From Paracoccaceae bacterium (lineage in GTDB: Bacteria > Pseudomonadota > Alphaproteobacteria > Rhodobacterales > Rhodobacteraceae): a stretch of DNA of 64,000 nt. The notes under the pieces are model-generated. The model was not told the origin of the DNA and made no database searches. It was given only the letters and a program-made list of their open reading frames with translations. This document shows, piece by piece, positions 1-64,000 of the stretch. The stretch is taken from assembly GCA_022763485.1 (NCBI GenBank), contig JALEGX010000011.1:19807-83806 (forward strand), in the 5' to 3' direction. The stretch's first letter is position 1. Each line of letters begins with the position of its first letter. The position numbers and the translations under genes are program-made.

Positions 1-390
1 CATCATCAGCGAGGCATGTACGTCAGGCTTGTCCAGCAGGAACTCCCCCACCAGCTGCGGCATCAGCATATTGGCCGCGGCGGGCATACAGGCGATGTTC
101 AGGCGCCCCTTGGTCAGGTTGCCGATTTCGGCCATCGTGCGTGTCGACACCGCCAGCCGGTCCAGGATTGCCTCGGCCTCTCCGGCAAAGAACATCGCCT
201 CCGGCGTCGGTTCCATCCGGCCCTTCTGACGGCGGAACAGGCTCAGCTGCAATTCTGCTTCCAGATTGGCGATCAGCGCGCTGACCGCTGGCTGCGTGCG
301 GCCAAGGATTCGGGCCGCTTCGGACACCGAACCGCTGCGCATGACCTCGCGAAAGGCCTGAAGCTGCCGAATGCTGACATTGTGAGCCAT
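1..390 (-). CDS. LysR-family transcriptional regulator, N-terminal part (cut by window edge)
   Basis: The minus frame starting at ATG 390 is open to the left edge, so it is missing from the ORF track. It begins MAHNVSIRQLQAFREVMRSG and continues with a winged helix-turn-helix typical of LysR proteins (SVSEAARILGRTQPAVSALI, about residues 20-40). The start of the effector domain (GRLNIACMP) follows. It lies divergent from a TRAP transporter and dehydrogenase operon starting at 526, so it is the likely regulator of that operon. The effector is unknown, and the C-terminal two thirds lie outside the window. Confidence 0.85.
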   Translation of the reverse strand, partial: MAHNVSIRQLQAFREVMRSGSVSEAARILGRTQPAVSALIANLEAELQLSLFRRQKGRMEPTPEAMFFAGEAEAILDRLAVSTRTMAEIGNLTKGRLNIACMPAAANMLMPQLVGEFLLDKPDVHASLMM

Positions 391-417
391 TGATATTTCT
401 AACCTTTTTCACAGAGT

Positions 418-432
418 ATAAAGCAACCTTAT
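418..432. promoter_or_regulatory. Candidate LysR operator between lysR and the TRAP operon
   Basis: ATAAAGCAACCTTAT is an imperfect 15-bp dyad (ATAA-N7-TTAT) containing a T-N11-A core, the usual form of a LysR binding site. It sits 28 bp upstream of the regulator start and about 95 bp upstream of the TRAP start. The assignment rests on position and symmetry only. Confidence 0.35.
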
Positions 433-525
433 TCAAGCATCAATATTTCCGCTTTGACCTTTTGGGTCGCGCTCCGAATGCTTTCCGGAACGTCAGCACC
501 GATCCCGGGCTGGCAAGGGAGAGAT

Positions 526-1002
526 ATGATGGACCGTTTCGCCAGTCTCATTTTGACCGTTCTGATCTGCGTCGTGGCGCTGGGTCAGTTCGTGCAGGTG
601 ATCACCCGGTATGTGCTGGAAATCCCGGTGATGGGGCTTGAGGAAAGCCTGCTCTATCCAACGATGTGGCTCTACATGCTGGGGGCGGTGAACGCCTCGC
701 GCGAGAACACCCACATCCGCGCCAATGTGCTGGAAATCTTCCTGTCGACAGAGAAGCAGCATCAGGTTCTGGCCGTCATCGGCGAGGTGATCAGCCTCTG
801 TGTCGGGCTCTGGCTGACGACCTGGGCGTGGGATTTCACCAAGTATTCGATCCGCGTCTGGCGTGAAAGCCCGACCCTCTACCTGCCGACCTTCTATGTC
901 GACGTCGCCCTGATGACGGGACTGGTCCTGATGATGATCTTCACCGCGTGGCATCTGCTCAAGCACCTGCGCACCCTGTTCGGTCTGGGCAAGGAGTCCT
1001 GA
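526..1002 (+). CDS. dctQ: TRAP transporter small permease (DctQ family)
   Basis: This is the small membrane subunit of a tripartite, periplasmic-binding-protein-dependent secondary transporter driven by ion gradients. The protein of 158 residues has four hydrophobic segments (starting with FASLILTVLICVVALGQF, then VITRYVLEIP, typical of DctQ). The tracked ORF begins upstream at 454. The ATG at 526 (MMDRFASL) is preferred because AAGGGA lies 5 bp upstream and the family starts near the first membrane helix. The large permease starts 2 bp after its stop, indicating an operon. The substrate is not readable from sequence; downstream dehydrogenase genes suggest an amino-acid-like or amine-like compound. 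Confidence 0.9.
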   Translation: MMDRFASLILTVLICVVALGQFVQVITRYVLEIPVMGLEESLLYPTMWLYMLGAVNASRENTHIRANVLEIFLSTEKQHQVLAVIGEVISLCVGLWLTTWAWDFTKYSIRVWRESPTLYLPTFYVDVALMTGLVLMMIFTAWHLLKHLRTLFGLGKES

Positions 1003-1004
1003 AA

Positions 1005-2303
1005 ATGGTTGAAATCGCGCTTCTGGCCGTCTTGGTCCTTGTTGTTCTGCTGACCCTGGGCGTGCCGCTGCCCTATTGTTTCGGCGGCGGGCTGATGGTG
1101 ATGTACTTCCTCGGCGATGTCGTGATGAAGGGCAACATGCTCTGGGGCTTCCAGCAGTTGGGCAACCCGGTGCTGCTGGCCATCCCGCTCTTCGTGCTGG
1201 CAGGCACCATCATGTCGGTGTCGGGCATCGCCGCCTCGCTGCTGAACTTCGTCAATATCTTCATCGGCCACCTGCGCGGCGGTCTGGGGGTTGTCGCCAC
1301 CGTGTCCTGTGCCCTGATCGGTGCGATCTCGGGCTCTGGCCTGACCGGTGTGGCTGCCATCGGCCCGCTGCTGATCCCCGAGATGGAGAAACAGGGCTAC
1401 CCGCGGGCCTATGCCACCGCCCTGATCGCCAATGCCTCGCTGCTGGGGCTGCTGATCCCGCCCTCGGTCACGATGATCGTCTATGGCTGGGTCACCGACA
1501 CGTCGATCCTGGCCTGTTTCCTGGCCACCCTGGGCCCCGGCCTGCTGATCATGACCAGCTTCTCGGTCGTCAACCTGCGCATGGCCCGCAAGTTCCCGCT
1601 GAAGCTGGATGAGCCGCTCAAGGGCAAGGCCTTCGTGGCCGAAGCGTCCGCGCGTGGGGTCAAGGCGACCCCGGCGCTGTTGATGCCGGTGATCATCCTG
1701 GGCGGCATCTATGGCGGCATCATGACCCCGACCGAAGCCGCGGCCGTGGCGGTGATCTACGCGGTGCCCGTGGGCTTCCTGATCTACAAGGGCCTGAACT
1801 TGTCGACCTTCCTGGGGGCGGGCAAAGAGGCGGCGACCAGCGTCGGGGCGATCATGCTGATGATCCTCTTCTCGATGATCCTGAGCCAGATGTTCGTGCT
1901 GGAAAGCGTGCCGCAGGCGCTGGTCGAGGCGATCTTCTCGATCACCGAGAACAAGGTGATCCTGCTGATCCTGATCAACATCCTGCTGTTCCTGGTCGGC
2001 ATGGTCGTCAATGACGTGACCGCCATCATCCTGATCGCGCCGCTGCTGTTGCCGCTGATGCAGGCCATCGGGGTCAGCCCGATCCAGTTCGCCGCGATCA
2101 TGGGCGTGAACACCGCCATGGGCGGCGTGACCCCGCCCTATGCCTCGATCCTGTATCTGGGCGCGCGCATCGGCAAAGTGCCGGTCACCCAGGTGATCCG
2201 CCCCGCCATGACGCTGATCCTGCTGGGCTATCTGCCGGTCGTCTTCCTGACCAGCTTCTGGCCTGACCTGTCGCTCTGGCTGCCGCGTTTCTTCGGCTAC
2301 TGA
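1005..2303 (+). CDS. dctM: TRAP transporter large permease (DctM family)
   Basis: This is the main transport channel of the TRAP system, 432 residues with about 12 hydrophobic helices. Characteristic DctM stretches are visible, such as GAISGSGLTGVAAIGPLLIP near residue 105 and a late NTAMGGVTPPYA. The start at 1005 (MVEIALLAV) has AAGGAG 8 bp upstream; the longer ORF start at 948 overlaps dctQ and lacks a ribosome site. It is co-transcribed with dctQ and the binding protein at 2362. Length and membrane layout are normal for the family. Confidence 0.93.
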   Translation: MVEIALLAVLVLVVLLTLGVPLPYCFGGGLMVMYFLGDVVMKGNMLWGFQQLGNPVLLAIPLFVLAGTIMSVSGIAASLLNFVNIFIGHLRGGLGVVATVSCALIGAISGSGLTGVAAIGPLLIPEMEKQGYPRAYATALIANASLLGLLIPPSVTMIVYGWVTDTSILACFLATLGPGLLIMTSFSVVNLRMARKFPLKLDEPLKGKAFVAEASARGVKATPALLMPVIILGGIYGGIMTPTEAAAVAVIYAVPVGFLIYKGLNLSTFLGAGKEAATSVGAIMLMILFSMILSQMFVLESVPQALVEAIFSITENKVILLILINILLFLVGMVVNDVTAIILIAPLLLPLMQAIGVSPIQFAAIMGVNTAMGGVTPPYASILYLGARIGKVPVTQVIRPAMTLILLGYLPVVFLTSFWPDLSLWLPRFFGY

Positions 2304-2361
2304 GCCCCGTTTCACCCGGACCCACCACCAGAAAATCATCACTCACGGAGGAGACCAACCC

Positions 2362-3354
2362 ATGATGAACTTCCTGAAATCCACCTGCCTCGCTGCTGCC
2401 GTTCTGGCCACCGCGGGCGTTGCCATGGCCGACACGCTGAAGGTCAGCCACATCCGTCCGCAGGGCGCCACCATCGACACCGAGCTGCGCGCCTTTGCCG
2501 AAGAGCTGTCCGCCGCCACCTCGGGCTCGCTGGAGCTGAACCTGTTCCCGGCCTCCGCGCTGGGGGACTACACCTCGGTGCAGGAGCGGATCTCGGTCGG
2601 GGCCATCGACATGGCCGTGCAGCCCGCCGCCACCGCGGTGGATCGCCGGATGCAGATCTCGGCCTTCCCCTATGTCGCGTCCAACTGGGCTGACGCGAAG
2701 AAGATCTATGGCCCCGGCGGCGCGATCTATGACGCGATGAAAGAGCTTTATGCCAAGCAGGACATCACCATGCTGGCGGCCTACCCGGTCTATTTCGGCG
2801 GTATCGCGCTGAACACCGATGCGGTGACCCCCGGTGATCCGGCTGCGGCCAAGGGCATCAAGGTGCGCGTGCCCGGCATCAAGAGCTTCCAGCTGACCGC
2901 GGACGCTCTGGGCTACATCTCGTCGCCGATCCCCTTCTCCGAAGCCTTCACCGCGGTGCAGACCGGCGTGGTTGACGGGGTCGTGGGCTCGGGTGCCGAG
3001 GGCTACTATGCCTCGTTCCGCGACGTGACCACCACCTATGTGCCGGTGAACACCCATTTCGAGGTCTGGTACATGATCATCAACTCCGGCGCGCTGGCCG
3101 ATCTGTCTGACGCAGACCGCGCCGCGCTGGAAGAGGGCGCCATGGCCTTCGAAGCCAAGCGCTGGGAAACCGCCGAGGCCGATCAGGGGGCCTTTGAACA
3201 GAAACTGGCCGACAACGGGGCGTCGATCGTGTCCCTGACCGACGCCGAACTGGCCGCCACCGCCGAGCATGTCCGCGCTCAGGTCTGGCCGCAGGTTCTG
3301 GCTGATGTGGGCCAGGACTGGGGCCAGTCGATCCTCGACAAGATCGGCAACTAA
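2362..3354 (+). CDS. dctP: TRAP transporter solute-binding protein (DctP family)
   Basis: This is the periplasmic receptor that delivers substrate to the DctQM permease. The 330-residue protein has a Sec signal peptide (hydrophobic core LAAAVLATAGVAM, likely cut after AMA) and the DctP fold signature VRVPGIKSFQLTADALG with the conserved Arg used to bind carboxylates. A GGAGGAG ribosome site lies about 10 bp upstream. The carboxylate-binding Arg fits an amino acid or other carboxylate as ligand, which agrees with the dehydrogenase operon that follows. Confidence 0.92.
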   Translation: MMNFLKSTCLAAAVLATAGVAMADTLKVSHIRPQGATIDTELRAFAEELSAATSGSLELNLFPASALGDYTSVQERISVGAIDMAVQPAATAVDRRMQISAFPYVASNWADAKKIYGPGGAIYDAMKELYAKQDITMLAAYPVYFGGIALNTDAVTPGDPAAAKGIKVRVPGIKSFQLTADALGYISSPIPFSEAFTAVQTGVVDGVVGSGAEGYYASFRDVTTTYVPVNTHFEVWYMIINSGALADLSDADRAALEEGAMAFEAKRWETAEADQGAFEQKLADNGASIVSLTDAELAATAEHVRAQVWPQVLADVGQDWGQSILDKIGN

Positions 3355-3364
3355 ACCCCCGCGC

Positions 3365-3393
3365 GAAGGGGGCCGCCCTCCCCGGCCCCCTTC
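3365..3393 (+). terminator. Intercistronic hairpin after dctP
   Basis: GAAGGGGGCCG and CGGCCCCCTTC form a perfect 11-bp stem with a 7-nt loop just after the dctP stop. There is no T-run. Such stems behind binding-protein genes usually stabilise the upstream mRNA or partly attenuate the downstream genes, so this is probably not a full terminator. Confidence 0.5.
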
Positions 3394-3420
3394 CCTTCCC
3401 CCCTCCGCCGGAGACTTGTG

Positions 3421-3723
3421 ATGTTCAGATCGCTCAGAACGGACGCACCCGCACGGGTGCGCGTATTGGTGAATGGCCACCCGGTCGAGGTGCCCGCCGG
3501 GCAATCGGTCTGGTCGGCGCTGGCCTTGTCGGGGCAGATCACCACCCGCAAGGCCGCCCTGTCCGCACAGGACCGCAGCGCCTATTGCGCCATGGGCGTC
3601 TGCTTTGAATGTCTGGTCGACATCGACGGCCTGCCGAACCAGCAGGCCTGCCTGCGCCGCGTGACCGAGGGGATGCAGATCACCATGCAGACAATTACCG
3701 AAGACACGAAGGCAGAGCTTTGA
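3421..3723 (+). CDS. 2Fe-2S subunit of a three-component FAD amine/amino-acid dehydrogenase (HcnA/LhpF-like)
   Basis: This small protein of 100 residues is a plant-type ferredoxin domain. The cysteine pattern CAMGVCFECLVDIDG...C (residues about 58-78) is the ligand set for one 2Fe-2S cluster. Together with the next two genes it matches the small, alpha and beta subunits of hydrogen cyanide synthase, opine oxidase and D-hydroxyproline dehydrogenase, which share this architecture. The ORF track begins at an upstream GTG (3418); ATG 3421 is equally possible. It overlaps the next gene (TGATG), so translation is coupled. The substrate cannot be deduced from this subunit. Confidence 0.85.
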   Translation: MFRSLRTDAPARVRVLVNGHPVEVPAGQSVWSALALSGQITTRKAALSAQDRSAYCAMGVCFECLVDIDGLPNQQACLRRVTEGMQITMQTITEDTKAEL

Positions 3724-5123
3724 TGGCCCATGACTGTGTGATCGTGGGCGCCGGACCCGCGGGCATGGCGGCGGCGCTGACGCTGGCCGACCACGGGGTG
3801 CGCCCGCTGGTGCTGGACCGCGCCGCCCGTCCGGGTGGCCAGATCTACCGCGCGGCATCCGCGTCACCACTGCCCGACCGTTCGGTGCTGGGCGCGGATT
3901 ACGCGGCCGGGGCCGAGCTGATCACCGCCTACACCGCGTCCGGTGCAGACCACCGGGCCGAGGCCGACGTCTGGCACGTCGGCGCCGACGGCAAGATCCT
4001 GTTCTCCACGGACGGTGGCACCTGTCAGGCCGAAGCGCGCGAAATCCTGCTCTGCCCCGGGGCGCTGGAGCGGCCGATGCCCATTCCGGGCTGGACCCTG
4101 CCCGGCGTGATGACCGCAGGCGCGGCGCAGGTGATGCTGAAATCCGATGCGGTGGTTGCCGAAGGCGCAGTCTTTGCCGGATCCGGGCCGCTGCTTTACC
4201 TGATCGTGGCGCAATATCTGCGCTTGGGGGTGAAGGTCGCCGCGCTGGTCGACACCACCCCGCGCGACAATTACCTGCGCGCTGCCCCGCTGCTGGCAGG
4301 TGCTTTGCGGGTGCCGTCGATGCTGACCAAAGGTCTGTCGCTGCTGCATGAGATCCGTCAGGCGGGCATTCCCGTATTCCGCTGGGCCAGCGATTTGCAG
4401 GTGCTGGGGCAGGACCGCGCCCGAGGGTTGCGTTTTGTTACCCCCAAGGGGGCGCAGGAGATCGCCGCCGACACGGTGTTCCTGCACCATGGCGTCACGC
4501 CCAATCCCAACATGACCCGCGCCTTGGGGGTGCAGCATGACTGGAACCCCGACCAGCTGTGCTGGCATGTGCGCCGTGATCCCTTCGGGCAGAGCACGCT
4601 GGCCCATGTCAGCGTCGCCGGGGACGGCGGGGCCATTGTTGGTGCCGAGGGCGCGCAATGCGAAGGCCGGTTGGCCGCGCTCAACATGCTGTGCCGTCTG
4701 GGCCGGATCGACCGCGCCACCCGTGACCACCTGGCGCGGGCCGATCTGACTCGGCTCAAGCGGCTGGCCGGTGTCCGCAGGTTCATTGACCGGCTTTACC
4801 GTCCGCAGGCGGCGCTGCGGGTGCCGCAGTGCCCCGACACGCTGGTCTGCCGCTGCGAAGAGCGCAGCCTGGGCGATCTGCGCGCCGGTTTCGATGCGGG
4901 CGCGCGGGATCCCAATGCGCTGAAATCCCTGACCCGCTGTGGCATGGGTCCCTGCCAGGGGCGCCAATGCGGCCCGATCGTCAGCCAGCTGCTCGCCGAC
5001 TGGCGGGATGAGCCGGTGTCGGAGGTGGGATATTATCGCCTGCGCAGCCCGCAGCGGCTGCTCAGCCTGCAGGAGCTCAGTCGGTTCAACCGGGTCCACC
5101 CCGCACCGGAGGAGGCGCAATGA
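3723..5123 (+). CDS. FAD/NAD-type alpha subunit with BFD-like iron-sulfur domain (HcnB/OoxA/LhpD-type)
   Basis: The 466-residue protein starts at ATG 3723, overlapping the previous stop. It has an N-terminal dinucleotide-binding motif (VIVGAGPAGMAAALTLAD) and a second one in the pyridine-nucleotide oxidoreductase fold. The C-terminal cysteine-rich domain (CRCEE... TRCGMGPCQGRQC) resembles the bacterioferritin-associated ferredoxin / NirB middle domain that binds an iron-sulfur cluster. It most likely passes electrons between the catalytic beta subunit and the 2Fe-2S subunit and onward to the respiratory chain. The gene overlaps the next one by 4 bp. Confidence 0.87.
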   Translation: MAHDCVIVGAGPAGMAAALTLADHGVRPLVLDRAARPGGQIYRAASASPLPDRSVLGADYAAGAELITAYTASGADHRAEADVWHVGADGKILFSTDGGTCQAEAREILLCPGALERPMPIPGWTLPGVMTAGAAQVMLKSDAVVAEGAVFAGSGPLLYLIVAQYLRLGVKVAALVDTTPRDNYLRAAPLLAGALRVPSMLTKGLSLLHEIRQAGIPVFRWASDLQVLGQDRARGLRFVTPKGAQEIAADTVFLHHGVTPNPNMTRALGVQHDWNPDQLCWHVRRDPFGQSTLAHVSVAGDGGAIVGAEGAQCEGRLAALNMLCRLGRIDRATRDHLARADLTRLKRLAGVRRFIDRLYRPQAALRVPQCPDTLVCRCEERSLGDLRAGFDAGARDPNALKSLTRCGMGPCQGRQCGPIVSQLLADWRDEPVSEVGYYRLRSPQRLLSLQELSRFNRVHPAPEEAQ

Positions 5124-6235
5124 ACGCGGATGTGCTGATCATCGGGGGCGGGATCCAGGGCTGCGCGACGGCCTATCATCTGGCCCGTGCGGGCGCTTCG
5201 GTGATCCTGTTGGAAAAGGACTATATCGCCCGCCATGCCTCGGGCGTGAATGCCGGCGGCGTGCGCCTGCTGGGGCGGGACATGGCCGAGGTGCCGCTGT
5301 CGCGCGCCGCGATACAGATGTGGCAGGAACTGGATGACACGTTGCAGGGCGACACCGGGTTCCGGCCAACGGGGCTGATCAACATCGCGGTGGATCAGGC
5401 CGATCTGGACAAGCTGCACGCCCGCCAGAACCTGATGCAGGCCGCCGGATACACCCATGAACATATCATCGACCGGGACGAGCTGCTGGCCCGTCTGCCC
5501 CATGTGAACCCGGCATGCGTTGGCGGGGTGCGCTCGGATCTGGACGGTCACGCCATCCCCTACAAGGCGACCAACGCCTTCCGTCTGGCCGCCGAACGGC
5601 ATGGCGCGCGGGTGCTGGACAGCTGTGAGCTGCACGCGCTGCGCCGTGTCGGCACCCGCTGGCTGGCCGACAGCACCGCCGGCCGGATCGAGGCCGCAAC
5701 CATGGTCAATTGCGCCGGTGCCTGGGCCGATCGCATCGCGCTGATGATCGGGGACAATGTGCCCCTGTCCCACGCCGCGCCGATGCTGATGATTACCGCC
5801 CGGATGCCGCAGTTTGCAGGTCCCGTGGTGGGCGCGGTCAGCCGTCAGTTCAGCTTCAAGCAATTCGAAAACGGCACCGTTCTGATTGGTGGCGGGGCCA
5901 AGGGCTTTGCCGACCGGGCCAACAATGCGACCCGGCTGGACTATGCCAAGCTGGCTGAGGCCGCGCGCACCACGGTGGAATTCTTTCCGATCATGGCACG
6001 CGCCGCGATCAACCGCATGTGGGCCGGGCTGGAGGCTTATATGCCCGACAACCTGCCGGTGATTGGCCCGGCGGTGAACGCCGAGCGTGCGTTCCACGCG
6101 TTCGGCTTTTCGGCGCATGGCTTCCAGATGGGACCGGTGGTGGGCCAGGTCATGGCCGATCTGGTGCTGACCGGGCGCACCGATTTCGACCTGACCCCTT
6201 TCCGTATCGACCGCTACGACCGCAAGGTTCTTTGA
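5120..6235 (+). CDS. FAD-dependent catalytic beta subunit, DAO family (HcnC/OoxB/LhpE-type)
   Basis: The 371-residue protein belongs to the D-amino-acid oxidase / glycine oxidase family. It has an N-terminal FAD motif (VLIIGGGIQGCATAYHLARAG) followed by the ARHASGVNAGGVR region and a C-terminal GFSAHGFQMGPVVG flavin contact. It is the likely site where an amine or amino acid is oxidised to an imine. Linkage to TRAP genes and to a RidA gene 12 bp downstream supports an imino acid product. Hydroxyproline, D-amino acids or opines are candidate substrates. No epimerase or dihydrodipicolinate-synthase-like gene is present to favour hydroxyproline. Confidence 0.87.
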   Translation: MNADVLIIGGGIQGCATAYHLARAGASVILLEKDYIARHASGVNAGGVRLLGRDMAEVPLSRAAIQMWQELDDTLQGDTGFRPTGLINIAVDQADLDKLHARQNLMQAAGYTHEHIIDRDELLARLPHVNPACVGGVRSDLDGHAIPYKATNAFRLAAERHGARVLDSCELHALRRVGTRWLADSTAGRIEAATMVNCAGAWADRIALMIGDNVPLSHAAPMLMITARMPQFAGPVVGAVSRQFSFKQFENGTVLIGGGAKGFADRANNATRLDYAKLAEAARTTVEFFPIMARAAINRMWAGLEAYMPDNLPVIGPAVNAERAFHAFGFSAHGFQMGPVVGQVMADLVLTGRTDFDLTPFRIDRYDRKVL

Positions 6236-6247
6236 CAGGAGACATCC

Positions 6248-6595
6248 ATGACTCTCACCCGTATCGAAACCGGCCAGCGCATGAGCAAGATCGTCAAGCA
6301 CAATGGCGTTGCCTACTTGTGTGGCCAGACCTCCGACGCCGCCACCGTGGCCGATCAGACCCGCGAATGCCTGGACAAGGTCGACGCGCTGCTGACGCAG
6401 GCCGGTTCGGACAAGACCCGCATCCTGCAATGCGTGATCTGGCTGGCCGATATGGCCGATTTCGCCGAGATGAATGCCGTCTGGGATGCCTGGGTGCCCG
6501 AAGGTCACGCTCCGGCCCGCGCCTGTGGCGAGGCCAGACTGGCGCGCGAGGCGTTGCGGGTCGAACTGATCGTCACCGCCGCCTGCGACGGCTGA
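6248..6595 (+). CDS. RidA-family enamine/imine deaminase
   Basis: The 115-residue protein has the RidA (YjgF/YER057c) fold signature with the near-terminal [20 protein letters not shown] motif. Family members hydrolyse reactive enamines and imines made by amino-acid-oxidising flavoenzymes. An AGGAG site precedes ATG 6248. It is the last gene of the operon after the DAO-type dehydrogenase, so it probably hydrolyses the imine product of that enzyme to the keto acid and ammonia. The conserved Arg ([10 protein letters not shown]) expected in deaminating members is present. Confidence 0.87.
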
Positions 6596-6603
6596 TCAAA
6601 CAC

Positions 6604-6630
6604 CCATGGGCCCCGACTTGGGGCCCATGG
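6604..6630. terminator. Bidirectional hairpin between convergent operons
   Basis: CCATGGGCCCC and GGGGCCCATGG form a perfect 11-bp stem with a 5-nt loop. It lies between the RidA stop (6595) and the convergent alcohol dehydrogenase stop (6664). It has no long T-run, but its position and symmetry fit a shared terminator. Confidence 0.65.
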
Positions 6631-6663
6631 ACATATCGGTTCAAGCGCTGCGGATCGCGCCGG

Positions 6664-7809
6664 TCAGAGAACCTGGGCGAACAGCGCGCGGAGGTTTTCG
6701 TCCGTCAGCTCCACCGGGTTGCCGCCACAGCTGGGGTCCTTGATGGCGCCCGCGACCAGACGGTCGATATCGGGATCCTTGACGCCCAGCTCGGTCAGGC
6801 TCTTGGGCACCCCCAGCGAGGCGTTGAACTCCTCCACGAAGGCGCAGAAGCCGTCAAAGCCGCCGCTGATGCCCAGATAGCTGGCGACCTGGTCAAACCG
6901 GTCCCGGATCAGCGGCGCGTTCAGCTGCAGCACCGCGGGCATGCAGACCGCATTGGTGGTGCCGTGGTGGGTGTGATGCATCGCACCGATGGGGTGCGAC
7001 AGGGCGTGGATCGCGCCCAGCCCCTTCTGGAAGGCGGTTGCACCCATCATCGCCGCCGACATCATATGCGCGCGCGCCTCCAGGTTGCCGGGCTCGGCAT
7101 AGGCGATGGGCAGGTTCTCGATCACCAGGCGCATGCCCTCGACGGCGATGCCCTGGCTCATCGGGTGGTAATGCGGGCTGGAGAAGGCCTCGACACAATG
7201 GGCAAAGGCATCCAGACCGGTGCCCGCGGTGATGAAGGCGGGCATGCCCACGGTCAGCTCGGGATCGCAGATCACCACCGAGGGCAGCACCTTGGGGTGG
7301 AAGATAATCTTCTTTTCCTCGGTCTCCGAGTTGGAGATCACGCTGGCGCGCCCCACCTCCGAGCCGGTGCCTGCGGTGGTCGGCACCGCAACGATGGGGG
7401 CAATCGCATCGGCATCGGCGCGGGTCCACCAGTCGCCGATGTCCTCAAAATCCCACACGGGCCGCGTCTGACCGGCCATGAAGGCCACCATCTTGCCCAG
7501 GTCCAGACCCGAGCCGCCGCCAAAAGCGATCACCCCGTCGTGCCCTCCGGCCTTGTAGGCGGCCACCCCGGCATCCAGGTTCTTCTCGTTGGGGTTCGGA
7601 TCCACGTCGGCAAACAGCCCACGGCCCAGCCCGGCGGCCTCCAAGATGTCCAGCGTCGCCGTGGTGACGGGCAGATTGGCCAGCCCCTTGTCGGTGACCA
7701 GCAGCGGTTTGCTGATCCCGGCCGCGGCACAGGCCTCGGGCAGTTCCTTGATGCGCCCTGCGCCGAATTTGATGGGGGTCGGGTACGACCAGTTTCCGGT
7801 GAGAGACAT
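6664..7809 (-). CDS. Iron-containing alcohol dehydrogenase (group III)
   Basis: The 381-residue protein has the NAD-binding GGGSGLDLGK motif (about residues 100-110) and the metal-binding HPIGAMHHTHHG region typical of iron-dependent alcohol dehydrogenases. Start ATG 7809 (MSLTGNWSYPTPIKFG) is chosen because the family begins with this FGAG strand; the ORF track extension upstream is not conserved-looking. It is the last gene of the minus-strand unit that begins at 14616. It probably oxidises a primary alcohol to an aldehyde, feeding the aldehyde dehydrogenase encoded just upstream. The actual alcohol is unknown. Confidence 0.9.
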   Translation of the reverse strand: MSLTGNWSYPTPIKFGAGRIKELPEACAAAGISKPLLVTDKGLANLPVTTATLDILEAAGLGRGLFADVDPNPNEKNLDAGVAAYKAGGHDGVIAFGGGSGLDLGKMVAFMAGQTRPVWDFEDIGDWWTRADADAIAPIVAVPTTAGTGSEVGRASVISNSETEEKKIIFHPKVLPSVVICDPELTVGMPAFITAGTGLDAFAHCVEAFSSPHYHPMSQGIAVEGMRLVIENLPIAYAEPGNLEARAHMMSAAMMGATAFQKGLGAIHALSHPIGAMHHTHHGTTNAVCMPAVLQLNAPLIRDRFDQVASYLGISGGFDGFCAFVEEFNASLGVPKSLTELGVKDPDIDRLVAGAIKDPSCGGNPVELTDENLRALFAQVL

Positions 7810-7883
7810 GTTATCGCCTTTCAAAATGGGCCTGTTGGCCTGATGTTCGGGTGCCCTGCGTCGCGACAGAGCGCTGTGACCAC

Positions 7884-7904
7884 CCGGACCGCGATGCGGT
7901 CCGG
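7884..7904. terminator. Intercistronic hairpin between aldehyde and alcohol dehydrogenase genes
   Basis: CCGGACCGC-GAT-GCGGTCCGG is a perfect 9-bp stem with a 3-nt loop in the 104-bp gap. It could partly terminate transcription or protect the mRNA of the aldehyde dehydrogenase. A T-rich stretch follows only in the plus direction. Confidence 0.4.
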
Positions 7905-7913
7905 ACTTTATTC

Positions 7914-9296
7914 TTATCCCGTTACCTTCTTCAGGTGATAGGATTTCGGACGCGTCAGGTTGTGATAGCCGATGACCGACAGCCCGCCGCCGCGCCCGGT
8001 GTTCTTGCAGCCGGTCCAGCACAAGCCCGGATCCAGGTAATCGGCCCGGTTCATAAACACGGTGCCGGTCTCGATCTGATCGCCCACGGCGGCGGCGCGC
8101 GCCACGTCCTGCGTCCACAGGCTGGCGGTCAGGCCGAACTCGCTGTCGTTCATCAGGGCGATCGCCTCGGCGTCATCCTTGACCTTCATGATCCCCACCA
8201 CCGGGCCAAAGCTCTCATCCCGCATGACCCGCATGTCATGGGTGACATTGGTCAGGATCTGCGGCGTCAGATAGGCGCCCCCGTCATCCGCGTCCATCGT
8301 GTCGATATGGGCCACGGCGCCCGCCTCGACGGCTTCGGCGATCTGCGCGCGCACCTCCTGCGCAAAGCGCACATTGGCCATCGGGCCCAGTGTGGTCTCC
8401 GGATCCAGCGGATTGCCCAGCGTGTAGCCGTTCACAATGGCCACCGCCTTTTCCACGAAGGCGTCATACAGGCTTTCATGCACATAGATCCGCTCGATGC
8501 CACAGCAGCACTGGCCCGCGTTGAACATCGCCCCGTCGATCAGCGTGTCGACGGCGGCGTCCAGATCGGCATCCTCCATGACATAGCCCGGATCCTTGCC
8601 GCCCAGCTCGGTGCCGACCCCGGTAAAGGTGCCCGCGGCGGCGCGTTCCATCGCCTGACCCCCGCCCACGGACCCGGTGAAGTTGACGAAGTCGAAGGCC
8701 TTGCGCGCAATCAGCTCCGAGGTGGTGTCATGATCCAGAAACAGGTTCTGGAACACCTCCTGCGGCACCCCCGCCGCATGGAAGGCCGCCGCCATCCGTT
8801 CACCCACCAGCAGGGTCTGGGTGGCATGTTTCAGCACCACCGCATTGCCGGCGATCAGCGCCGGCGCCACGGTGTTGATCGCGGTCATATAGGGGTAGTT
8901 CCAGGGCGCCACCACAAAGACCACCCCATGCGGCACCCGCTTGATGTAGCGCCTGAAGGTCGCGTCCTCGCCCACTTCGATATCGGCCAGGCTCTCTTCG
9001 GCAATTGCCGCCATGTGGCTGGCGCGCTCGTTGAAGCCGCCGAACTCGCCGCCATAGCGCACCGGGCGGCCCATCATCTGGGCCAGCTCCGGCACGATCT
9101 CGTCGTTCATCGCGCCCACCGCCGCGACGCCCGCCATCACCAGCGCGCTGCGCTCGGCCAGCGGCCGTGCCGCCCAGGCGGCCTGGGCCGCGCGGGCCCG
9201 CTGGGCGGCCTCGAAGGCCGCCTCGCGCGACAGCACCTCGCGTTCGGCAAAAACCGATCCGTCGATCGGTGAGATACATTTCAGGGTCTGGCCCAT
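7914..9296 (-). CDS. NAD(P)-dependent aldehyde dehydrogenase
   Basis: The protein of 460 residues carries the aldehyde dehydrogenase motifs in order: VVAPWNYPY (cofactor region), FTGSVGGGQAM (Rossmann loop), ELGGKDPGYV (catalytic Glu), GQCCCGIERIYV (catalytic Cys) and a late ESFGPVVGI. Start ATG 9296 (MGQTLKCISPIDG) is chosen over the tracked start at 9446 because the first 50 residues of the long form look non-coding. It lies between the glutamine-synthetase-like ligase and the alcohol dehydrogenase genes, fitting stepwise oxidation of an alcohol to an acid, possibly on a gamma-glutamylated intermediate. Confidence 0.9.
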   Translation of the reverse strand: MGQTLKCISPIDGSVFAEREVLSREAAFEAAQRARAAQAAWAARPLAERSALVMAGVAAVGAMNDEIVPELAQMMGRPVRYGGEFGGFNERASHMAAIAEESLADIEVGEDATFRRYIKRVPHGVVFVVAPWNYPYMTAINTVAPALIAGNAVVLKHATQTLLVGERMAAAFHAAGVPQEVFQNLFLDHDTTSELIARKAFDFVNFTGSVGGGQAMERAAAGTFTGVGTELGGKDPGYVMEDADLDAAVDTLIDGAMFNAGQCCCGIERIYVHESLYDAFVEKAVAIVNGYTLGNPLDPETTLGPMANVRFAQEVRAQIAEAVEAGAVAHIDTMDADDGGAYLTPQILTNVTHDMRVMRDESFGPVVGIMKVKDDAEAIALMNDSEFGLTASLWTQDVARAAAVGDQIETGTVFMNRADYLDPGLCWTGCKNTGRGGGLSVIGYHNLTRPKSYHLKKVTG

Positions 9297-9442
9297 GCCA
9301 TCAACTCCACATTTCCAAACCAGAGGCGGCGCCCCTGTCTTCTTCTCGTTCCAAATACTCCGGGGTGCCGCCAGCGGTCGCCAGTGCTTCGCCTGTGGTG
9401 CGCGCACCAATGGTGACCGGCTGGCGCCGCACCCCGTCCGCG

Positions 9443-10792
9443 TCACGCCCGCTCAAACCCGCGCGCGATCTCATAGTCGGTGACCACGCGGTTGAACTCC
9501 TCGATTTCCCATTCGGCGGCGCGGGCGTAATGGGCCACCACCTCCTCGCCCAAGGCCGCCTTCAGCATGTCCGACCCCAGCAGCGCCTCGCGCGCCTCGG
9601 CCAGGGTGCGGGGGATATGGCGCTTGTCGTCGTCGGCATAGGCATCCCCGGCAAAGACCGCGGGCAGCTCCAGCTGCTCCTCGATCCCCTTCAGCCCGGC
9701 CGCCAGCATCACCGCCTGCGCCAGATAGGGGTTCATGTCGGCGCCCGGCACCCGGCATTCCACCCGCACGCCCCGGGTGTCTTCCCCGCACAGGCGGAAG
9801 GCCGCGGTGCGGTTGTCCACCGACCAGACCACCTGCGTCGGCGCAAAGCTGCCCTTGGCAAAGCGCTTGTAGCTGTTGATGTAGGGGGCCATGAAATAGG
9901 TGTATTCGGCGGCATAGGTCATCAGCCCGGCCATGTAGTGATCCATCAGCCGCGACTTGCCGTGCGGCCGGTCGGGATCGAAAAACGCATTGGCCCCGTC
10001 CCGCCACAGCGACTGGTGCACATGGCTGGCCGAGCCGACCCGGTCCTGATGCCACTTGGGCAGGAAGGACGCCGCCACCCCGTGCTGATGGGCGATCTCC
10101 TTCACCCCGTGTTTGGCCAGCGTGTGGTGATCGGCGCAGGCCAGCGCCTCGGCATACTTCAGGTTCAGCTCTTCCTGACCGGCCTCGGCCTCGCCTTTCG
10201 AGCCTTCGACCGGCAGGCCCATGGCCCGCAGGTGATTGCGGATCGGACGCATCACGTATTCTTCCTTGGAGGTCTGGAAGATGTGATAATCCTCGTTGTA
10301 ATTGGAAATCGGTTTCAGCGCGAAGCCGCCCCGGGCGATCTCATCCGCCGTCCCCTGAAACAGGAAGAACTCCAGCTCGGTCGCCATCACCGGGGTCAGG
10401 CCCAGCTCCTGCGCGCGGGCGATCTGGCGCTTCAGCATTTCGCGCGGCGCATGGGGCACCGGCGCATGGCTGTGGTGGTCCAGCACGTCACACAGGCACA
10501 TCGCGGTGCCCTCAAGCCACGGCACCGGCCGCAGCGTCGACAGGTCCGGCTTCATCACATAGTCGCCATAGCCCCGTTCCCAGCTGGTCGAGGCATAGCC
10601 GTCAGGCGTCGCCATCTCCAGATCCGTGGCCAGCAGGTAATTGCAGCAATGCGTCTCGCCCTCGGCCATCTCCAGAAAGGCCTCGGCATGGAAGCGCTTC
10701 CCCATCAGGCGTCCCTGCATGTCCACGATACAGGCCAGCACCGTGTCAATCTGGCCAGATGCCACTTGCGTTTCGAGCTCTTGAAGATTCAT
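9443..10792 (-). CDS. Glutamine synthetase-like gamma-glutamyl-amine ligase (PuuA/GlnT type)
   Basis: The 449-residue protein is a glutamine synthetase family member: ATELEFFLF (metal ligands), HQHGVAASFLPKW, GSASHVHQSLW and NRTAAFRLC near the active site. Its length and short N-terminal domain match the gamma-glutamylating enzymes (gamma-glutamylputrescine synthetase, GlnT, IpuC) rather than GlnA. Start ATG 10792 (MNLQELETQVASG) is preferred; the ORF track extension runs into the neighbouring TRAP gene. The predicted role is ATP-dependent coupling of glutamate to an amine substrate. The context of TRAP importer, ALDH, ADH and amidohydrolase supports this. Confidence 0.85.
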   Translation of the reverse strand: MNLQELETQVASGQIDTVLACIVDMQGRLMGKRFHAEAFLEMAEGETHCCNYLLATDLEMATPDGYASTSWERGYGDYVMKPDLSTLRPVPWLEGTAMCLCDVLDHHSHAPVPHAPREMLKRQIARAQELGLTPVMATELEFFLFQGTADEIARGGFALKPISNYNEDYHIFQTSKEEYVMRPIRNHLRAMGLPVEGSKGEAEAGQEELNLKYAEALACADHHTLAKHGVKEIAHQHGVAASFLPKWHQDRVGSASHVHQSLWRDGANAFFDPDRPHGKSRLMDHYMAGLMTYAAEYTYFMAPYINSYKRFAKGSFAPTQVVWSVDNRTAAFRLCGEDTRGVRVECRVPGADMNPYLAQAVMLAAGLKGIEEQLELPAVFAGDAYADDDKRHIPRTLAEAREALLGSDMLKAALGEEVVAHYARAAEWEIEEFNRVVTDYEIARGFERA

Positions 10793-10804
10793 GTCGCCTC
10801 CCCG

Positions 10805-10835
10805 AAAAAACGCGGGGAAGGCTCCCCTCCCCGCG
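10805..10835 (-). terminator. Intrinsic terminator/attenuator after the second dctP
   Basis: Read on the minus strand, a G+C stem (CGCGGGGA paired with TCCCCGCG) is followed by six T residues, the classical form of a factor-independent terminator. It lies between dctP (stop 10852) and the ligase gene (start 10792), so it should lower expression of the three downstream enzyme genes relative to the transporter. Confidence 0.65.
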
Positions 10836-10851
10836 CGATAGTTGGATGTGA

Positions 10852-11886
10852 TCAGCCGTAGCGATACGGCCGGCCGGCCTTTTGCATGTCCGCGTTGTAC
10901 TTGCGGAAGATCTCGACCACCTTGGCCTGCACCGGGCCTTCGGCGGCGATTTCGTCCCAGAAGGCCACGGCGGCGTTTTCCACCTGCGCCCATTCTTCGT
11001 CCGGGATCGAGGTCAGCTGCATCTTGGTGCCATTGACCCGCAGGTTGGCTTCGCCGCCCCAATACCACCACTGGCGATAATAGTGCGACTGGTCACAGCA
11101 GACGCGGAACAGCGTTTGCAGGTCTTCCGGCAGCTCGTTCCAACGGTCCATATTGGCAAAGAACGAACCCGCCCAGGCGCCCGAGATGTTGTTGGTCAGG
11201 AAGTAGTTGGTCACATCCGCCCAGCCGACAGTGTAATCCTCGGTGATGCCCGACCATGCGATGCCGTCCAGCTCGCCGGTCTGCACCGCAACTTCGATGT
11301 CTTCCCACGGCAGGGTGACCGGCACCACGCCGAACTGGCTCAGGAAGCGGCCCGCGGTCGGGAAGGTGAAGACGCGCTTGCCCTTGAGGTCGGCCAGGCT
11401 GCGGATCGGATCCTTGGTGGCAAAGTGGCAGGGGTCCCAGGACCCGGCCGAGATGTGCTTCACGCCGACGGCGGAATACTGTTCGTCCCAGATCTCGTTC
11501 AGGCCGTATTGGTTGAACAGCACCGGCACATCCAGCGAATAGCGCGAGGCGAAGGGGAAGTAGCCGCCGAACACCGTCACATCGGTGGGCGAGGCCATCG
11601 AGTCGTCATCCGACTGCACCGCGTCGATGGTGCCGCGCTGCATCGCACGGAACAGCTCACCGGTGGGCACCAGCTGGTCGGCATAGAACAGTTCGATCTG
11701 CATGCGGTCGCCTGCGATCTTGTTGAACATTTCGATGGCGGGATCGATCACATGGGCCGCCAGCGCCGGACCGGCATAGGTCTGCATGCGCCACTTGATG
11801 GTGCTCTGCGCGATGGCCGGTGTGGCCAGCGGGGCGGCGACGGCGCCCACGGCAGCGGTTGATAAAAACTTACGTCTTGTCGTCAT
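10852..11886 (-). CDS. dctP: TRAP transporter solute-binding protein with twin-arginine signal
   Basis: The 344-residue DctP-family receptor starts MTTRRKFLSTAAVGAVAAP, which has a twin-arginine motif, so export may be through Tat rather than Sec. Family features follow, including KGKRVFTFPTAGRFLSQFG in the substrate-binding region. This subgroup (TakP-like, with WRMQTYAGP after the signal) often binds keto acids or amino-acid-like ligands; that is family knowledge, not proof. It belongs with the DctQ and DctM genes at 11949-13846. AGGAGG precedes the start. Confidence 0.9.
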   Translation of the reverse strand: MTTRRKFLSTAAVGAVAAPLATPAIAQSTIKWRMQTYAGPALAAHVIDPAIEMFNKIAGDRMQIELFYADQLVPTGELFRAMQRGTIDAVQSDDDSMASPTDVTVFGGYFPFASRYSLDVPVLFNQYGLNEIWDEQYSAVGVKHISAGSWDPCHFATKDPIRSLADLKGKRVFTFPTAGRFLSQFGVVPVTLPWEDIEVAVQTGELDGIAWSGITEDYTVGWADVTNYFLTNNISGAWAGSFFANMDRWNELPEDLQTLFRVCCDQSHYYRQWWYWGGEANLRVNGTKMQLTSIPDEEWAQVENAAVAFWDEIAAEGPVQAKVVEIFRKYNADMQKAGRPYRYG

Positions 11887-11948
11887 TATTACCTCCTGTT
11901 GAAGTTTGTTCAGTCAGCGGTCGGGATCGGGCCTTTGAGGCCTTCTTG

Positions 11949-13268
11949 TTAATTTCCGTAAACGTATTGGGGCAGCCACAGCGCCAGGTCGGGGAAGGCC
12001 ATGACGATGGCCAGCGCCGCGACCATGACCCCCACGAAGGGGATGATGGAGCGATAGATGTCGGTCAGGCTGATCTCTGGCGGAGCCATGGCCTTCATCA
12101 GGAACAGGTTGTAGCCGAAGGGCGGCGTCATATAGGCGATCTGCGTGGTGATCGTGTAGAGCACGCCATACCAGATCAGATCGAAGCCCAGCGTCCCCAC
12201 CAGCGGCACATACAGCGGTGCGACGATGACCAGCATGGCGGTGTCGTCCAGGAAAGTCCCCATCAGGATGAAGCTGAGCTGCATCAGGATCAGGATCACC
12301 CAGGGGCTGAGGCCCAGCTGTTCGGTGAACAGGTTGTCGATGGCCTTGACCGCGCCCAGCCCGTCGAACACCGCGCCGAACCCCAGCGCCGCCAGGATGA
12401 TCCACATGAACATGCAGGAAATCGCCAGCGTCTGCTTGGTGCAGGTGTGCAGCACCTTCCAGCTCATCCGGCGCTTCAGCACCGAGGCAAAGAGCGCCGC
12501 CAGCGCGCCGATGGCCGAGCTTTCCACCAGCGAGGTCCAGCCGTTGACGAAGGGCACCATCATGGCGGCAAAAATCGCCAGCGGCAGGACACCCGCCCAC
12601 AGCAGCTGGCGTTTCTCTGCCGGGGTCACCTCATCCAGATCATCGGCCACCGGGCCCAGCTCGGGGCGCAGGCGGCAGCGGATCCAGATGTAGACGATGA
12701 ACATCGTGGCCATCATCAGCCCCGGGATGATCCCGGCCAGCCACAGCTGGCCCACCGGCTGACGGGCAATCATCGCATAAAGCACCAGCACCACCGAAGG
12801 CGGCACCAGAATGCCCAGCGACGACCCCGCCTGGATGACGCCGGTCACCATGATCTTGTCATAGCCGCGCCGCAGCAGTTCAGGCAGCGCGATGGTGGCG
12901 CCGATGGCCATGCCCGCAACGCTCAGCCCGTTCATCGCCGAAATCAGCACCATCAATCCGATGGTGCCCATCGCCAGCCCGCCGTTCACATTGCCGAACC
13001 AGACATGGAACATGCGGTACAGATCATCGGCCAGCCGGCTTTCGCTGAGCACGTAACCCATGAAGATGAACATCGGCAGGGTCAGCAGCGGATACCATTT
13101 CATCAGCTTCATCGCCGCCGAAAACGGGATGTCCTGACCGCCGGTGCCCCACAGCGCCAGCGCCGCGATGGCCGCAATGGCCCCGATCGCGCCAAAGACC
13201 CGCTGCCCGGTAAAGAGCATCAGCATCATCGACGCGAACATGAAGAGAGCGATATGTTCCTGGCTCAT
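11949..13268 (-). CDS. dctM: TRAP transporter large permease (DctM family)
   Basis: The 439-residue protein has about 12 hydrophobic segments and DctM signatures such as MNGLSVAGMAIGATIALPEL and VIQAGSSLGILVPPSV. Start ATG 13268 (MSQEHIALFMFASMM) overlaps the dctQ stop by 4 bp, so the two are translationally coupled. The ORF track start at 13400 lies inside dctQ and is rejected. It transports the ligand of the Tat-type receptor encoded next. Confidence 0.92.
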   Translation of the reverse strand: MSQEHIALFMFASMMLMLFTGQRVFGAIGAIAAIAALALWGTGGQDIPFSAAMKLMKWYPLLTLPMFIFMGYVLSESRLADDLYRMFHVWFGNVNGGLAMGTIGLMVLISAMNGLSVAGMAIGATIALPELLRRGYDKIMVTGVIQAGSSLGILVPPSVVLVLYAMIARQPVGQLWLAGIIPGLMMATMFIVYIWIRCRLRPELGPVADDLDEVTPAEKRQLLWAGVLPLAIFAAMMVPFVNGWTSLVESSAIGALAALFASVLKRRMSWKVLHTCTKQTLAISCMFMWIILAALGFGAVFDGLGAVKAIDNLFTEQLGLSPWVILILMQLSFILMGTFLDDTAMLVIVAPLYVPLVGTLGFDLIWYGVLYTITTQIAYMTPPFGYNLFLMKAMAPPEISLTDIYRSIIPFVGVMVAALAIVMAFPDLALWLPQYVYGN

Positions 13269-13846
13269 AGCTTCGGCTCCGGAATGTCTTGTCCCAGCGC
13301 GCGCGCCAGATCTTTCACCAGTTCTGCAAGGACCTGCAGCAGCATCAGGAACAGCCCGACGATCATGATCGTCTTGACCGGCCAGATATAGGGACGCCAC
13401 GCGGTCGAGGACCGTTCCATCCGGCCGATCTCTTCACTGCCGGTGATCAGCCCGGTGAAGAACTCGATCGGGGCGGTGCCCCAATAGCCCAGCGAATAGG
13501 CGGTGGATCCCAGCGCGCCATAGAGCAGCACCCCAAGATAGAAGATCAGGAACAGCGCGGTCAGGCAGTCGATGGCGGATTTGCGGCGCAGCGACCAGCC
13601 GCCATAAAACAGGTCCATCCGCACGTTCGACCCCATCAGGATCGAATAGGATCCGCCCAGCATGTAATAGGCGACCATGGCGAACTGCGCCATTTCCAGC
13701 GTCCAGAGCGAGGGCACGAAAAAGGTCTTCGAAATCGACGACCACAGCAAGATGCCCATCAGCGCAAAGACGCCATACATCACCACCAGCCCGATGGCGC
13801 GGCTGATGCGGTCGATGAAACGGGCATAGGCCAGCAGCAGGGTCAT
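13265..13846 (-). CDS. dctQ: TRAP transporter small permease (DctQ family)
   Basis: The 193-residue membrane protein has four hydrophobic helices and the DctQ-like region WTLEMAQFAMVAYYMLGGSY, in which a Glu follows the aromatic residue. It overlaps the upstream amidohydrolase gene by 4 bp and the downstream dctM by 4 bp, which shows a tightly packed operon. The C-terminal tail is longer than that of the first DctQ in this window. Confidence 0.9.
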   Translation of the reverse strand: MTLLLAYARFIDRISRAIGLVVMYGVFALMGILLWSSISKTFFVPSLWTLEMAQFAMVAYYMLGGSYSILMGSNVRMDLFYGGWSLRRKSAIDCLTALFLIFYLGVLLYGALGSTAYSLGYWGTAPIEFFTGLITGSEEIGRMERSSTAWRPYIWPVKTIMIVGLFLMLLQVLAELVKDLARALGQDIPEPKL

Positions 13847-14616
13847 GCAGCCCCCTCCTGTGCCTTGTGGGCGGCAAAGGCCACCTGGATCCAGTCGGCC
13901 AGGAAGGCGCCCATGCGCTCCTGCTGATCGGGGGTCTGGATCAGATCGTTGCGGATCTCGATCATCACGTTCCGCAGCCCGTGCCGCGCGCCCTGCACAT
14001 CCAGCGTATGGGCAACGCCGTCACTGGCGTCATAGGGTTCGTTCATCCGGATGTCATAGGCGGCCCCGGCGGGCTGATGCGCCATCATGGCCTGCGCGAA
14101 ACTCTGGTCTTCACCGTGCAGGATGCCGATCTCCACCGCGCGTTCGCGCCCGTTGAACACGGGCGTGAAGCTGTGCACCGTCACCATCAGCTCCAGCGTC
14201 TCACGATGCGTCTCGATCTGCTGGGTGATGGCGCGTGCAAACGGCCGGTAGACATGATCGGCCCGCAGGTCCCGGTCGGCCTGGCTGAGCCCGGCATTGC
14301 CGGCAATCGCATAGATCTCGCTCTGTTCCGGTATCGCGCTCAGCGCTTCGGGCGGGCGGTTGCAGTCATAGACCAGCCTGGACACCGCCCCTTCGACCAA
14401 AACACTGGGCAGCGCCTGCAGCAGCGCCTGCGCCACCCCCAGCGCACCGGGGTCCCACGCCACATGGCTCTGCACCGCCTCATCAGACAGGCCCAGGTTG
14501 TTCAGGTCTGCGGGGATGCGGTTGGATGCGTGCTCACAGACGATCAGGAATCGTGCCTGACGATCCGTTTGCGTGGTGCGGAACACCTCGCCGAAATCGA
14601 TCTTTTCCATGCTCAT
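13843..14616 (-). CDS. N-formylglutamate amidohydrolase-family hydrolase
   Basis: The 257-residue protein matches the FGase family: LIVCEHASNRIP near the N-terminus (metal ligand His/Glu), VYDCNRPP in the middle, MVTVHSFTPVFNGRER (catalytic His) and VMIEIRNDLI (metal/active-site Glu). The family cleaves amide bonds on the amino group of glutamate or related acyl-amino acids. Start 14616 is chosen; ATG 14637 is also possible, and neither has a clear ribosome site. It is the first gene of the operon opposite rpiR. In this context it may release glutamate from a glutamylated intermediate rather than act in histidine breakdown, since no hut genes are near. Confidence 0.82.
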   Translation of the reverse strand: MSMEKIDFGEVFRTTQTDRQARFLIVCEHASNRIPADLNNLGLSDEAVQSHVAWDPGALGVAQALLQALPSVLVEGAVSRLVYDCNRPPEALSAIPEQSEIYAIAGNAGLSQADRDLRADHVYRPFARAITQQIETHRETLELMVTVHSFTPVFNGRERAVEIGILHGEDQSFAQAMMAHQPAGAAYDIRMNEPYDASDGVAHTLDVQGARHGLRNVMIEIRNDLIQTPDQQERMGAFLADWIQVAFAAHKAQEGAA

Positions 14617-14669
14617 TCTTGATTCTGCGCCCTTCATGCCTGCAGAGGATTTGACAAAAGGATGTCACC

Positions 14670-14728
14670 TGTCAATAATTTTCCAACAAATTTTTGACAC
14701 GCCTGACGCGGCTGTCGAAATTTTGACA
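14670..14728. promoter_or_regulatory. Two dyad operators in the rpiR/amidohydrolase divergent promoter region
   Basis: Two sites share the ends TGTC...GACA. TGTCGAAATTTTGACA at 14713-14728 is a near-perfect 16-bp palindrome. The pair TGTCAA (14670) and TTGACA (14694-14699) brackets a 30-bp AT-rich dyad. Both lie between the divergent starts at 14616 and 14754, where an RpiR repressor would act on its own gene and on the catabolic operon. Confidence 0.5.
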
Positions 14729-14753
14729 GGAAGACAAGGAAGGGCGTTGAAAC

Positions 14754-15608
14754 ATGACGGTATCCGACAGGCTGATTGAACATCGGGACAAGATGACACC
14801 GACAGAGCGTCAGCTGCTGAATGCCTTGCTGGACGACTATCCGATTGTCGGGCTGGGCAGCATTACCGAGCTTGCAAGCGCTGCATCGGTGTCCACCACG
14901 ACGGTGGCGCGGATGTTGCAGAAGACCGGGTTCGACGGGTTTCCGCAGTTCCAGGCCGCCCTGCGGGCCGAGCTGAAGCAAATGATCTCGGACCCGATTT
15001 CCAAGCGCAACCTTTGGAAGAACGATCTGCCAGAGGAGCACATTCTGAACCGCTACTCCCGGCAGGGTCTGCAGAACCAGCAGCGCACCCTGGATGAGCT
15101 GGACCCGGTGGATTTCGACCAGCTCTGCACGCTGCTTAGCGATCCCGATCGCACCATCTTTGTTGCGGGGGGGCGGATCACTGGCACCCTGGCACATTAT
15201 CTGTTTCTGCATCTCCAGATGATCCGCCCGCAGGTGCGGCTGGTGGCCAGCGGTGGCATGGCGATGCATGACCTGCTGGACGTGCAGGAAAATGACGTGG
15301 TGGTGATCTTCGATGTGCGCCGTTACGAAAACACCACCCTTCAGCTGGCGCAGATGTGCCGGGACAAGGGCGCTCAGGTGGTGCTGTTCACCGACCAGTG
15401 GCGCTCGCCCGTGCACCGGATCGCCAGCCTGACCTTCTCGGCCCGGATCGCGGTGCCCTCTGCCTGGGACAGCTGCCTGCCGCTTCTGATGCTGATCGAA
15501 TGCACCATCGCCGCGGTGCAGGAAAACCTGTGGGAAATGGTCAAGGACCGCACCGACGCGCTGGAAGAGGCCTTCAACCAGAGCAAGCTGTTCCGCAAGT
15601 TCATATAG
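14754..15608 (+). CDS. RpiR-family transcriptional regulator (HTH plus SIS domain)
   Basis: The 284-residue protein has an N-terminal RpiR helix-turn-helix (GSITELASAASVSTTTVARML, about residues 36-56) and a C-terminal SIS domain (about 120-260). SIS domains usually bind phosphosugars or related small ligands. A GGAAGGGCG stretch lies 8-16 bp upstream of ATG 14754. It is divergent from the amidohydrolase-TRAP-ligase operon with palindromic sites in the gap, so it most likely represses or activates that operon. Confidence 0.87.
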   Translation: MTVSDRLIEHRDKMTPTERQLLNALLDDYPIVGLGSITELASAASVSTTTVARMLQKTGFDGFPQFQAALRAELKQMISDPISKRNLWKNDLPEEHILNRYSRQGLQNQQRTLDELDPVDFDQLCTLLSDPDRTIFVAGGRITGTLAHYLFLHLQMIRPQVRLVASGGMAMHDLLDVQENDVVVIFDVRRYENTTLQLAQMCRDKGAQVVLFTDQWRSPVHRIASLTFSARIAVPSAWDSCLPLLMLIECTIAAVQENLWEMVKDRTDALEEAFNQSKLFRKFI

Positions 15609-15932
15609 GTGGGGGGATCGCTACGGGGCCCCCTCCCCTGCCCGCTTGAAATCTGGCATCGGTCGGTCGGGTCTGCGCGCTGACCGATGCGTCATCGAAG
15701 CAATCGGGCCGTTCGCGGCGTGGGTGTTCCCTGCCCACCCCATAGCCGCATTTGGCCGCTCGGTGCTTCCACAACCCCCCTAACACGGCTCTAATCCAGC
15801 TGTTCCGCGCAGGCGCCGCGCCTGGACGGCGACAGTTTTTCCTTGCACGAATCCGGCGATTTGGACAATAGTCACGAAAAAGAGGCAATAAACGCCAAAT
15901 TCCGTGAACACGGAGTGCAAGTCAGAGAGCAG
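15609..15932. promoter_or_regulatory. Intergenic region upstream of repA (promoter/operator region)
   Basis: This 324-bp stretch holds no gene. It contains an 8-bp inverted repeat CATCGGTC/GACCGATG (15657-15664 and 15682-15689), which could end the rpiR transcript. A compact dyad CAGGCG-CCG-CGCCTG lies at 15810-15824, a plausible RepA operator about 110 bp upstream of the chosen start. No parS consensus GTT-N4-GC-N4-AAC is seen here. Confidence 0.4.
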
Positions 15933-17120
15933 ATGGACAACATCGATCCCCATGAAGACCTCAACGAGGTCATCCGTCAACACGCAGAGTGGTTGGCGAC
16001 GCAGTTGCATCATCAGCGCGAGAGCCTGTTTCCGCCCGATGCGGCCAAAGCAATGCGCAAGTTCACCTCCGGCGAGGCCGCGGCCCTGCTGGGCGTGAAT
16101 GACTCCTACCTGCGCAAGCTGCATCTGGACGGCAAGGGCCCCTCCCCTGAAATGACGCCCGGCAATCGGCGGATCTATTCGGTCGCGGATATCCAGGAAC
16201 TGCGCGAACTGCTTGAAAAGACAGCTAGAAAACCGGGGGACTACCTGCCCGGACGGCGCGAGGGTGACCACCTGCAGATCATCGGCGTGATGAACTTCAA
16301 GGGCGGCTCGGGCAAGACCACCAGCTCGGCCCATCTGGCGCAGCGGCTGGCGCTCAAGGGCTATCGCGTGCTGGCGATCGATCTGGACCCGCAGGCCTCG
16401 CTGACCGCGCTGCACGGGGTCCAGCCGGAAATTGACCTGGAGGACGGCGGCACGCTGTATGACGCCATCCGCTATGAGGATCCCGCCCCGATCGCTTCGG
16501 TGATCCGCAAGACCTACATTCCGAATCTCGACCTGATTCCGGGCAATCTGGAGCTGATGGAATTTGAGCATGAAACCCCCCGCGCCCTGTCTCAGGGCAA
16601 CGCGGGCCTGTTCTTTTTCCGGGTAAAAGAGGCTCTAACACAGGTCGATTCCGATTATGACGTCGTGGTGATCGACTGCCCGCCGCAGCTGGGCTTTCTC
16701 ACCATGTCGGCGCTGTCGGCCTCCACCGGCGTGCTGGTGACGATCCACCCGGAAATGCTGGACGTGATGTCGATGTCGCAATTCCTGCGCATGACCGCCG
16801 ATCTGATGGACGTGATCGCCGAAAGCGGCGCGGATATGTCCCACGATTGGATGCGCTATCTGTTAACACGTTATGAACCCACCGACGCCCCGCAAAACCG
16901 GATCGTAGCCTTTTTGCGCACCATGTATGGCGACAAGGTGCTGAACGCGCCGATGTTGAAATCCACGGCGATCTCCGATGCGGGGCTGACCAAGCAGACC
17001 CTCTATGAGGTCGAGCGCAGCGCCTTCACCCGGTCCACCTACGACCGGGCCATCGAAAGCCTGAACGCCGTCAATGATGAGATCGCCGATCTGATCCAGA
17101 AGACATGGGGGAGGACATGA
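15933..17120 (+). CDS. repA: Plasmid partitioning ATPase RepA (ParA type)
   Basis: RepA is the ATPase that moves and positions repABC plasmid copies and represses the operon. The 395-residue form starts at ATG 15933 (MDNIDPHEDLNEV), which matches the usual family length; the track's TTG start at 15843 adds 30 residues without an obvious ribosome site. Visible are an N-terminal MerR-like helix-turn-helix (KFTSGEAAALLGVNDSYLRKL), the deviant Walker A (NFKGGSGKTTSSAHLAQ) and Walker B/A' regions (DLDPQASLT, VVIDCPPQLG). It overlaps repB by 4 bp. Confidence 0.95.
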   Translation: MDNIDPHEDLNEVIRQHAEWLATQLHHQRESLFPPDAAKAMRKFTSGEAAALLGVNDSYLRKLHLDGKGPSPEMTPGNRRIYSVADIQELRELLEKTARKPGDYLPGRREGDHLQIIGVMNFKGGSGKTTSSAHLAQRLALKGYRVLAIDLDPQASLTALHGVQPEIDLEDGGTLYDAIRYEDPAPIASVIRKTYIPNLDLIPGNLELMEFEHETPRALSQGNAGLFFFRVKEALTQVDSDYDVVVIDCPPQLGFLTMSALSASTGVLVTIHPEMLDVMSMSQFLRMTADLMDVIAESGADMSHDWMRYLLTRYEPTDAPQNRIVAFLRTMYGDKVLNAPMLKSTAISDAGLTKQTLYEVERSAFTRSTYDRAIESLNAVNDEIADLIQKTWGRT

Positions 17121-18130
17121 CCGACAGCCGCAAGAAACGCATGGCCCTGCTGGACAACATGGCCGCCGCGGGCGCCGCCTCCCCGTCCGGGGCGACCTCG
17201 ATGATGAGCGCCAACCGCGCGCTGCGCTCCGCCCGCGATGCGGTGGACGCCCATCACGTGTGGGAGCTGGACCCGGCCCAGATTGACGACACACGGCTGG
17301 CCGACCGCCTGAACCCCGAAGACGTGCTGGACCTGCGCGACGCGATCGAGGCCAACGGCCAGACCGTGCCGATCCTGGTGCGCCGCAATCCCGCCGACAG
17401 CAATCGCTATCTGCTGATCTATGGTCGGCGCCGGCTGGAGGCGATCCGCGGCTCCGACAAGGTGGCCAAGGTGCGCGCGCTGGTCGCCACCATGGATGAC
17501 GACGCCTCGCTGCGGGCGCAGATTTCCGAGAACATGGCCCGCCGTGATCTGTCGTTCATCGAACGGGCGCTGATGGCCAAGACCCTTGTCGACAGCGGCT
17601 TCGGCAACCAGAGCCAGGTGGCCGAGGTTCTGACGGTGACCAAATCATCGGTTTCGATGGCCATTTCGGTGGTTGAAAGCATCGGTGAAGAGCTGGTGCG
17701 CGCCATCGGGGCCGCCCATGGCATCGGTCGCCCCCGCTGGGAGAAGCTGGCCACGGCGATCGAACAGAGCCGCGCAGATCCCGCGCGCCTGGCCGATGTC
17801 GCCTACACCACGCGCGACAGCTTTGCCGTCGGCACGCTGACCGAGCTGCCTGATGACGGCGATGTCGACCTATCGGTTCTGGCCTTTGACGCGGTGATGA
17901 AGGCGGTCGGCGATCCCGGCAAACCCCAGAACGCCAAGGCCCCCTCCCCTGCCCGCGCGCGGCGGCGCACGCTGACCGTAGCGGGCCATAGCGGCGGTTC
18001 GGTCCAGCGCACGGCCAAGGGGCTGGCGATCACGCTGAAAGACGGGGCCTTTGCCGACTGGATCGAGGCCGAGGCCCAAACCCTGATTGACGACCTTCAC
18101 GCGCGTTGGCTGCAACGCGGCGAAGACTGA
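17117..18130 (+). CDS. repB: Plasmid partitioning DNA-binding protein RepB (ParB type)
   Basis: RepB binds parS and connects plasmid DNA to RepA. The 337-residue protein starts at ATG 17117, overlapping the repA stop (ATGA), and a GGGGAGG site lies just upstream. The ParB N-domain is seen as LRDAIEANGQTVPILVRR, followed by ARRDLSFIERALMAKTLVDSG and the helix-turn-helix SQVAEVLTVTKSSVSMAISV. The C-terminal dimerisation region is basic. The two parS-like palindromes at 19650-19703 are its probable targets. Confidence 0.95.
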   Translation: MTDSRKKRMALLDNMAAAGAASPSGATSMMSANRALRSARDAVDAHHVWELDPAQIDDTRLADRLNPEDVLDLRDAIEANGQTVPILVRRNPADSNRYLLIYGRRRLEAIRGSDKVAKVRALVATMDDDASLRAQISENMARRDLSFIERALMAKTLVDSGFGNQSQVAEVLTVTKSSVSMAISVVESIGEELVRAIGAAHGIGRPRWEKLATAIEQSRADPARLADVAYTTRDSFAVGTLTELPDDGDVDLSVLAFDAVMKAVGDPGKPQNAKAPSPARARRRTLTVAGHSGGSVQRTAKGLAITLKDGAFADWIEAEAQTLIDDLHARWLQRGED

Positions 18131-18161
18131 GGAAGAGCAAAACAAAGGAGGCACACGCCAG

Positions 18162-18218
18162 ACAAAAGAAAAGGTCCCGCAAAGACGATACTCCACGAGA
18201 CCCTGACTTGTTCTTAGC
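18162..18218 (-). ncRNA. Predicted antisense ctRNA (inc-alpha) of the repABC module
   Basis: repABC plasmids carry a small antisense RNA in the repB-repC gap that limits RepC translation. Here a minus-strand promoter can be read: -35 TTGCGG (18248-18253), 17-bp spacer, -10 TACCTT (18225-18230). About 50 nt downstream is a minus-strand intrinsic terminator: stem GGTCTCGT/GCGGGACC (18173-18202) followed by TTTTCTTTTG. The RNA end points are estimates. The position, size of about 55 nt and terminator agree with known ctRNAs. Confidence 0.75.
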
Positions 18219-18247
18219 ACCTTCAAGGTAGTGTTCGTGGCCATAAT

Positions 18248-18271
18248 CCGCAAGTCCAAAGTGATTCGCGG
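18248..18271 (+). promoter_or_regulatory. repC leader hairpin (attenuation element)
   Basis: CCGCAAGTC and GATTCGCGG can pair into a 9-bp stem with one mismatch and one G-U pair around a 6-nt loop. It lies 33 bp upstream of repC and is followed by a T-rich stretch (ATTTCTTTG). Such leader hairpins act with the ctRNA to attenuate repC. The structure was inferred by eye. Confidence 0.45.
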
Positions 18272-18304
18272 CACGGGATTTCTTTGTCTTCGTGAACAGA
18301 AAAC

Positions 18305-19546
18305 ATGGAATACACTCCGGTAACGCCGTTTCGGCGAACGGTTGATGCTGTCCTGCTGAAACATCAGCAGGGCGCGCAAACCGAATTGCCCCCGCAGGGG
18401 GCGAACAAATGGGAAGTGCTGCGCGAATTGTCCGCAGGGCGCAGCGTCTATGGCCTCTCGGACCGTGATCTGACGGTGCTTCAGGCCTTGATCAGCTTCT
18501 ACCCGGCGACCATCCTGGGCGGCAATTCGGCCGATCTGGTGATCCACCCGTCCAACAAATCCATCTGCGAGCGTCTGAATGGTATGCCCTGTTCCACCAT
18601 GCGCCGCCATCTGGCCCATCTGGTGCAGGCGGGCGTGCTGCTGCGCCGGGACAGCCCCAACGGCAAACGCTATGCGCGCCGCTATGGCGAGGAGAAAATC
18701 GCCTATGGCTTCGACCTCTCCCCGCTCGTTCAGCGCTTCCAGGAGTTCTGTGAGGCCGCAGAACAGGTGCGCAGCGCCGAAGAGCAGCTCAAGCGCCTCA
18801 GAGAGGCTGTCAGCCTGATGCGGCGCGATCTGGCGGGTCTGGCGGACTACGGGCAATCTGCGCGCCCTGACCTGAGCATCTGGGATGCGTTCTCGGATAT
18901 GGCGGCGCTTGGCGCCCGGTCCTTGCGGCGCAAGCTGACGGTCGAGGAACTGACCGCTCTGGAGCAGGAGTTCCGCCTCGCCTTGGATAAAGCGCGGGAT
19001 ATCCTGGAGGGAAAACCCCTTACAGCAGAAGATATGAGCACCAAAGGCGCTCAATCTGAGCAGCACTATCAGAATTCAAATAAAGACTCTTATGATTCTG
19101 AACTTCGCTTCGAAAAAGCAAAAGCCGAAGGTCGGGATCTGATCCAGAGCGCAGAGCCCGATGAGGCGGAGGGAGAGATCGCCTTGCACGATCCGGTTGT
19201 ACCTCCGGACAACGAACGCTTGCCGAATATCCCGCTGGGACTGGTTCTGGCCAGCTGTGCCGAAATTCAGACCTATGCAGGTGGTGCGATCCGGCATTGG
19301 CATGATCTTGTCCGCGCCGCTGATATCGTGCGGCCCATGATGGGTGTTTCGCCCTCAGCCTGGGACGACGCCAAGCGCGCCATGGGACCGGAAGAGGCCG
19401 CCGTGGTCATCGCAGCCATGTTGGAACGATTCACCGAAATCCGCTCGCATGGGGGTTATCTGCGCCATCTCACCGACAAGGCCCAATCGGGGAGCTTCTC
19501 CTGTGGACCGATGGTCATGGCGTTGATGCGTCGCGAGGCCGCCTGA
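18305..19546 (+). CDS. repC: Replication initiator RepC
   Basis: RepC initiates replication of repABC replicons, binding the origin inside its own gene. The 413-residue protein has the family's N-terminal winged-helix region (LSDRDLTVLQALISFYPATIL, IHPSNKSICERLNGMP) and the MRRHLAHLVQAGVLLRRDSPNGKRYARR motif. A C-terminal domain (SPSAWDDAKRAMGPEEAAVVIAAMLERF) follows. It starts at ATG 18305 after the 174-bp gap with the ctRNA. The full length suggests a functional initiator, so this window probably carries the replication origin of the molecule. Confidence 0.96.
   Translation: MEYTPVTPFRRTVDAVLLKHQQGAQTELPPQGANKWEVLRELSAGRSVYGLSDRDLTVLQALISFYPATILGGNSADLVIHPSNKSICERLNGMPCSTMRRHLAHLVQAGVLLRRDSPNGKRYARRYGEEKIAYGFDLSPLVQRFQEFCEAAEQVRSAEEQLKRLREAVSLMRRDLAGLADYGQSARPDLSIWDAFSDMAALGARSLRRKLTVEELTALEQEFRLALDKARDILEGKPLTAEDMSTKGAQSEQHYQNSNKDSYDSELRFEKAKAEGRDLIQSAEPDEAEGEIALHDPVVPPDNERLPNIPLGLVLASCAEIQTYAGGAIRHWHDLVRAADIVRPMMGVSPSAWDDAKRAMGPEEAAVVIAAMLERFTEIRSHGGYLRHLTDKAQSGSFSCGPMVMALMRREAA
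19062..19127. other. Candidate origin of replication (oriV) within repC
   Basis: A short AT-rich stretch with AATTCAAATAAAG and TCTTATGATTC lies inside otherwise G+C-rich repC. In studied repABC plasmids oriV is an AT-rich block within the repC coding sequence at about this relative position. The call rests on base composition and that precedent. Confidence 0.5.
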
Positions 19547-19649
19547 TCTACAGGTAAATCGGGCGCGCGGTGGTGCTGCGAAGTCTTAACCGGATTTTGG
19601 GAGGGTGTCCCCTGCCCTCCCCCTGTGCGCGCTTGCGGTTTTTCACACA

Positions 19650-19665
19650 GTTCACAACTGTGAAC
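19650..19665. promoter_or_regulatory. parS: parS-like site 1
   Basis: GTTCACAACTGTGAAC fits the repABC parS pattern GTT-N4-GC-N4-AAC with a single change (AC instead of GC at the centre). It is 103 bp downstream of repC. It forms one arm of a 24-bp inverted repeat with the second site. Confidence 0.75.
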
Positions 19666-19687
19666 TCTGACCAACGGCGCCCCCGAA

Positions 19688-19703
19688 GTTCACAGCTGTG
19701 AAC
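19688..19703. promoter_or_regulatory. parS: parS site 2 (perfect consensus)
   Basis: GTTCACAGCTGTGAAC is a perfect 16-bp palindrome and an exact match to the GTT-N4-GC-N4-AAC parS pattern known for repABC plasmids. The flanks continue the mirror symmetry with site 1 (AACTGTGTGA here, TCACACAGTT there). It is the probable centromere bound by RepB. Confidence 0.85.
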
Positions 19704-19738
19704 TGTGTGACCTCTGACATCGGTTTCCGGAGACCGGC

Positions 19739-19776
19739 CAAAAAAAGATCCAGACCTCCCTTCGGAAATCTGGATC
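19739..19776 (-). terminator. Intrinsic terminator of the Rieske oxygenase/reductase operon
   Basis: On the minus strand GATCCAGA pairs with TCTGGATC around a 14-nt loop and is followed by seven T residues. It lies 135 bp beyond the reductase stop at 19912 and separates that operon from the plasmid centromere. Confidence 0.75.
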
Positions 19777-19911
19777 AACAGGACGAAAGTCCACTGCGAC
19801 TGCGTCTTAACGCCCCTGACAAAGATCGTGAGGCGAAGCAAGAAGATCGACTTGGCGGACCGGATGTACTGGTGGCCGCGGGGCGCGCCAGCCTGCCGGT
19901 GCGATGACGCT

Positions 19912-20970
19912 TCAGTCTTCGAACCGGATGTCCAGCTTTGGCGTGGCGGGCAGGCTCTGGCAGGTCAGGATCTGGCCCTGCGCGATCTCATCCGCATCCA
20001 ACGCCATATGGGCACGCATGTGAACCTGACCGGAGGCCAGCCGGGCGCGGCAGCTGCCGCAGACACCGGACTGACAGCTGTGATCGGGGCGCAGACCGGC
20101 GGCCAGCGCGGCCTCCAGAACGGTTTGACCGGCCTGGACCTGCACCGTCTGGGGCGTGCCGTCGAGCGTCAGCCGCGCCGTGGCGGCAATTCCCGCGACG
20201 CTGGTGTCTGCCTCGACCGCGCCGCCAAAGCTTTCCATGTGGATGCGCCGGGCCGGGACATCCAACCCGGTCAGCGCGTCGCGCATGGTGCGGTTCAGCG
20301 TGCCGGGACCACAGATCCAGTATTGCACGTCCTGCGCCACGGGGGGGGCTTCGGCAAACCAGGTACTGAGCGCGTCCGCGTCGATCCGGCCGCTGCGCCA
20401 CGGGGTCATCCGGTGCCACATCGAGGGGGCAGAGAGCACATGGCGCAGGCTGAAGCGGTCCGGGTGGGCGACGGTCAGCTCCTCCAGCTCGGACAGCAGC
20501 AGGATGTCATCGGCGCGCCGGTTGCCATAGAGCAGATGCGCCACCGCGTAGGGTTCATCCTCCAGCAGCGCACGGATCATCGTCAGCAGCGGGGTGATGC
20601 CGCTGCCCGCGGCAATGAAGTAATGGGTGCGATGGCCGGTGGCCTGCGGCGTCAGAACGAAACGGCCCGTGGGCAGCCCGGCCTCGACCACGTCGCCCAC
20701 CTGCAGAGCGTCGGCAATATGGTTGGACACCACGCCGCCCTTGACCCGTTTCACCGTGATGCGGGGCACGTCGCCCATGGGCCGGGACAGGGTATAGGTC
20801 CGGCGATGCTCCTGCCCGTCGATGTTGAAGCGCAGCGGCAGATGCTGACCGGGCTGCCAGCGGAACAGGTCGTGCAGGGCAGGGGGCACGTCAAAGGTGA
20901 CGCTTGTGGCCTTGCCGCCAATCTCGGGACGGATGTGGGCAATTGTGAGGGGGTGGAAGCGCCGGGTCAT
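19912..20970 (-). CDS. Rieske oxygenase reductase component (FAD, NAD(P)H, 2Fe-2S)
   Basis: The 352-residue protein has the ferredoxin reductase layout: FAD motif RTYTLSRP (about residue 57), nucleotide-binding GSGITPLLTMIRALL (about 123), and a C-terminal plant-type 2Fe-2S domain with CQSGVCGSCRARL and a later Cys (about 300-335). It delivers electrons from NAD(P)H to the Rieske oxygenase encoded immediately upstream; the two genes overlap by 4 bp. This C-terminal ferredoxin arrangement is seen in reductases of demethylating Rieske systems for quaternary amines and related compounds. Confidence 0.9.
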   Translation of the reverse strand: MTRRFHPLTIAHIRPEIGGKATSVTFDVPPALHDLFRWQPGQHLPLRFNIDGQEHRRTYTLSRPMGDVPRITVKRVKGGVVSNHIADALQVGDVVEAGLPTGRFVLTPQATGHRTHYFIAAGSGITPLLTMIRALLEDEPYAVAHLLYGNRRADDILLLSELEELTVAHPDRFSLRHVLSAPSMWHRMTPWRSGRIDADALSTWFAEAPPVAQDVQYWICGPGTLNRTMRDALTGLDVPARRIHMESFGGAVEADTSVAGIAATARLTLDGTPQTVQVQAGQTVLEAALAAGLRPDHSCQSGVCGSCRARLASGQVHMRAHMALDADEIAQGQILTCQSLPATPKLDIRFED

Positions 20971-22133
20971 CGGTCCAGCGCCTCCTGCGCGGCCATGAAG
21001 TCCAGGATCGCGGCCTGATGGTTGGTGATCGGGCTTTCCCCGTTCGCTGCGGGGCCGATTTCCAGAAACGGGCTGGTCAGGGATTTCTGCTGCTGCTCGC
21101 AGGCATAGATGTCCTCGGCGGTGAAATCGCCCGAGGCCATCGGGTCATCGGCTCCGGCGGCGTCCTGACCGCTGTATTTCGGCCCGCCGAAGGACCGCCA
21201 GAACCCGTGGCTGCGCCAGGCCTGTTTGCTGTAGGCCCAGCTGGAGACATTGGCCAGCTTGGTGCGGTTTTCGACGCGGGTCAGATCCGGGGCCAGCGGG
21301 GTGATGATGAAGAGGTTCCAGCTGTCTTCGCTGGCGCCGATGCCGATGCCGGGAAACAGCATGGGAACCCAGGCGCCCACATGCGGCTCGGGGATCACGC
21401 GCGGCGTGGGCAGATTCTGTTCCAGGTTCTTGGCATAGGCGGCGGCGGGCGGTTCCCAGAAATGGTAATGCGGTCCCTTCCAGCCATATTCCGCAGCCGC
21501 GTGATCATACATGTGCAGCGTGTTCGAATGCAGGTGGCTGAGGTGATAGACGTCGATGTAGTTTTCGACCACGATCTTCCAGTTGGCCCGGATCTCATAG
21601 CTGTTGCGCGCTTCTTCGTATTCTACCAGCTCCTGTGGCTGATGCGGGCCGAGCAGGGGATCAACCGGGCCGAACCAGTCCACCAGCGACGGCGCCTTCG
21701 GATCGGGGTGCACGAAAAGCATACCGCGCCAGATGTCGACGCTGGCGGGTTTCAGCCCCAGACAGCTTTTGTCCAGCCCGCCGGGGTATTCGCGCTCCTC
21801 ATCCGGCACCGAGATCAGGTTGCCTTCCAGATCGTAGGTCCAGTCGTGGTAGGGGCAGGTCAGCGCCTTCTGTGTCTTGCCGACGGCGCGGATCAGCTGT
21901 GTGCCGCGATGCCGACAGATGTTGTGGAAGGCGCGCAGCCGGTGGTCGCGGCCCATCACGATGAAGATGTTGTTCAGCCCGGCCTGCACCGAGATGTAAT
22001 GCCCCGGTTCGGGAATGTCCTCGACCAGCCCGGCAAAGCGCCAGCTGCGCGAGAAGATCAGCCGCTGTTCGCGGTCGAACCAGTCCTGATCGGTGTAAGC
22101 GGAGACGGGGAGGGAGTGATACATGCGGGTCAA
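20967..22133 (-). CDS. Rieske non-haem iron oxygenase alpha subunit
   Basis: The 388-residue protein has the Rieske 2Fe-2S motif (CRHRGTQL about residue 88, CPYHDWTYDLEG about 108) and the mononuclear iron motif ENYIDVYHLSHLH (about 205). The residue that bridges the two metal centres is Asp (IDVYH), as in naphthalene dioxygenase, not the Glu reported for carnitine monooxygenase CntA. A quaternary-amine substrate is therefore possible but not supported by this residue. It pairs with the reductase at 19912 and no small beta subunit is present. The TetR regulator and small membrane protein lie upstream in the same operon. Confidence 0.88.
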   Translation of the reverse strand: MTRMYHSLPVSAYTDQDWFDREQRLIFSRSWRFAGLVEDIPEPGHYISVQAGLNNIFIVMGRDHRLRAFHNICRHRGTQLIRAVGKTQKALTCPYHDWTYDLEGNLISVPDEEREYPGGLDKSCLGLKPASVDIWRGMLFVHPDPKAPSLVDWFGPVDPLLGPHQPQELVEYEEARNSYEIRANWKIVVENYIDVYHLSHLHSNTLHMYDHAAAEYGWKGPHYHFWEPPAAAYAKNLEQNLPTPRVIPEPHVGAWVPMLFPGIGIGASEDSWNLFIITPLAPDLTRVENRTKLANVSSWAYSKQAWRSHGFWRSFGGPKYSGQDAAGADDPMASGDFTAEDIYACEQQQKSLTSPFLEIGPAANGESPITNHQAAILDFMAAQEALDR

Positions 22134-22142
22134 CGGATTACC

Positions 22143-22406
22143 TCATACAAGCCAGTCGGCGTATTGGGGAAACAGGCTGGCGGCGACCATCATGGCGCCA
22201 AAGAGCGCCCAGGTGATCACCACGGCCCAGAACAGAATGGGGTCTTCGTCCCGGTTCACTTCGAACACCAGATAGGCCTGGCCGGACATGACGGCGGGGA
22301 CCAGCCACCACAGGAACATCAGCCCCCAGACCCAGTAGCTGCCCAGCACGGCGGCCAGTATCAGCACGGGCAGGGCGATGTGATTGATCAGGCGGTCCCG
22401 GGTCAT
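22143..22406 (-). CDS. Small membrane protein of unknown function
   Basis: I do not recognise this 87-residue protein. It has two or three hydrophobic segments (ALPVLILAAVLGSYWVWGLM with LWWLVPAVM, and ILFWAVVITWALFGAMMVAA), joined by a short charged stretch (FEVNRDEDP). Its start overlaps the TetR gene by 4 bp and it ends 9 bp before the Rieske gene, so it is part of the operon. It might help substrate entry or anchor the oxygenase. It looks conserved in position rather than spurious because of the tight coupling. Confidence 0.65.
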   Translation of the reverse strand: MTRDRLINHIALPVLILAAVLGSYWVWGLMFLWWLVPAVMSGQAYLVFEVNRDEDPILFWAVVITWALFGAMMVAASLFPQYADWLV

Positions 22407-22993
22407 GCGGCATCCTCCAGACAGCGGGTGAGCAGCAGCGCGGCCTGCCGGAGTTCGGCCCGCCAGTTGGGGGGCGGAGCCAGCGGAGAAAGGGAATCAA
22501 GCGTCACGAAGGCCGATGAGATCCCCTGTGCCACGGCGCGCAGGGTGGCCGGCGTGGCCTCCGGGGCCAGCCGCCGCAGGGTGTCGGTCAGAGCGATCAG
22601 GAACTGGTCCAGACTGTCCAGCAGCGCGGCGCCCCGGTCGGGGTGTTCGGGGGCGGTTGCGGTCAGCGCCTGCCAGGCCAGCAACAGGCGCGGGTCATGT
22701 TCTTTGGTGTCGACGAACAGAAGGTCGACCAGTGCCAGTGGCGTCTCAACCGTGTCCAGCGCCTGAACCAGGTCGCGCGTCTTGGCGTTGAACGTGTTGA
22801 TCACATGGTCGTTCAGCGCGGCGACCATCTGGTCCCGATTGCCCAGATAGTGCCGCAGCAGGGGGCGTTTGACCTGGGCTTGGGCGGCAATGCGGTCCTG
22901 CGTGGCCCCCTCGAGCCCGAACTGCGCAACGCAGGTCAGATAGGCGTCGAGGATTTCGGCAGATCTCTGGTCCTTGAGGCTGGGACGGGGCAT
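22403..22993 (-). CDS. TetR-family transcriptional regulator
   Basis: The 196-residue protein starts best at ATG 22993 (MPRPSLKDQRSAEILDAYL); the track's start at 23023 would overlap the operator. The TetR helix-turn-helix is visible (FGLEGATQDRIAAQAQVKRPLLRHYLGNRDQM, about residues 20-50). The variable C-terminal ligand domain gives no clue to the ligand. It is the first gene of the small membrane protein-Rieske-reductase operon and faces two strong palindromes upstream, so autoregulation of the whole unit is likely. Confidence 0.87.
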   Translation of the reverse strand: MPRPSLKDQRSAEILDAYLTCVAQFGLEGATQDRIAAQAQVKRPLLRHYLGNRDQMVAALNDHVINTFNAKTRDLVQALDTVETPLALVDLLFVDTKEHDPRLLLAWQALTATAPEHPDRGAALLDSLDQFLIALTDTLRRLAPEATPATLRAVAQGISSAFVTLDSLSPLAPPPNWRAELRQAALLLTRCLEDAA

Positions 22994-23007
22994 GGTGACT
23001 CCATTTA

Positions 23008-23061
23008 TTGTCATTTTTGACAAATAATGACGTCGCCTAAATTGTCAAGTTTGACAATTTA
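23008..23061. promoter_or_regulatory. TetR operator pair upstream of the Rieske operon
   Basis: Two palindromes with the same TTGTCA/TGACAA core are seen: TTGTCATTTTTGACAA (23008-23023) and a larger dyad with 11-bp arms TAAATTGTCAA...TTGACAATTTA (23038-23061, 2-bp centre). They lie 15-68 bp upstream of the TetR start, where repressor binding would block the operon promoter. Confidence 0.65.
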
Positions 23062-23295
23062 AATTCCTTACCGAGCGTCGCTGGTCCGACTTGTGGACGT
23101 AGAACCAAAGCAGCGTGTTGCATGGATGTTCTGGCAATGATCCATGCCGAAGGTTTTGTAGGGCAGGGAGCGCTTTTTTGACTGCCGCTGGAAGTGTTCC
23201 AGCAGGAAGGTGCAGCCAGGGGCGCGCAATATGGGCGGGGCTTACTTGAATTTGGTGCGACTGAGTGCTACCTGTTTCTGCCAAGGAGACAAGCC

Positions 23296-23556
23296 ATGAG
23301 CGTCAAATCATCGATTTCTCTGACAGACCAGCAGGATGCCTTTGCACGCAACCTGATTGAACAGGGGCGCTACTCCAGCCTGAGCGCGGTTCTCCAAAAA
23401 GGGCTGGACCTGTTGCAGCAAAAAACTGAAGCAGAAGAGGTGGAGACCGCTGCATTGAAAGCTTTGCTTTCCGAGCGCCAGACGGGAACCTTCGTGTCGG
23501 GCGAGGAAATGCGAGATCGTTTGGCTGACATGATCGAACGGAAGCGGCAAACCTGA
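23296..23556 (+). CDS. parD: ParD-family antitoxin
   Basis: The 86-residue protein has the ribbon-helix-helix start of type II antitoxins (SSISLTDQQDAFARNLIEQGRYSSLSAVLQKGL) and an acidic, helical C-terminal tail that would wrap the toxin. AAGGAGA lies 7 bp upstream of ATG 23296; the track's earlier start (23194) is rejected. It is directly followed by the toxin gene. It should neutralise ParE and repress the pair. Confidence 0.88.
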   Translation: MSVKSSISLTDQQDAFARNLIEQGRYSSLSAVLQKGLDLLQQKTEAEEVETAALKALLSERQTGTFVSGEEMRDRLADMIERKRQT

Positions 23557-23557
23557 G

Positions 23558-23917
23558 GTGTGGACTGTTGAATTCGCAGCTGACGCCGAGCGGGATTTCG
23601 AACTGATTTTTGACCACCTGCACAAGTCCTATCGCGATCTTGGAGAAAGTGCTGAGGTCGCCTTTGAACAAGCTGCCGTTCGTATCCAGTCCATCCAGTC
23701 ATCCGGGCTAGCAATCGCCAAAGCGCCTTATCAAGGAACGCGTCGGCCCGACATCTTGCCCGGGCTACGCTATGTCCGGCGCGAGAATGCCGTGTTCTGG
23801 TTTACTTTGGACGATGAGCGAAAGGTGGTTCGGATCCTGGCGGTGTTTTTTGGGGGTCAAGATCATATTCGGCACATGCTGACCCGTTTATTGGGGGCAG
23901 GGTCAAAGGATCAGTGA
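23558..23917 (+). CDS. parE: ParE-family toxin
   Basis: The 119-residue protein shows the RelE/ParE fold features: an N-terminal strand (VEFAADAERDFELIFDHL) followed by helices, and the C-terminal strands with RPDILPGLRYVRRENAVFWFTLDDERKVVRILAVFFGGQD. ParE toxins inhibit DNA gyrase. Translation starts at GTG 23558, one base after the antitoxin stop, so the pair is coupled. It is somewhat longer at the C-terminus than typical ParE proteins. Close to repABC, it probably acts as a plasmid stability (addiction) module. Confidence 0.87.
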   Translation: MWTVEFAADAERDFELIFDHLHKSYRDLGESAEVAFEQAAVRIQSIQSSGLAIAKAPYQGTRRPDILPGLRYVRRENAVFWFTLDDERKVVRILAVFFGGQDHIRHMLTRLLGAGSKDQ

Positions 23918-24009
23918 CCGAGTTGCTTTGGGACGCTGCGCGCGTCGACGTCGGCTGAACCTGCAAGGCCTGCGTGCTGATGGATAGGGCAGGGGGGCAT
24001 TTCATCGGA

Positions 24010-24080
24010 GGGGCAGTTGAACCCGTTCACTGCCCCTTGTTGTGGTCGAGATCGCGCCCCCAAAAGAGGCGCGATTTTCC
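24010..24080 (+). terminator. Tandem terminators after parDE
   Basis: Two hairpins follow parE. GGGGCAG/CTGCCCC with inner TGAA/TTCA pairing spans 24010-24036. ATCGCGCC/GGCGCGAT spans 24051-24075 and is followed by TTTCCTTTTG. The second has the T-rich tail of a plus-strand intrinsic terminator. They separate parDE from the convergent tryptophanase gene. Confidence 0.65.
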
Positions 24081-24107
24081 TTTTGTGGAAAGCCTTTACC
24101 GCTTCAC

Positions 24108-25472
24108 TCAGAGTTTTTCAAACTGGCAGGTAAAGTGCCGCATCAGCTTGGGCTGCTTTGTGATGCGATAGCCGCGCAGGCTGTTTTTGATCTGCGCCAA
24201 TTCTTCGAACACTTCGATCAGATAATCCGCATGGCTTTGCGTATAAGTGCGTCGCGGAATGGCCAGGCGGACAAGATCCATCGCGGCGGGCTTTTCCGTC
24301 CCGTCAGGTTGGGCGCCAAACATCACCGTGCCGATTTCACAGCCGCGGATGCCACCCAATTCATAGAGCGCAACCGCCAGAGCCTGACCCGGGTATTGTT
24401 GCGGCGGGATATGCGACAGCCATGCACGGGCGTCGATAAACACCGCGTGGCCACCAGCGGGTTTTACAACCGGGACGCCAAGGGCATCGAGGCGCTCGAT
24501 GATATAGGTGTTGGTGCGGATGCGATAGCGCAGGTAATCTTCGTCCACGATTTCGGTCAGACCCTGCGCCAGCGCCTCAAGATCGCGTCCCGACAGGCCG
24601 CCATAGGTCGGGAAACCTTCGGTGCGGATCAGGTGATTGCGCGCCTGTTCGGCCAGATCGTCATCGTTCAACGCCAGCCAGCCGCCAATGTTGCCAAAAG
24701 CGTCCTTTTTGGCGCTCATGGTCATCCCGTCGGCTTCGGAGAAACAATCGCGTACGATGTCAGGGATGCTGCGATCCTGCTGACCTTCTTCGCGTTCCTT
24801 GATGAACCAGGCGTTTTCAGCGAACCGGCAGCCGTCGATGAAAAACGGCTTGCCGAATTTCCGGGCAAGGGCGGCAGTGGCGCGGATATTGGCCAGGCTG
24901 ACCGGCTGTCCACCGCCGGCATTGTTGGTGATGGTGATCATCACGCAGGGCACGCTGTCGCCGTGCTCAACCAGATAGGCTTCGAGCTTGTCCAGGTCCA
25001 TGTTGCCCTTGAACGGGTGCAGATTGGCGGGATCGTGGCCTTCGGCGATGACAAGGTCATGCCCATTGGCGCCTGACGCCTCGATGTTGCCGCGTGTGGT
25101 GTCGAAATGGGTGTTGTTGGGGATGTTTTTGCCGGGGCCCCCAAAGATCGAGAACAAGATCGCCTCGGCGGCGCGCCCCTGGTGGGTGGGAATGACGTGT
25201 TTGAACGGCGCGAGGTTCTTGACCGCCGCCTCAAACCGGTAAAACGACGGAGACCCGGCATAGCTTTCGTCACCGCGCATCACGGCCGACCATTGTGTGG
25301 CGCTCATGGCGCCGGTGCCGCTGTCGGTCAAAAAGTCGATCAGCACGTCATTTGAGTGCAGTCCAAACAGGTTGTAATGCGCGTCCTTGAGCAGGTTCTG
25401 GCGCTCTTCGCGCGTGGTCATGCGGATCGGCTCGACCGATTTGATGCGGAAAGGTTCAATGATGGTTTTCAT
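24108..25472 (-). CDS. tnaA: Tryptophanase
   Basis: This PLP enzyme splits L-tryptophan into indole, pyruvate and ammonia. The 454-residue protein has the beta-eliminating lyase features: LTDSGTGAMS, PTHQGRAAEA, DTTRG, GGQPVSLANIRA and the PLP lysine in MSAKKDAFGNIGG. At the position where tyrosine phenol-lyase has a substrate-binding Arg (RSMERG), this protein has CEIG as in tryptophanase (AVEIG), so tryptophan is favoured over tyrosine. Start ATG 25472 (MKTIIEPFRIKSVEP) matches the family N-terminus. No TnaB permease is adjacent. The gene lies 7 kb from the kynurenine-route genes. Confidence 0.9.
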   Translation of the reverse strand: MKTIIEPFRIKSVEPIRMTTREERQNLLKDAHYNLFGLHSNDVLIDFLTDSGTGAMSATQWSAVMRGDESYAGSPSFYRFEAAVKNLAPFKHVIPTHQGRAAEAILFSIFGGPGKNIPNNTHFDTTRGNIEASGANGHDLVIAEGHDPANLHPFKGNMDLDKLEAYLVEHGDSVPCVMITITNNAGGGQPVSLANIRATAALARKFGKPFFIDGCRFAENAWFIKEREEGQQDRSIPDIVRDCFSEADGMTMSAKKDAFGNIGGWLALNDDDLAEQARNHLIRTEGFPTYGGLSGRDLEALAQGLTEIVDEDYLRYRIRTNTYIIERLDALGVPVVKPAGGHAVFIDARAWLSHIPPQQYPGQALAVALYELGGIRGCEIGTVMFGAQPDGTEKPAAMDLVRLAIPRRTYTQSHADYLIEVFEELAQIKNSLRGYRITKQPKLMRHFTCQFEKL

Positions 25473-25699
25473 TTCAGGGCTCCAATGTTTCGGCCCTGTC
25501 ATGATCGGTGCAACAAAAAACGATCGGGCCGAAGCGCCACGGTTGCCCTGTGAAGGACCGCGCCAGCGCCCAAGATGTTGCCGGCCCAACGGATTGCATT
25601 TGCTTCAGACGGTCAAGTGCCAGAATGCCGCATGTCAGGCGGGGCGGCGGTCCCGGTTGCAAAGTGAAACGTGATCAACCCGATTTGCGGGCGCTTGCT
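25473..25699. promoter_or_regulatory. Leader/promoter region of tnaA
   Basis: The 227-bp gap between the TetR stop and tnaA has no convincing gene. A weak inverted repeat with CGATC ends lies about 30-55 bp upstream of tnaA. A short minus ORF with one Trp is present but does not show the Trp-to-Pro spacing of known TnaC leader peptides. Confidence 0.3.
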
Positions 25700-26368
25700 C
25701 TATTCATGGTTGCCCTGAGCCGGGTCGGCTTGCGTGAGAAGTTGGTTCAGACGCGCAACCTGTTGTTCTGTGACTGGCTGACCGGTGTGGCAAAATACGT
25801 AGTAGGGGCCGGTTTTTCGGCGATCCAGGCGGTTTTTGCGATTGGACAGAGAGTCATATCCGATCTGGGCAAAGTAGATCAGGCGCGCCCGAACCTCAGC
25901 TTCTTCTTGCACGAAACCAAACCGCTCAAACATGCTCGTGAGAGCGGAGAGGCGCGAGTTGTCGGACATATCGACGAACCGCAATATTGACTTGTCCTTG
26001 CGGGCCCATTCCCGGATGGCAAAGTCTAATTGGGGGTCAAAAAGTTTGGTGTTGGCCCAGCATTCAAAAACATCAATCACAGCATCATTAATGGTTTCCG
26101 CGTTTGTATTGGCGCGATTGACGATGGCGTTTGTGTTGCGTTCCAGCCAATGGTCCACAATCGCGTCCAGCAAGTCCTGCCGGTTTTCAAAGAACCAGTA
26201 AAAGCTGGACCTTGCGCAGTCCAAATGCTCGGACAGTGGCGCGATTTTCACCGCATCGATGCCGTCTTTCATCATCACTTCCACAGCGGCATCAATCCAA
26301 TGGTTGCGGGTCATACGGTGGGGCCCGCGGACATTTTTCTTTCCCTCGTCACCGGGTGAGGTCGTCAT
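25700..26368 (-). CDS. TetR-family transcriptional regulator
   Basis: The 222-residue protein starts at ATG 26368 (MTTSPGDEGKKNVRGPHR). A TetR DNA-binding domain is visible (AAVEVMMKDGIDAVKIAPLSEHLDCARSSFYWFFENRQDLLDAI, about residues 27-70). It is divergent from soxBDAG, and a tandem 10-bp repeat lies between them. An almost identical tandem repeat precedes the degraded dimethylglycine-dehydrogenase-like gene near 49.1 kb, so this regulator may control both. The ligand is unknown; an N-methylated glycine derivative is a reasonable guess. Confidence 0.87.
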   Translation of the reverse strand: MTTSPGDEGKKNVRGPHRMTRNHWIDAAVEVMMKDGIDAVKIAPLSEHLDCARSSFYWFFENRQDLLDAIVDHWLERNTNAIVNRANTNAETINDAVIDVFECWANTKLFDPQLDFAIREWARKDKSILRFVDMSDNSRLSALTSMFERFGFVQEEAEVRARLIYFAQIGYDSLSNRKNRLDRRKTGPYYVFCHTGQPVTEQQVARLNQLLTQADPAQGNHE

Positions 26369-26392
26369 CGCAGCTCCAGTTTGTCGTTGTGC

Positions 26393-26412
26393 AGATATGT
26401 ACAATAATGTAC
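26393..26412. promoter_or_regulatory. Tandem GTACA-type operator upstream of soxB
   Basis: Two 10-bp units, AGATATGTAC and AATAATGTAC, stand head to tail. The junction creates the dyad GTACA-ATAA-TGTAC. The site lies between tetR (start 26368) and soxB (start 26457). The same two units occur in the opposite order at 49104-49123. Confidence 0.6.
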
Positions 26413-26456
26413 CTAGACATGGTGTGGTTCACTTTATCTAACATGAAGGGCCGTCG

Positions 26457-27701
26457 ATGACAAAGTCGTATTCGGGATTCCGGTTGCTCAAAGAGGGGAT
26501 CGGCGGCAACAAGGGATGGGGTCAGGCTTGGCGCACTCCGGAGCCTGAAAAAATATATGATTTCATCATTGTAGGGGGCGGGGGGCACGGTCTGGCCACA
26601 GCTTATTACCTTGCGAAAAAGCACGGGCAGAAGAAGGTTGCCGTCATCGAAAGAGGGTGGCTTGGGGGCGGAAATACCGGCCGGAACACCACTGTCGTTC
26701 GGTCGAACTACTTCTATCCTGAAAGTGCAGCATTGTACGATATGTCGCTCAAGCTGTACGAGCAACTGTCCCGCGAGCTGAACTTCAACATCATGCTGTC
26801 CCAGCGCGGCATGGTTGTTCTGGCCCATTCCGATCCGGAAATGGAGCTGTCGGCGCGCATTGTGAATGCGATGCAGATCAACGGAACCGACGCCGAGCTG
26901 ATCGATGCGGATCGCGTCAAGAAACTGGCGCCCATTCTGAACACGCGCCCGGACGCGCGCTTTCCGATCAAAGGTGGCGTGTATCAGGGGCGCGGCGGTA
27001 CCGCCCGTCACGATGCGGTGGCCTGGGGTTATGCGCGTGCGGCGGATGCGTTGGGCGTGGACATCATCCAGAATTGCGAAGTCACCAATTTCCTGATTGA
27101 AGGCGGCGAATGCAAAGGCGTTGAAACCAGCAAGGGCACCATCCGGGCCAGCCGTGTTGGCGTTGCTGTGGCCGGGCATTCCACGGTTATGGGCGGGTAT
27201 AAATTGCCGATCCAGACCTATACGCTTCAGGCCTTTGTCAGTGAGCCGATGAAGCCGGTCATGGACACGGTGGCGTTCTCGCCCTCCTACGGCACCTATT
27301 TCAGCCAGTCCGACAAGGGTGGGTTGGTCATTGGCGGCGGCTTGGATCGTATTCCGTCCTACGCGCAAAAGGGCAATATGCCTGCGCAAGAGGCCGTTCT
27401 GTCCGGTCTGATTGAAATGGCGCCGGCGCTGGCCAAGGTCAAATTGCTGCGCCATTGGGGTGGGGCGGTCGATGTGACCCCCGACAGTTCGCCGGTGATT
27501 GGGCCGGTGGACGTTCCAGGCATCTATATCAACTGCGGTTGGGGCACCGGTGGCTTCAAGGCCATTCCGGCGGGCGGCTATCTGTTGGCGCATCTTCTGG
27601 CGACAGGCAAGCACCACGAGGTCAGCGCGCCGTTTGACCCAAGCCGGTTCCGCAAGGGCCGACTGATCGACGAAGCCGCGGCTTCGGGCATCGCGCACTA
27701 G
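26457..27701 (+). CDS. soxB: Sarcosine oxidase beta subunit
   Basis: Subunit of the heterotetrameric sarcosine oxidase, which demethylates sarcosine to glycine. The 414-residue protein has the FAD motif DFIIVGGGGHGLATAYYLAKK (about residue 36) and the ARHDAVAWG motif whose His carries the covalent FMN in this family. The C-terminal GWGTGGFKAIPAGG is the flavin-contact loop. It heads a soxBDAG operon with spacings of 10 bp or overlaps. The folate genes (purU, folD, glyA) that often follow soxG are missing here. Confidence 0.93.
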   Translation: MTKSYSGFRLLKEGIGGNKGWGQAWRTPEPEKIYDFIIVGGGGHGLATAYYLAKKHGQKKVAVIERGWLGGGNTGRNTTVVRSNYFYPESAALYDMSLKLYEQLSRELNFNIMLSQRGMVVLAHSDPEMELSARIVNAMQINGTDAELIDADRVKKLAPILNTRPDARFPIKGGVYQGRGGTARHDAVAWGYARAADALGVDIIQNCEVTNFLIEGGECKGVETSKGTIRASRVGVAVAGHSTVMGGYKLPIQTYTLQAFVSEPMKPVMDTVAFSPSYGTYFSQSDKGGLVIGGGLDRIPSYAQKGNMPAQEAVLSGLIEMAPALAKVKLLRHWGGAVDVTPDSSPVIGPVDVPGIYINCGWGTGGFKAIPAGGYLLAHLLATGKHHEVSAPFDPSRFRKGRLIDEAAASGIAH

Positions 27702-27711
27702 GAGGCAAGCC

Positions 27712-27978
27712 ATGCAAAGATTTCCGTGCCCGTTTTGCGGGCTTCGCGACGAAACAGAGTTCTTCTATGCCGGGGACCTGGGCAAGGTTCGGCCCGATAC
27801 GACGCAGCCCGTTTCCGATGAGGAATGGAGCGCCTACCTGAATGATTACGCCAACGTAAAGGGTAGGGCGAAAGAGGTTTGGGTGCATACCGCGTGTCAG
27901 GAATACCTCGCGCTGGAGCGAGACACCGTGACCATGGACGTGCTTTCCGTCACACAGTTCAGAAAAGGTGAGATATGA
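27712..27978 (+). CDS. soxD: Sarcosine oxidase delta subunit
   Basis: The 88-residue protein begins MQRFPCPFCGLRDETEFFY and ends with a CxEY segment (HTACQEYLALERDT). This is the zinc-binding delta subunit of heterotetrameric sarcosine oxidase; two Cys of the CPFCG motif and the later His/Cys are the expected ligands. It lies between soxB and soxA and overlaps soxA by 4 bp. Confidence 0.93.
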   Translation: MQRFPCPFCGLRDETEFFYAGDLGKVRPDTTQPVSDEEWSAYLNDYANVKGRAKEVWVHTACQEYLALERDTVTMDVLSVTQFRKGEI

Positions 27979-30773
27979 GCGGATATCGCATTGAGACCGC
28001 AGGTCGGGTCAACCGTGCGGCGCCCCTGACGTTCACCTTTGATGGGGTCGGATATAGCGGTTTTGAGGGCGATACACTGGTCTCTGCGCTGTTGGCCAAC
28101 GGCGTCGACGTTCTGGGGCGCAGCTTCAAGTATCACCGCCCGCGGGGCGCCTGGGGCGCTTGGTTCGATGATCCAAATGCCGTGTTCAGCGTCCGTCTGA
28201 ACGGTGTTGAAATGCCCAATATGATCGGCGCGACAACCCCATTGGAAGACGGCATGGAACTGCGCGCGGTCAACGCCTTTCCGACGGCCAAGAGCGACAT
28301 CAAAGGGGCGCTGGACCTGTTCAACCGCTTCCTGGGCGCTGGTTTCTACTACAAGACCTTCATGTGGCCGGATTGGCATCTGTTCGAGCATCCGATCCGC
28401 AAGATGGCGGGCCTTGGCGCGCTGGACGGAAAGGTGATCGAAGATTTCGAAAGCGACCAGATCCACGACCGCTGCGATCTGCTGGTTGTTGGCGGGGGTG
28501 TTTCGGGCCTGACTGCGGCGCGCACAGCGGCTGAAGCTGGTCAGAATGTTGTTCTGGTGGATGACCACGCAGAGCTGGGCGGCACGGCCTTCCAGCGCCA
28601 GCTGATTGATGGTGTTGCGGCAGCTGACTGGGTTGGCCAGCAAGTCGCGGCGATCACCGCCGCCGGTGGCCGGATGATGGCCAATGCCACCGCGTTTGGG
28701 GTGTTTGACCACAAGCTGGTGGGCATTGTGCAGAACAAGGGCTTTGGTCGTGCGCCTGACCTGACCCGGATGCGGGCCAAGCGTATGGTGATCGCGTCCG
28801 GTGTGATCGACCGGCCGCTGACCTTTGGCAACAACGATCGCCCCGGCGTTATGTCGCTGAATGGTGCGGCAGAACTGGTGGCGCGTTACGGCGTGGTTGC
28901 GGGTAAAAAGATCGCGATCCTGTCCAGCCATTCCGAGGTTGACCATTATGCGTCCGTGCTGCGCGACGCAGGCGGCGACGTGGAGGTGATCGAGGCGCGC
29001 TCGACCAATATTCAGGCGCTTGGCAAAAAGCGCGTAAACGGCCTGAAGCTGGATGGCCGCCGCGTTGCCTGTGACACTATTCTGACCTCGGCCGGTCTGG
29101 CGCCGGTGCTGCATTTGTGGCGACATGCGGGGGGCAAACTTGATTGGAGCGAAACCGCCAATGCCTTCCTGCCCGCCGCTGGGCCGGATTGGATATCGGT
29201 TACGGGGTCGGCCAATGGTATCTTTGGCGTCGAGGCCAAGCTGGCCGATGTGCGCGCCGTTGTCTTGGGTTCGGACCGCCAGGCCCGCACCGCAAGCTAC
29301 AAGGCCACCCCGGTCACGCCGGACCCCGACAGCAAGCTGCGCCAATGGGTTGATTTCCAACATGACGTCACCGTCAAGGACATCGCCCTGGCCAAGCGCG
29401 AAAACTATGTCTCGGTCGAGCACCTGAAACGGTACACGACCCTGGGCATGGCGAACGATCAGGGCAAAACCTCGAACGTGCCGGCGCTGTCGTTGATGGC
29501 AAAGCTTCAGAACAAGCCGGTGCCGGAAGTGGGGACAACAACCTTCCGTCCGCCTTTCGTGCCGGTGCCGCTGGAAATCTATCGTGGCGCCCATCGCCAA
29601 CAGCAATTCCACCCGGTCAAACGCCTGTCGCTGGAGGCGCAGCACCGTGCCGCCGGGGCGGCCCTGGGTGAATATGGCGGTTGGCTGCGCCCGGCATGGT
29701 ATGGCGACAAAGAAGCCGACACCGTGAAAGTGGAAGCAAAACGCGCCCGCGAAACGGCTGGGTTCTTTGACGCGTCGCCCCTGGGCAAGATCGAAGTCAT
29801 GGGGCCGGATGCCGAGGCCTTTATGAACTTCATCTACTACAACAACATGGCGACGCTGAAACCGGGTTTTATCCGCTATGGGTTTGTGCTGACCGAGCGC
29901 GGCGCGGTGTTCGATGACGGGGTTGTCGCGCGGTTTGATCAGAACCGCTATGTGATTTCCTGTTCGTCCAGCCACGTCGAAGGCATGTCCGGGCTGCTGG
30001 AAGCCTGGCGGCAGGATGGCAATGATCCCGATCGCGTGTTTGTGCACGACACGACGCACCACTGGTCGACCGTCACGGTCACCGGGCCCAAGGCGCGCGA
30101 TATTGTCGGCGCTGTGGTGTCGGGCATCGACCTGTCGGCCGAAGCCTTCCCGCATATGCAGTTCCGTCTGGGCCAGATGAACGGCATCGAGGTTCGGGTG
30201 GCCCGCGTCAGCTTTACCGGTGATCTGAGCTTTGAAATCTCGATCGAGACCGGCAAGGTCGCCGAATTGTGGCAGGCGGTGTCTGACGCGGCCAAAGCGC
30301 ATGGGGCAGGGCCGATGGGCATGGAGGCCCTGGCGATCCTGCGGGCGGAAAAAGGTTATATCGTTGTCGGCAAAGACACGGATGGTGAAACCATGCCGCA
30401 TGATCTTGGCTTTGGCGCGCCCCGGTTGAAGAAAAAAGCCGCCTTTGTCGGGGACCGCAGCCTGCACACCGAAAACGCCAATCGCGAGGATCGTAAGCTG
30501 TTGACCGGCCTTGCCGTTTCTGCGGGTGAAACGCCCTTGCCCGAAGGCGCCCACATTGTGAGCCGCCAGAATGGCAAGATGAAGTCACATGGCTTTGTCA
30601 CCTCAAGCTATGACAGTCCGAACACGGGGGCGCCCATCGCCATGGCCTTGGTCGACGCCACTTTGGTCAAAGATGGCGCGAAGGTCGAGATTTTCCATCT
30701 GGGCGCCTCGCGTCATGCAACGATTGCAAGCCCTGTTTTCTATGATCAGCAAGGGGATCGCCTCAATGCGTAA
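27975..30773 (+). CDS. soxA: Sarcosine oxidase alpha subunit
   Basis: The 932-residue protein has three parts. The first is an N-terminal 2Fe-2S-like/ferredoxin-fold region (FEGDTLVSALLANGVDVLGRSFKYHRPRG). The second is a dinucleotide-binding domain (CDLLVVGGGVSGLTAARTAAEAG, about residue 170) that binds NAD. The third is a C-terminal GcvT-like aminomethyltransferase domain (about 560-930, with KIEVMGPDAEAF and the GMEALAILRAEKGYIVVGKDTDG motif) that binds tetrahydrofolate and captures formaldehyde. It is slightly shorter than many SoxA proteins but complete. It overlaps soxD and soxG. Confidence 0.92.
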   Translation: MSGYRIETAGRVNRAAPLTFTFDGVGYSGFEGDTLVSALLANGVDVLGRSFKYHRPRGAWGAWFDDPNAVFSVRLNGVEMPNMIGATTPLEDGMELRAVNAFPTAKSDIKGALDLFNRFLGAGFYYKTFMWPDWHLFEHPIRKMAGLGALDGKVIEDFESDQIHDRCDLLVVGGGVSGLTAARTAAEAGQNVVLVDDHAELGGTAFQRQLIDGVAAADWVGQQVAAITAAGGRMMANATAFGVFDHKLVGIVQNKGFGRAPDLTRMRAKRMVIASGVIDRPLTFGNNDRPGVMSLNGAAELVARYGVVAGKKIAILSSHSEVDHYASVLRDAGGDVEVIEARSTNIQALGKKRVNGLKLDGRRVACDTILTSAGLAPVLHLWRHAGGKLDWSETANAFLPAAGPDWISVTGSANGIFGVEAKLADVRAVVLGSDRQARTASYKATPVTPDPDSKLRQWVDFQHDVTVKDIALAKRENYVSVEHLKRYTTLGMANDQGKTSNVPALSLMAKLQNKPVPEVGTTTFRPPFVPVPLEIYRGAHRQQQFHPVKRLSLEAQHRAAGAALGEYGGWLRPAWYGDKEADTVKVEAKRARETAGFFDASPLGKIEVMGPDAEAFMNFIYYNNMATLKPGFIRYGFVLTERGAVFDDGVVARFDQNRYVISCSSSHVEGMSGLLEAWRQDGNDPDRVFVHDTTHHWSTVTVTGPKARDIVGAVVSGIDLSAEAFPHMQFRLGQMNGIEVRVARVSFTGDLSFEISIETGKVAELWQAVSDAAKAHGAGPMGMEALAILRAEKGYIVVGKDTDGETMPHDLGFGAPRLKKKAAFVGDRSLHTENANREDRKLLTGLAVSAGETPLPEGAHIVSRQNGKMKSHGFVTSSYDSPNTGAPIAMALVDATLVKDGAKVEIFHLGASRHATIASPVFYDQQGDRLNA

Positions 30774-31293
30774 TGATGCTGCAAAGTGGACGCCGTTTGA
30801 AGGCGTTGAGCGCCCGGAGATCGAGGTCGAGGGCGTGCGAATGAGCGCAATCGCTGACGTGCCTCAGGTGCTGGTCAGCGGCTCTGTTGCAGACATGTCA
30901 GCCGCAGAGCAGTTTGAAGCTGCTGTTGGCTGGCCGGACATTGCCGAAGCGGGGTCTTATCGGCTGCGCGCCCGCCGTGACCGTGTCATGATCGTGAATG
31001 GTCCAGCCGTTGAAGACGGTTGGGACGAAGCAAGATCTCTGGCGGTCTCAAACGTCTCGGGGGCTTTTGCCATCATCGAGCTGACGGGCCCCAAGGCGCT
31101 GGACGTCCTGCGTCGAGGTACTGAACTGAGCTTGGAGGACGCATCGGGTTCCGTTGCGCGTTCCTTTCACGGATATCCGGCCTTTATCTATCGGTACCAT
31201 GATGCCGAGACCTATCGGATCCATGTACGAACCCCCATGATGGAGGGGTTCTGGGGGTTGCTCAGCACCTTCTTGCAGCGGGTAAATGAATAA
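30766..31293 (+). CDS. soxG: Sarcosine oxidase gamma subunit
   Basis: The 175-residue protein starts at ATG 30766 (MRNDAAKWTPFEGVERP), overlapping soxA by 8 bp; the tracked start at 30589 is out of place. The region AFAIIELTGPKALDVLRRGTELSL and the C-terminal HVRTPMMEGFWGLLSTF match the GcvT-related SoxG fold, which supports folate handling. It closes the sox operon. Confidence 0.87.
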   Translation: MRNDAAKWTPFEGVERPEIEVEGVRMSAIADVPQVLVSGSVADMSAAEQFEAAVGWPDIAEAGSYRLRARRDRVMIVNGPAVEDGWDEARSLAVSNVSGAFAIIELTGPKALDVLRRGTELSLEDASGSVARSFHGYPAFIYRYHDAETYRIHVRTPMMEGFWGLLSTFLQRVNE

Positions 31294-31548
31294 GCGCCTG
31301 GAGCTGTAGGGGCCTTTGACGGCGGCCGAAGAGACACATATTGCGTTCGTGGCCGTCGTCGGCGGCTCACGGATGAGTTTGGCCAGCCAGATTGCCGTGT
31401 TTGAGGTTCTGTAAATTCAGTCGGCTTCCGCCCGAAGATCACGAAACGCGTCTATGAACGCTGCGCAAACGCCTCCGCAAACTGATCACTGTTAGAATTG
31501 GCGGCCCGCTCTCTTTGGGCCGCCTTTTTGTTTGAAGGGAGGCGAATA
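31294..31548 (+). terminator. Spacer after soxG with an intrinsic terminator (31500-31530)
   Basis: GGCGGCCC and GGGCCGCC form a perfect 8-bp stem with a 9-nt loop, followed by TTTTTGTTT. It sits about 200 bp beyond soxG and just before the TRAP remnant. The rest of this gap shows no recognisable gene. Confidence 0.75.
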
Positions 31549-32058
31549 GTGAGAGCTTTCGAAAAGTGGCCGTCCAACGCGCTGGACGTCATGGCTTTGG
31601 TCAGTTCGGCGCTCATTGCGGTACTTTTGCTGTACCTGGTAATCGCGCGATATTTCCTGGGCGGCGATACGCCCACAATATTCACCGATCCTACGTATTC
31701 CTCTGTGGATTCCGCAGCTTTCGATCGGTTTGGCCGCGATCTGCTGTTTTGGATATGGGCTTTGAGATATGTTGAGCGCGCTGCGTCGCGTCAGGGGGCA
31801 AGAATGTAAGGTGCGATTACAGTTGTAATCCTTGTTGGGGCGATGAATTCCGGGGGTCCGGTGGCATGGTCTTTTCTATGCGCCCTGATGTACCTCTATT
31901 GGGTTTTCGAGCCCAACCTGGCGACATTAATGTTGCAAGGGTATCGCTCGCTTGGTGGCGCGGTCCTGTTGGCGTTTGTGGCGCTTCCGGTCTTGTTGAT
32001 CACCACGTATTGGCCTGCGCTGTCGCTGACGTTGCCCCGGTTGTTGGGTTATCTCTAA
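31549..32058 (+). pseudogene. Remnant of a TRAP transporter permease pair
   Basis: After a strong ribosome site (GGGAGG) a GTG start at 31549 opens an 86-codon frame resembling the first helix of DctQ (VMALVSSALIAVLLLYLVIA). It ends at TAA 31807. The same frame then reads on without another stop to 32058. Its end, ITTYWPALSLTLPRLLGYL, closely resembles the C-terminus of the DctM at 1005-2303 (LTSFWPDLSLWLPRFFGY). Most of both permeases and the binding protein are missing, so this looks like a transporter operon collapsed by deletion. The DctQ assignment of the first part is weaker than the DctM assignment of the second. Confidence 0.5.
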
Positions 32059-32080
32059 AGCGTGTTGGAAACAGTCAGGG

Positions 32081-32117
32081 CCGGGCCGGGGGGGCACCCT
32101 TGGCCCGGTTCTCTTTT
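32081..32117 (+). terminator. Terminator after the TRAP remnant
   Basis: CCGGGCC pairs with GGCCCGG (14-nt loop) and is followed by TTCTCTTTT. It is probably the original terminator of the lost transporter operon. The next 150 bp to the convergent gene at 32286 contain no clear gene. Confidence 0.6.
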
Positions 32118-32285
32118 GGGCCAGTGGCGCGCGTTGTTGACGTCTGCGCACACAAGGAAACTGCCATTCGGTGTGGCGGGTCACAGTCAATACTCCCAGC
32201 GGAAGCTTTGACAGGCCATGAGAGTGCATAAAAATACCGCCAGCATTCAGGACGCTGGCGGTTCTTGTGGCGAATGAGGTGTAGA

Positions 32286-34634
32286 TCAGACGCGGTTGTG
32301 GCGGCCCGGTGCGGCTTTGCGCTGCAACTCCAGCATCTTCTGGCGGTTCTTCTCCGCCTCGCGGAAGACCTGCATGGCGCCGCTTTCATACTGCTTGGCC
32401 CAGGCCTTGCGGTTCACCGCGCCGTACCAGGCGGCCGCCTGATGGGTGAAGAAGGGGTTCCACATATGCGGACGCCCGATCGCCACCAGGTCCGCGCGGC
32501 GGGTGTGCAGGATGGTATTGACCTGCGCCGCCTCGGTGATCGCGCCAACCGCCATCGTCGCGATATGCGGCACATTGCGCACCGCCTCGGCCAGATGGGC
32601 CTGGAACATGCGGCCGTAAACCGGTTCCTGATCAGGGATGGTCTGTCCTGCCGACACGTCGATCAGATCGCACCCGGCGTCGCGGAACGCCTCGGCGATG
32701 GCGATCAGCTCGGCTTCGGTCAGGCCGCCCTCTTTCCAGTCGGTGCCGGACACGCGAACCGCCATCGGGCGCTCTGCGGGCCAGACCGCGCGCATCGCCG
32801 TGAACACGTCCAGCGGATAGCGCAGGCGGTTTTCCAGCGAACCGCCATAGTCATCGCTGCGCAGGTTGGTCAGCGGCGACAGGAACGAGGCCAGCAGATA
32901 GCCGTGCGCGCAGTGCAGTTCGATCATGTCGAAATTGGCGCGGGCGGCGCGTTCCGTGGCTTGTACGAAATCCGCCTTGATCCGGTCCATGCCAGCGCGA
33001 TCCAGTTCCGCGGGCACCTGGCTGACGCCATCGAACCACGGGATCGGCGAGGCGGACACGATCGGCCAGTTGGCGTCCGGATCGGCCAGCGGATGATCCA
33101 TCTTTTCCCAACCCAGCTGGGTCGAGCCTTTGCGCCCGGCATGGCCCAGCTGCAGCGTCACCTTGGCGGCTGAGGTGTCGTGGATCATGTCGACAATGCT
33201 TTTCCAAGCCGCTTCCTGTTCGTCATTCCACAGGCCGGGGCAGCCTTCGGTGATGCGCGCATCGGCCGAGGGGCAGGTCATCTCGGTATAGATCATGCCC
33301 GCGCCGCCGTGGGCGTGGCCGACATAATGCACCTTGTGCCAGTCGTTCGGGACGCCGTCCTTGTCACAGCTGTATTGCGCCATCGGCGACATCACCACGC
33401 GGTTCACCAGCTCCATTTCGCGCAGCTTGAAGCTCGAGAACATCGGAGTTGGGCGGCTTTCCGTCAGGTCTTCGCCGGTTTCGCGCAGGTGGCGGGCGTA
33501 CCATTCATCATCGGCTTTGCGCACGAACTCCGGATCGCGCACGATCAGATTGTCATAGGTGATCGACTTGGCGCGGCACATCACAACCATGGCGAACTGA
33601 TAGGGCTCCATGTCCCAGGACCGGTTCATGTGTTCGAACCACGCCAGCGACACATCCGCGTTGTGCTGGATGATCTGACAGGGGGTGCGGCGCGCGTCGT
33701 CATAGGCCTGGAACGCCTTTTGCACGTCGGTTTCGGCGTGCTCCAGCAGAGAATCCGCCAACGCAATGGCGCATTCCATCGCCAGTTTGGTGCCCGAGCC
33801 GATCGAGAAATGCGCGCTGGCCTTGGCGTCGCCCAGAATGACGATGTTGTCGGTGTACCAGTTTTCGCAGAACACACGCGGGAAGTTGCGCCAGTTCGAC
33901 CGGTTCAGCAACAGAGGATGGCCCTGCAGTTCCTCGGCAAAGATCGCCTCCAGCTTTGCTTTGGATCCTTCCTCGTCGAACTCTTCAAAGCCGTGGCCCT
34001 GCCAGGTGGCCTCGTCCATTTCGAACACCCAGGTCGAGTGGTCCTTTTCGTATTGATAGCAATGCGCGACCATCTGCCCGTGTTCGGTTTCGCGGAAGAA
34101 ATAGTTGAATTCGTCCATCGGGCGGGTGGAGCCCATCCAGCAGAAGCGGTTCGATTTCCAGGTGGTCGAGGGCTGGAACGCCTCTTTGTGGTGTTCGCGA
34201 ATGGCCGAGTTGATCCCGTCACCGGCCACGATCACGTCAGAGTCGGCGAAACGGGTTTTCAGGTCGCCGGGCTGGATGTCGACGCCAAATTCCATTTTGA
34301 CGCCCAGTTCGGCACAGCGCTCTTGCAGGATGGTCAGCAGCGTCTGACGCGAGGTGCCGCAGAACCCGTTGCCGGCGCAGCGCATTTCCTGACCTTTGAA
34401 GTGGACTGCGACATCGTCCCAATAGGCGAAATGGTCCTTGATGCGTTGGAATACGGGCACATCCCGGCTGAGGAATTCGTCCAGTGTTTCGTCGGAGAAC
34501 ACGACGCCAAAGCCAAAGGTGTCATCGGCCTGGTTGCGCTCGAAAACCTCAACCTCCCAATCGGGGCGGGCTTTCTTGGTCAGAAGCGCTGTGTAGAGAC
34601 CGCCCGGGCCCCCGCCAATCACCGTGATCTTCAT
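32286..34634 (-). CDS. abmA: Bifunctional 2-aminobenzoyl-CoA monooxygenase/reductase
   Basis: The 782-residue protein fuses two flavoenzymes. The N-terminal part (about 1-400) is a class A FAD monooxygenase (VIGGGPGGLYTALL; later NIVILGDAKASAHFSIGSG). The C-terminal part (about 405-782) is an old-yellow-enzyme-type reductase (MSPMAQYS, LHCAHGYLLASFLSPLTN, RSDDYGGS). This fusion is known from anthraniloyl-CoA (2-aminobenzoyl-CoA) monooxygenase/reductase of Azoarcus evansii and the related salicylyl-CoA 5-hydroxylase. It hydroxylates and partly reduces the ring to 2-amino-5-oxocyclohex-1-ene carbonyl-CoA. The aminobenzoate-CoA ligase and kynureninase in the same island favour the aminobenzoyl role. 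GGAGGA precedes ATG 34634. Confidence 0.88.
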   Translation of the reverse strand: MKITVIGGGPGGLYTALLTKKARPDWEVEVFERNQADDTFGFGVVFSDETLDEFLSRDVPVFQRIKDHFAYWDDVAVHFKGQEMRCAGNGFCGTSRQTLLTILQERCAELGVKMEFGVDIQPGDLKTRFADSDVIVAGDGINSAIREHHKEAFQPSTTWKSNRFCWMGSTRPMDEFNYFFRETEHGQMVAHCYQYEKDHSTWVFEMDEATWQGHGFEEFDEEGSKAKLEAIFAEELQGHPLLLNRSNWRNFPRVFCENWYTDNIVILGDAKASAHFSIGSGTKLAMECAIALADSLLEHAETDVQKAFQAYDDARRTPCQIIQHNADVSLAWFEHMNRSWDMEPYQFAMVVMCRAKSITYDNLIVRDPEFVRKADDEWYARHLRETGEDLTESRPTPMFSSFKLREMELVNRVVMSPMAQYSCDKDGVPNDWHKVHYVGHAHGGAGMIYTEMTCPSADARITEGCPGLWNDEQEAAWKSIVDMIHDTSAAKVTLQLGHAGRKGSTQLGWEKMDHPLADPDANWPIVSASPIPWFDGVSQVPAELDRAGMDRIKADFVQATERAARANFDMIELHCAHGYLLASFLSPLTNLRSDDYGGSLENRLRYPLDVFTAMRAVWPAERPMAVRVSGTDWKEGGLTEAELIAIAEAFRDAGCDLIDVSAGQTIPDQEPVYGRMFQAHLAEAVRNVPHIATMAVGAITEAAQVNTILHTRRADLVAIGRPHMWNPFFTHQAAAWYGAVNRKAWAKQYESGAMQVFREAEKNRQKMLELQRKAAPGRHNRV

Positions 34635-34656
34635 GCTGTGTCCTCCGGGGAATCTA

Positions 34657-34688
34657 TTCAATATGTGTGCAATAGCACATAAATTGAA
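34657..34688. promoter_or_regulatory. MarR-type operator between abmA and marR
   Basis: TTCAATATGTG and CACAT-AA-ATTGAA form an inverted repeat around an 8-nt centre, with two unpaired bases on the right arm. It is 23 bp upstream of abmA and 68 bp upstream of the divergent MarR gene. Confidence 0.55.
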
Positions 34689-34755
34689 ATGTTTTAAGTA
34701 TGAAGTTATTGTTTGTTGAAATTTGACCGCAAGCTGGTGCAAAGGTGATACCGCC

Positions 34756-35232
34756 ATGAAAATCCAAGATGTCGATCCGCCCGAATACGACCTGATGGTC
34801 CTCAATTCCCAGATCCGGAGCATGATGGATGCGGTTCTGCGGCCACATGGGCTGAAGCTTGTTGAATGGCGGTTGCTGCAGTGTTTGGCCGACGAAGGCG
34901 TTTGTTCGATTTGTGATCTGGCGCAGCTGGCCGTGGTCGAACGTACCAAAACCAGCCGACTTGTTGACAAGCTGATCCAGAGACAGCTCATCGCCAAAGA
35001 ACAGCTGCCGGGGGACCGTAGGTATGCACATGTGCGGCTGTGCGAGGAAGGCCGGAAGGTGCTGGATGCCTGCTCTGACGATGTGGTGATTGCCCGCACC
35101 CGTCTGTTCGACGGGCTGGATCAGGAAGAGATTTCGAACCTGTTGGCGATCTTGCGGAAGATGCAGCAGAATTCCCGCGGACCCTTCCGCAAGGGACATC
35201 GGGCAACTACGGGAAGCCAGAAGCGGGCATAG
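34756..35232 (+). CDS. MarR-family regulator divergent from abmA
   Basis: The 158-residue protein (start ATG 34756, MKIQDVDPPEYDLMV) has a MarR winged helix (SICDLAQLAVVERTKTSRLVDKLIQRQLIAKEQLPGDRRYAHVRLCEEG). It faces the monooxygenase gene across a region with a dyad operator. A CoA thioester such as 2-aminobenzoyl-CoA is a plausible ligand, as aromatic-CoA pathways are often controlled by MarR proteins. It is less similar to the other two MarR proteins of the island than they are to each other. Confidence 0.87.
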   Translation: MKIQDVDPPEYDLMVLNSQIRSMMDAVLRPHGLKLVEWRLLQCLADEGVCSICDLAQLAVVERTKTSRLVDKLIQRQLIAKEQLPGDRRYAHVRLCEEGRKVLDACSDDVVIARTRLFDGLDQEEISNLLAILRKMQQNSRGPFRKGHRATTGSQKRA

Positions 35233-35392
35233 GCGGCGACCCTTCGTCGTGAAGGCGCGCAAGCGGCACGCAGAGGCATCTGTCCAAGACTGACTGGACC
35301 AAAGCAATCGGGTCAGCGCCGCCCCTGAGGGGCAGCGAGAAGGTCGCCAATATGGCTGACTTGCGGTCCTTGCGGTTGGGGCAAGACCAGCC

Positions 35393-36274
35393 TCACTTCG
35401 AATAGATCAGCTGTGACCGCATGTCATAGAGGTCGTGGAAGAATTTAAGCTCCAACGCCTTTTTGAGGAAGGCAACGCCGCTTGATCCGCCGGTGCCCTT
35501 CTGCATACCGATTACACGTTCAACGGCTGTGGCATGGTCAAAGCGCCAGCGCTGGAACAGAGCTTCGACGTCCATCAGCTTTTCCGCCAGCGCGTAAAGA
35601 TCCCAGTACTTGTCGATGTCCTGATAGACCTCGACCCAGATCTTCACGATGCGCGGATCGCCCGAGTAGGGCTCGGAAAAGTCGCGTTCAAGCAGTTCCT
35701 GGGGCACATCAAACCCCTGACGCGCCAGCATTTTGATCACCTCATCGTAAAGCGATGGTTTGACCAGCGCCGCATTCAGGGCCTCCATGACCTCGGGGTC
35801 ATGCGCGTGCACCTTCATGGTCGAGGTGTCCTTGTTGCCCAGAATGAACTCGATCTGACGGTAGCCGTAGCTTTGGAAGCCTGACGAATTGCCCAGGGCA
35901 TCGCGGAACGTTAGGTAATCCGCTGGCGTCATGGTCTGCAGCGTTTCCCAGGCCGCGATCAGCTGTCGCTGGATGGCCTTGATGCGGTCAATGTTCTTGA
36001 GCGCCGGACCAAATTCGTCTTTCTGCAGGAACCGGCGGACCTCGACCAATTGGTGATGCATCAGTTTCAGCCAAAGCTCGCTGACCTGGTGAATGATCAG
36101 AAACAGCATCTCGTCAGGCTCGGCTGGATCCTGGAATGTCTTCTGAATGTTCAGAAGCGTTTTGAGTTCCAGAAAATCGCCATAGCTGCTGCGATTTTCG
36201 GTGGCAAAGTCGGTGACAAGCGTGTCCTCGATCCCTCGCTTGAGCAGTTGCTCGCCCTTCTTGTTTTCTTCCAT
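35393..36274 (-). CDS. Tryptophan 2,3-dioxygenase, divergent second copy
   Basis: The 293-residue protein keeps the TDO active-site elements: HQVSELWLKLMHHQL (substrate-contacting His), SSGFQSYGYRQIEF (Arg that binds the carboxylate) and WRFDHATAVERVIGMQKGTGGSSG (haem ligand His and the mobile TGG loop). It differs clearly from the operon copy at 41458, with a longer N-terminus (MEENKKGEQLLKRGIEDT). It starts 3 bp after the GntR gene stop, so the two form a separate small operon. It may serve different tryptophan levels or a substituted indole amino acid. Confidence 0.85.
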   Translation of the reverse strand: MEENKKGEQLLKRGIEDTLVTDFATENRSSYGDFLELKTLLNIQKTFQDPAEPDEMLFLIIHQVSELWLKLMHHQLVEVRRFLQKDEFGPALKNIDRIKAIQRQLIAAWETLQTMTPADYLTFRDALGNSSGFQSYGYRQIEFILGNKDTSTMKVHAHDPEVMEALNAALVKPSLYDEVIKMLARQGFDVPQELLERDFSEPYSGDPRIVKIWVEVYQDIDKYWDLYALAEKLMDVEALFQRWRFDHATAVERVIGMQKGTGGSSGVAFLKKALELKFFHDLYDMRSQLIYSK

Positions 36275-36276
36275 GT

Positions 36277-37029
36277 CTACTTTCCTGTGCTGGCGGGCAA
36301 TTTTTGGCTGTCGAGAATGAGCTTCTGAAAGCTCAAATAGACCTCGGACGTCAGAAGCACGTGCTGGTTGAGAAGCTCATCCGCGCGCGCCAGATCGCGG
36401 GACAGCGCGGCATCCATGAGGACCGTGTGCGCCTTGAGGCCCATGACCTGCGCGAGCTTCGAGCGGATTGTCTCGGTCGCGCGCGAATGGGATTGCGCGA
36501 TTTCTGCCATATCCAGCAGAACATTTCGGTGGCATCTTTGGTACTGGGCCGAAATGCCGTGCGCCAGGTGATTGAGCCAGGGCGACGTGCAGGCAGACAC
36601 AAGCGCGTCGTGGAATGCGTCGTGACGCTGTTCCCAGGCGGTCATATATTGATCGTCTGCATCCTGGGTTGGCGGGTCCATTTTGCTCAGCTGGTAATGG
36701 GCCGCGACGATCGTGTTTTCCCAGTCTTCGCCACCGCATCTGATAGATTCACTTAGCATTTCGGATTCCAGCATTGACCGGGTCCGGCCCAGATCGGCGA
36801 TCTCTTCCAGGGTGACGTCAGCGACGCGGAAACCCTGATTGAAAACGGAGACGACCAGCCGCTCGACCTGCAAGCGATTGAGCGCCTCACGCAGGGGCGT
36901 CAGGCCAAACCCGTATTCTGCTTTCAGCTCTGCCGAGCGCAGGCTTTGCCCCGCACGCAGCTTCCCGCGCAAGATCAAGTCGCGCAGCGTTGTGTAGATC
37001 TGCTCTGCCGAAGATTTTCTATTGTGCAT
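36277..37029 (-). CDS. GntR-family (FadR subfamily) regulator
   Basis: The 250-residue protein starts at ATG 37029 (MHNRKSSAEQIYTTLRDLILRG). The GntR helix-turn-helix spans about residues 10-70 (LRSAELKAEYGFGLTPLREALNRLQVERLV), followed by an all-helical FCD ligand domain with the metal-binding His pattern (RHDAFHDAL, HRNV, LARADELLNQHV). It is in one operon with the second tryptophan dioxygenase and may respond to tryptophan, kynurenine or a related acid. Confidence 0.88.
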   Translation of the reverse strand: MHNRKSSAEQIYTTLRDLILRGKLRAGQSLRSAELKAEYGFGLTPLREALNRLQVERLVVSVFNQGFRVADVTLEEIADLGRTRSMLESEMLSESIRCGGEDWENTIVAAHYQLSKMDPPTQDADDQYMTAWEQRHDAFHDALVSACTSPWLNHLAHGISAQYQRCHRNVLLDMAEIAQSHSRATETIRSKLAQVMGLKAHTVLMDAALSRDLARADELLNQHVLLTSEVYLSFQKLILDSQKLPASTGK

Positions 37030-37347
37030 GATTCTTGATCTCAGGGAAGATTTTATAAAATGATACGAAATTGGGAGAATTTTGCAAACGTTCAGAGTGC
37101 TAATCAAGCTCGCGGCGCGCGAGGGCACAAAGCCCTGCGAGAGGCCCCTTGCAGGGCTTGCTTCGGGCTTAAAATATTACGCCTTGAAAAATTCTGCGCG
37201 CTGTCTCTAGAATGAAAGGCATGGGCAAGGGCGCGTCAAAGTTGCAGGCTGACGGTTTCAGTGCAGTGCAGATTGCTGTCCGTGTGCCATGTATGTCTCA
37301 CGGCGTTCAGACCGCTCTGCACGAGTGAGGCCATTCGGAGGAAAAGT
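37030..37347. promoter_or_regulatory. Divergent intergenic region between gntR and marR
   Basis: This 318-bp gap has no gene. It holds a perfect 9-bp hairpin AAGCCCTGC/GCAGGGCTT (37130-37159) and AT-rich stretches on both sides that could be the two promoters. The sequence CTTGAAAAATTC followed by CTAGAA (about 37183-37213) resembles CTTGAAATAT...CTAGAA in front of the 11-gene operon near 47.2 kb, possibly a common MarR site. Confidence 0.35.
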
Positions 37348-37815
37348 TTGACCAACCCAAAGGCAATCCCATCACCTCAGGCCGACAACAAGGCCAAGCT
37401 GCGTTTGTGGTTGAAGCTGCTCAAGACCACCCGATCTGTAGAAGCCGAACTGCGCGAGAGACTGCGAAAAGAGTTTCAGACCACATTGCCGCGTTTCGAT
37501 GTCATGGCAGCGCTCAGCCAACGGCCTGAAGGCCTGAAAATGAGTGAGATTTCAGATCTGCTCAAGGTCTCTAACGGGAATGTAACGGGGATTGTGGATC
37601 GTCTGGTCGACGACGGAATTGCCCTGCGTGAGCCGGTTCCGGGTGATCGCCGTGCCAACAAGGTGCGCCTGACCCCCAAAGGGCTCGATGAGTTCGACCG
37701 GCAGGCATCGGAACATGAAAAATGGGTCAATGCTCTGCTTGGGGAGCTGGATGCAACCGAAGCGACGAACATCACGGATAAGCTGGACCTGCTGATCAGG
37801 GACCGCGGGAAATAG
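37348..37815 (+). CDS. MarR-family regulator (paralogue of the one at 45860)
   Basis: The 155-residue protein starts at TTG 37348, with GGAGGAA 5-12 bp upstream; no better ATG is available. It shares much sequence with the MarR gene at 45860-46336: [38 protein letters not shown]. Such MarR proteins (BadR/HcaR-like group) usually bind aromatic acyl-CoA ligands. It converges on the thiolase end of the 11-gene operon. Confidence 0.85.
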   Translation: MTNPKAIPSPQADNKAKLRLWLKLLKTTRSVEAELRERLRKEFQTTLPRFDVMAALSQRPEGLKMSEISDLLKVSNGNVTGIVDRLVDDGIALREPVPGDRRANKVRLTPKGLDEFDRQASEHEKWVNALLGELDATEATNITDKLDLLIRDRGK

Positions 37816-37924
37816 CCGCCGCATCGGGCTGAGAAGCTCTATTCGTGGCGGTATCTTTTGGCCATGAAAGAAGCGGGCGACGCGGTGTTCATCGAAGTTG
37901 AACCGAATGGCTGTCACAGAACGT

Positions 37925-37968
37925 TGAAAACAGGGGCTGGGTGATCTGAACCCGGCCCCCGTCTTTTC
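37925..37968. terminator. Bidirectional terminator between marR and the catabolic operon
   Basis: GGGGCTGGGT (37933-37942) pairs with ACCCGGCCCC (37950-37959) with one mismatch. A T-rich tail follows in each direction (TCTTTTC on plus, TGTTTTC on minus). It ends both the 11-gene operon and the convergent marR transcript. Confidence 0.7.
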
Positions 37969-37986
37969 AACCTTTTCCTCAGGCGA

Positions 37987-39189
37987 TCAAACGCGTTCGA
38001 GCAGCAACGCCGTGCCCTGACCCACGCCCACGCACATCGTGCAAACGGCGTAGCGCCTGCCGCTGCGCTGCAGCTCATGCGCTGCGGCCAGGGTGATCCG
38101 CGCGCCGGTCATGCCCAGAGGGTGACCCATGGCAATTGCGCCGCCATTCGGGTTCACGCGCGGGTCATCATCGGCGATGCCCAGATCGCGCAAAGTGGCA
38201 AGTCCCTGGCTGGCAAAGGCTTCGTTCAGCTCGATCAGATCCAGATCGTCCGTGCTCAGCCCGGTGCGCTCCAGCAGTTTGCGCACCGCCGGCACCGGCC
38301 CGATACCCATGACGCGCGGTTCAACACCCGCTGACGCCATCGAGACGACGCGCGCCATCGGGGTCAGCCCGTGGTGTTTCACAGCACGTTCCGAGGCCAG
38401 CAACAGGGCGGCCGCCCCGTCATTCACGCCCGAGGCGTTGCCAGCAGTCACGGTTTTGTCCGGTCCGTTCACGCCTTTGAGGCCCGACAGCTTTGCGGCG
38501 GTCGTTCCGGGGCGGGGATGTTCGTCACGATCCACAACAACCGGATCGCCCTTGCGCTGCGGGATCGAGACCGGCACCAGCTGGCTGTTGAAACGCCCCT
38601 CGGCGTCGGCAGCGGCCCAACGCGCTTGCGAGCGTGCGGCGAAAGCGTCCTGGTCTGCGCGATTGACGTTCCAGTCCAGCGCCACGTTGTCCGCGGTCTC
38701 CGGCATCGAGTCGACGCCATAGTTCGACTGCATCTTCTTGTTGACGAAACGCCAGCCGATGGTGGTGTCATAGACGGCGTTTGCACGGGAAAACGCCGCG
38801 CCCGCCTTGGGCATGACAAAGGGCGCGCGGCTCATGCTTTCGACGCCGCCGGCGATGGTCAGGTCATAATCGCCCGCCTTGATCCCGCGTGCGGCAAAGC
38901 CTACGGCGTCCATGCCGCTGGCGCAAAGACGGTTGACGGTCACGCCGGGAACCGAGGTTGGCAAGCCGGCCAGAAGGGATGCCATGCGCGCGACGTTGCG
39001 GTTGTCTTCACCGGCCTGATTGGCGCAACCAAGGATCACCTCGTCAAGGGCGCCCCAATCCAGATCCGGATTGCGGTCCATCAGCGCCTTGATCGGCAAA
39101 GCGGCCAGATCGTCGGCGCGCACCTGTGCCAGCCCGCCGCCGTACCGGCCGATTGGCGTGCGGACGGCGTCACAAATGAATGCGTCCAT
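37987..39189 (-). CDS. Thiolase, 3-oxoadipyl-CoA type
   Basis: The 400-residue protein is a degradative thiolase with [11 protein letters not shown] (acyl-binding Cys about residue 90), the NEAFASQGL loop, [17 protein letters not shown] (catalytic His) and the C-terminal [10 protein letters not shown] (second Cys). The overall sequence resembles PcaF/PaaJ beta-ketoadipyl-CoA thiolases. Start ATG 39189 ([18 protein letters not shown]) is the typical family N-terminus. It is the last gene of the operon and would release acetyl-CoA in the final step of the CoA-dependent anthranilate route. Confidence 0.9.
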
Positions 39190-39205
39190 CAGAAACCCTT
39201 TCCGA

Positions 39206-39613
39206 TCAGCCTTGGGTCGGCGCGATATAGGCGGTCGCCTCAATCTCGAGCAGGGCTTCGTCTTCGACCAGATCCTTGATGATGATCATCGACATCGCCG
39301 GGAAATGCTTGCCCAATACGCGCTGATAGGCTTTGCCCACTTCGCGCTGTTTGGCGAGGTATTCGTCCTTGTCCTTCACGAACCAGGTCAGGCGACCGAT
39401 GTCTTCGGCTTCGCCACCGGCGGTTTTCACGATCTCAAGGATATTGGCCAAAGCCTGTTCCATCTGCGGGATAAAGCCGCCTTGGGCAAAGACCTTGTCC
39501 TTGTCCCAGCCGATCTGGCCACCAACATGCAAGGTGCCGTCGGCCATCAGCATGCCGTTTGCGTAACCAAGGGCAGGGGCCCAACCTTCGGGGTGAATAG
39601 TCTTGGGCTTCAT
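39206..39613 (-). CDS. RidA-family enamine deaminase
   Basis: The 135-residue protein has the RidA fold pattern with LHVGGQIGWD near the N-terminus and ALLEIEATAYI at the C-terminus. It overlaps the thioesterase gene by 4 bp inside the 11-gene operon. The ring product of 2-aminobenzoyl-CoA monooxygenase/reductase is an enamine, and RidA proteins hydrolyse enamines. I therefore infer that this enzyme removes the amino nitrogen as ammonia. A general protective role is the alternative. The canonical RidA arginine motif differs from that of the first RidA (6248). Confidence 0.82.
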   Translation of the reverse strand: MKPKTIHPEGWAPALGYANGMLMADGTLHVGGQIGWDKDKVFAQGGFIPQMEQALANILEIVKTAGGEAEDIGRLTWFVKDKDEYLAKQREVGKAYQRVLGKHFPAMSMIIIKDLVEDEALLEIEATAYIAPTQG

Positions 39614-40017
39614 GTTGAGGCCTCCATGATCGTTGTGATTGTGTGGCGAACGTCATCCGGCCAGCGGTTTGGACGACCCGTAGAGCCGACGCAGACCAGG
39701 ACCTGATCCGCTTCGAAGCAAAGCTGATCGCCTTTGAATGCTCTGGTGGTCAATGACAGGCTGGACCCGCCAAGCCGATTGAGCGTGATTTGCAATTTCA
39801 AGTGGTCCCCGTGAAAACATGGGGACACAAACCGCACCTTGAACTCGGCAGTCGGGGCGCCGTGCGTCGGGTGCATCTTGTCAAATGGCCAGCCAATGAG
39901 ATCGCTGAACATAAATTCAACGGCGTCATTGATCATCTCGAAGAAGCGCGGGTAAAACACGATTCCGGCCGGATCGCAGTGCTTGAACAGCACCTTTTGT
40001 GGGAACTCGAAATGCAT
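39610..40017 (-). CDS. Hotdog acyl-CoA thioesterase (4-hydroxybenzoyl-CoA thioesterase/YbgC family)
   Basis: The 135-residue protein has the catalytic Asp in KHCDPAGIVFYPRFFEMINDAVE, the signature of the 4-hydroxybenzoyl-CoA thioesterase family. Start ATG 40017 (MHFEFPQKVLF) is used; the tracked start at 40080 overlaps the next gene by 60 bp. Within an anthraniloyl-CoA operon it may recycle CoA from a dead-end thioester such as aminobenzoyl-CoA. Confidence 0.87.
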   Translation of the reverse strand: MHFEFPQKVLFKHCDPAGIVFYPRFFEMINDAVEFMFSDLIGWPFDKMHPTHGAPTAEFKVRFVSPCFHGDHLKLQITLNRLGGSSLSLTTRAFKGDQLCFEADQVLVCVGSTGRPNRWPDDVRHTITTIMEAST

Positions 40018-40018
40018 C

Positions 40019-40261
40019 TTACCGGGTAAACACCTTGAATGTCTGAATGGTGTGCGTGCGTTCGATGCCTTCGATACCAAGCAGATTATCGTTGATATAT
40101 CTGCCGATATCTTCGCCGTCGGGCACGTTCAGTTTCAAAAAGAGATCGAACTCACCGCTGACCGAATAGAGTTCGGCGTGGATCTCTTGCAGCCGGATGG
40201 CGTCTGCCACCTGGTATGTTGTCCCAGGCCGGCACCGAATTTGCACAAACAGAACCTTCAT
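40019..40261 (-). CDS. Stand-alone Lrp/AsnC ligand-binding (RAM) domain protein
   Basis: The 80-residue protein corresponds only to the effector-binding domain of Lrp/AsnC regulators (VLFVQIRCRPGTTYQVADAI, YSVSGEFDLFLKLNVPD) and lacks the DNA-binding helix-turn-helix. Such proteins bind amino acids and form oligomers. It is followed 1 bp later by the thioesterase gene and preceded by kynureninase, so it may sense tryptophan, kynurenine or anthranilate for another regulator. Confidence 0.85.
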   Translation of the reverse strand: MKVLFVQIRCRPGTTYQVADAIRLQEIHAELYSVSGEFDLFLKLNVPDGEDIGRYINDNLLGIEGIERTHTIQTFKVFTR

Positions 40262-40273
40262 GGCCTTCTCCAG

Positions 40274-41461
40274 TTAGGTGACGCGTGATTTCGTCTGGTA
40301 CTTGGGATCGCGCCAAAGTTCGTTTGTGATTACGTCCTCCAGGATTTTCGCCGCTTCGACGACGTCGGCCTGGTCGATATAGAGCGGGGTAAAGCCGAAC
40401 CGCATGATGTTGGGCGCACGGAAATCACCGATGACGCCCCGGTCGATCAGAGCCTGCATCGCGGCATAGCCGTGTTCAAACCCGAACGAGATCTGGCTGC
40501 CGCGCTGTGCGCCATCGCGCGGCGAGGCAAGCGTCAGCTGCGGGCAGCGGGCCTCGACTTCGGCGATGAACGTGTCACACAGGGCGATCGACGCGGCACG
40601 CAATTCTTGCATGTCCACGCCGTCCCAGGCGTTCAGCGCCTGATCCAGAACGGCCAGCTGCAAGATCGGCGGGGTGCCCACGCGCAGGCGTTCGGTGGAC
40701 ATGGCGGGGCGATATTTCAGGTCCATCTCAAAGGGCGCTTCATGCCCCATCCATCCGGCCAGCGCGGGTTCGACCGTTTCCACAAGGTCGGGACGCGCAT
40801 AGATGAACGCCGGGGAACCGGGGCCGCCGTTGAGGTACTTGTAGGTACAGCCCACTGCAAACTCGGCGTTCGAGGCGGTCATGTCCACCGGCACAGCGCC
40901 TGCGCTGTGGGCCAGATCCCAGATCATCACCGCGCCAACCGAATGTGCCTTTTCGGTGATTGCCTGCATGTCGTGGGTGCGGCCCGTGCGATAATCGACC
41001 TGCGTCAGCATGACGACCGCCACCTCTTTGGTGATGGCGTCGGCCACGTCTTCGGGCGCGGGCGCGCGCAGTTCATAGTCCTTGTCGATGGTGCTGATCA
41101 GCCCCTGCGCCATGTAAAGGTCGGTGGGGAAGTTGCCATTATCCGACAGGATGACCTTGCGGTCCGGGCGCATTTTCAGTGCTGCCGCCAGGGCCTGATA
41201 GACCTTGATCGACAGGGTGTCGCCGGTGGCAACCGATCCTGCGGGCGCGCCAATCAGCTGGCCGATGCGGTCGCCAACACGCGAGGGCAGGGAAATCCAG
41301 TCGGCGGTGTTCCAAGCCCGGATCAGTTCCTGGCCCCATTCGTTGGAGATCACCTGCACGGCACGCTCCGCCGCGCCTTTGGGCAAGACGCCAAGCGAAT
41401 TGCCATCCAGATAGATCACGCCTTTGGGGAGGTCGAAGAGTTCCTTGCGAGGAAGTGTCAT
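40274..41461 (-). CDS. kynU: Kynureninase
   Basis: The 395-residue PLP enzyme cleaves kynurenine to anthranilate and alanine. The start [24 protein letters not shown] is typical for KynU. Further landmarks are [27 protein letters not shown] (Asp that contacts the PLP nitrogen) and [15 protein letters not shown] (PLP lysine). Start ATG 41461 overlaps the TDO stop by 4 bp. It is placed between the dioxygenase and the ligand-binding Lrp domain gene in the operon. Confidence 0.95.
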
Positions 41462-42297
41462 AGTTCCCCTCTCAGGTGCCAAAGCTCGGGGAAAAGCTCG
41501 ACGTCGAGCATTTTGCGCAGATAGGTGACGCCGGCCGTTCCGCCCGTGCCGCGTTTAAAGCCGATGACGCGTTCCACCGTGGTGACATGGTTGAAACGCC
41601 AGCGGCGGAAATAGTCCTCAAGGTCGACCAGCTTTTCGGCCAGTTCATAGAGGGACCAATGGGTGTCGATGTCGTCATAGACAATCTTCCAGCGGGCCTG
41701 AACTTCGGGCACCGACGCATGCGGGCTGTCCAACTGCGGGGCAGGAACATTGTCTTCGTGCCCGTCGATCGAGCGGAACAGGAAGCGGATGACCTCATCG
41801 TAGAAGCTTGGACGGGCAAGCTCTTCCCTGAGCATGTCGTGAACCTTTTCAACATGCGCATGTGGCTTCAGCATGTTGGGATTCCGGTTGCCCAGGACGT
41901 ATTCGATCATGCGATATTGGTAGGACTGAAAGCCCGATGACGGCCCCAGATTATCGCGGAACGTGGTGTAATCCGCAGGGGTCATGGTCCGCAGAACGTC
42001 CCACTGATTGTTCAGCTGTTCAAAGATCCGGCTGACGCGTGCCAGCATCTTGAACATGGTGGGCAGGTTGTTGGTCTTCAGCGCCTCGCGCGCCGCGCCA
42101 AGTTCATGCAGGATCAGGTTCATCCACAGCTCAGAGGTCTGGTGCTGGATGATGAACAGAAGCTCATCATGGGCGTTGCTTTGCGGAAACTGGGCCGACA
42201 GGACCGATTGCAGATGCAGATAGTCCCCATAGGACATCGCGTCCTTGAAATCCATCTTTGCGCCGCCGGTGCCTGGATCATAAGCTTGGCCACTCAT
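41458..42297 (-). CDS. kynA: Tryptophan 2,3-dioxygenase
   Basis: The 279-residue haem enzyme opens the indole ring of tryptophan to give N-formylkynurenine. Motifs: [35 protein letters not shown] (His and Trp of the active site), [18 protein letters not shown] (Arg) and [24 protein letters not shown] (haem His plus TGG loop). It overlaps the ligase and kynureninase genes by 4 bp each. This is the canonical copy; a divergent second copy lies at 35393. Confidence 0.95.
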
Positions 42298-43913
42298 GCC
42301 TGGTTTTCCTTCAATTTGAACCTTTGGATCTTGCCGCTTTCGGTCTTTGGCAGGGCTTTGGTAAAGACGACCGAACGGGGATATTTGAACGGCGCAATCG
42401 TTGCCTTGACGTGATCCTGAAGCCGTTTGACCAGCGCGTCCGATGGCACCTCTCCCGCGCCCAGCACAACATGCGCCTGCACGATCGAGCCGCGTTCTTC
42501 ATCCGGCGCCCCGATCACCGCGCATTCCGCGACCGCTTCATGAGACAGCAGGGCGGCTTCGACTTCGGGGCCGGCGATATTGTAGCCCGAAGAAAGGATG
42601 ACGTCGTCATTGCGCGCGGCAAAGTGGAAATAGCCGTCCGCGTCCTGGACAAAGGCATCGCCGGAAATGTTCCAGCCGTCCTGAACGTATTCGCCCTGAC
42701 GTTCGCCGAACATATAGCGACACCCGGTCGGCCCGCGCATTGCCAGGCGACCGATTTCACCACGCGGCAGTTCGGCGCCGTCTTTTCCGATCACTTTCGC
42801 CTCATATCCGGCCACCGGCTTGCCGGTGCAGGCGGGGCGGTGATCTTCGAAGCGGTTGGTGATGAAGATATGCAGCATTTCCGTCGCGCCGATGCCGTCC
42901 AGCATCGGTTTTCCGGTCTTCTGTTGCCACTCATCATAAACCGGTCCCGGCAGGGTTTCCCCCGCCGAGACCGCGGCGCGAAGGGAGGAGAGGTCCGCGC
43001 CTTCGTCCATCGCCCGCAACATCGCGCGATATGCGGTCGGCGCAGTGAAGCAAACGGAGGCCTTATAGGTCTCGATGATCTCGATCATCTGCGGCGGTGC
43101 CGCGTTTTCCAGCAGTGTCGCGGTTGCGCCAAAGCGCAGCGGGAAAATCGCCAGCCCGCCCAGGCCAAAGGTGAAGGCCAGCGGCGGGGAGCCGACAAAT
43201 ACGTCTTCGGGCTGTACGTTCAACACTTCTTTGGCATAGCCGTCCGCGATGATCAGCAGGTCGCGGTGGAAATGCATGGTCGCCTTGGGGTTGCCGGTGG
43301 ATCCGCTGGTAAAACCGATCAGCGCCACATCGTCCTGCGCGGTCTGAACCGTGTCGAACTGTACGGATTTGTTCAGAGCAAGCCGGTCAAGTTCGGCGTC
43401 GTGATTGGCGGTGCCGTCAAAGCCCACCACCGTTTTCAACGTGTCGCCGCCCTTGGCGCAGGCGATCATTTCATCCATCAGCCGCGTGTCGCAGAGCGCG
43501 TGGGTGATCTGGGCCTTTTCAACGTATTTCTTCAGCTCTCCTGCCCGCAGCATGGGCATGGTGTTGACCACAACCGCGCCCGCTTTGGTTGCCGCCAGCC
43601 AACAGGCGACCATGGCAGGGTTGTTCGCTGACCGGATCAGAACACGGTTGCCCGGTTTCACGCCCAGATCTTCGACCAAGGCATTGGCCAGCCTGTTGGT
43701 CCAGTCGGCAAGTTCCTTGTAGGTGCGCCGACGTCCGTTGCCGATCAGCGCGGTGTGATCGCCGAACCCCTTGGCGACCATCGCATCGGTCAGTTCGTAG
43801 GCTGCGTTCAGCTGTTGCGGATAGTCAAACCCGTCCAGCAAAAGGTCGGGCCAGTCCGAAACAGGCGGCAGATTGTCTTTTGCAAAAGTATCTACATGAG
43901 CTGAAACGTTCAT
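42294..43913 (-). CDS. abmG: 2-aminobenzoate-CoA ligase
   Basis: The 539-residue protein is an AMP-forming acyl-CoA synthetase with the P-loop-like motif [21 protein letters not shown] (about residue 190), the [15 protein letters not shown] adenylate region, GYEAKVIG and a C-terminal lysine in [10 protein letters not shown]. It belongs to the benzoate-CoA ligase branch. Position beside kynureninase and the island's aminobenzoyl-CoA monooxygenase make anthranilate the likely substrate. It forms 2-aminobenzoyl-CoA with ATP and CoA. Confidence 0.88.
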
Positions 43914-43915
43914 AT

Positions 43916-45070
43916 TTACCTCCCTTGATGGGCGCCAAGCGTCTGGCGCGCGATCACAACGCGCTGCACGTCGGATGCCCCCTCGTAGATCCGCAAGGCA
44001 CGGATCTCGCGGTACAGGCTCTCGACTGTTTCACCGCATTTCACCCCATCTCCTCCATGAAGCTGTACGGCCTTGTCGATGACCTGCTGTGCCTGATCCG
44101 TGGCGAACAGTTTGGCCATCGCCGCTTCGCGGGTGACGCGCGGGGCGCCGGAATCCTTGGTCCAGGCGGCGCGGTAGACCAGCAAAGCGGCTGCATCCAC
44201 ATCCAGCGCCATATCGGCGATATGACCCTGCACCATCTGCAAATCGGCCAATGGGGCGCCCTGGATCTTGCGGGTGGTGACCCGATCCAATGCCTCGTCC
44301 AGCGCGCGGCGGGCAAAGCCCAGAGCCGCCGCGGCAACGGTCGAGCGGAACACGTCCAGCACCGACATGGCGATCTTGAAGCCTTGGCCCGGTGCGCCGA
44401 TCATCGCGCTGGCGGGCAGGCGCACGTCGTTGAAAGTCAGGGTCGCCAAAGGGTGTGGCGCGATTGTATCCAGCCGCTCGGTGATCTCAAAACCGGGGGT
44501 GTCGGCGGGTAGGATAAAGGCCGACATGCCCTTGGCGCCGGGCGCTTCTCCGGTGCGGGCGAAGACGGTATAGACATCCGCGATGCCGCCGTTTGAAATC
44601 CAGGTTTTCTGGCCGTTCAGCACATAGTGGTTGCCGTCCAGAGTCGCGGTCATCGTATTGTTGGCCACGTCAGAGCCGGAACCCGGCTCGGTCAGCGCAA
44701 AGGCCGAAATCGCTTTGCCCGCTCGCGTCAGCGGCAGCCATTCCGCGCGCTGTTCAGCCGATCCGAACAGCGAAATCGCGCCCGTGCCCAGCCCCTGCAT
44801 GGCAAAGGCAAAATCGGCCAAACCGTCATGACGGGCCAAGGTTTCGCGGATCAGGCACAGGGTGCGCACGTCCAGCTGCCCGTCTTCGGCACCGGAATGC
44901 GCCGCAAACCCGGCATCCCCCAGCATCGACACCACCTGGCGACAGGCCGCATCCGTATCGCTGTGATCCACAGCGCCCAGATGAGCGGTGGCCCAGGCGT
45001 CCAGCTCGGCGGCCAGGCTGCGGTGGTGGTCTTCGAAAAAGGGCCAGTTCAGGAAGCTTGTATCTGACAT
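43916..45070 (-). CDS. Acyl-CoA dehydrogenase
   Basis: The 384-residue flavoprotein has the family motifs [19 protein letters not shown] (FAD/substrate contacts), [17 protein letters not shown], and a C-terminal [19 protein letters not shown]. The Glu of YEGASD matches the catalytic-base region of short-chain dehydrogenases. It starts 2 bp from the ligase gene. It should introduce a double bond into a ring-derived CoA thioester during the beta-oxidation phase of the pathway. Confidence 0.9.
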
Positions 45071-45867
45071 CAGTCGCCCTCGAACACTGGTTTTTCTTTG
45101 GCCACAAAGGCGTGGTAGGCGCGGTGGAAATCCTGACCCTGCATACAGATCGCCTGCGCCTGCGCCTCGGCCTCGATGGCCTGTTCAATCGACATGCACC
45201 ATTCCTGCGCCAGCATGGTCTTGGTCATCATGTTGGAAAAGTTGGGGCCATCGGCGATACGCCGGGCCAGCTTCTGCGCCTCGTCCATCAGGCCATCGGC
45301 CGGAACAACCTTGTTGAAGTAGCCCCAGGCCTGGCCTTCTTCGGCGCTCATCGCGCGGCCCAGATAGAGCAGCTCGGCCGCGCGGCCCTGCCCGATGATC
45401 CGGGGCAGGATGGCGCAGGCGCCCATGTCACAGCCCGCAAGGCCCACGCGGTTGAACAGGAACGCGGTCTTGGCCTCGGGCGTGGCGATCCGCAGGTCCG
45501 ACGCCATCGAGATGATCGCCCCCGCCCCGGCACAGACCCCATCCACCGCCGCAATGATCGGCTTGCCGCAATTGACCATCGCCTTGACCAGATCGCCGGT
45601 CATGCGGGTAAAGGCCAACAGCTCTTTCATATTCATCTTGGTCAGCGGGCCGATGATGTCATGCACATCCCCGCCTGAGCTGAAATTGCCGCCATTTGGG
45701 GCAAAAATCACCACGTCGACGTCGTCGCGATAGGGCAGGGCCCGAAACCAGTCGCGCAGCTCGGCGTAGCTGTCGAAGGTCAGCGGGTTCTTGCGCTCGG
45801 GCCGGTCCAGCGAAACGGTTGCGACCGCATCGGCCACGGTGCAAATGAAATGCTTTGCTTCAGACAT
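45070..45867 (-). CDS. Enoyl-CoA hydratase/isomerase family protein
   Basis: The 265-residue protein shows the crotonase fold: [29 protein letters not shown] (oxyanion hole), [26 protein letters not shown] and [18 protein letters not shown]. It is the hydratase or ring hydrolase candidate of the operon. Because the CoA intermediate is still cyclic when it enters beta-oxidation, this enzyme could hydrate or open the ring. It overlaps the acyl-CoA dehydrogenase by one base and the MarR gene by 8 bp. Confidence 0.88.
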
Positions 45868-46336
45868 TGTCTTTCCTCTCCAATACCTCGGTCAGGCGAT
45901 CGAGGCGTATGTTCAGTTCATCCAGGTCCAAGGCGTCGAGCCCTGACAACATATCGTCCACCCAAGATTCATGCGCCTTGGCGTGGGTTTCAAAAACCTC
46001 GAGTCCGCGTTGCGTCAGCCGCACCAATTGCGCGCGGCGATCACCGGGGACGGGGACGCGAACCACAAGGCCGTCCTCACCAAGCTTGTCCACAATGCCG
46101 GTAATATTGCCGTTGGACACATGCAGCAGTTTTGAGATCTCGCTCATCTTCAGGCCCTGGGGCGCGCGGTGCAGCGCGCTCATCACGTCGAAACGGGGCA
46201 GGGTGGAACCGCATTCATTGCGCAGGTGGCGGCGCAGTTCGTCCTCGATTGTTCGGCTGGCTTTCAGCAGCTTCAGCCACAGCCGAAGCCGGTTTTTGGA
46301 AATCGGATCCGGTTCTATATGCCCCTGGGGTGTCAA
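45860..46336 (-). CDS. MarR-family regulator inside the catabolic operon
   Basis: The 158-residue MarR protein ([63 protein letters not shown]) is encoded within the 11-gene operon, overlapping both neighbours. It is a close paralogue of the MarR at 37348. Being produced with the enzymes, it likely gives feedback control, probably sensing an aromatic CoA thioester. Confidence 0.88.
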
Positions 46337-47076
46337 ATCTCACCTCCTGACAGGCTGAGAGCATGCCCGTTGACCGATCTGGCCGCGTCAGAACACAACC
46401 AAACCGCGGTTCCGGCGACCTCGTCCGTCTGAATGAAGCGCTTTTGGGGGTTGTGTGTGTAGAGCGACGCGCGGGCCTTGTCTTCGCTCATCCCGGTCTT
46501 TTCCATGATGTTGGAAATGGATCGCTCCAGCATGGGGGTTTCAATGAACCCCGGACAGATGGCGTTGACGGTGATTCCGGTTTTCGCCAGCTCCAGCGAC
46601 AGCGCGCGGGTCAGGCCAACAACGCCGTGCTTTGCGGCGCAATAGGGTGATACATAGGGGTACCCTTTCAGCCCGGCGGTAGAGGCGATGGCGATCATCC
46701 TGCCCCAACCTTCGGCCTTCATATCGGGCAGAGCCGCCTGCCAGACATGGGCGACGCCAATCAGGTTGACTGCAAGCATCGCCTGCAATTGTTCGGTGGT
46801 CACCTTGGCAAAGGGCGCGCTTTCGGCCGCGCCCGCATTTGCCACGACACCGTGGATCGGGCCGTGGTCGGCCCGTGCGGCGTCAAAAGCGCGGGCCACG
46901 GCCTCTGCATCGGTCACATCGCACAGCTGATAAGACAGGCCCTGTGCCTGCAAAGGCGCCTCGCTTCGACCCATAATCGTTACGGTCGCTCCCGCCTTGG
47001 AAAGCGCATGCGCGGTCTCTGCGCCCACCCCGGTTCCGCCACCGGTAACGACAAAATGCTTGCCAGAAAGGTTCAT
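46333..47076 (-). CDS. Short-chain dehydrogenase, candidate 3-hydroxyacyl-CoA dehydrogenase
   Basis: The 247-residue SDR has the cofactor motif VTGGGTGVGAETAHAL, the NAG motif (VVANAGAAES), the catalytic Ser (IAIASTAG) and YxxxK (YCAAKHGVVG), and the ICPGFIETPM loop. It is the first gene of the 11-gene operon. The likely role is oxidation of a 3-hydroxyacyl-CoA in the beta-oxidation phase, or of a hydroxyl on the cyclic CoA intermediate. Confidence 0.87.
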   Translation of the reverse strand: MNLSGKHFVVTGGGTGVGAETAHALSKAGATVTIMGRSEAPLQAQGLSYQLCDVTDAEAVARAFDAARADHGPIHGVVANAGAAESAPFAKVTTEQLQAMLAVNLIGVAHVWQAALPDMKAEGWGRMIAIASTAGLKGYPYVSPYCAAKHGVVGLTRALSLELAKTGITVNAICPGFIETPMLERSISNIMEKTGMSEDKARASLYTHNPQKRFIQTDEVAGTAVWLCSDAARSVNGHALSLSGGEI

Positions 47077-47265
47077 TCTCTAATCATCTCCGCTTTTGAT
47101 CGGTCAGACGTCAGACCTTGCCGCATCACGCAGGTGGGGCTGTGCATCATGCATCTTGCCCTGTGGGATAGCCGTACCACGGCCGGCTCAAAACTTCAAT
47201 CTTGAAATATCTAAGCTAGAAAAATACAAGCTTAAACGGAGTTTCAGATAAGGGAGACACTGCGA
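47077..47265. promoter_or_regulatory. Divergent promoter region of the 11-gene operon and the formamidase transcript
   Basis: The gap between SDR start (47076) and the plus-strand gcdH remnant (47266) holds an AT-rich core: CTTGAAATATCTAAG next to CTAGAAAAATACAAG. These CTTGA/CTAGA elements are candidate MarR operator half-sites and resemble sequence at about 37183-37213. The two promoters must lie here. Confidence 0.4.
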
Positions 47266-47526
47266 ATGCAGCAGAACCATAGCCCCGAAGTTCAGCCAGC
47301 GACCCCTGAATCAGCACGCGCGACGCCCGCGCAACTGACTTGGGATGACCCTTTTCTGATTGACGTCTTGCTTACGGACGAAGAGCGCATTGTACGAGAC
47401 AGAGCGCACGCCTTTTGCAAGGCGCAGCTCATGCCCCCGGAGGCCGTCAATACCTATGAAGGCCCCCATGACCTTCACGCCCTGATCCTGGGTCGTGGCA
47501 TCACCGGCATGCAGGTGTTCCAATGA
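47266..47526 (+). pseudogene. Glutaryl-CoA dehydrogenase with in-frame internal deletion
   Basis: The 86-codon frame is intact but joins two distant parts of glutaryl-CoA dehydrogenase. The N-terminal part reads [21 protein letters not shown]; after QLMP it jumps to the C-terminal [20 protein letters not shown], which in full enzymes lies about 300 residues later. The catalytic core is missing, so the product cannot be an active dehydrogenase. The frame and a ribosome site (AAGGGAG) are kept, and its stop overlaps the formamidase start (ATGA). It may now serve as a translated leader for that gene. Confidence 0.8.
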
Positions 47527-48341
47527 GCGCGGTGTCTGGAATCGATTGGGAAGACGCCTTTGCCAACGGTAGCTACATCGAAGGCGCTGACGACTTTCCG
47601 GGGCTGTGGACCGAGCGGGCGGAGTCCTTTCGCCGCGCGCATCCGGGCGCGATTGATCTGCCTTATGGTGATGCGCCGCGCGAACGGTTTGACCTGTTCA
47701 AACCTGAAGGCGCGCCAAAGGGTCTCTTTGTCTTTGTGCATGGCGGGTACTGGCAGGCGTTTGACAAGACAAGCTGGTCGCACCTGGCCGCCGGGCCTTT
47801 GTTGCATGGCTGGGCGGTGGCGATCCCAAGCTATACGCTTGCGCCCGAGGTCGGATTGCCGGACATCACCGCGCAGATCGGTCGCGCGGTAAGCGCCGCT
47901 GCCGAACTGGTCGAGGGCCCGATCCGCCTGAGCGGGCATTCCGCCGGCGGTCATCTGGTGTCGCGCATGGCCTGCCAGAACGGCCCGCTTGCGCCCGAGA
48001 TCGCGGACCGCCTTGAACGGGTCATTTCGATCAGCGGCCTGCATGACCTGCGTCCGTTGATGCTGCACTCGATGAACGAAAAACTTGGGCTGACGCCCGA
48101 GACCGCCCTGACAGAAAGCGCCGCGTTGAACGATCCCCTTCCGGGGGTCAAAGTCACCTCTTGGGTGGGCGCGCTGGAACGTCCCGAATTCCTGCGCCAA
48201 TCCGCGCTATTGGCCGAAAACTGGGGCCGGGCGGGGCTTGAGACGGCTTTGGTTGCTGACCCCGGCAAACACCACTTCAACGTCATCGACGGCATTGGCG
48301 ACCCTGAACATCCGCTGTGCCATGAAATCGCCGGAGCCTGA
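47523..48341 (+). CDS. Alpha/beta-hydrolase arylformamidase (kynurenine formamidase, AFMID type)
   Basis: The 272-residue protein has the alpha/beta hydrolase features [17 protein letters not shown] (HGGYW oxyanion region), the nucleophile elbow SGHSAGGHL, and a late KHHFNVIDG with the catalytic His. HGGYW-type hydrolases include animal and fungal kynurenine formamidase; they are unrelated to the metal-dependent bacterial KynB. N-formylkynurenine is the product of the adjacent operon's TDO, and no KynB-type gene is present, so this is the likely missing second step. It overlaps the gcdH remnant by 4 bp and is followed by another remnant. Confidence 0.78.
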
Positions 48342-48342
48342 T

Positions 48343-48726
48343 ATGGTTGTAAGTCTCTCCACTCAAAACGGCGTCGCGATTGTCACGATCGACAATCCGC
48401 CGGTCAACGCCGCCATTCATGGCACGGCCTTGGGCGGCGGGCTTGAAACTGCCATGGCCTGCCATCAGCGGATCGCGGCGCCGACGGCAAAACTGGGCTT
48501 GCCCGAGGTCAATCTGGGCCTGATCCCCGGCGCGGGCGGCACCGTGCGTCTGCCCCGTCTGGTTCCGGCCGAGACCGCGTTGAACATGGTCGCGACTGGC
48601 AAACCCATTGGCGCGGCAGCCGCGCTGCGCGACGGGCTGATTGACGCCATCGCTGACGGGGATCTGGTGCAGGACGCCATTGATCTGGCCGAAAAATCCA
48701 CGGCGCCAACCCCGACGACCCAATAG
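48343..48726 (+). pseudogene. FadJ-like enoyl-CoA hydratase/3-hydroxyacyl-CoA dehydrogenase, deleted
   Basis: The frame starts [20 protein letters not shown] as in multifunctional beta-oxidation enzymes. After PVNA it jumps to [22 protein letters not shown], skipping about 70-80 residues in frame. Homology ends near codon 119 (IDLAEKS, about 48699), and the whole dehydrogenase half is missing. The tail to the stop is derived from the opposite, equally truncated gene. The product would not be functional. Confidence 0.8.
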
Positions 48727-49038
48727 CCGCGCGGACCCACCGGACCGACCAGCGGGTTGCCATCGGGGGCAAAGGTAAAGGCGCCGTTCACCCATTTGCG
48801 GATGCCAACGTTTTCAAGCTCTGGATAGCGCGAGAAACCGATCGCCAGCATCTTCGTTGATGCGGTCGATGTCTTCGGGGATCAGCTCGATCCCGTAATC
48901 CCAGGGCGCGCCGTCCATGTTCCAATGTTTCGGGTTGCGTTCGTGCACCCCAAGGAGCAGCCCGTCCCGCTCTTGCCGCGCATTGGTAAACCCAACGACG
49001 CCCCCTCCGATGACGATTGCGCGATAAGAAGACTTCAT
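48699..49038 (-). pseudogene. Dimethylglycine/sarcosine dehydrogenase-like FAD enzyme, degraded
   Basis: The minus frame starts at 49038 with MKSSYRAIVIGGGVVG, the FAD motif of the dimethylglycine dehydrogenase family. It then jumps to NARQERDGLLLGVHE and DGAPWDYGIELIPEDIDRI, which lie some 250 residues later in the family. A frameshift near 48845 moves the reading frame to SRYPELENVGIRKWVNG and FTFAPDGNPLVGP. Homology stops at about 48699 (GYWVVGVG), where the convergent FadJ remnant also stops. The GcvT half is absent. Confidence 0.78.
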
Positions 49039-49103
49039 GTCGACCTGTCCTGACTCCAAATAGGTTGGACGGAACATAGTTAGATCTGGACAGTTGTGTC
49101 CAT

Positions 49104-49123
49104 AATAATGTACAGATATGTAC
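49104..49123. promoter_or_regulatory. Second copy of the tandem GTACA operator, upstream of the degraded dehydrogenase
   Basis: The units AATAATGTAC and AGATATGTAC stand head to tail, the same two 10-bp words as at 26393-26412 but in swapped order. The junction gives GTACA-GATA-TGTAC. It lies 66 bp upstream of the start of the degraded dimethylglycine-dehydrogenase-like gene. Confidence 0.55.
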
Positions 49124-49480
49124 TTGTGGGGTGGTGCCCGGGATGCGAGATTTTGCCTCCTATTCCTACTGAAAATTGGGGACCTTGCCGCTGACACCTG
49201 TTGTAAGCTTAGTCGACGTGCACGGAAGAATTGTGGCCCGTTGACGCGCTCGGCAGGCGTTCCGGTGCTCAGGCAGGTCCCACCACAATTCCTGATCCAG
49301 GTCGACGCGCGGTTTGATTCCGATGTCCCGCCGAAACCCTTCATCCTCGCGGCCAAGGTCGAGATCTTTGTGCGAAATCACTTCGGCGTCACGACGCGCT
49401 GTCACCCAGGTGTCCCGTGTCGTGTCAGGATGTTCTACGCATTCCAAGGTCCCGGTGGGCGGCGTGTGTCAGCAGGGCGC
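49124..49480. other. Region without recognisable gene
   Basis: Several ORFs of 60-130 codons cross this 357-bp stretch on both strands, but none shows a family motif or ribosome site I can defend. Given the remnants on both sides it is probably decayed sequence. Confidence 0.4.
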
Positions 49481-50011
49481 TCAGGCCGGCAGTTTTGCCT
49501 CGCCCCGTAACAGGACCCGAGTCAACACAAATGCCAGCGTTCCACAGATCAGGATTGCAACCAGCATGGGCAGCAATGCGCTGCTCAGGAAGGGACTGGC
49601 CAGAGCGATTACGATACCTGCTGTCAGGAACCGGATGACCCCACCCAGCGATGAGGCAAAGCCGGCGATCTCACCATGATGCTCCAATGACATGACCACG
49701 GTTGAGGGGACGACCAGCCCCAGGCTGCTGAAGCCGATGAACAGGATGAAAACGGTCAGATACAGGGACGCAAGTTCCAGATAAGCCAGCACCACCAGTG
49801 CAATCAATGAGACCATGAACACCGACAGGGCGATGTTGATCATGCGGACCATACCCAGTTTGACGCCAACCTTTGCGACCATAAGAAAGGTGATGAAGAA
49901 ACCGAAACCGTTGATTGCAAAAGCAATCGCGAATTGCACCTCTGACAGTTCAAAGGTCGAGCTGTACACAAAGGCGCCGCCTGCAACAAAGACAAACAGG
50001 CTGGCCCAATA
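49481..50011 (-). pseudogene. C-terminal half of an MFS transporter (Bcr/CflA drug-resistance type)
   Basis: The frame reads back from 49481 to a stop at 50012. It contains about six hydrophobic helices with FVFVAGGAFVYSSTFELSEVQF, ITFLMVAKVGVKLGMVRM and LFIGFSSLGLVVPSTVVMSLEHHGEIAGFASSLGG, which match the second half of Bcr/CflA-family exporters. The N-terminal six helices and a start codon are missing; the tracked start is an internal GTG. It is the right end of the decayed region. Confidence 0.75.
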
Positions 50012-50147
50012 TCAGACCTCTGACGCGATCGACTGAGGGCAGAGTGACATTCCTGAATTGCTCCTGGGTGACATTGTGGCTTTGCAGCTGCACGATCAAA
50101 GGCCCGGTAATCAACATTATGTTAAAAGGACGTGCGCCAGGCGTGTC

Positions 50148-50402
50148 TCAGCCCCCGGTCATGGGTGGGAAGAAGGCGACCTCGCGCGCATCTGCAAGGG
50201 CGGCGCCGAAGTCGGAGAGGTCCTGATCAAGCGCGACCCGCAGGGCGGAGAGATCGGCAAAGGCCGCGGCATAGCGTGGTTCGCGGGTGCGAAGCTCGGC
50301 CACCAGCTCTGCGACGGTTCGGGCGGTGCTTTCGACGGTTTCGCAGGGTTCGCCGATGCGTTCGCGAACCCAGGCGAAATAGACGACGTTGTATGTGGCC
50401 AT
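50148..50402 (-). CDS. moaD: Molybdopterin synthase sulfur carrier subunit MoaD
   Basis: The 84-residue ubiquitin-like protein begins with the VVYFAWVRERIG strand and ends PPMTGG. The C-terminal Gly-Gly becomes a thiocarboxylate that donates sulfur to molybdopterin. It lies 2 bp after moaA. The partner MoaE and the precursor enzyme MoaC are not in the window and must come from elsewhere in the genome. Confidence 0.93.
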   Translation of the reverse strand: MATYNVVYFAWVRERIGEPCETVESTARTVAELVAELRTREPRYAAAFADLSALRVALDQDLSDFGAALADAREVAFFPPMTGG

Positions 50403-50404
50403 GT

Positions 50405-51451
50405 TCAGCCTCCGGTATGGTTCATGCTGCGGGAAACGGCGCCGGCCACGCCCTGTGCGCCATAGGCAAAATCGTGACCTGCGGGCTTGCAGGACAGCGC
50501 TTCGTGGATCGCCTGCTGGATCCGGGGTGCGCCGGGGGCCTTGCGCAGCGCGGGCCGCAGGTCACGGGACCCTTCGCGGCCCAGACAGGTAAAGAGTTCC
50601 CCCCGGCAATTGACGCGGACGCGGTTGCATCCGGCGCAGAAGGTCCGGCTCATCGGGGTGATGAAACCGATCCGCTGTTCGGTGCCGCGCACGTCGCAGT
50701 ACCGGGCCGGGCCGCCGGTGTTGAAGTCGGTGTCCACCAGTGTCAGTCGCCGTTCCAGCAGGGTGCGGACCTCCTGGAGGGGCCAGTATTGCCCCAGCCG
50801 GTCATCGGCGGCGACCTCGCCCATCGGCATCACCTCGATAAAGGAGACGTCACAGCCGCGCTGCAGGGCCCAATCCACCAGATCGGGGAGTTCGGTCTCA
50901 TTGAACCCGCGCAGGGCCATAGTGTTGATCTTGACCCGAAGCCCCGCGGCGCGGGCGGTTTCGATGCCGTTCAACACCTGCTCCAACCGCCCGATGCGGG
51001 TGATTTGGGTGAATTTGGCCGGGTCGATCGTGTCCAGCGAGACATTGACCCGCCGCACGCCATTGTCGGCCAGAAAGGCGGCGTGGCGGGCCAGCTGGGT
51101 GCCGTTGGTGGTCAGGGTGAGCTCCCGCAGCCTGCCCCTGGCGACCTGCTGTCCCAGCTGTTCGATCAGCGCGGTGATCCCGTGGCGAACCAGCGGTTCA
51201 CCGCCGGTCAGGCGGACCTTCTGCACGCCAAGATCGATGAAGGCGCTGGTCAGGTTGACCAGTTCTTCGATGGTCAACAGCTCGCGCCGGGGCAGGAACG
51301 TCATCCGCTCGGCCATGCAATAGGTGCAACGCAGGTCACAACGGTCCGTCACCGACAGGCGCAGGTAATCGACCTTGCGCCCGAACCGGTCGATCAGGCC
51401 GGCCGCGGGGTGCGCCTGTGAACTGGCGCGTGAGCGGTCATCAAAAGGCAT
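50405..51451 (-). CDS. moaA: GTP 3',8-cyclase MoaA
   Basis: MoaA starts molybdenum cofactor synthesis from GTP. The 348-residue protein (start ATG 51451, MPFDDRSRASS; the tracked start at 51613 lies inside moeA) has the radical-SAM motif CDLRCTYC, the TGGEPL loop, the second iron-sulfur cluster motif CAGCNRVRVNCRGELFTCLG and the C-terminal Gly-Gly. It overlaps moeA by 11 bp. Confidence 0.94.
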   Translation of the reverse strand: MPFDDRSRASSQAHPAAGLIDRFGRKVDYLRLSVTDRCDLRCTYCMAERMTFLPRRELLTIEELVNLTSAFIDLGVQKVRLTGGEPLVRHGITALIEQLGQQVARGRLRELTLTTNGTQLARHAAFLADNGVRRVNVSLDTIDPAKFTQITRIGRLEQVLNGIETARAAGLRVKINTMALRGFNETELPDLVDWALQRGCDVSFIEVMPMGEVAADDRLGQYWPLQEVRTLLERRLTLVDTDFNTGGPARYCDVRGTEQRIGFITPMSRTFCAGCNRVRVNCRGELFTCLGREGSRDLRPALRKAPGAPRIQQAIHEALSCKPAGHDFAYGAQGVAGAVSRSMNHTGG

Positions 51452-52751
51452 GGCGGGCTCCGTGTGTGGGTGCGGGGCTAGGGCGGTCGGTGCCGTCAAA
51501 GGGGTGCCAGCGCAGCGCGTCGCCCGGTTGCACCTGTGCGGTTCGGGGCGGCACAAGCGCCAGCCCGTCGGCCTGGGCCAGCGGAAAGAGCGTGGCCGAG
51601 ACGCCTGCGCCAAGGCGGTTCAGGATCGGCTGCCCGTCGGGGGCGGTGCCGGTGATCCGGACCGGAAAGACCTCGGCCCGGCCGGGTTTGCGGGTCCAGT
51701 CGAACCCGGCGTGCGCCGGGGCGTCGGCAAAGGCGGGGACGGGGCGGCCGCCAAGCCGGGCGATCTGTGGCAGGGCAAAGAGATGAAAGCCCACCAGTGC
51801 GGCAAAGGGATTGCCGGGCAAGCCGGTCAGCGCGGTCTGCCCCAGCGTGCCGAGCAGCACGGGCTTGCCGGGTTTCACCGCCACTTTCCACCCTTTGACC
51901 GTGCCTCCGGCGGCCCTGAGGGCGGCCTGCACATGGTCCCTGCCCCCCATGGAAACCGCGCCGGAGGTCAGGATCAGGTCATAGTGGTCCCGCAGTTCCC
52001 GCAGGGCGGCGGTGGTGGTGGCCAGATCATCGGGCAGAATGCCCAGATCGGTGACGATTGCTCCGGCCGCAGAGGCCAGCGCCAGCAACATCGGCCGGTT
52101 GGCATCGGGAATCCGGCCCGCGCGCTGCGGGGCGGTGCCCCCGTCATACAGCTCATCTCCGGTGGAAAAGACCGCCACGCGCGGGCGCGGGGTGACGGGG
52201 ACATGGGTGATCCCATTGGCGGCCAGCAGCCCGATATGGCGGGGGGCGATCCGTGTGCCGGGGGTCAGAAGCGGCTGGCCCGCGTCCTGGTCGCTGCCCT
52301 GCCGGCGGATGTTCTGGCCGGGGGTGGGCCGGGCCATGATGCGGACCCGGTCGCCGTGATCGGTGCATTGTTCCACCATGACAACGGCATCGGCCCCGCG
52401 CGGCAGGGGCGCCCCGGTGTAGATGCGCATCGCCTGACCGGGCGGCAGCGTGCCGGGTTCGGTCCCGGCGGCGACGGTGCCGGCGACGGGCAGGTCCTGC
52501 TGGTCGTGCAGATCGCAACAGCGCAGGGCAAAGCCGTCCATGGCGGAATTGTCGAAGAAGGGCATGGCGTGCGGCGCGGTGACGGCCTGTGCCGCGTGGC
52601 GTCCCAGCGCATCGGCCAGCAAAACGGGCTGCGGCGCGCACAGGGGGCTGATCTGGTCCAGGCTCAGCTCAACCGCCTGGGCAATGGACAGCAGGGGAGC
52701 GCGGGCAACGGCATCGCACCCGCAAGAGGGCTGGATCTGGGCTTCGGGCAT
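51441..52751 (-). CDS. moeA: Molybdopterin molybdenumtransferase MoeA
   Basis: MoeA inserts molybdate into adenylylated molybdopterin. The 436-residue protein has FDNSAMDGFALR near residue 68, YTGAPLPRGADAVVMVEQ, the MoeA/MogA domain with VAVFSTGDEL and LILTSGAVSMGGRDHV, and LTGLPGNPFAALVGF. It is encoded 87 bp after torA on the same strand, before moaA and moaD, suggesting a unit that supplies cofactor to TorA. The N-terminus has two extra Cys (SCGCD). Confidence 0.93.
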   Translation of the reverse strand: MPEAQIQPSCGCDAVARAPLLSIAQAVELSLDQISPLCAPQPVLLADALGRHAAQAVTAPHAMPFFDNSAMDGFALRCCDLHDQQDLPVAGTVAAGTEPGTLPPGQAMRIYTGAPLPRGADAVVMVEQCTDHGDRVRIMARPTPGQNIRRQGSDQDAGQPLLTPGTRIAPRHIGLLAANGITHVPVTPRPRVAVFSTGDELYDGGTAPQRAGRIPDANRPMLLALASAAGAIVTDLGILPDDLATTTAALRELRDHYDLILTSGAVSMGGRDHVQAALRAAGGTVKGWKVAVKPGKPVLLGTLGQTALTGLPGNPFAALVGFHLFALPQIARLGGRPVPAFADAPAHAGFDWTRKPGRAEVFPVRITGTAPDGQPILNRLGAGVSATLFPLAQADGLALVPPRTAQVQPGDALRWHPFDGTDRPSPAPTHGARHAF

Positions 52752-52800
52752 GGTGGGGCTCCCCGCAGGTCTGTCCCGCCGGTGCGGCAGGACGGGATCA

Positions 52801-52826
52801 CGGGGCGGTCGGTGGCGACCGCCCCG
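52801..52826. terminator. Hairpin between torA and moeA
   Basis: CGGGGCGGTCG and CGACCGCCCCG form a perfect 11-bp stem with a 4-nt loop just after the torA stop. There is no T-run, so partial termination or mRNA protection is more likely than full termination. Confidence 0.5.
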
Positions 52827-52838
52827 CGCTTGGATGGG

Positions 52839-55505
52839 TTATTGTGCGTCGGACGCGTTCTTCATCAGGTAGTCCATGACCAGCGCGCGTTCGCCGTCAT
52901 CCAGCCCGGCCCGTTCGAACATGGAGGGCACGATGCCTTTCCATTGCTGCTGCGTGTAGTGGGTCACTTCGCGCGGCGCGTGGCAGACGGTGCAGCGTTC
53001 GAAGAACACCTTTTCACCCGGGGTCATATCCGCCATCAGCGCGGCGGTCAGATCCCCCAGACGATCCAGTCCCAGAACATCATCGTCGATGGCGGCGACC
53101 TCCATGTCCTCGATGATCGCGGGCTTCTCGTACGCCATGTTCGGACCTTCGGGGTCTTCGCATTTGCGCATTTCGATCAGCACCGTGTTGGCCGAGGTCG
53201 CCTCGGACAGGCCCGAGGCACGCTGGGTCGAGGTGATGAAGTTCACCAGGCCCGAGTTGCAGCGTCCCTTGCTGTCCAGCGATGGCCAGCAGCCTTCGTA
53301 GATCGACACCACGCCGGGCATGATGTCATCGGAGACAACGGCCCCGGCGATCACCGTGCCGCGGTCGTTGAAGAGCTCGACCAGATCGCCATCCGCGATG
53401 CCACGGGCGGCGGCGTCTTCGGCGTTGATGCGGACCGGTTCGCGGCCCTGCACCTTGTAGATGCCGCGCAGGGTTTCGGACTGGTCCATCTGGCTGTGCA
53501 GGCGGAACCAGGGGTGCGGCGACACCACATGCAGCTGGCCTTCTTTGGCGACGCCAAGATATTCGTGCTTCTCCAGCCACATCGGCATGCCGGGGCAGTC
53601 TTCGATTTCCATCTTGGCGATGGTGTCGCAGAACATCTCGATCTTGCCCGAAGAGGTGTGCAGCGGGCTGCCTTCGGGATCGCGGATAAAGGCGTTGTGA
53701 CGGACCCAGCCGCGCGCCTCTTGCGGCACCGGCATCCGGGCATAGCCCTTTTCCCAGAACTCCTCGAACGGCAGGTCCTTGGCCGCGCCCGAGGCCTCAT
53801 AGGCCAGCTTGATGTGATACATCTTGTCTTCGCTGTCGGTGAACTGCGCCCACAGACCCAGCTTGTCGGCCAGACCTTCGAAGATCTCATAGTCCGGCAG
53901 GCTGTCGCCGATTGGCTCGATCACCTTCTTCATCGCGTAGACCCGGTCGTTGGAATAGGTCCCACCCGAGGTGATGTCATCCTGTTCCAGCGTCGAGGCG
54001 GCGGGCATCACGATATCGGCCCAGCGGGTTGCGGCGGTCCACCAGACGTCGACGCTGATCACGGTTTCCACCTTGTTCAGGGCGCGGATCAACCGGTTGG
54101 TGTCCTGCTGGTGCGACATGAAGTTGTTGCCCGCGTTGAAGATCACCTTGATGTCCGGATAGACGTTGGTCTGCCCGTTGTAGAAAAACTCCATGCCGGG
54201 GTTTTCCAGCGCTTCGGTGATGCGCGAGGCGGGCACGATCTTCTTGACGAAGTTGCGGCCCTGGCTCATGCCGACGGGCGTTGCGTTGCCCCCCTGCGGC
54301 ATGCCGCCGTTGCCATAATGCCAGGAGAAGCCGACCCCCTGACCCGGCTGGCCGATCTTGCCCAGAAGCGCAGCGAAGTTGACGATCGACCAATAGGCCA
54401 TTTCCCCGTGCTGGGCCCGCTGGATCGCCCAGGAGGCACCGATATTGGTTTTCTTGGCGGCGATCAGCTCGGCCAGATCGCGGATGTCCTGTGCGTTGAT
54501 CCCGGTGATCGCGGCCGCCCAGTCCGGCGTTTTCGGGGTGCCGTCGGTGTCGCCTTTGACATAGGCAATCCATTTGTCTGCGCCGACGGTGTATGCGTCC
54601 ATATAGGCGCGGTCTTCCAGACCCTTGTCCAGAACGTGATAGGCCATGGACAGGAACAGCGCGGTATCGGTGTTGGGGATGATCCGCTTCCATTCTGCGT
54701 TCAGGTATTCGTCACTGGCGGTCCGCTGCGGGTTGATCGAGATGAAGCGCACGCCATTGTCGCGGATTTCTTCCCAGTGGGCATACATGCCGTGGTCGGC
54801 GACGCGATATTCGATGCGGTTGTTCTTGATCGGGTCACAGCCCACCAGCACGAACAGCTCGGTATGGTCGCGGATGGTTTCCCAGGCCGATTGGGCCGAA
54901 TAGACCTCCATGTCGCCGATGATATGCGGCATGACCACCTGCCCGGCACCGGCGGACCAGTCGCCCGCGGTATTGGTGCAGCCGCCCATCAGGTTGATCA
55001 GGCGCCCCTGCAGAACGTTGGGGCGGAACACGCCCGCGTTGGACCAGCCGCCATAGGACGAGCTGAAGATCGCTTCGTTGCCGTGGTTGGTGGCGGTGTC
55101 CAGCAGCGCCTTGGCGGTCAGGCTCCAGGCGGTGTCCCAGTCCACCTTGACCCATTCTTCCTTGCCGCGCAGCTCGGGTTTGGTGTCGCCGGTCTGCCAG
55201 CCTTGCAGATAGGATTTGCGGACCATCGGATAGTTGATCCGGGTCTTGTCATAGGTGCGGTCCATGACGCCGTGGCTCAGCATTTCGGTGGGGCGGGCGT
55301 CCAGCTCCATCATCGTGTTAATACCCACCAGCTTGCCGTCGCGGACGACGGCTTCGAACGGGCCGAAGTGGGTGGCGTGGAAGATACGTCCGGCAAAGGA
55401 ATTGGGGTCGATCGACGCCAGGGCGGTCGTGTTCATCAGGGCGGTGGCCCCAATGGCGGCGCTGCCTTGCAGGAACATACGACGGGTTGGATTTGCAAAT
55501 GTCAT
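52839..55505 (-). CDS. torA: Trimethylamine-N-oxide reductase TorA with fused C-terminal cytochrome c domain
   Basis: TorA reduces TMAO to trimethylamine in the periplasm. The 888-residue protein has a twin-arginine signal (TRRMFLQGSAAIGATALM), then the DMSO-reductase fold with SYGGWSNAG (molybdenum-ligand Ser) and bis-MGD contacts such as VGCDPIKNNR and NAGNNFMSHQQDTN. Catalytic-domain homology ends near residue 796. The last about 90 residues form an extra domain with a c-type haem motif CTVCH (residues 838-842) followed by QQQWKGIVPSMFERAGLDDGERALVMDYL, resembling the final mono-haem domain of TorC. No separate TorC or TorD gene is in the window. Confidence 0.93.
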   Translation of the reverse strand: MTFANPTRRMFLQGSAAIGATALMNTTALASIDPNSFAGRIFHATHFGPFEAVVRDGKLVGINTMMELDARPTEMLSHGVMDRTYDKTRINYPMVRKSYLQGWQTGDTKPELRGKEEWVKVDWDTAWSLTAKALLDTATNHGNEAIFSSSYGGWSNAGVFRPNVLQGRLINLMGGCTNTAGDWSAGAGQVVMPHIIGDMEVYSAQSAWETIRDHTELFVLVGCDPIKNNRIEYRVADHGMYAHWEEIRDNGVRFISINPQRTASDEYLNAEWKRIIPNTDTALFLSMAYHVLDKGLEDRAYMDAYTVGADKWIAYVKGDTDGTPKTPDWAAAITGINAQDIRDLAELIAAKKTNIGASWAIQRAQHGEMAYWSIVNFAALLGKIGQPGQGVGFSWHYGNGGMPQGGNATPVGMSQGRNFVKKIVPASRITEALENPGMEFFYNGQTNVYPDIKVIFNAGNNFMSHQQDTNRLIRALNKVETVISVDVWWTAATRWADIVMPAASTLEQDDITSGGTYSNDRVYAMKKVIEPIGDSLPDYEIFEGLADKLGLWAQFTDSEDKMYHIKLAYEASGAAKDLPFEEFWEKGYARMPVPQEARGWVRHNAFIRDPEGSPLHTSSGKIEMFCDTIAKMEIEDCPGMPMWLEKHEYLGVAKEGQLHVVSPHPWFRLHSQMDQSETLRGIYKVQGREPVRINAEDAAARGIADGDLVELFNDRGTVIAGAVVSDDIMPGVVSIYEGCWPSLDSKGRCNSGLVNFITSTQRASGLSEATSANTVLIEMRKCEDPEGPNMAYEKPAIIEDMEVAAIDDDVLGLDRLGDLTAALMADMTPGEKVFFERCTVCHAPREVTHYTQQQWKGIVPSMFERAGLDDGERALVMDYLMKNASDAQ

Positions 55506-55592
55506 CAGGGCCTCCTGTCGATGGGTGCGACCCCGAATTTAAATTTTGATCCTCCTGACCTGCATGACGCGGCGCAAAAAGGTTTGTGCGAT

Positions 55593-55610
55593 AATGTAAG
55601 GAAATGTAAA
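55593..55610. promoter_or_regulatory. Direct-repeat site in the torA/torR divergent promoter region
   Basis: AATGTAAG and AATGTAAA recur with exact 10-bp spacing, the arrangement expected for two OmpR-family response regulator molecules side by side. The site lies 9 bp upstream of torR and 88 bp upstream of the divergent torA. It does not match the E. coli tor box sequence, so TorR binding is inference from spacing and place. Confidence 0.5.
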
Positions 55611-55618
55611 AACGCCCC

Positions 55619-56323
55619 ATGTCACAGCATCTGTTGATCGTCGAAGATGACCGCACCACCCGTATGCGCCTGGCGGGGTATCTGCGTGAGCAGGGCCATC
55701 GCGTCAGCACCGCGTCAGACGCGGAAGAGATGGAAAGCATCATCGAATTCGATCCCCCCGATCTGCTGTTGGTGGATATCAACATGGACGGAAAGGACGG
55801 GCTGACCATCACCCGCGAGCAGCGGGCGAAATCGCGGGTGGGCATCATCCTGCTGACCGCGCGGGATGATCAGGTGGACAAGATTGTCGGGCTGGAGATG
55901 GGGGCGGATGATTATGTCACCAAACCCTTCGACAAGCGTGAACTGGCGGCGCGGGTCAAGAACCTGCTGGCCCGCATCGCCGACATCGGGCAGGCCCCGC
56001 AGGGCGCCCCGGCGGTGGACACGTTTGGCCCCTGGCGGCTGGACCGGATCCGGCACCGCCTGGTGTCCGCGGCACGGGTCGAGACGCTGACCCCGCAGGA
56101 ATTCGCGGTGATGACCGCGCTGGCCGATCACCCCGGCCAGACGCTCAGCCGGGCCCGCCTGTCCGAGATCATGGGCCGTCCGGCCTCGCGGCCCAATGAC
56201 CGGATGATCGACGTGGTGGTGGGGCGATTGCGCAAGAAGCTGGAGCAGGATCCGACCAACCCCGAATGGCTGTTGACCGAACACGGCAAGGGCTATCGGT
56301 TCGTGGATCCGGGAACCGTCTGA
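55619..56323 (+). CDS. torR: Response regulator TorR (OmpR family)
   Basis: The 234-residue protein has a receiver domain (LLIVEDDRTTRMRLAGYL; phospho-acceptor Asp in LLVDINMDG; LLTARDD; the Lys in DDYVTKPFDKREL) and an OmpR-type winged helix (LTPQEFAVMTALADHPGQTLSRARLSEIMGR, then DVVVGRLRKKLEQDP and GKGYRF). It is divergent from torA and convergent with torS, overlapping its 3' end by 31 bp. It should activate torA when TMAO is sensed. No good ribosome site precedes ATG 55619. Confidence 0.92.
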   Translation: MSQHLLIVEDDRTTRMRLAGYLREQGHRVSTASDAEEMESIIEFDPPDLLLVDINMDGKDGLTITREQRAKSRVGIILLTARDDQVDKIVGLEMGADDYVTKPFDKRELAARVKNLLARIADIGQAPQGAPAVDTFGPWRLDRIRHRLVSAARVETLTPQEFAVMTALADHPGQTLSRARLSEIMGRPASRPNDRMIDVVVGRLRKKLEQDPTNPEWLLTEHGKGYRFVDPGTV

Positions 56324-59100
56324 AGCCCGGCCTTGCGGGCGGCGTCATGCAGGGTGGCAATTGCGCGGGTGGCGGCCTCCTGCAAGGCCTGAAACATGCC
56401 GTCGCTGACCGGTCCGTCCGGGGTTTCGAACCGGATCAGCTCGTCGCGCAGCTCGGTCAGCTGAAAGTTCATCACCGCCCCTTTCAGGCGATGCGCCAGC
56501 TTGCGGTGGTCGGCGGGCGCGGCGGTGATGATCTGTTGCACGGCGCCGGGGATCTCATCAATCAGGGTCTGCACGATGTTCTGCGCGGTTTCGGCGCCAA
56601 GATCGGCGATGTCGTCTTGCAGGATCCGCAGCGTGACGTCGCTGGCCGCGCCGTGGACCGCTGGCGACGCGTCCGGTGGCGCAGCGGCGGTGCCGTCAGA
56701 CAGAAGATCCACCAGAGCCCGCGGCGAGATCGGTTTCGACAGGATCCGGTCGACGCCCAGCTTGGCCCGATCCTGCGCGGTGTCCGCAACCGAAAACGCG
56801 GTCAGCGCCGCCAGCGTCGTGTCGGGTGAGATCCGGCGCAGCCGCACGGCCAGATCCGCGCCGGGCATGTCGGGCAGATCCAGATCGATGAGGATCAGAT
56901 CAAAGCGGGTCGCCTGCGCGGCGGCCACCGCGCCCTTGCCGTTGGCGGCTTCGGCCACGCTGCAGCCCAGCCGTTCCAGGTAACCGCGCGACACGATCCT
57001 GTTGACCGCGTGATCGTCGATCACCAGCACCGACTGCCGGAACTCCGGGCCCTGCCCGCGGTCGTCGGCGGTGGGCAGCTGCGCCGGGTCGCCCAGCTGC
57101 ACCGGCACTGTCAGGGTGAACCGGCTGCCGATGCCGGGCTGGCTTTCGGCGTTGAGCGCACCGCCCATCGCCTCGGTCAGCTGGCGGGCAATGGGCAGGC
57201 CCAGCCCCACGCCTTCGACCCCGCTGTGGCGCATCTGGTCGGTGCGCGCGTAGACGTCAAAGGCGTGATCCAGCTCGGGCACAGTCATCCCGACGCCGGT
57301 GTCGCTGACCACGAAGCTGAGCGCAGAGGTGCCGGTAGCCGCATCGGTGGCGAAATCCACGCTCAGCGACACGCTGCCCTGAGGCGTGTATTTCACCGCA
57401 TTCGACAGCAGGTTGGTCACCACCTGGCGGATCTTGACGGCGTCACCGATCAGCACCGGCGGGATCTGGGCGCGGAAATCCACATCCGTGGCCAGCCCGG
57501 CGGGCGCGGCCAACGCCTGCAGGTATTCCGCCATCTGGCCGGTCATCGTGCGGGTTTCGAAATGCACCGGGGCGACGGCGGTGCGGGGGTCATCGCTGCT
57601 GGAAAAGGTCAGGATGTCATTGGTGATCGCCAGCAGATCCTGCGCTGATCCCAGCGTCATGGCAATGCGGGCCCTGCGGTCGGCGTCGGTCTCATCGGCT
57701 TCCAGCAGCCCCAAGAGCCCGATCACCCCGTTCAGCGGCGTGCGGATTTCGTGGCTCATGCGGGCCAGGAATTCGGTCTTGCTGCGGTTGGCGGATTCCG
57801 CCTCGGCCCGCGCGGCATTGGCGGCGTGCATTTCGCGCACCACATCGCCGGTTCGTTCCAGCACCGCATCGGCCAGATTTGCGCGCAGCTTTTCGGAATC
57901 GGCGGCGCGGCGGCGCAGGATGTTCAGCGCCTTTTCCATGCGGCCGATTTCATCGTGACCGGTCAGCGGCACCTTCTGGGCATAGTCGCCGCCCGCCACC
58001 CGCACGATGCGTTCGGAGACCGCGTGCAGGCGCGCGATGATCGAGCGCCGCAGCCGCCGCCAGGCCAGCGCGCCGATGATCGTGCAGAAGATGACAAACA
58101 GCAGCAGCCCCACCGACAGCTGAATGCTCAGCCGGTTGTTCGCGGCGATCTGTGACAACACCCGGGTCATCGCCGCCTGCCGGGTTTCCTGTGCGCTGGT
58201 GGCTAGCGCTGTGATCCGCTCGCGCAGGACAAAGCTGTCGCTCTCGATCTGCAGCTGCGCCTCCAGCTCCTGTCGGCGCAGGGAAAACAGGCCACCGGGA
58301 TCCAGCGCCTTGCGCTGGACCGCAAGCAGTGCCCGCGCTTCGTCCTGACCTGAGAGCGTGGGCAGGTATTCGAGCCGCCGGGACACCAGTCTGTAGAGCC
58401 TTTCGATCCGGCGGCGTTCCTCCCTCAGCAGCGGAACGGACTGGATTTCGACAATCTGCTGCAAGGCCCCCTGCACCGTGTCAGCCACGCGGGTCAGCTC
58501 GGTCAGGCGGTCAAAGGCAAAGAAATGCCGGTCGGCCAGCAGGTCCAGCCCCTTGTCCACATCCGAAGGCGCGGCGGAATAGATGTCACTGACGCCGGAG
58601 GTGACCCGCAGACGTGCCAGATCCAGTTGCGCCTCCAGCAGCAGGTCGAACCGCAGGCTGGTGTCCTTTTGCACGGCCAGTTGCCGGGCCATATGGTTTT
58701 TCAGCCGCAGCACCTGCCGGGCATTGCGGGACATGCGCGTGACGATCAGCCGGATATCGGCGGTGCTGGAGGTCTGGTCGGGGTTCCGGCTCAGCAGTTC
58801 CAGCTGATTGACCCCGGCCTCGATCCGTTCCAGCGACCGGGTCAGCGAAACGGTCAGATCCTGCAGGGTCTGCGACGAGTCCGCCTGGACAAAGGCGGTG
58901 GCGAATTGCGCGGTCAGCCCGGCCTCTGTTCCGACGTTGCTGGCCAGTTCGACAATAGGCAGATTCTGCTGGATCAGCCGCCCATGCGAGCGGATCAGAT
59001 ACCAGTTGACCGCAATCGCGGTGAGGCCCACCATGATCGCCATTGCTCCCAGAAAGGAGTAAACCAGGATCAACCGTCTGTCGAAGGAACCTCGCGCCAT
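56293..59100 (-). CDS. torS: Hybrid sensor histidine kinase TorS
   Basis: The 935-residue protein starts with a membrane helix (ILVYSFLGAMAIMVGLTAIAV), a long helical periplasmic sensor domain, a second helix (LSVGLLLFVIFCTIIGALAW), then HAMP. The histidine kinase core follows (FLARMSHEIRTPLNGVIGLL with the phospho-His; VTNLLSNAVKYT; SDTGVGM). It ends with a receiver domain (VLVIDDHAVNR... LILIDLDLPDMPG) and an HPt domain (HRKLAHRLKGAVMNF). This four-step phosphorelay layout is that of TorS. It would receive the TMAO signal through TorT, encoded divergently with only 25 bp between start codons. Confidence 0.92.
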   Translation of the reverse strand: MARGSFDRRLILVYSFLGAMAIMVGLTAIAVNWYLIRSHGRLIQQNLPIVELASNVGTEAGLTAQFATAFVQADSSQTLQDLTVSLTRSLERIEAGVNQLELLSRNPDQTSSTADIRLIVTRMSRNARQVLRLKNHMARQLAVQKDTSLRFDLLLEAQLDLARLRVTSGVSDIYSAAPSDVDKGLDLLADRHFFAFDRLTELTRVADTVQGALQQIVEIQSVPLLREERRRIERLYRLVSRRLEYLPTLSGQDEARALLAVQRKALDPGGLFSLRRQELEAQLQIESDSFVLRERITALATSAQETRQAAMTRVLSQIAANNRLSIQLSVGLLLFVIFCTIIGALAWRRLRRSIIARLHAVSERIVRVAGGDYAQKVPLTGHDEIGRMEKALNILRRRAADSEKLRANLADAVLERTGDVVREMHAANAARAEAESANRSKTEFLARMSHEIRTPLNGVIGLLGLLEADETDADRRARIAMTLGSAQDLLAITNDILTFSSSDDPRTAVAPVHFETRTMTGQMAEYLQALAAPAGLATDVDFRAQIPPVLIGDAVKIRQVVTNLLSNAVKYTPQGSVSLSVDFATDAATGTSALSFVVSDTGVGMTVPELDHAFDVYARTDQMRHSGVEGVGLGLPIARQLTEAMGGALNAESQPGIGSRFTLTVPVQLGDPAQLPTADDRGQGPEFRQSVLVIDDHAVNRIVSRGYLERLGCSVAEAANGKGAVAAAQATRFDLILIDLDLPDMPGADLAVRLRRISPDTTLAALTAFSVADTAQDRAKLGVDRILSKPISPRALVDLLSDGTAAAPPDASPAVHGAASDVTLRILQDDIADLGAETAQNIVQTLIDEIPGAVQQIITAAPADHRKLAHRLKGAVMNFQLTELRDELIRFETPDGPVSDGMFQALQEAATRAIATLHDAARKAGLQTVPGSTNR

Positions 59101-59125
59101 CTGTTCAGTCTATGAAAGCCGTGTC

Positions 59126-60094
59126 ATGCGTTCAATCGGCCTCGTCCTTGGGGTATGGCTGCTGGCCCTCCTGTCTGTGTTGCCTGTGCGGGCGGCCAGC
59201 GCAGAGCGCAGTTTCTGCGTGCTGGTGCCGCACTTCAAGGATGAATACTGGCTGAGCGTCGGCTACGGGCTGGAACAGGCCGCCCGGCAGCGTGGCATCA
59301 CCCTGCGGTTCTTTGAGGCGGGGGGCTATCACGCGCGGGAACGCCAGATCGAACAGCTGCGCTTCTGCGCGGCAAGCCGGGCCGAGGCGATCCTGCTGGG
59401 TGCGGTGACATCCGATCATCCGACCTTTCTGGCCACCGTGGCCGAGGTCAGCCAATCGGTGCCGGTCTTTGGTCTGGTCAATGAATTGCACGCGCCCGAG
59501 CTGGTCGGAGCGATCGGCGTGGACTGGCAGGACATGGGGGAGTCGCTGGCCCGTTTCCTGGCCGAGCGCCATCCCCAGGAGTCCGAGCCGAAGACCGCGG
59601 TGCTGATCTCGGGGCCGGCGGAATCGGGATGGGCGCCGCCGCTGGAGCTGGGCATTCGCACCGCGCTGGACAACAGCAGCCTGCGGATCGTCCGGGTGTT
59701 CGGTGCGGACACCGGTCTGCGACAACAGCTGGCCATGGTCGAAGAGGCGCTGGCCGAGGTTCCCGACATGGATTACCTGATCGGCAGCGCGCCGGCGGTT
59801 GAGGCGGCGATCGGAATGCTGGCAAGCCAGGACCGCGCCACCCGGCCCCAGCTGGTGTCGACCTATATCAGCCACACGGTCAAACGCGGTCTGCTGAACG
59901 GTCAGGTTCTGGCCGTGCCCTTCGATGATCCGATGCGTCAGGGAGAGATGATGATCGACGCGGTCGAAGGTCTGGTGCCGCTCAATGCGCTGCCCAGCTT
60001 TACCGGGCCTGACATCCTGTTGCTGACACAGGGCAATACCAGCGCGGATCAGGTCAAGCTGTCGCCCTCGAACTATTTCCCGACCATCGAATGA
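59126..60094 (+). CDS. torT: Periplasmic TMAO-binding protein TorT
   Basis: The 322-residue protein has a Sec signal peptide (SIGLVLGVWLLALLSVLPVRAASA) and a periplasmic-binding-protein fold of the LacI/RbsB type (FCVLVPHFKDEYWLSVGYGLEQAA, ILLGAVTSDHP, IGVDWQDMGESLARFLAER). TorT binds TMAO and contacts the periplasmic domain of TorS. The gene is divergent from torS, so their promoters must overlap each other or the coding ends. Confidence 0.9.
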   Translation: MRSIGLVLGVWLLALLSVLPVRAASAERSFCVLVPHFKDEYWLSVGYGLEQAARQRGITLRFFEAGGYHARERQIEQLRFCAASRAEAILLGAVTSDHPTFLATVAEVSQSVPVFGLVNELHAPELVGAIGVDWQDMGESLARFLAERHPQESEPKTAVLISGPAESGWAPPLELGIRTALDNSSLRIVRVFGADTGLRQQLAMVEEALAEVPDMDYLIGSAPAVEAAIGMLASQDRATRPQLVSTYISHTVKRGLLNGQVLAVPFDDPMRQGEMMIDAVEGLVPLNALPSFTGPDILLLTQGNTSADQVKLSPSNYFPTIE

Positions 60095-60104
60095 CCGGAC
60101 CCCG

Positions 60105-60138
60105 CAAAAAGGGCCGCGCCTGTATCTGAGGCGCGGCC
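60105..60138 (-). terminator. Terminator between torT and the ABC transporter operon
   Basis: GGCCGCGCCT and AGGCGCGGCC form a perfect 10-bp stem with a 7-nt loop. On the minus strand it is followed by CTTTTTG, so it ends the transporter operon; it may also stop torT transcripts. Confidence 0.75.
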
Positions 60139-60162
60139 GATCCTGTTCTGGGGGCGTGCCAC

Positions 60163-62154
60163 CTATCGCGACAGGCCCAGCATCTTGGTCCGCTTCGCAG
60201 ACCAGCTCATGATGGTCAGATCGAAGGTCAGCGCCATCAGCGCGACATTCATCCCCAGCACGAAGTTCTTGCCCAGATCGGTTCCCGCCAGCGTGCGCTG
60301 CAGCTCCTGGCCCAGGTCCTGCGTTCCGATGAAGGCGGCGATGATCACCATGAAGAAGGCAAACATGATGGCCTGGTTGAACCCCACCGCCATGGTGGGC
60401 AGGGCCAGCGGCAGCTGCACGCTCATCAGCTTCTGCCGCTTGGTGGCCCCCGACATATCCGCCGCTTCGGTCATTTCTGGCGGCACATTGCGCAGCCCTT
60501 CGATGGTATAGCGGGTCAGCGGCACCGTGGTGAAGATCACGATGGACAGAACCACGGTCACATCCGACACGCCGAACAGCATGATCGCAGGCAGCAGATA
60601 GATGAAGCTGGGGAAGGTCTGTGCCGTGTCGCAGAACAGCAGGATCCGTTCGGCCAGCCGCTTTGAGCGGGACGCCATGATGCCCAGCGGGATGCCGATC
60701 ATCATCGACAGGATCACCGCCGAGATGACAGAATAGAGCGTGATCACCGAGCGGTCCCACCAGCCGGAAAAGGCGACGACGGAGAAGAAGATCGCGGCAT
60801 AGATCGCCGGACGCCGCCCGCCGACGATCCAGGAGAACGCCACCACCATCAGGATGAAGGATGAGGTCGGGATCCACAGCAGGAAGTTGCGGAACGGGAT
60901 CAGCACCCAGACGTTCAGCACATAGCGCAGCGTTTCGGTCACCGCCTGCACCGCGTCGATGGCCAGGAACCCCTTGATGACCTTGTCGATCTCACGCCCC
61001 ATGGACAGCGATTGCCGGCGGCCCACCTTGTCCAGGATGTCCACGAACTGCCCCAGCACCAGAAACAGCGCAAAGGCTGACAGGGTGATCAGCAGATACT
61101 TGTGGCGCACATACCAGGGGGTGCCGCGTTCATGATGCACCGGCAGCTTGACGACCCAGGCCTTGGACATGCGGTCCAGCATCACCGCCACCAGAACAAT
61201 GGTCACGCCGATTTCGAACGACCGGCCCAGCTTGAAGCTGTTCATCATCGCCAGCAGCTTGCCGCCCAGACCGGGCATGCCGATGAAGGCGGTCAGCACC
61301 ACCATTGCCAGACACAGCATGATCACCTGGTTGACGCCGACCAGAATCTCGGTCCGGGCCGAGGGGATATAGACCCTGAACAGCATCTGCATCCGGGTGC
61401 AGCCGGACATCTTGCCCGCCTCGACCACCTCATGCGAGACTTTCTTCAGCCCCAATGTGGTCATCAGCACCATGGGCGGAATGGCATAGATCGTGGTCGC
61501 GATGGCCCCCGCGGTGGGCCCCACCTTGAAGAAGATGACCGCCGGCAGAAGATAGGTGAAGAACGGAATGGTCTGCAGGATGGCCAGCACCGGCTTGATC
61601 ACCCGTTCGAACCAGCCCCATTTCCACGCCGCGATGCCCAGGATGATGCCCGCCAGAAAGGCCAGCGGCACGGCCACGGCCAGCACCGAAAGGGTTTGCA
61701 TGGCGATCTTCCACTGGCCGACAAGCGCGGTCCAGACAAAGGTGCCGCCGCCCAGCAGCGCCAGCCGCCACCCCCCGAGATAGAAGCCGATCCCGGCGGC
61801 AACCGCCGCAACCGCGCTCCAGGGCAGCGGCTCGAAATAGGGCCAGCGATGCTTGCCTTCCAGCAGGTTGGCGGTGAAGCCCAGCATGAAGTCCAGCGGG
61901 CCTTCGGCAAACCAGCGGGTCAGGTGGATCAACCCGGGTCGCCCGGTTTCCAGATCGCCCTTGATGACCTCAAAGAAGCGATCCAGCCAGCTCGCCAGCG
62001 GCGGCACCCAGGCTTCGGGAATGCGGATCAGGAACTCCGGCAGGATCGGCTTTGCCAGACAGAAGAGCAGCGCCAGGCCCAGCAGCGCGGTGAACACCGG
62101 GTCATAGGAAACGGAGGGCTGCTTCTGTGGTGTCGGGGTTGCGATGTCTGCCAT
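60163..62154 (-). CDS. tmoW: ProW-family ABC permease with two fused permease domains (probable TMAO importer TmoW)
   Basis: The protein of about 663 residues is twice the usual ProW length because it contains two permease modules, each with an EAA-like loop (VVEAGKMSGCTRMQMLFRVYIPSA and MTEAADMSGATKRQKLMSVQLP). A double permease of this kind is known for the Roseobacter TMAO transporter TmoXWV. Start ATG 62154 has GGGAG 9 nt upstream; 62163 is also possible, overlapping the ATPase gene. Vicinity of torT/torS/torA supports TMAO as substrate. Glycine betaine or choline are alternatives. Confidence 0.82.
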   Translation of the reverse strand: MADIATPTPQKQPSVSYDPVFTALLGLALLFCLAKPILPEFLIRIPEAWVPPLASWLDRFFEVIKGDLETGRPGLIHLTRWFAEGPLDFMLGFTANLLEGKHRWPYFEPLPWSAVAAVAAGIGFYLGGWRLALLGGGTFVWTALVGQWKIAMQTLSVLAVAVPLAFLAGIILGIAAWKWGWFERVIKPVLAILQTIPFFTYLLPAVIFFKVGPTAGAIATTIYAIPPMVLMTTLGLKKVSHEVVEAGKMSGCTRMQMLFRVYIPSARTEILVGVNQVIMLCLAMVVLTAFIGMPGLGGKLLAMMNSFKLGRSFEIGVTIVLVAVMLDRMSKAWVVKLPVHHERGTPWYVRHKYLLITLSAFALFLVLGQFVDILDKVGRRQSLSMGREIDKVIKGFLAIDAVQAVTETLRYVLNVWVLIPFRNFLLWIPTSSFILMVVAFSWIVGGRRPAIYAAIFFSVVAFSGWWDRSVITLYSVISAVILSMMIGIPLGIMASRSKRLAERILLFCDTAQTFPSFIYLLPAIMLFGVSDVTVVLSIVIFTTVPLTRYTIEGLRNVPPEMTEAADMSGATKRQKLMSVQLPLALPTMAVGFNQAIMFAFFMVIIAAFIGTQDLGQELQRTLAGTDLGKNFVLGMNVALMALTFDLTIMSWSAKRTKMLGLSR

Positions 62155-62155
62155 G

Positions 62156-63184
62156 TCAGTCATCTCCCAGCAGCACATCCAGCGCGGCCTGCCGGTTCAG
62201 CACACCGATCAGCGCGCCGTCCTTGCCGGCCACCGGCAGGTTGTCGCGCGTGTCGCTCACCAACTGGCGGGCCAGCTGGTGAATGGTGTGGTCCCCGATC
62301 ACCGGATCACCTTCGACCGCGGTGCCATTGAGCGGCCGGGCCAGCACGCTGGCATGGACGACCCGCGACTTTTCGATCTCTTCGGTGAACTTGCGGACAT
62401 AGGGGGTCTTGGGGTTCAGCACGATCTGATCGGGGGTGTCGCATTGTTCGATGGCCCCGTTGCGCATGATGGCAATCCGGTCGGCCAGCCGCAGGGCTTC
62501 GTCAAAATCATGGGTGATGAAGACGATGGTCTTGCCCAGCATCTCTTGCAGGCGCAGGAATTCGTCCTGCATCTCGCGGCGGATCAGCGGATCCAGCGCC
62601 GAAAACGGTTCATCCAGGAACCAGATGTCGGGTTCAATAGCCAGTGAGCGGGCGATGCCGACGCGCTGTTGCTGGCCCCCGGACAATTCGCGGGGGAAAT
62701 ATTCCTCGCGGCCTTCCAGGCCCACCAGCTTGATCACCTCCAAAGCGCGTTCGCGGCGGTCGTGGCGGTTCTGACCGCGCATCTCCAGCGGAAAGGCCAC
62801 ATTGTCCAGAACCGTGCGGTGCGGCAGCAGCCCGAAGGACTGGAACACCATGCCCATTTTGGAGCGTCGCAGTTCGATCAGGTCCTTTTCGGCCAGGGCC
62901 ATCACGTCCTGCCCTTCGACCTCGATCGTGCCGCCGGTGATTTCATGCAGGCGGGAAAAGCAGCGGACCAGCGTGGATTTGCCGGAGCCCGACAGGCCCA
63001 TGATGACCAGCATCTCGCCCCGCGCGACATCGACCGACACATCCTTGACACCCGCAATATAGCCATCGGCGTGGATTTTTTCGAAGCTATGCCCTGCCGG
63101 CATGGAGGCCAGATATTGCTTCGGGTTGGCCCCGAACAGTTTCCAGACGTTGCGACAGCTGATGACGGGGGTGTCTTTGTTCAT
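62156..63184 (-). CDS. tmoV: ProV-family ABC transporter ATPase with CBS domain (probable TmoV)
   Basis: The 342-residue protein has Walker A (GLSGSGKSTLVRC), the Q-loop (VFQSFGLLPHRT), signature LSGGQQQRVGIARSLA, Walker B (IWFLDEPFSALD) and the H-loop (FITHDFDEAL). A C-terminal region (about 270-342) looks like CBS motifs that sense ionic strength in osmolyte importers. It is followed directly by the double permease gene. Start ATG 63184 (MNKDTPVISCRNVWKLFG). Confidence 0.88.
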   Translation of the reverse strand: MNKDTPVISCRNVWKLFGANPKQYLASMPAGHSFEKIHADGYIAGVKDVSVDVARGEMLVIMGLSGSGKSTLVRCFSRLHEITGGTIEVEGQDVMALAEKDLIELRRSKMGMVFQSFGLLPHRTVLDNVAFPLEMRGQNRHDRRERALEVIKLVGLEGREEYFPRELSGGQQQRVGIARSLAIEPDIWFLDEPFSALDPLIRREMQDEFLRLQEMLGKTIVFITHDFDEALRLADRIAIMRNGAIEQCDTPDQIVLNPKTPYVRKFTEEIEKSRVVHASVLARPLNGTAVEGDPVIGDHTIHQLARQLVSDTRDNLPVAGKDGALIGVLNRQAALDVLLGDD

Positions 63185-63276
63185 TGTGTGGTGCTTTCTC
63201 CAGGGACGTTCACCGGGGGAACGGTCCGTGAATCCTTGATTGCCCCGCGGTGCCGCGGGTTGGGCCGGTGCCGGAA

Positions 63277-63305
63277 GCCCATCCCGGAGGATCCCCGGGA
63301 TGGGC
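63277..63305. terminator. Intercistronic hairpin between binding protein and ATPase genes
   Basis: GCCCATCCCGG and CCGGGATGGGC form a perfect 11-bp stem with a 7-nt loop. A second perfect dyad CCCGCGG-TG-CCGCGGG (63244-63259) lies next to it. Such structures after binding-protein genes keep the receptor mRNA abundant relative to the membrane parts. Confidence 0.55.
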
Positions 63306-63325
63306 GGCGTTTCGCGATGGGTGGA

Positions 63326-64000
<675 letters not shown>

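Follow-up and report, generated by a model that had tools for sequence, protein, structure and literature searches.

The locus analysed here raises the question of how electrons reach a reductase of TMAO, a compound of fish and algae that is linked to odour, when the enzyme carries a haem c domain at its own C terminus and no torC gene lies beside it. In the E. coli TorCAD system, which is likewise a periplasmic TMAO reductase regulated by TorT, TorS and TorR, the homologous domain is the last one of TorC, a pentahaem quinol dehydrogenase of the membrane, and there is a dedicated TorD. The window, by which the whole analysed stretch of 64,000 nucleotides from a Paracoccaceae bacterium is meant (assembly GCA_022763485.1, contig JALEGX010000011.1, positions 19,807 to 83,806), contains the fusion gene together with its putative regulators.

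A preliminary description of this DNA had placed an open reading frame at 52839–55505, which does exist but lies on the minus strand, with an ATG at 55505 and a stop at 52839. It codes for a precursor of 888 amino acids (~98.4 kDa; ~95.3 kDa for the mature form, with an assumed cleavage behind residue 30). Residues 1–30 (55416–55505, minus strand) form a Tat (twin-arginine) signal region with the motif TRRMFLQG, in which R8 and R9 are invariant, whereas the catalytic molybdopterin S/N-oxide reductase region, as judged from profile and structure matches, spans residues 39–797 (53115–55391, minus strand). The bisC_fam profile TIGR00509 gave a full-length catalytic match (residues 44–797 against positions 1–769 of the 772 in the model, E=6e-250), and the TorA profile NF011682 also matched (E=2.5e-206). 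The TIGR00509 score of 831.6 bits lies below the subfamily cut-off of 1017.55, and the curated TorA cut-offs were not reached either (652.7 vs. 1465 bits for TIGR02164 and 687.4 vs. 909 bits for NF011682). Since these scores fall under the TorA cut-offs, the predicted protein is, by strict profile criteria, a relative of TorA and not a canonical TorA.

Among enzymes of solved structure, the best relative of the catalytic region is the Rhodobacter DMSO reductase, of the DorA/DorC type, which differs in that the enzyme carries no haem domain, has the pentahaem DorC as its partner and shows SYGW instead of SYGGW in the active-site loop. This loop (residues 150–154, 55044–55058, minus strand, located by alignment) contains an extra Gly relative to the SYGW of TorZ/BisC/DorA-type enzymes, and its Tyr is missing in E. 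coli TorA; SYGGW is the form of the fused clade, and SYGW that of TorZ, BisC and most of the sampled DorA/TorA-type enzymes. The predicted molybdenum ligand, Ser184 (54954–54956, minus strand), is invariant and lies in GDWSAGA, which aligns with the GDYSTGA of TorA/TorZ/BisC; from what is known of the family, we take this serine to be the residue that binds Mo. The serine ligand and the Tat export signal, marks of the periplasmic branch, are thus both present in the fusion protein.

The C-terminal part, residues 806–888 (52842–53090, minus strand), comprises a linker and a monohaem c domain, delimited from a structural model and from the TorC homology of residues 830–887. The latter residues matched positions 325–382 of the 387 in the TorC model TIGR02162 (E=2.7e-8), and the haem-binding motif CTVCH, supported by sequence and by its conservation in relatives, occupies residues 838–842 (52980–52994, minus strand). 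Two proposals of the preliminary description, that this TorA-like protein has a C-terminal c-type haem domain of its own and that the domain resembles the last one of TorC, were therefore borne out. In an alignment of 28 sequences, C838, C841, H842, W855, G857 and M862 were invariant, as were the twin arginines and Ser184, and the CXXCH, W, G and M positions of the haem domain are common to E. coli TorC. Because the methionine position is also found in E. coli TorC, the invariant Met862 (52920–52922, minus strand) is a candidate for the sixth haem ligand. When modelled in isolation, the haem domain (residues 806–888) was all-helical, with a mean pLDDT of 89, and a fold search with it returned only a weak match to a dihaem cytochrome c (3u99, E=0.41, probability 0.97). 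The full-length AlphaFold model had a mean pLDDT of 63, too poor for placing the haem against the active site.

A search for proteins with the same fusion revealed 45 loci in the genome scan, mostly in Rhodobacterales, plus Cohaesibacter, Kiloniella and Pseudovibrio, and the haem motif, as C[TS][VL]CH, was kept in all of the 43 whose C terminus is in the contig, which rules out a chance CXXCH. A frameshift or readthrough joining two genes was likewise ruled out, as the continuous frame is also found in dozens of unrelated assemblies. Plasmid records added Leisingera, Defluviimonas, Shinella, Paracoccus, Azospirillum and Photobacterium, and in this search the fused homologues shared 55% identity or more with the query, against ~39% for the best unfused ones. 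As far as sequence tells, the fusion is ordinary within its own lineage and represents a widespread, conserved architecture. In a tree of the catalytic region, in which the unfused enzymes were sampled by seven rows, a long-stemmed branch with an SH-aLRT support of 100% set the 19 fused sequences apart, the catalytic domain of E. coli TorA lying across it, a topology compatible with one old fusion event. The annotated relatives in the plasmid records are labelled only 'molybdopterin-dependent oxidoreductase', and a literature search among open-access papers gave no description of the gene fusion. Given this generic label and TorA scores below the cut-off, surveys based on torC would miss the fusion enzymes. 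In the record of Photobacterium sp. DA100 (L087:5953-8639), the frame of the fused torA relative is split in two pieces, which may reflect decay or a sequencing error.

The genes around the fusion correspond to those of a TMAO-responsive locus. Divergent from torA is the torR response regulator gene (55619–56323, plus strand; NF008034 below cut-off, assigned by synteny), next to which lie the torS hybrid sensor kinase gene (56293–59100, minus strand; TIGR02956 with E=1e-120, below cut-off, also assigned by synteny) and torT, for the periplasmic TMAO-sensing protein (59126–60094, plus strand; NF008185 over cut-off). Downstream of torA and on the same strand are moeA (molybdopterin molybdotransferase, 51441–52751, minus strand) and moaA (GTP 3',8-cyclase, 50405–51613, minus strand, as the frame is listed, its true start being probably further in), both identified by profile matches and synteny. 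The order torT-torS-torR-torA is typical and kept in most relatives, and in many of them moeA and moaA also come after torA, often with a DUF2478 gene between. Identity between clusters was ~30–50% for TorS vs. 68–90% for TorA in most clusters, with the synteny kept; torS is near most fusion genes, the loci L012, L013, L031 and L045 having none nearby. Clustering of the neighbourhoods revealed no gene conserved across most loci beyond the tor and molybdenum-cofactor genes, and neither torC nor torD nor a gene for any other haem protein was a conserved neighbour of the fused torA. Beside torT, the window also holds a quaternary-amine-type ABC transporter (60163–63925, minus strand, cut by the contig end), consisting of an OpuAC-like binding protein (63326–63925 or longer), a ProV-like ATPase (62156–63184) and a 671-aa protein with two permease domains (60163–62178), all on the minus strand, which may be a TMAO/choline-type uptake system.

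The preliminary description had also stated that the window contains neither TorC nor TorD. This holds, and no pentahaem TorC was found in the rest of the genome either (4.18 Mb in 161 contigs, 93% complete). A TorC hidden elsewhere was considered and discarded, as the search gave only a NapC and a NirT-like protein as members of the NapC family. The former adjoins a NapB-like dihaem protein and the latter, by inspection of the sequence, apparent nirS and norC genes. The NirT-like protein (G000:C12:654-1223, L051) has a fifth haem motif and is truncated where its contig ends. The single TorD-family protein of this genome adjoins formate dehydrogenase, no torD being present in the tor cluster, and a TorD-family protein was missing in 4 of the 30 fusion genomes examined for it.

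With such proteins at hand, the fused haem could be fed by a tetrahaem quinol dehydrogenase of the NapC/NirT type, in which case the fifth haem would merely have moved from TorC to TorA. This would make the energetics with ubiquinol simpler, and a NapC-type protein is present in about half of the fusion genomes, besides the two proteins of the window's own genome. However, when the TorC/NapC/NirT family was searched for in 54 fusion-bearing genomes, the fused domain was the only match in 27 of the 53 that had any. Complete or near-complete isolates are among these 27 genomes, of which 16 are named isolates and a further one has a completeness rating of 100%. The adjacency of the own-genome NapC to a NapB-like protein also counts against this donor, which we thus regard as unlikely.

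Pentahaem TorC itself co-occurs with the fusion in approximately nine genomes, so that mutual exclusion of the two by genome, as an initial idea, was too strong. Seven of these TorC regions were fetched, one of which ran off its contig; in all six readable ones, TorC adjoins an unfused TorA/DorA of its own, and in five of them also TorD. TorC is therefore an unlikely partner of the fused enzyme, and where the enzyme lacks the fusion it is TorC that carries the relay domain, whereas a fused enzyme carries it itself.

What can be read directly from the DNA is a predicted catalytic domain, a TorC-type haem c domain, a Tat motif, neighbouring genes for TorT, TorS and TorR, and no dedicated TorC. 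The reading that we favour, and hold to be fairly probable, is that of a periplasmic Tat-exported TMAO reductase whose fused TorC-type haem is fed via cytochrome bc1 and a soluble carrier, mainly as an overflow valve. In this route, ubiquinol would be oxidised by cytochrome bc1, and a small soluble carrier, either cytochrome c2-like or, in some lineages, pseudoazurin, would collect the electrons and dock on the fused haem. The latter would pass single electrons in succession on to molybdenum, where TMAO would be turned into trimethylamine, so that a dedicated membrane TorC would not be required. The valve would relieve a cytochrome chain that has become over-reduced and keep it turning over under scarce oxygen and abundant TMAO.

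The bc1/soluble-carrier route is favoured because half of the fusion genomes lack other members of the NapC/TorC family, because cytochrome c1 of bc1 was found in 22 of 22 fusion genomes tested, and because a gene for pseudoazurin, a soluble copper electron carrier, is a recurrent neighbour. Such a gene is present in the fused-torA operon at five loci, from Ruegeria arenilitoris, Fluviibacterium (a partial match), two Sulfitobacter and Leisingera caerulea. The coordinates of the inserted pseudoazurin genes, in no particular order of species, are L096:11574-12008, L005:12616-13023, L025:14691-15068, L034:14649-15074 and L024:14650-14799, and a gene of the carboxymuconolactone-decarboxylase family comes after them. 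Two of these five genomes (G943 and G950) are without any NapC/TorC. Against this reading, pseudoazurin had no match in the window's own genome, and the NapC-type protein found in about half of the fusion genomes offers a possible alternative. The entry of electrons from a soluble cytochrome c or the bc1 chain, which the preliminary description had put forward, is thus favoured by these data rather than settled.

A parallel for the proposed route is provided by TorA-TorB (Cj0264-Cj0265) of C. jejuni, where TMAO reduction needs bc1 and TorB, a monohaem domain of the type found at the C terminus of TorC, works with TorA downstream of bc1 and serves it without TorC (PMC6195509). The differences are that TorB is a separate soluble protein and menaquinol the donor, whereas here the domain is fused and no menaquinone synthesis is recognisable. 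Consequently, the "different wiring" of TMAO respiration suggested in the preliminary description is not new in itself, a haem-c TMAO reductase having also been reported from Roseobacter denitrificans in 1992.

This parallel also reveals an energetic awkwardness of the bc1 route with ubiquinone only, which had been left out of the preliminary description. With a membrane gradient of ~180 mV to work against, electron transfer from ubiquinol (+90 mV) to TMAO (+130 mV) through bc1, a proton pump, is clearly unfavourable, a difficulty with which C. jejuni copes by using menaquinol (PMC6195509). No MqnA/D and no MenD over cut-off were detected in any of the 19 fusion genomes tested for menaquinone synthesis, from which these bacteria are apparently ubiquinone-only, and the bc1 route would therefore be energetically poor in them. 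It should run only with a strongly reduced cytochrome pool, with an excess of TMAO and escape of TMA, or under a low gradient, which makes electron overflow, or redox balancing, a more likely role than strong energy conservation. More tentatively, the fused-TorA lineage might tie the ubiquinone/bc1/cytochrome c pool directly to a low-potential acceptor, either as a near-equilibrium overflow valve or even through reversible TMA/TMAO chemistry, and not as a respiration that conserves energy in the classical way.

An enzyme with such properties may already have been isolated. In 1992, Arata, Shimizu and Takamiya reportedly purified from Roseobacter denitrificans OCh114 a TMAO reductase with subunits of ~90 kDa, haem c (~+200 mV) and a Mo cofactor, for which cytochrome c2 is said to be the direct electron donor. 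The bacterium belongs to the same group, the reported ~90 kDa is to be compared with the 95.3 kDa predicted for the mature fusion protein, and the latter has one CXXCH and Mo-binding domains. The fusion gene is a probable candidate for the gene behind this haem-c enzyme; if the R. denitrificans enzyme is its product, biochemistry had already revealed the wiring, to which only the underlying sequence is now added.

The same energetics could be taken to mean that the enzyme chiefly runs backwards or has a different substrate, oxidising trimethylamine or a sulfide, while the fused haem releases the electrons to cytochrome c and the oxidases. Electrons would then run downhill from TMA/TMAO (+130 mV) to cytochrome c of high potential in bacteria that apparently have ubiquinone only, and the catalytic lineage is set apart by its long branch and its altered active-site loop. 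However, the conserved torT-torS-torR cluster implies induction by TMAO, the close relatives are reductases, and the R. denitrificans enzyme reportedly reduces TMAO with electrons from cytochrome c2, all of which makes a reversed or different main reaction very improbable. A role of the haem domain chiefly in sensing or docking, off the electron path, for example to signal haem maturation to TorS, as reported in E. coli by the binding of apo-TorC to TorS (PMC11727998), we find hardly credible, even with torS near most fusion genes. The residues that bind the haem do not vary within a deep lineage, and both E. coli and C. jejuni are proposed to feed TorA through the homologous domain (PMC6195509). 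Were it not on the path, no way for electrons to reach TorA could be named in these genomes. TorS, moreover, is much less conserved than TorA and missing near some fusion genes.

The fusion gene offers a likely molecular identity for the haem-c TMAO reductase chemistry of the Roseobacter group and predicts that TMAO reduction without TorC is possible in many marine bacteria. It also poses a bioenergetic question, that of pushing electrons from the level of cytochrome c to TMAO in cells that are apparently ubiquinone-only. One relay domain is found in three arrangements, on TorC, as the free TorB and fused to TorA. Segments matching the middle and C-terminal parts of TorC (positions ~212–384) and lacking the tetrahaem part were also detected in frames of 574, 637 and 244 aa (G092:C71:19123-19614, G131:C136:150349-150873 and G007:C11:45068-45532), which may have arisen by other rearrangements of the same relay domain.
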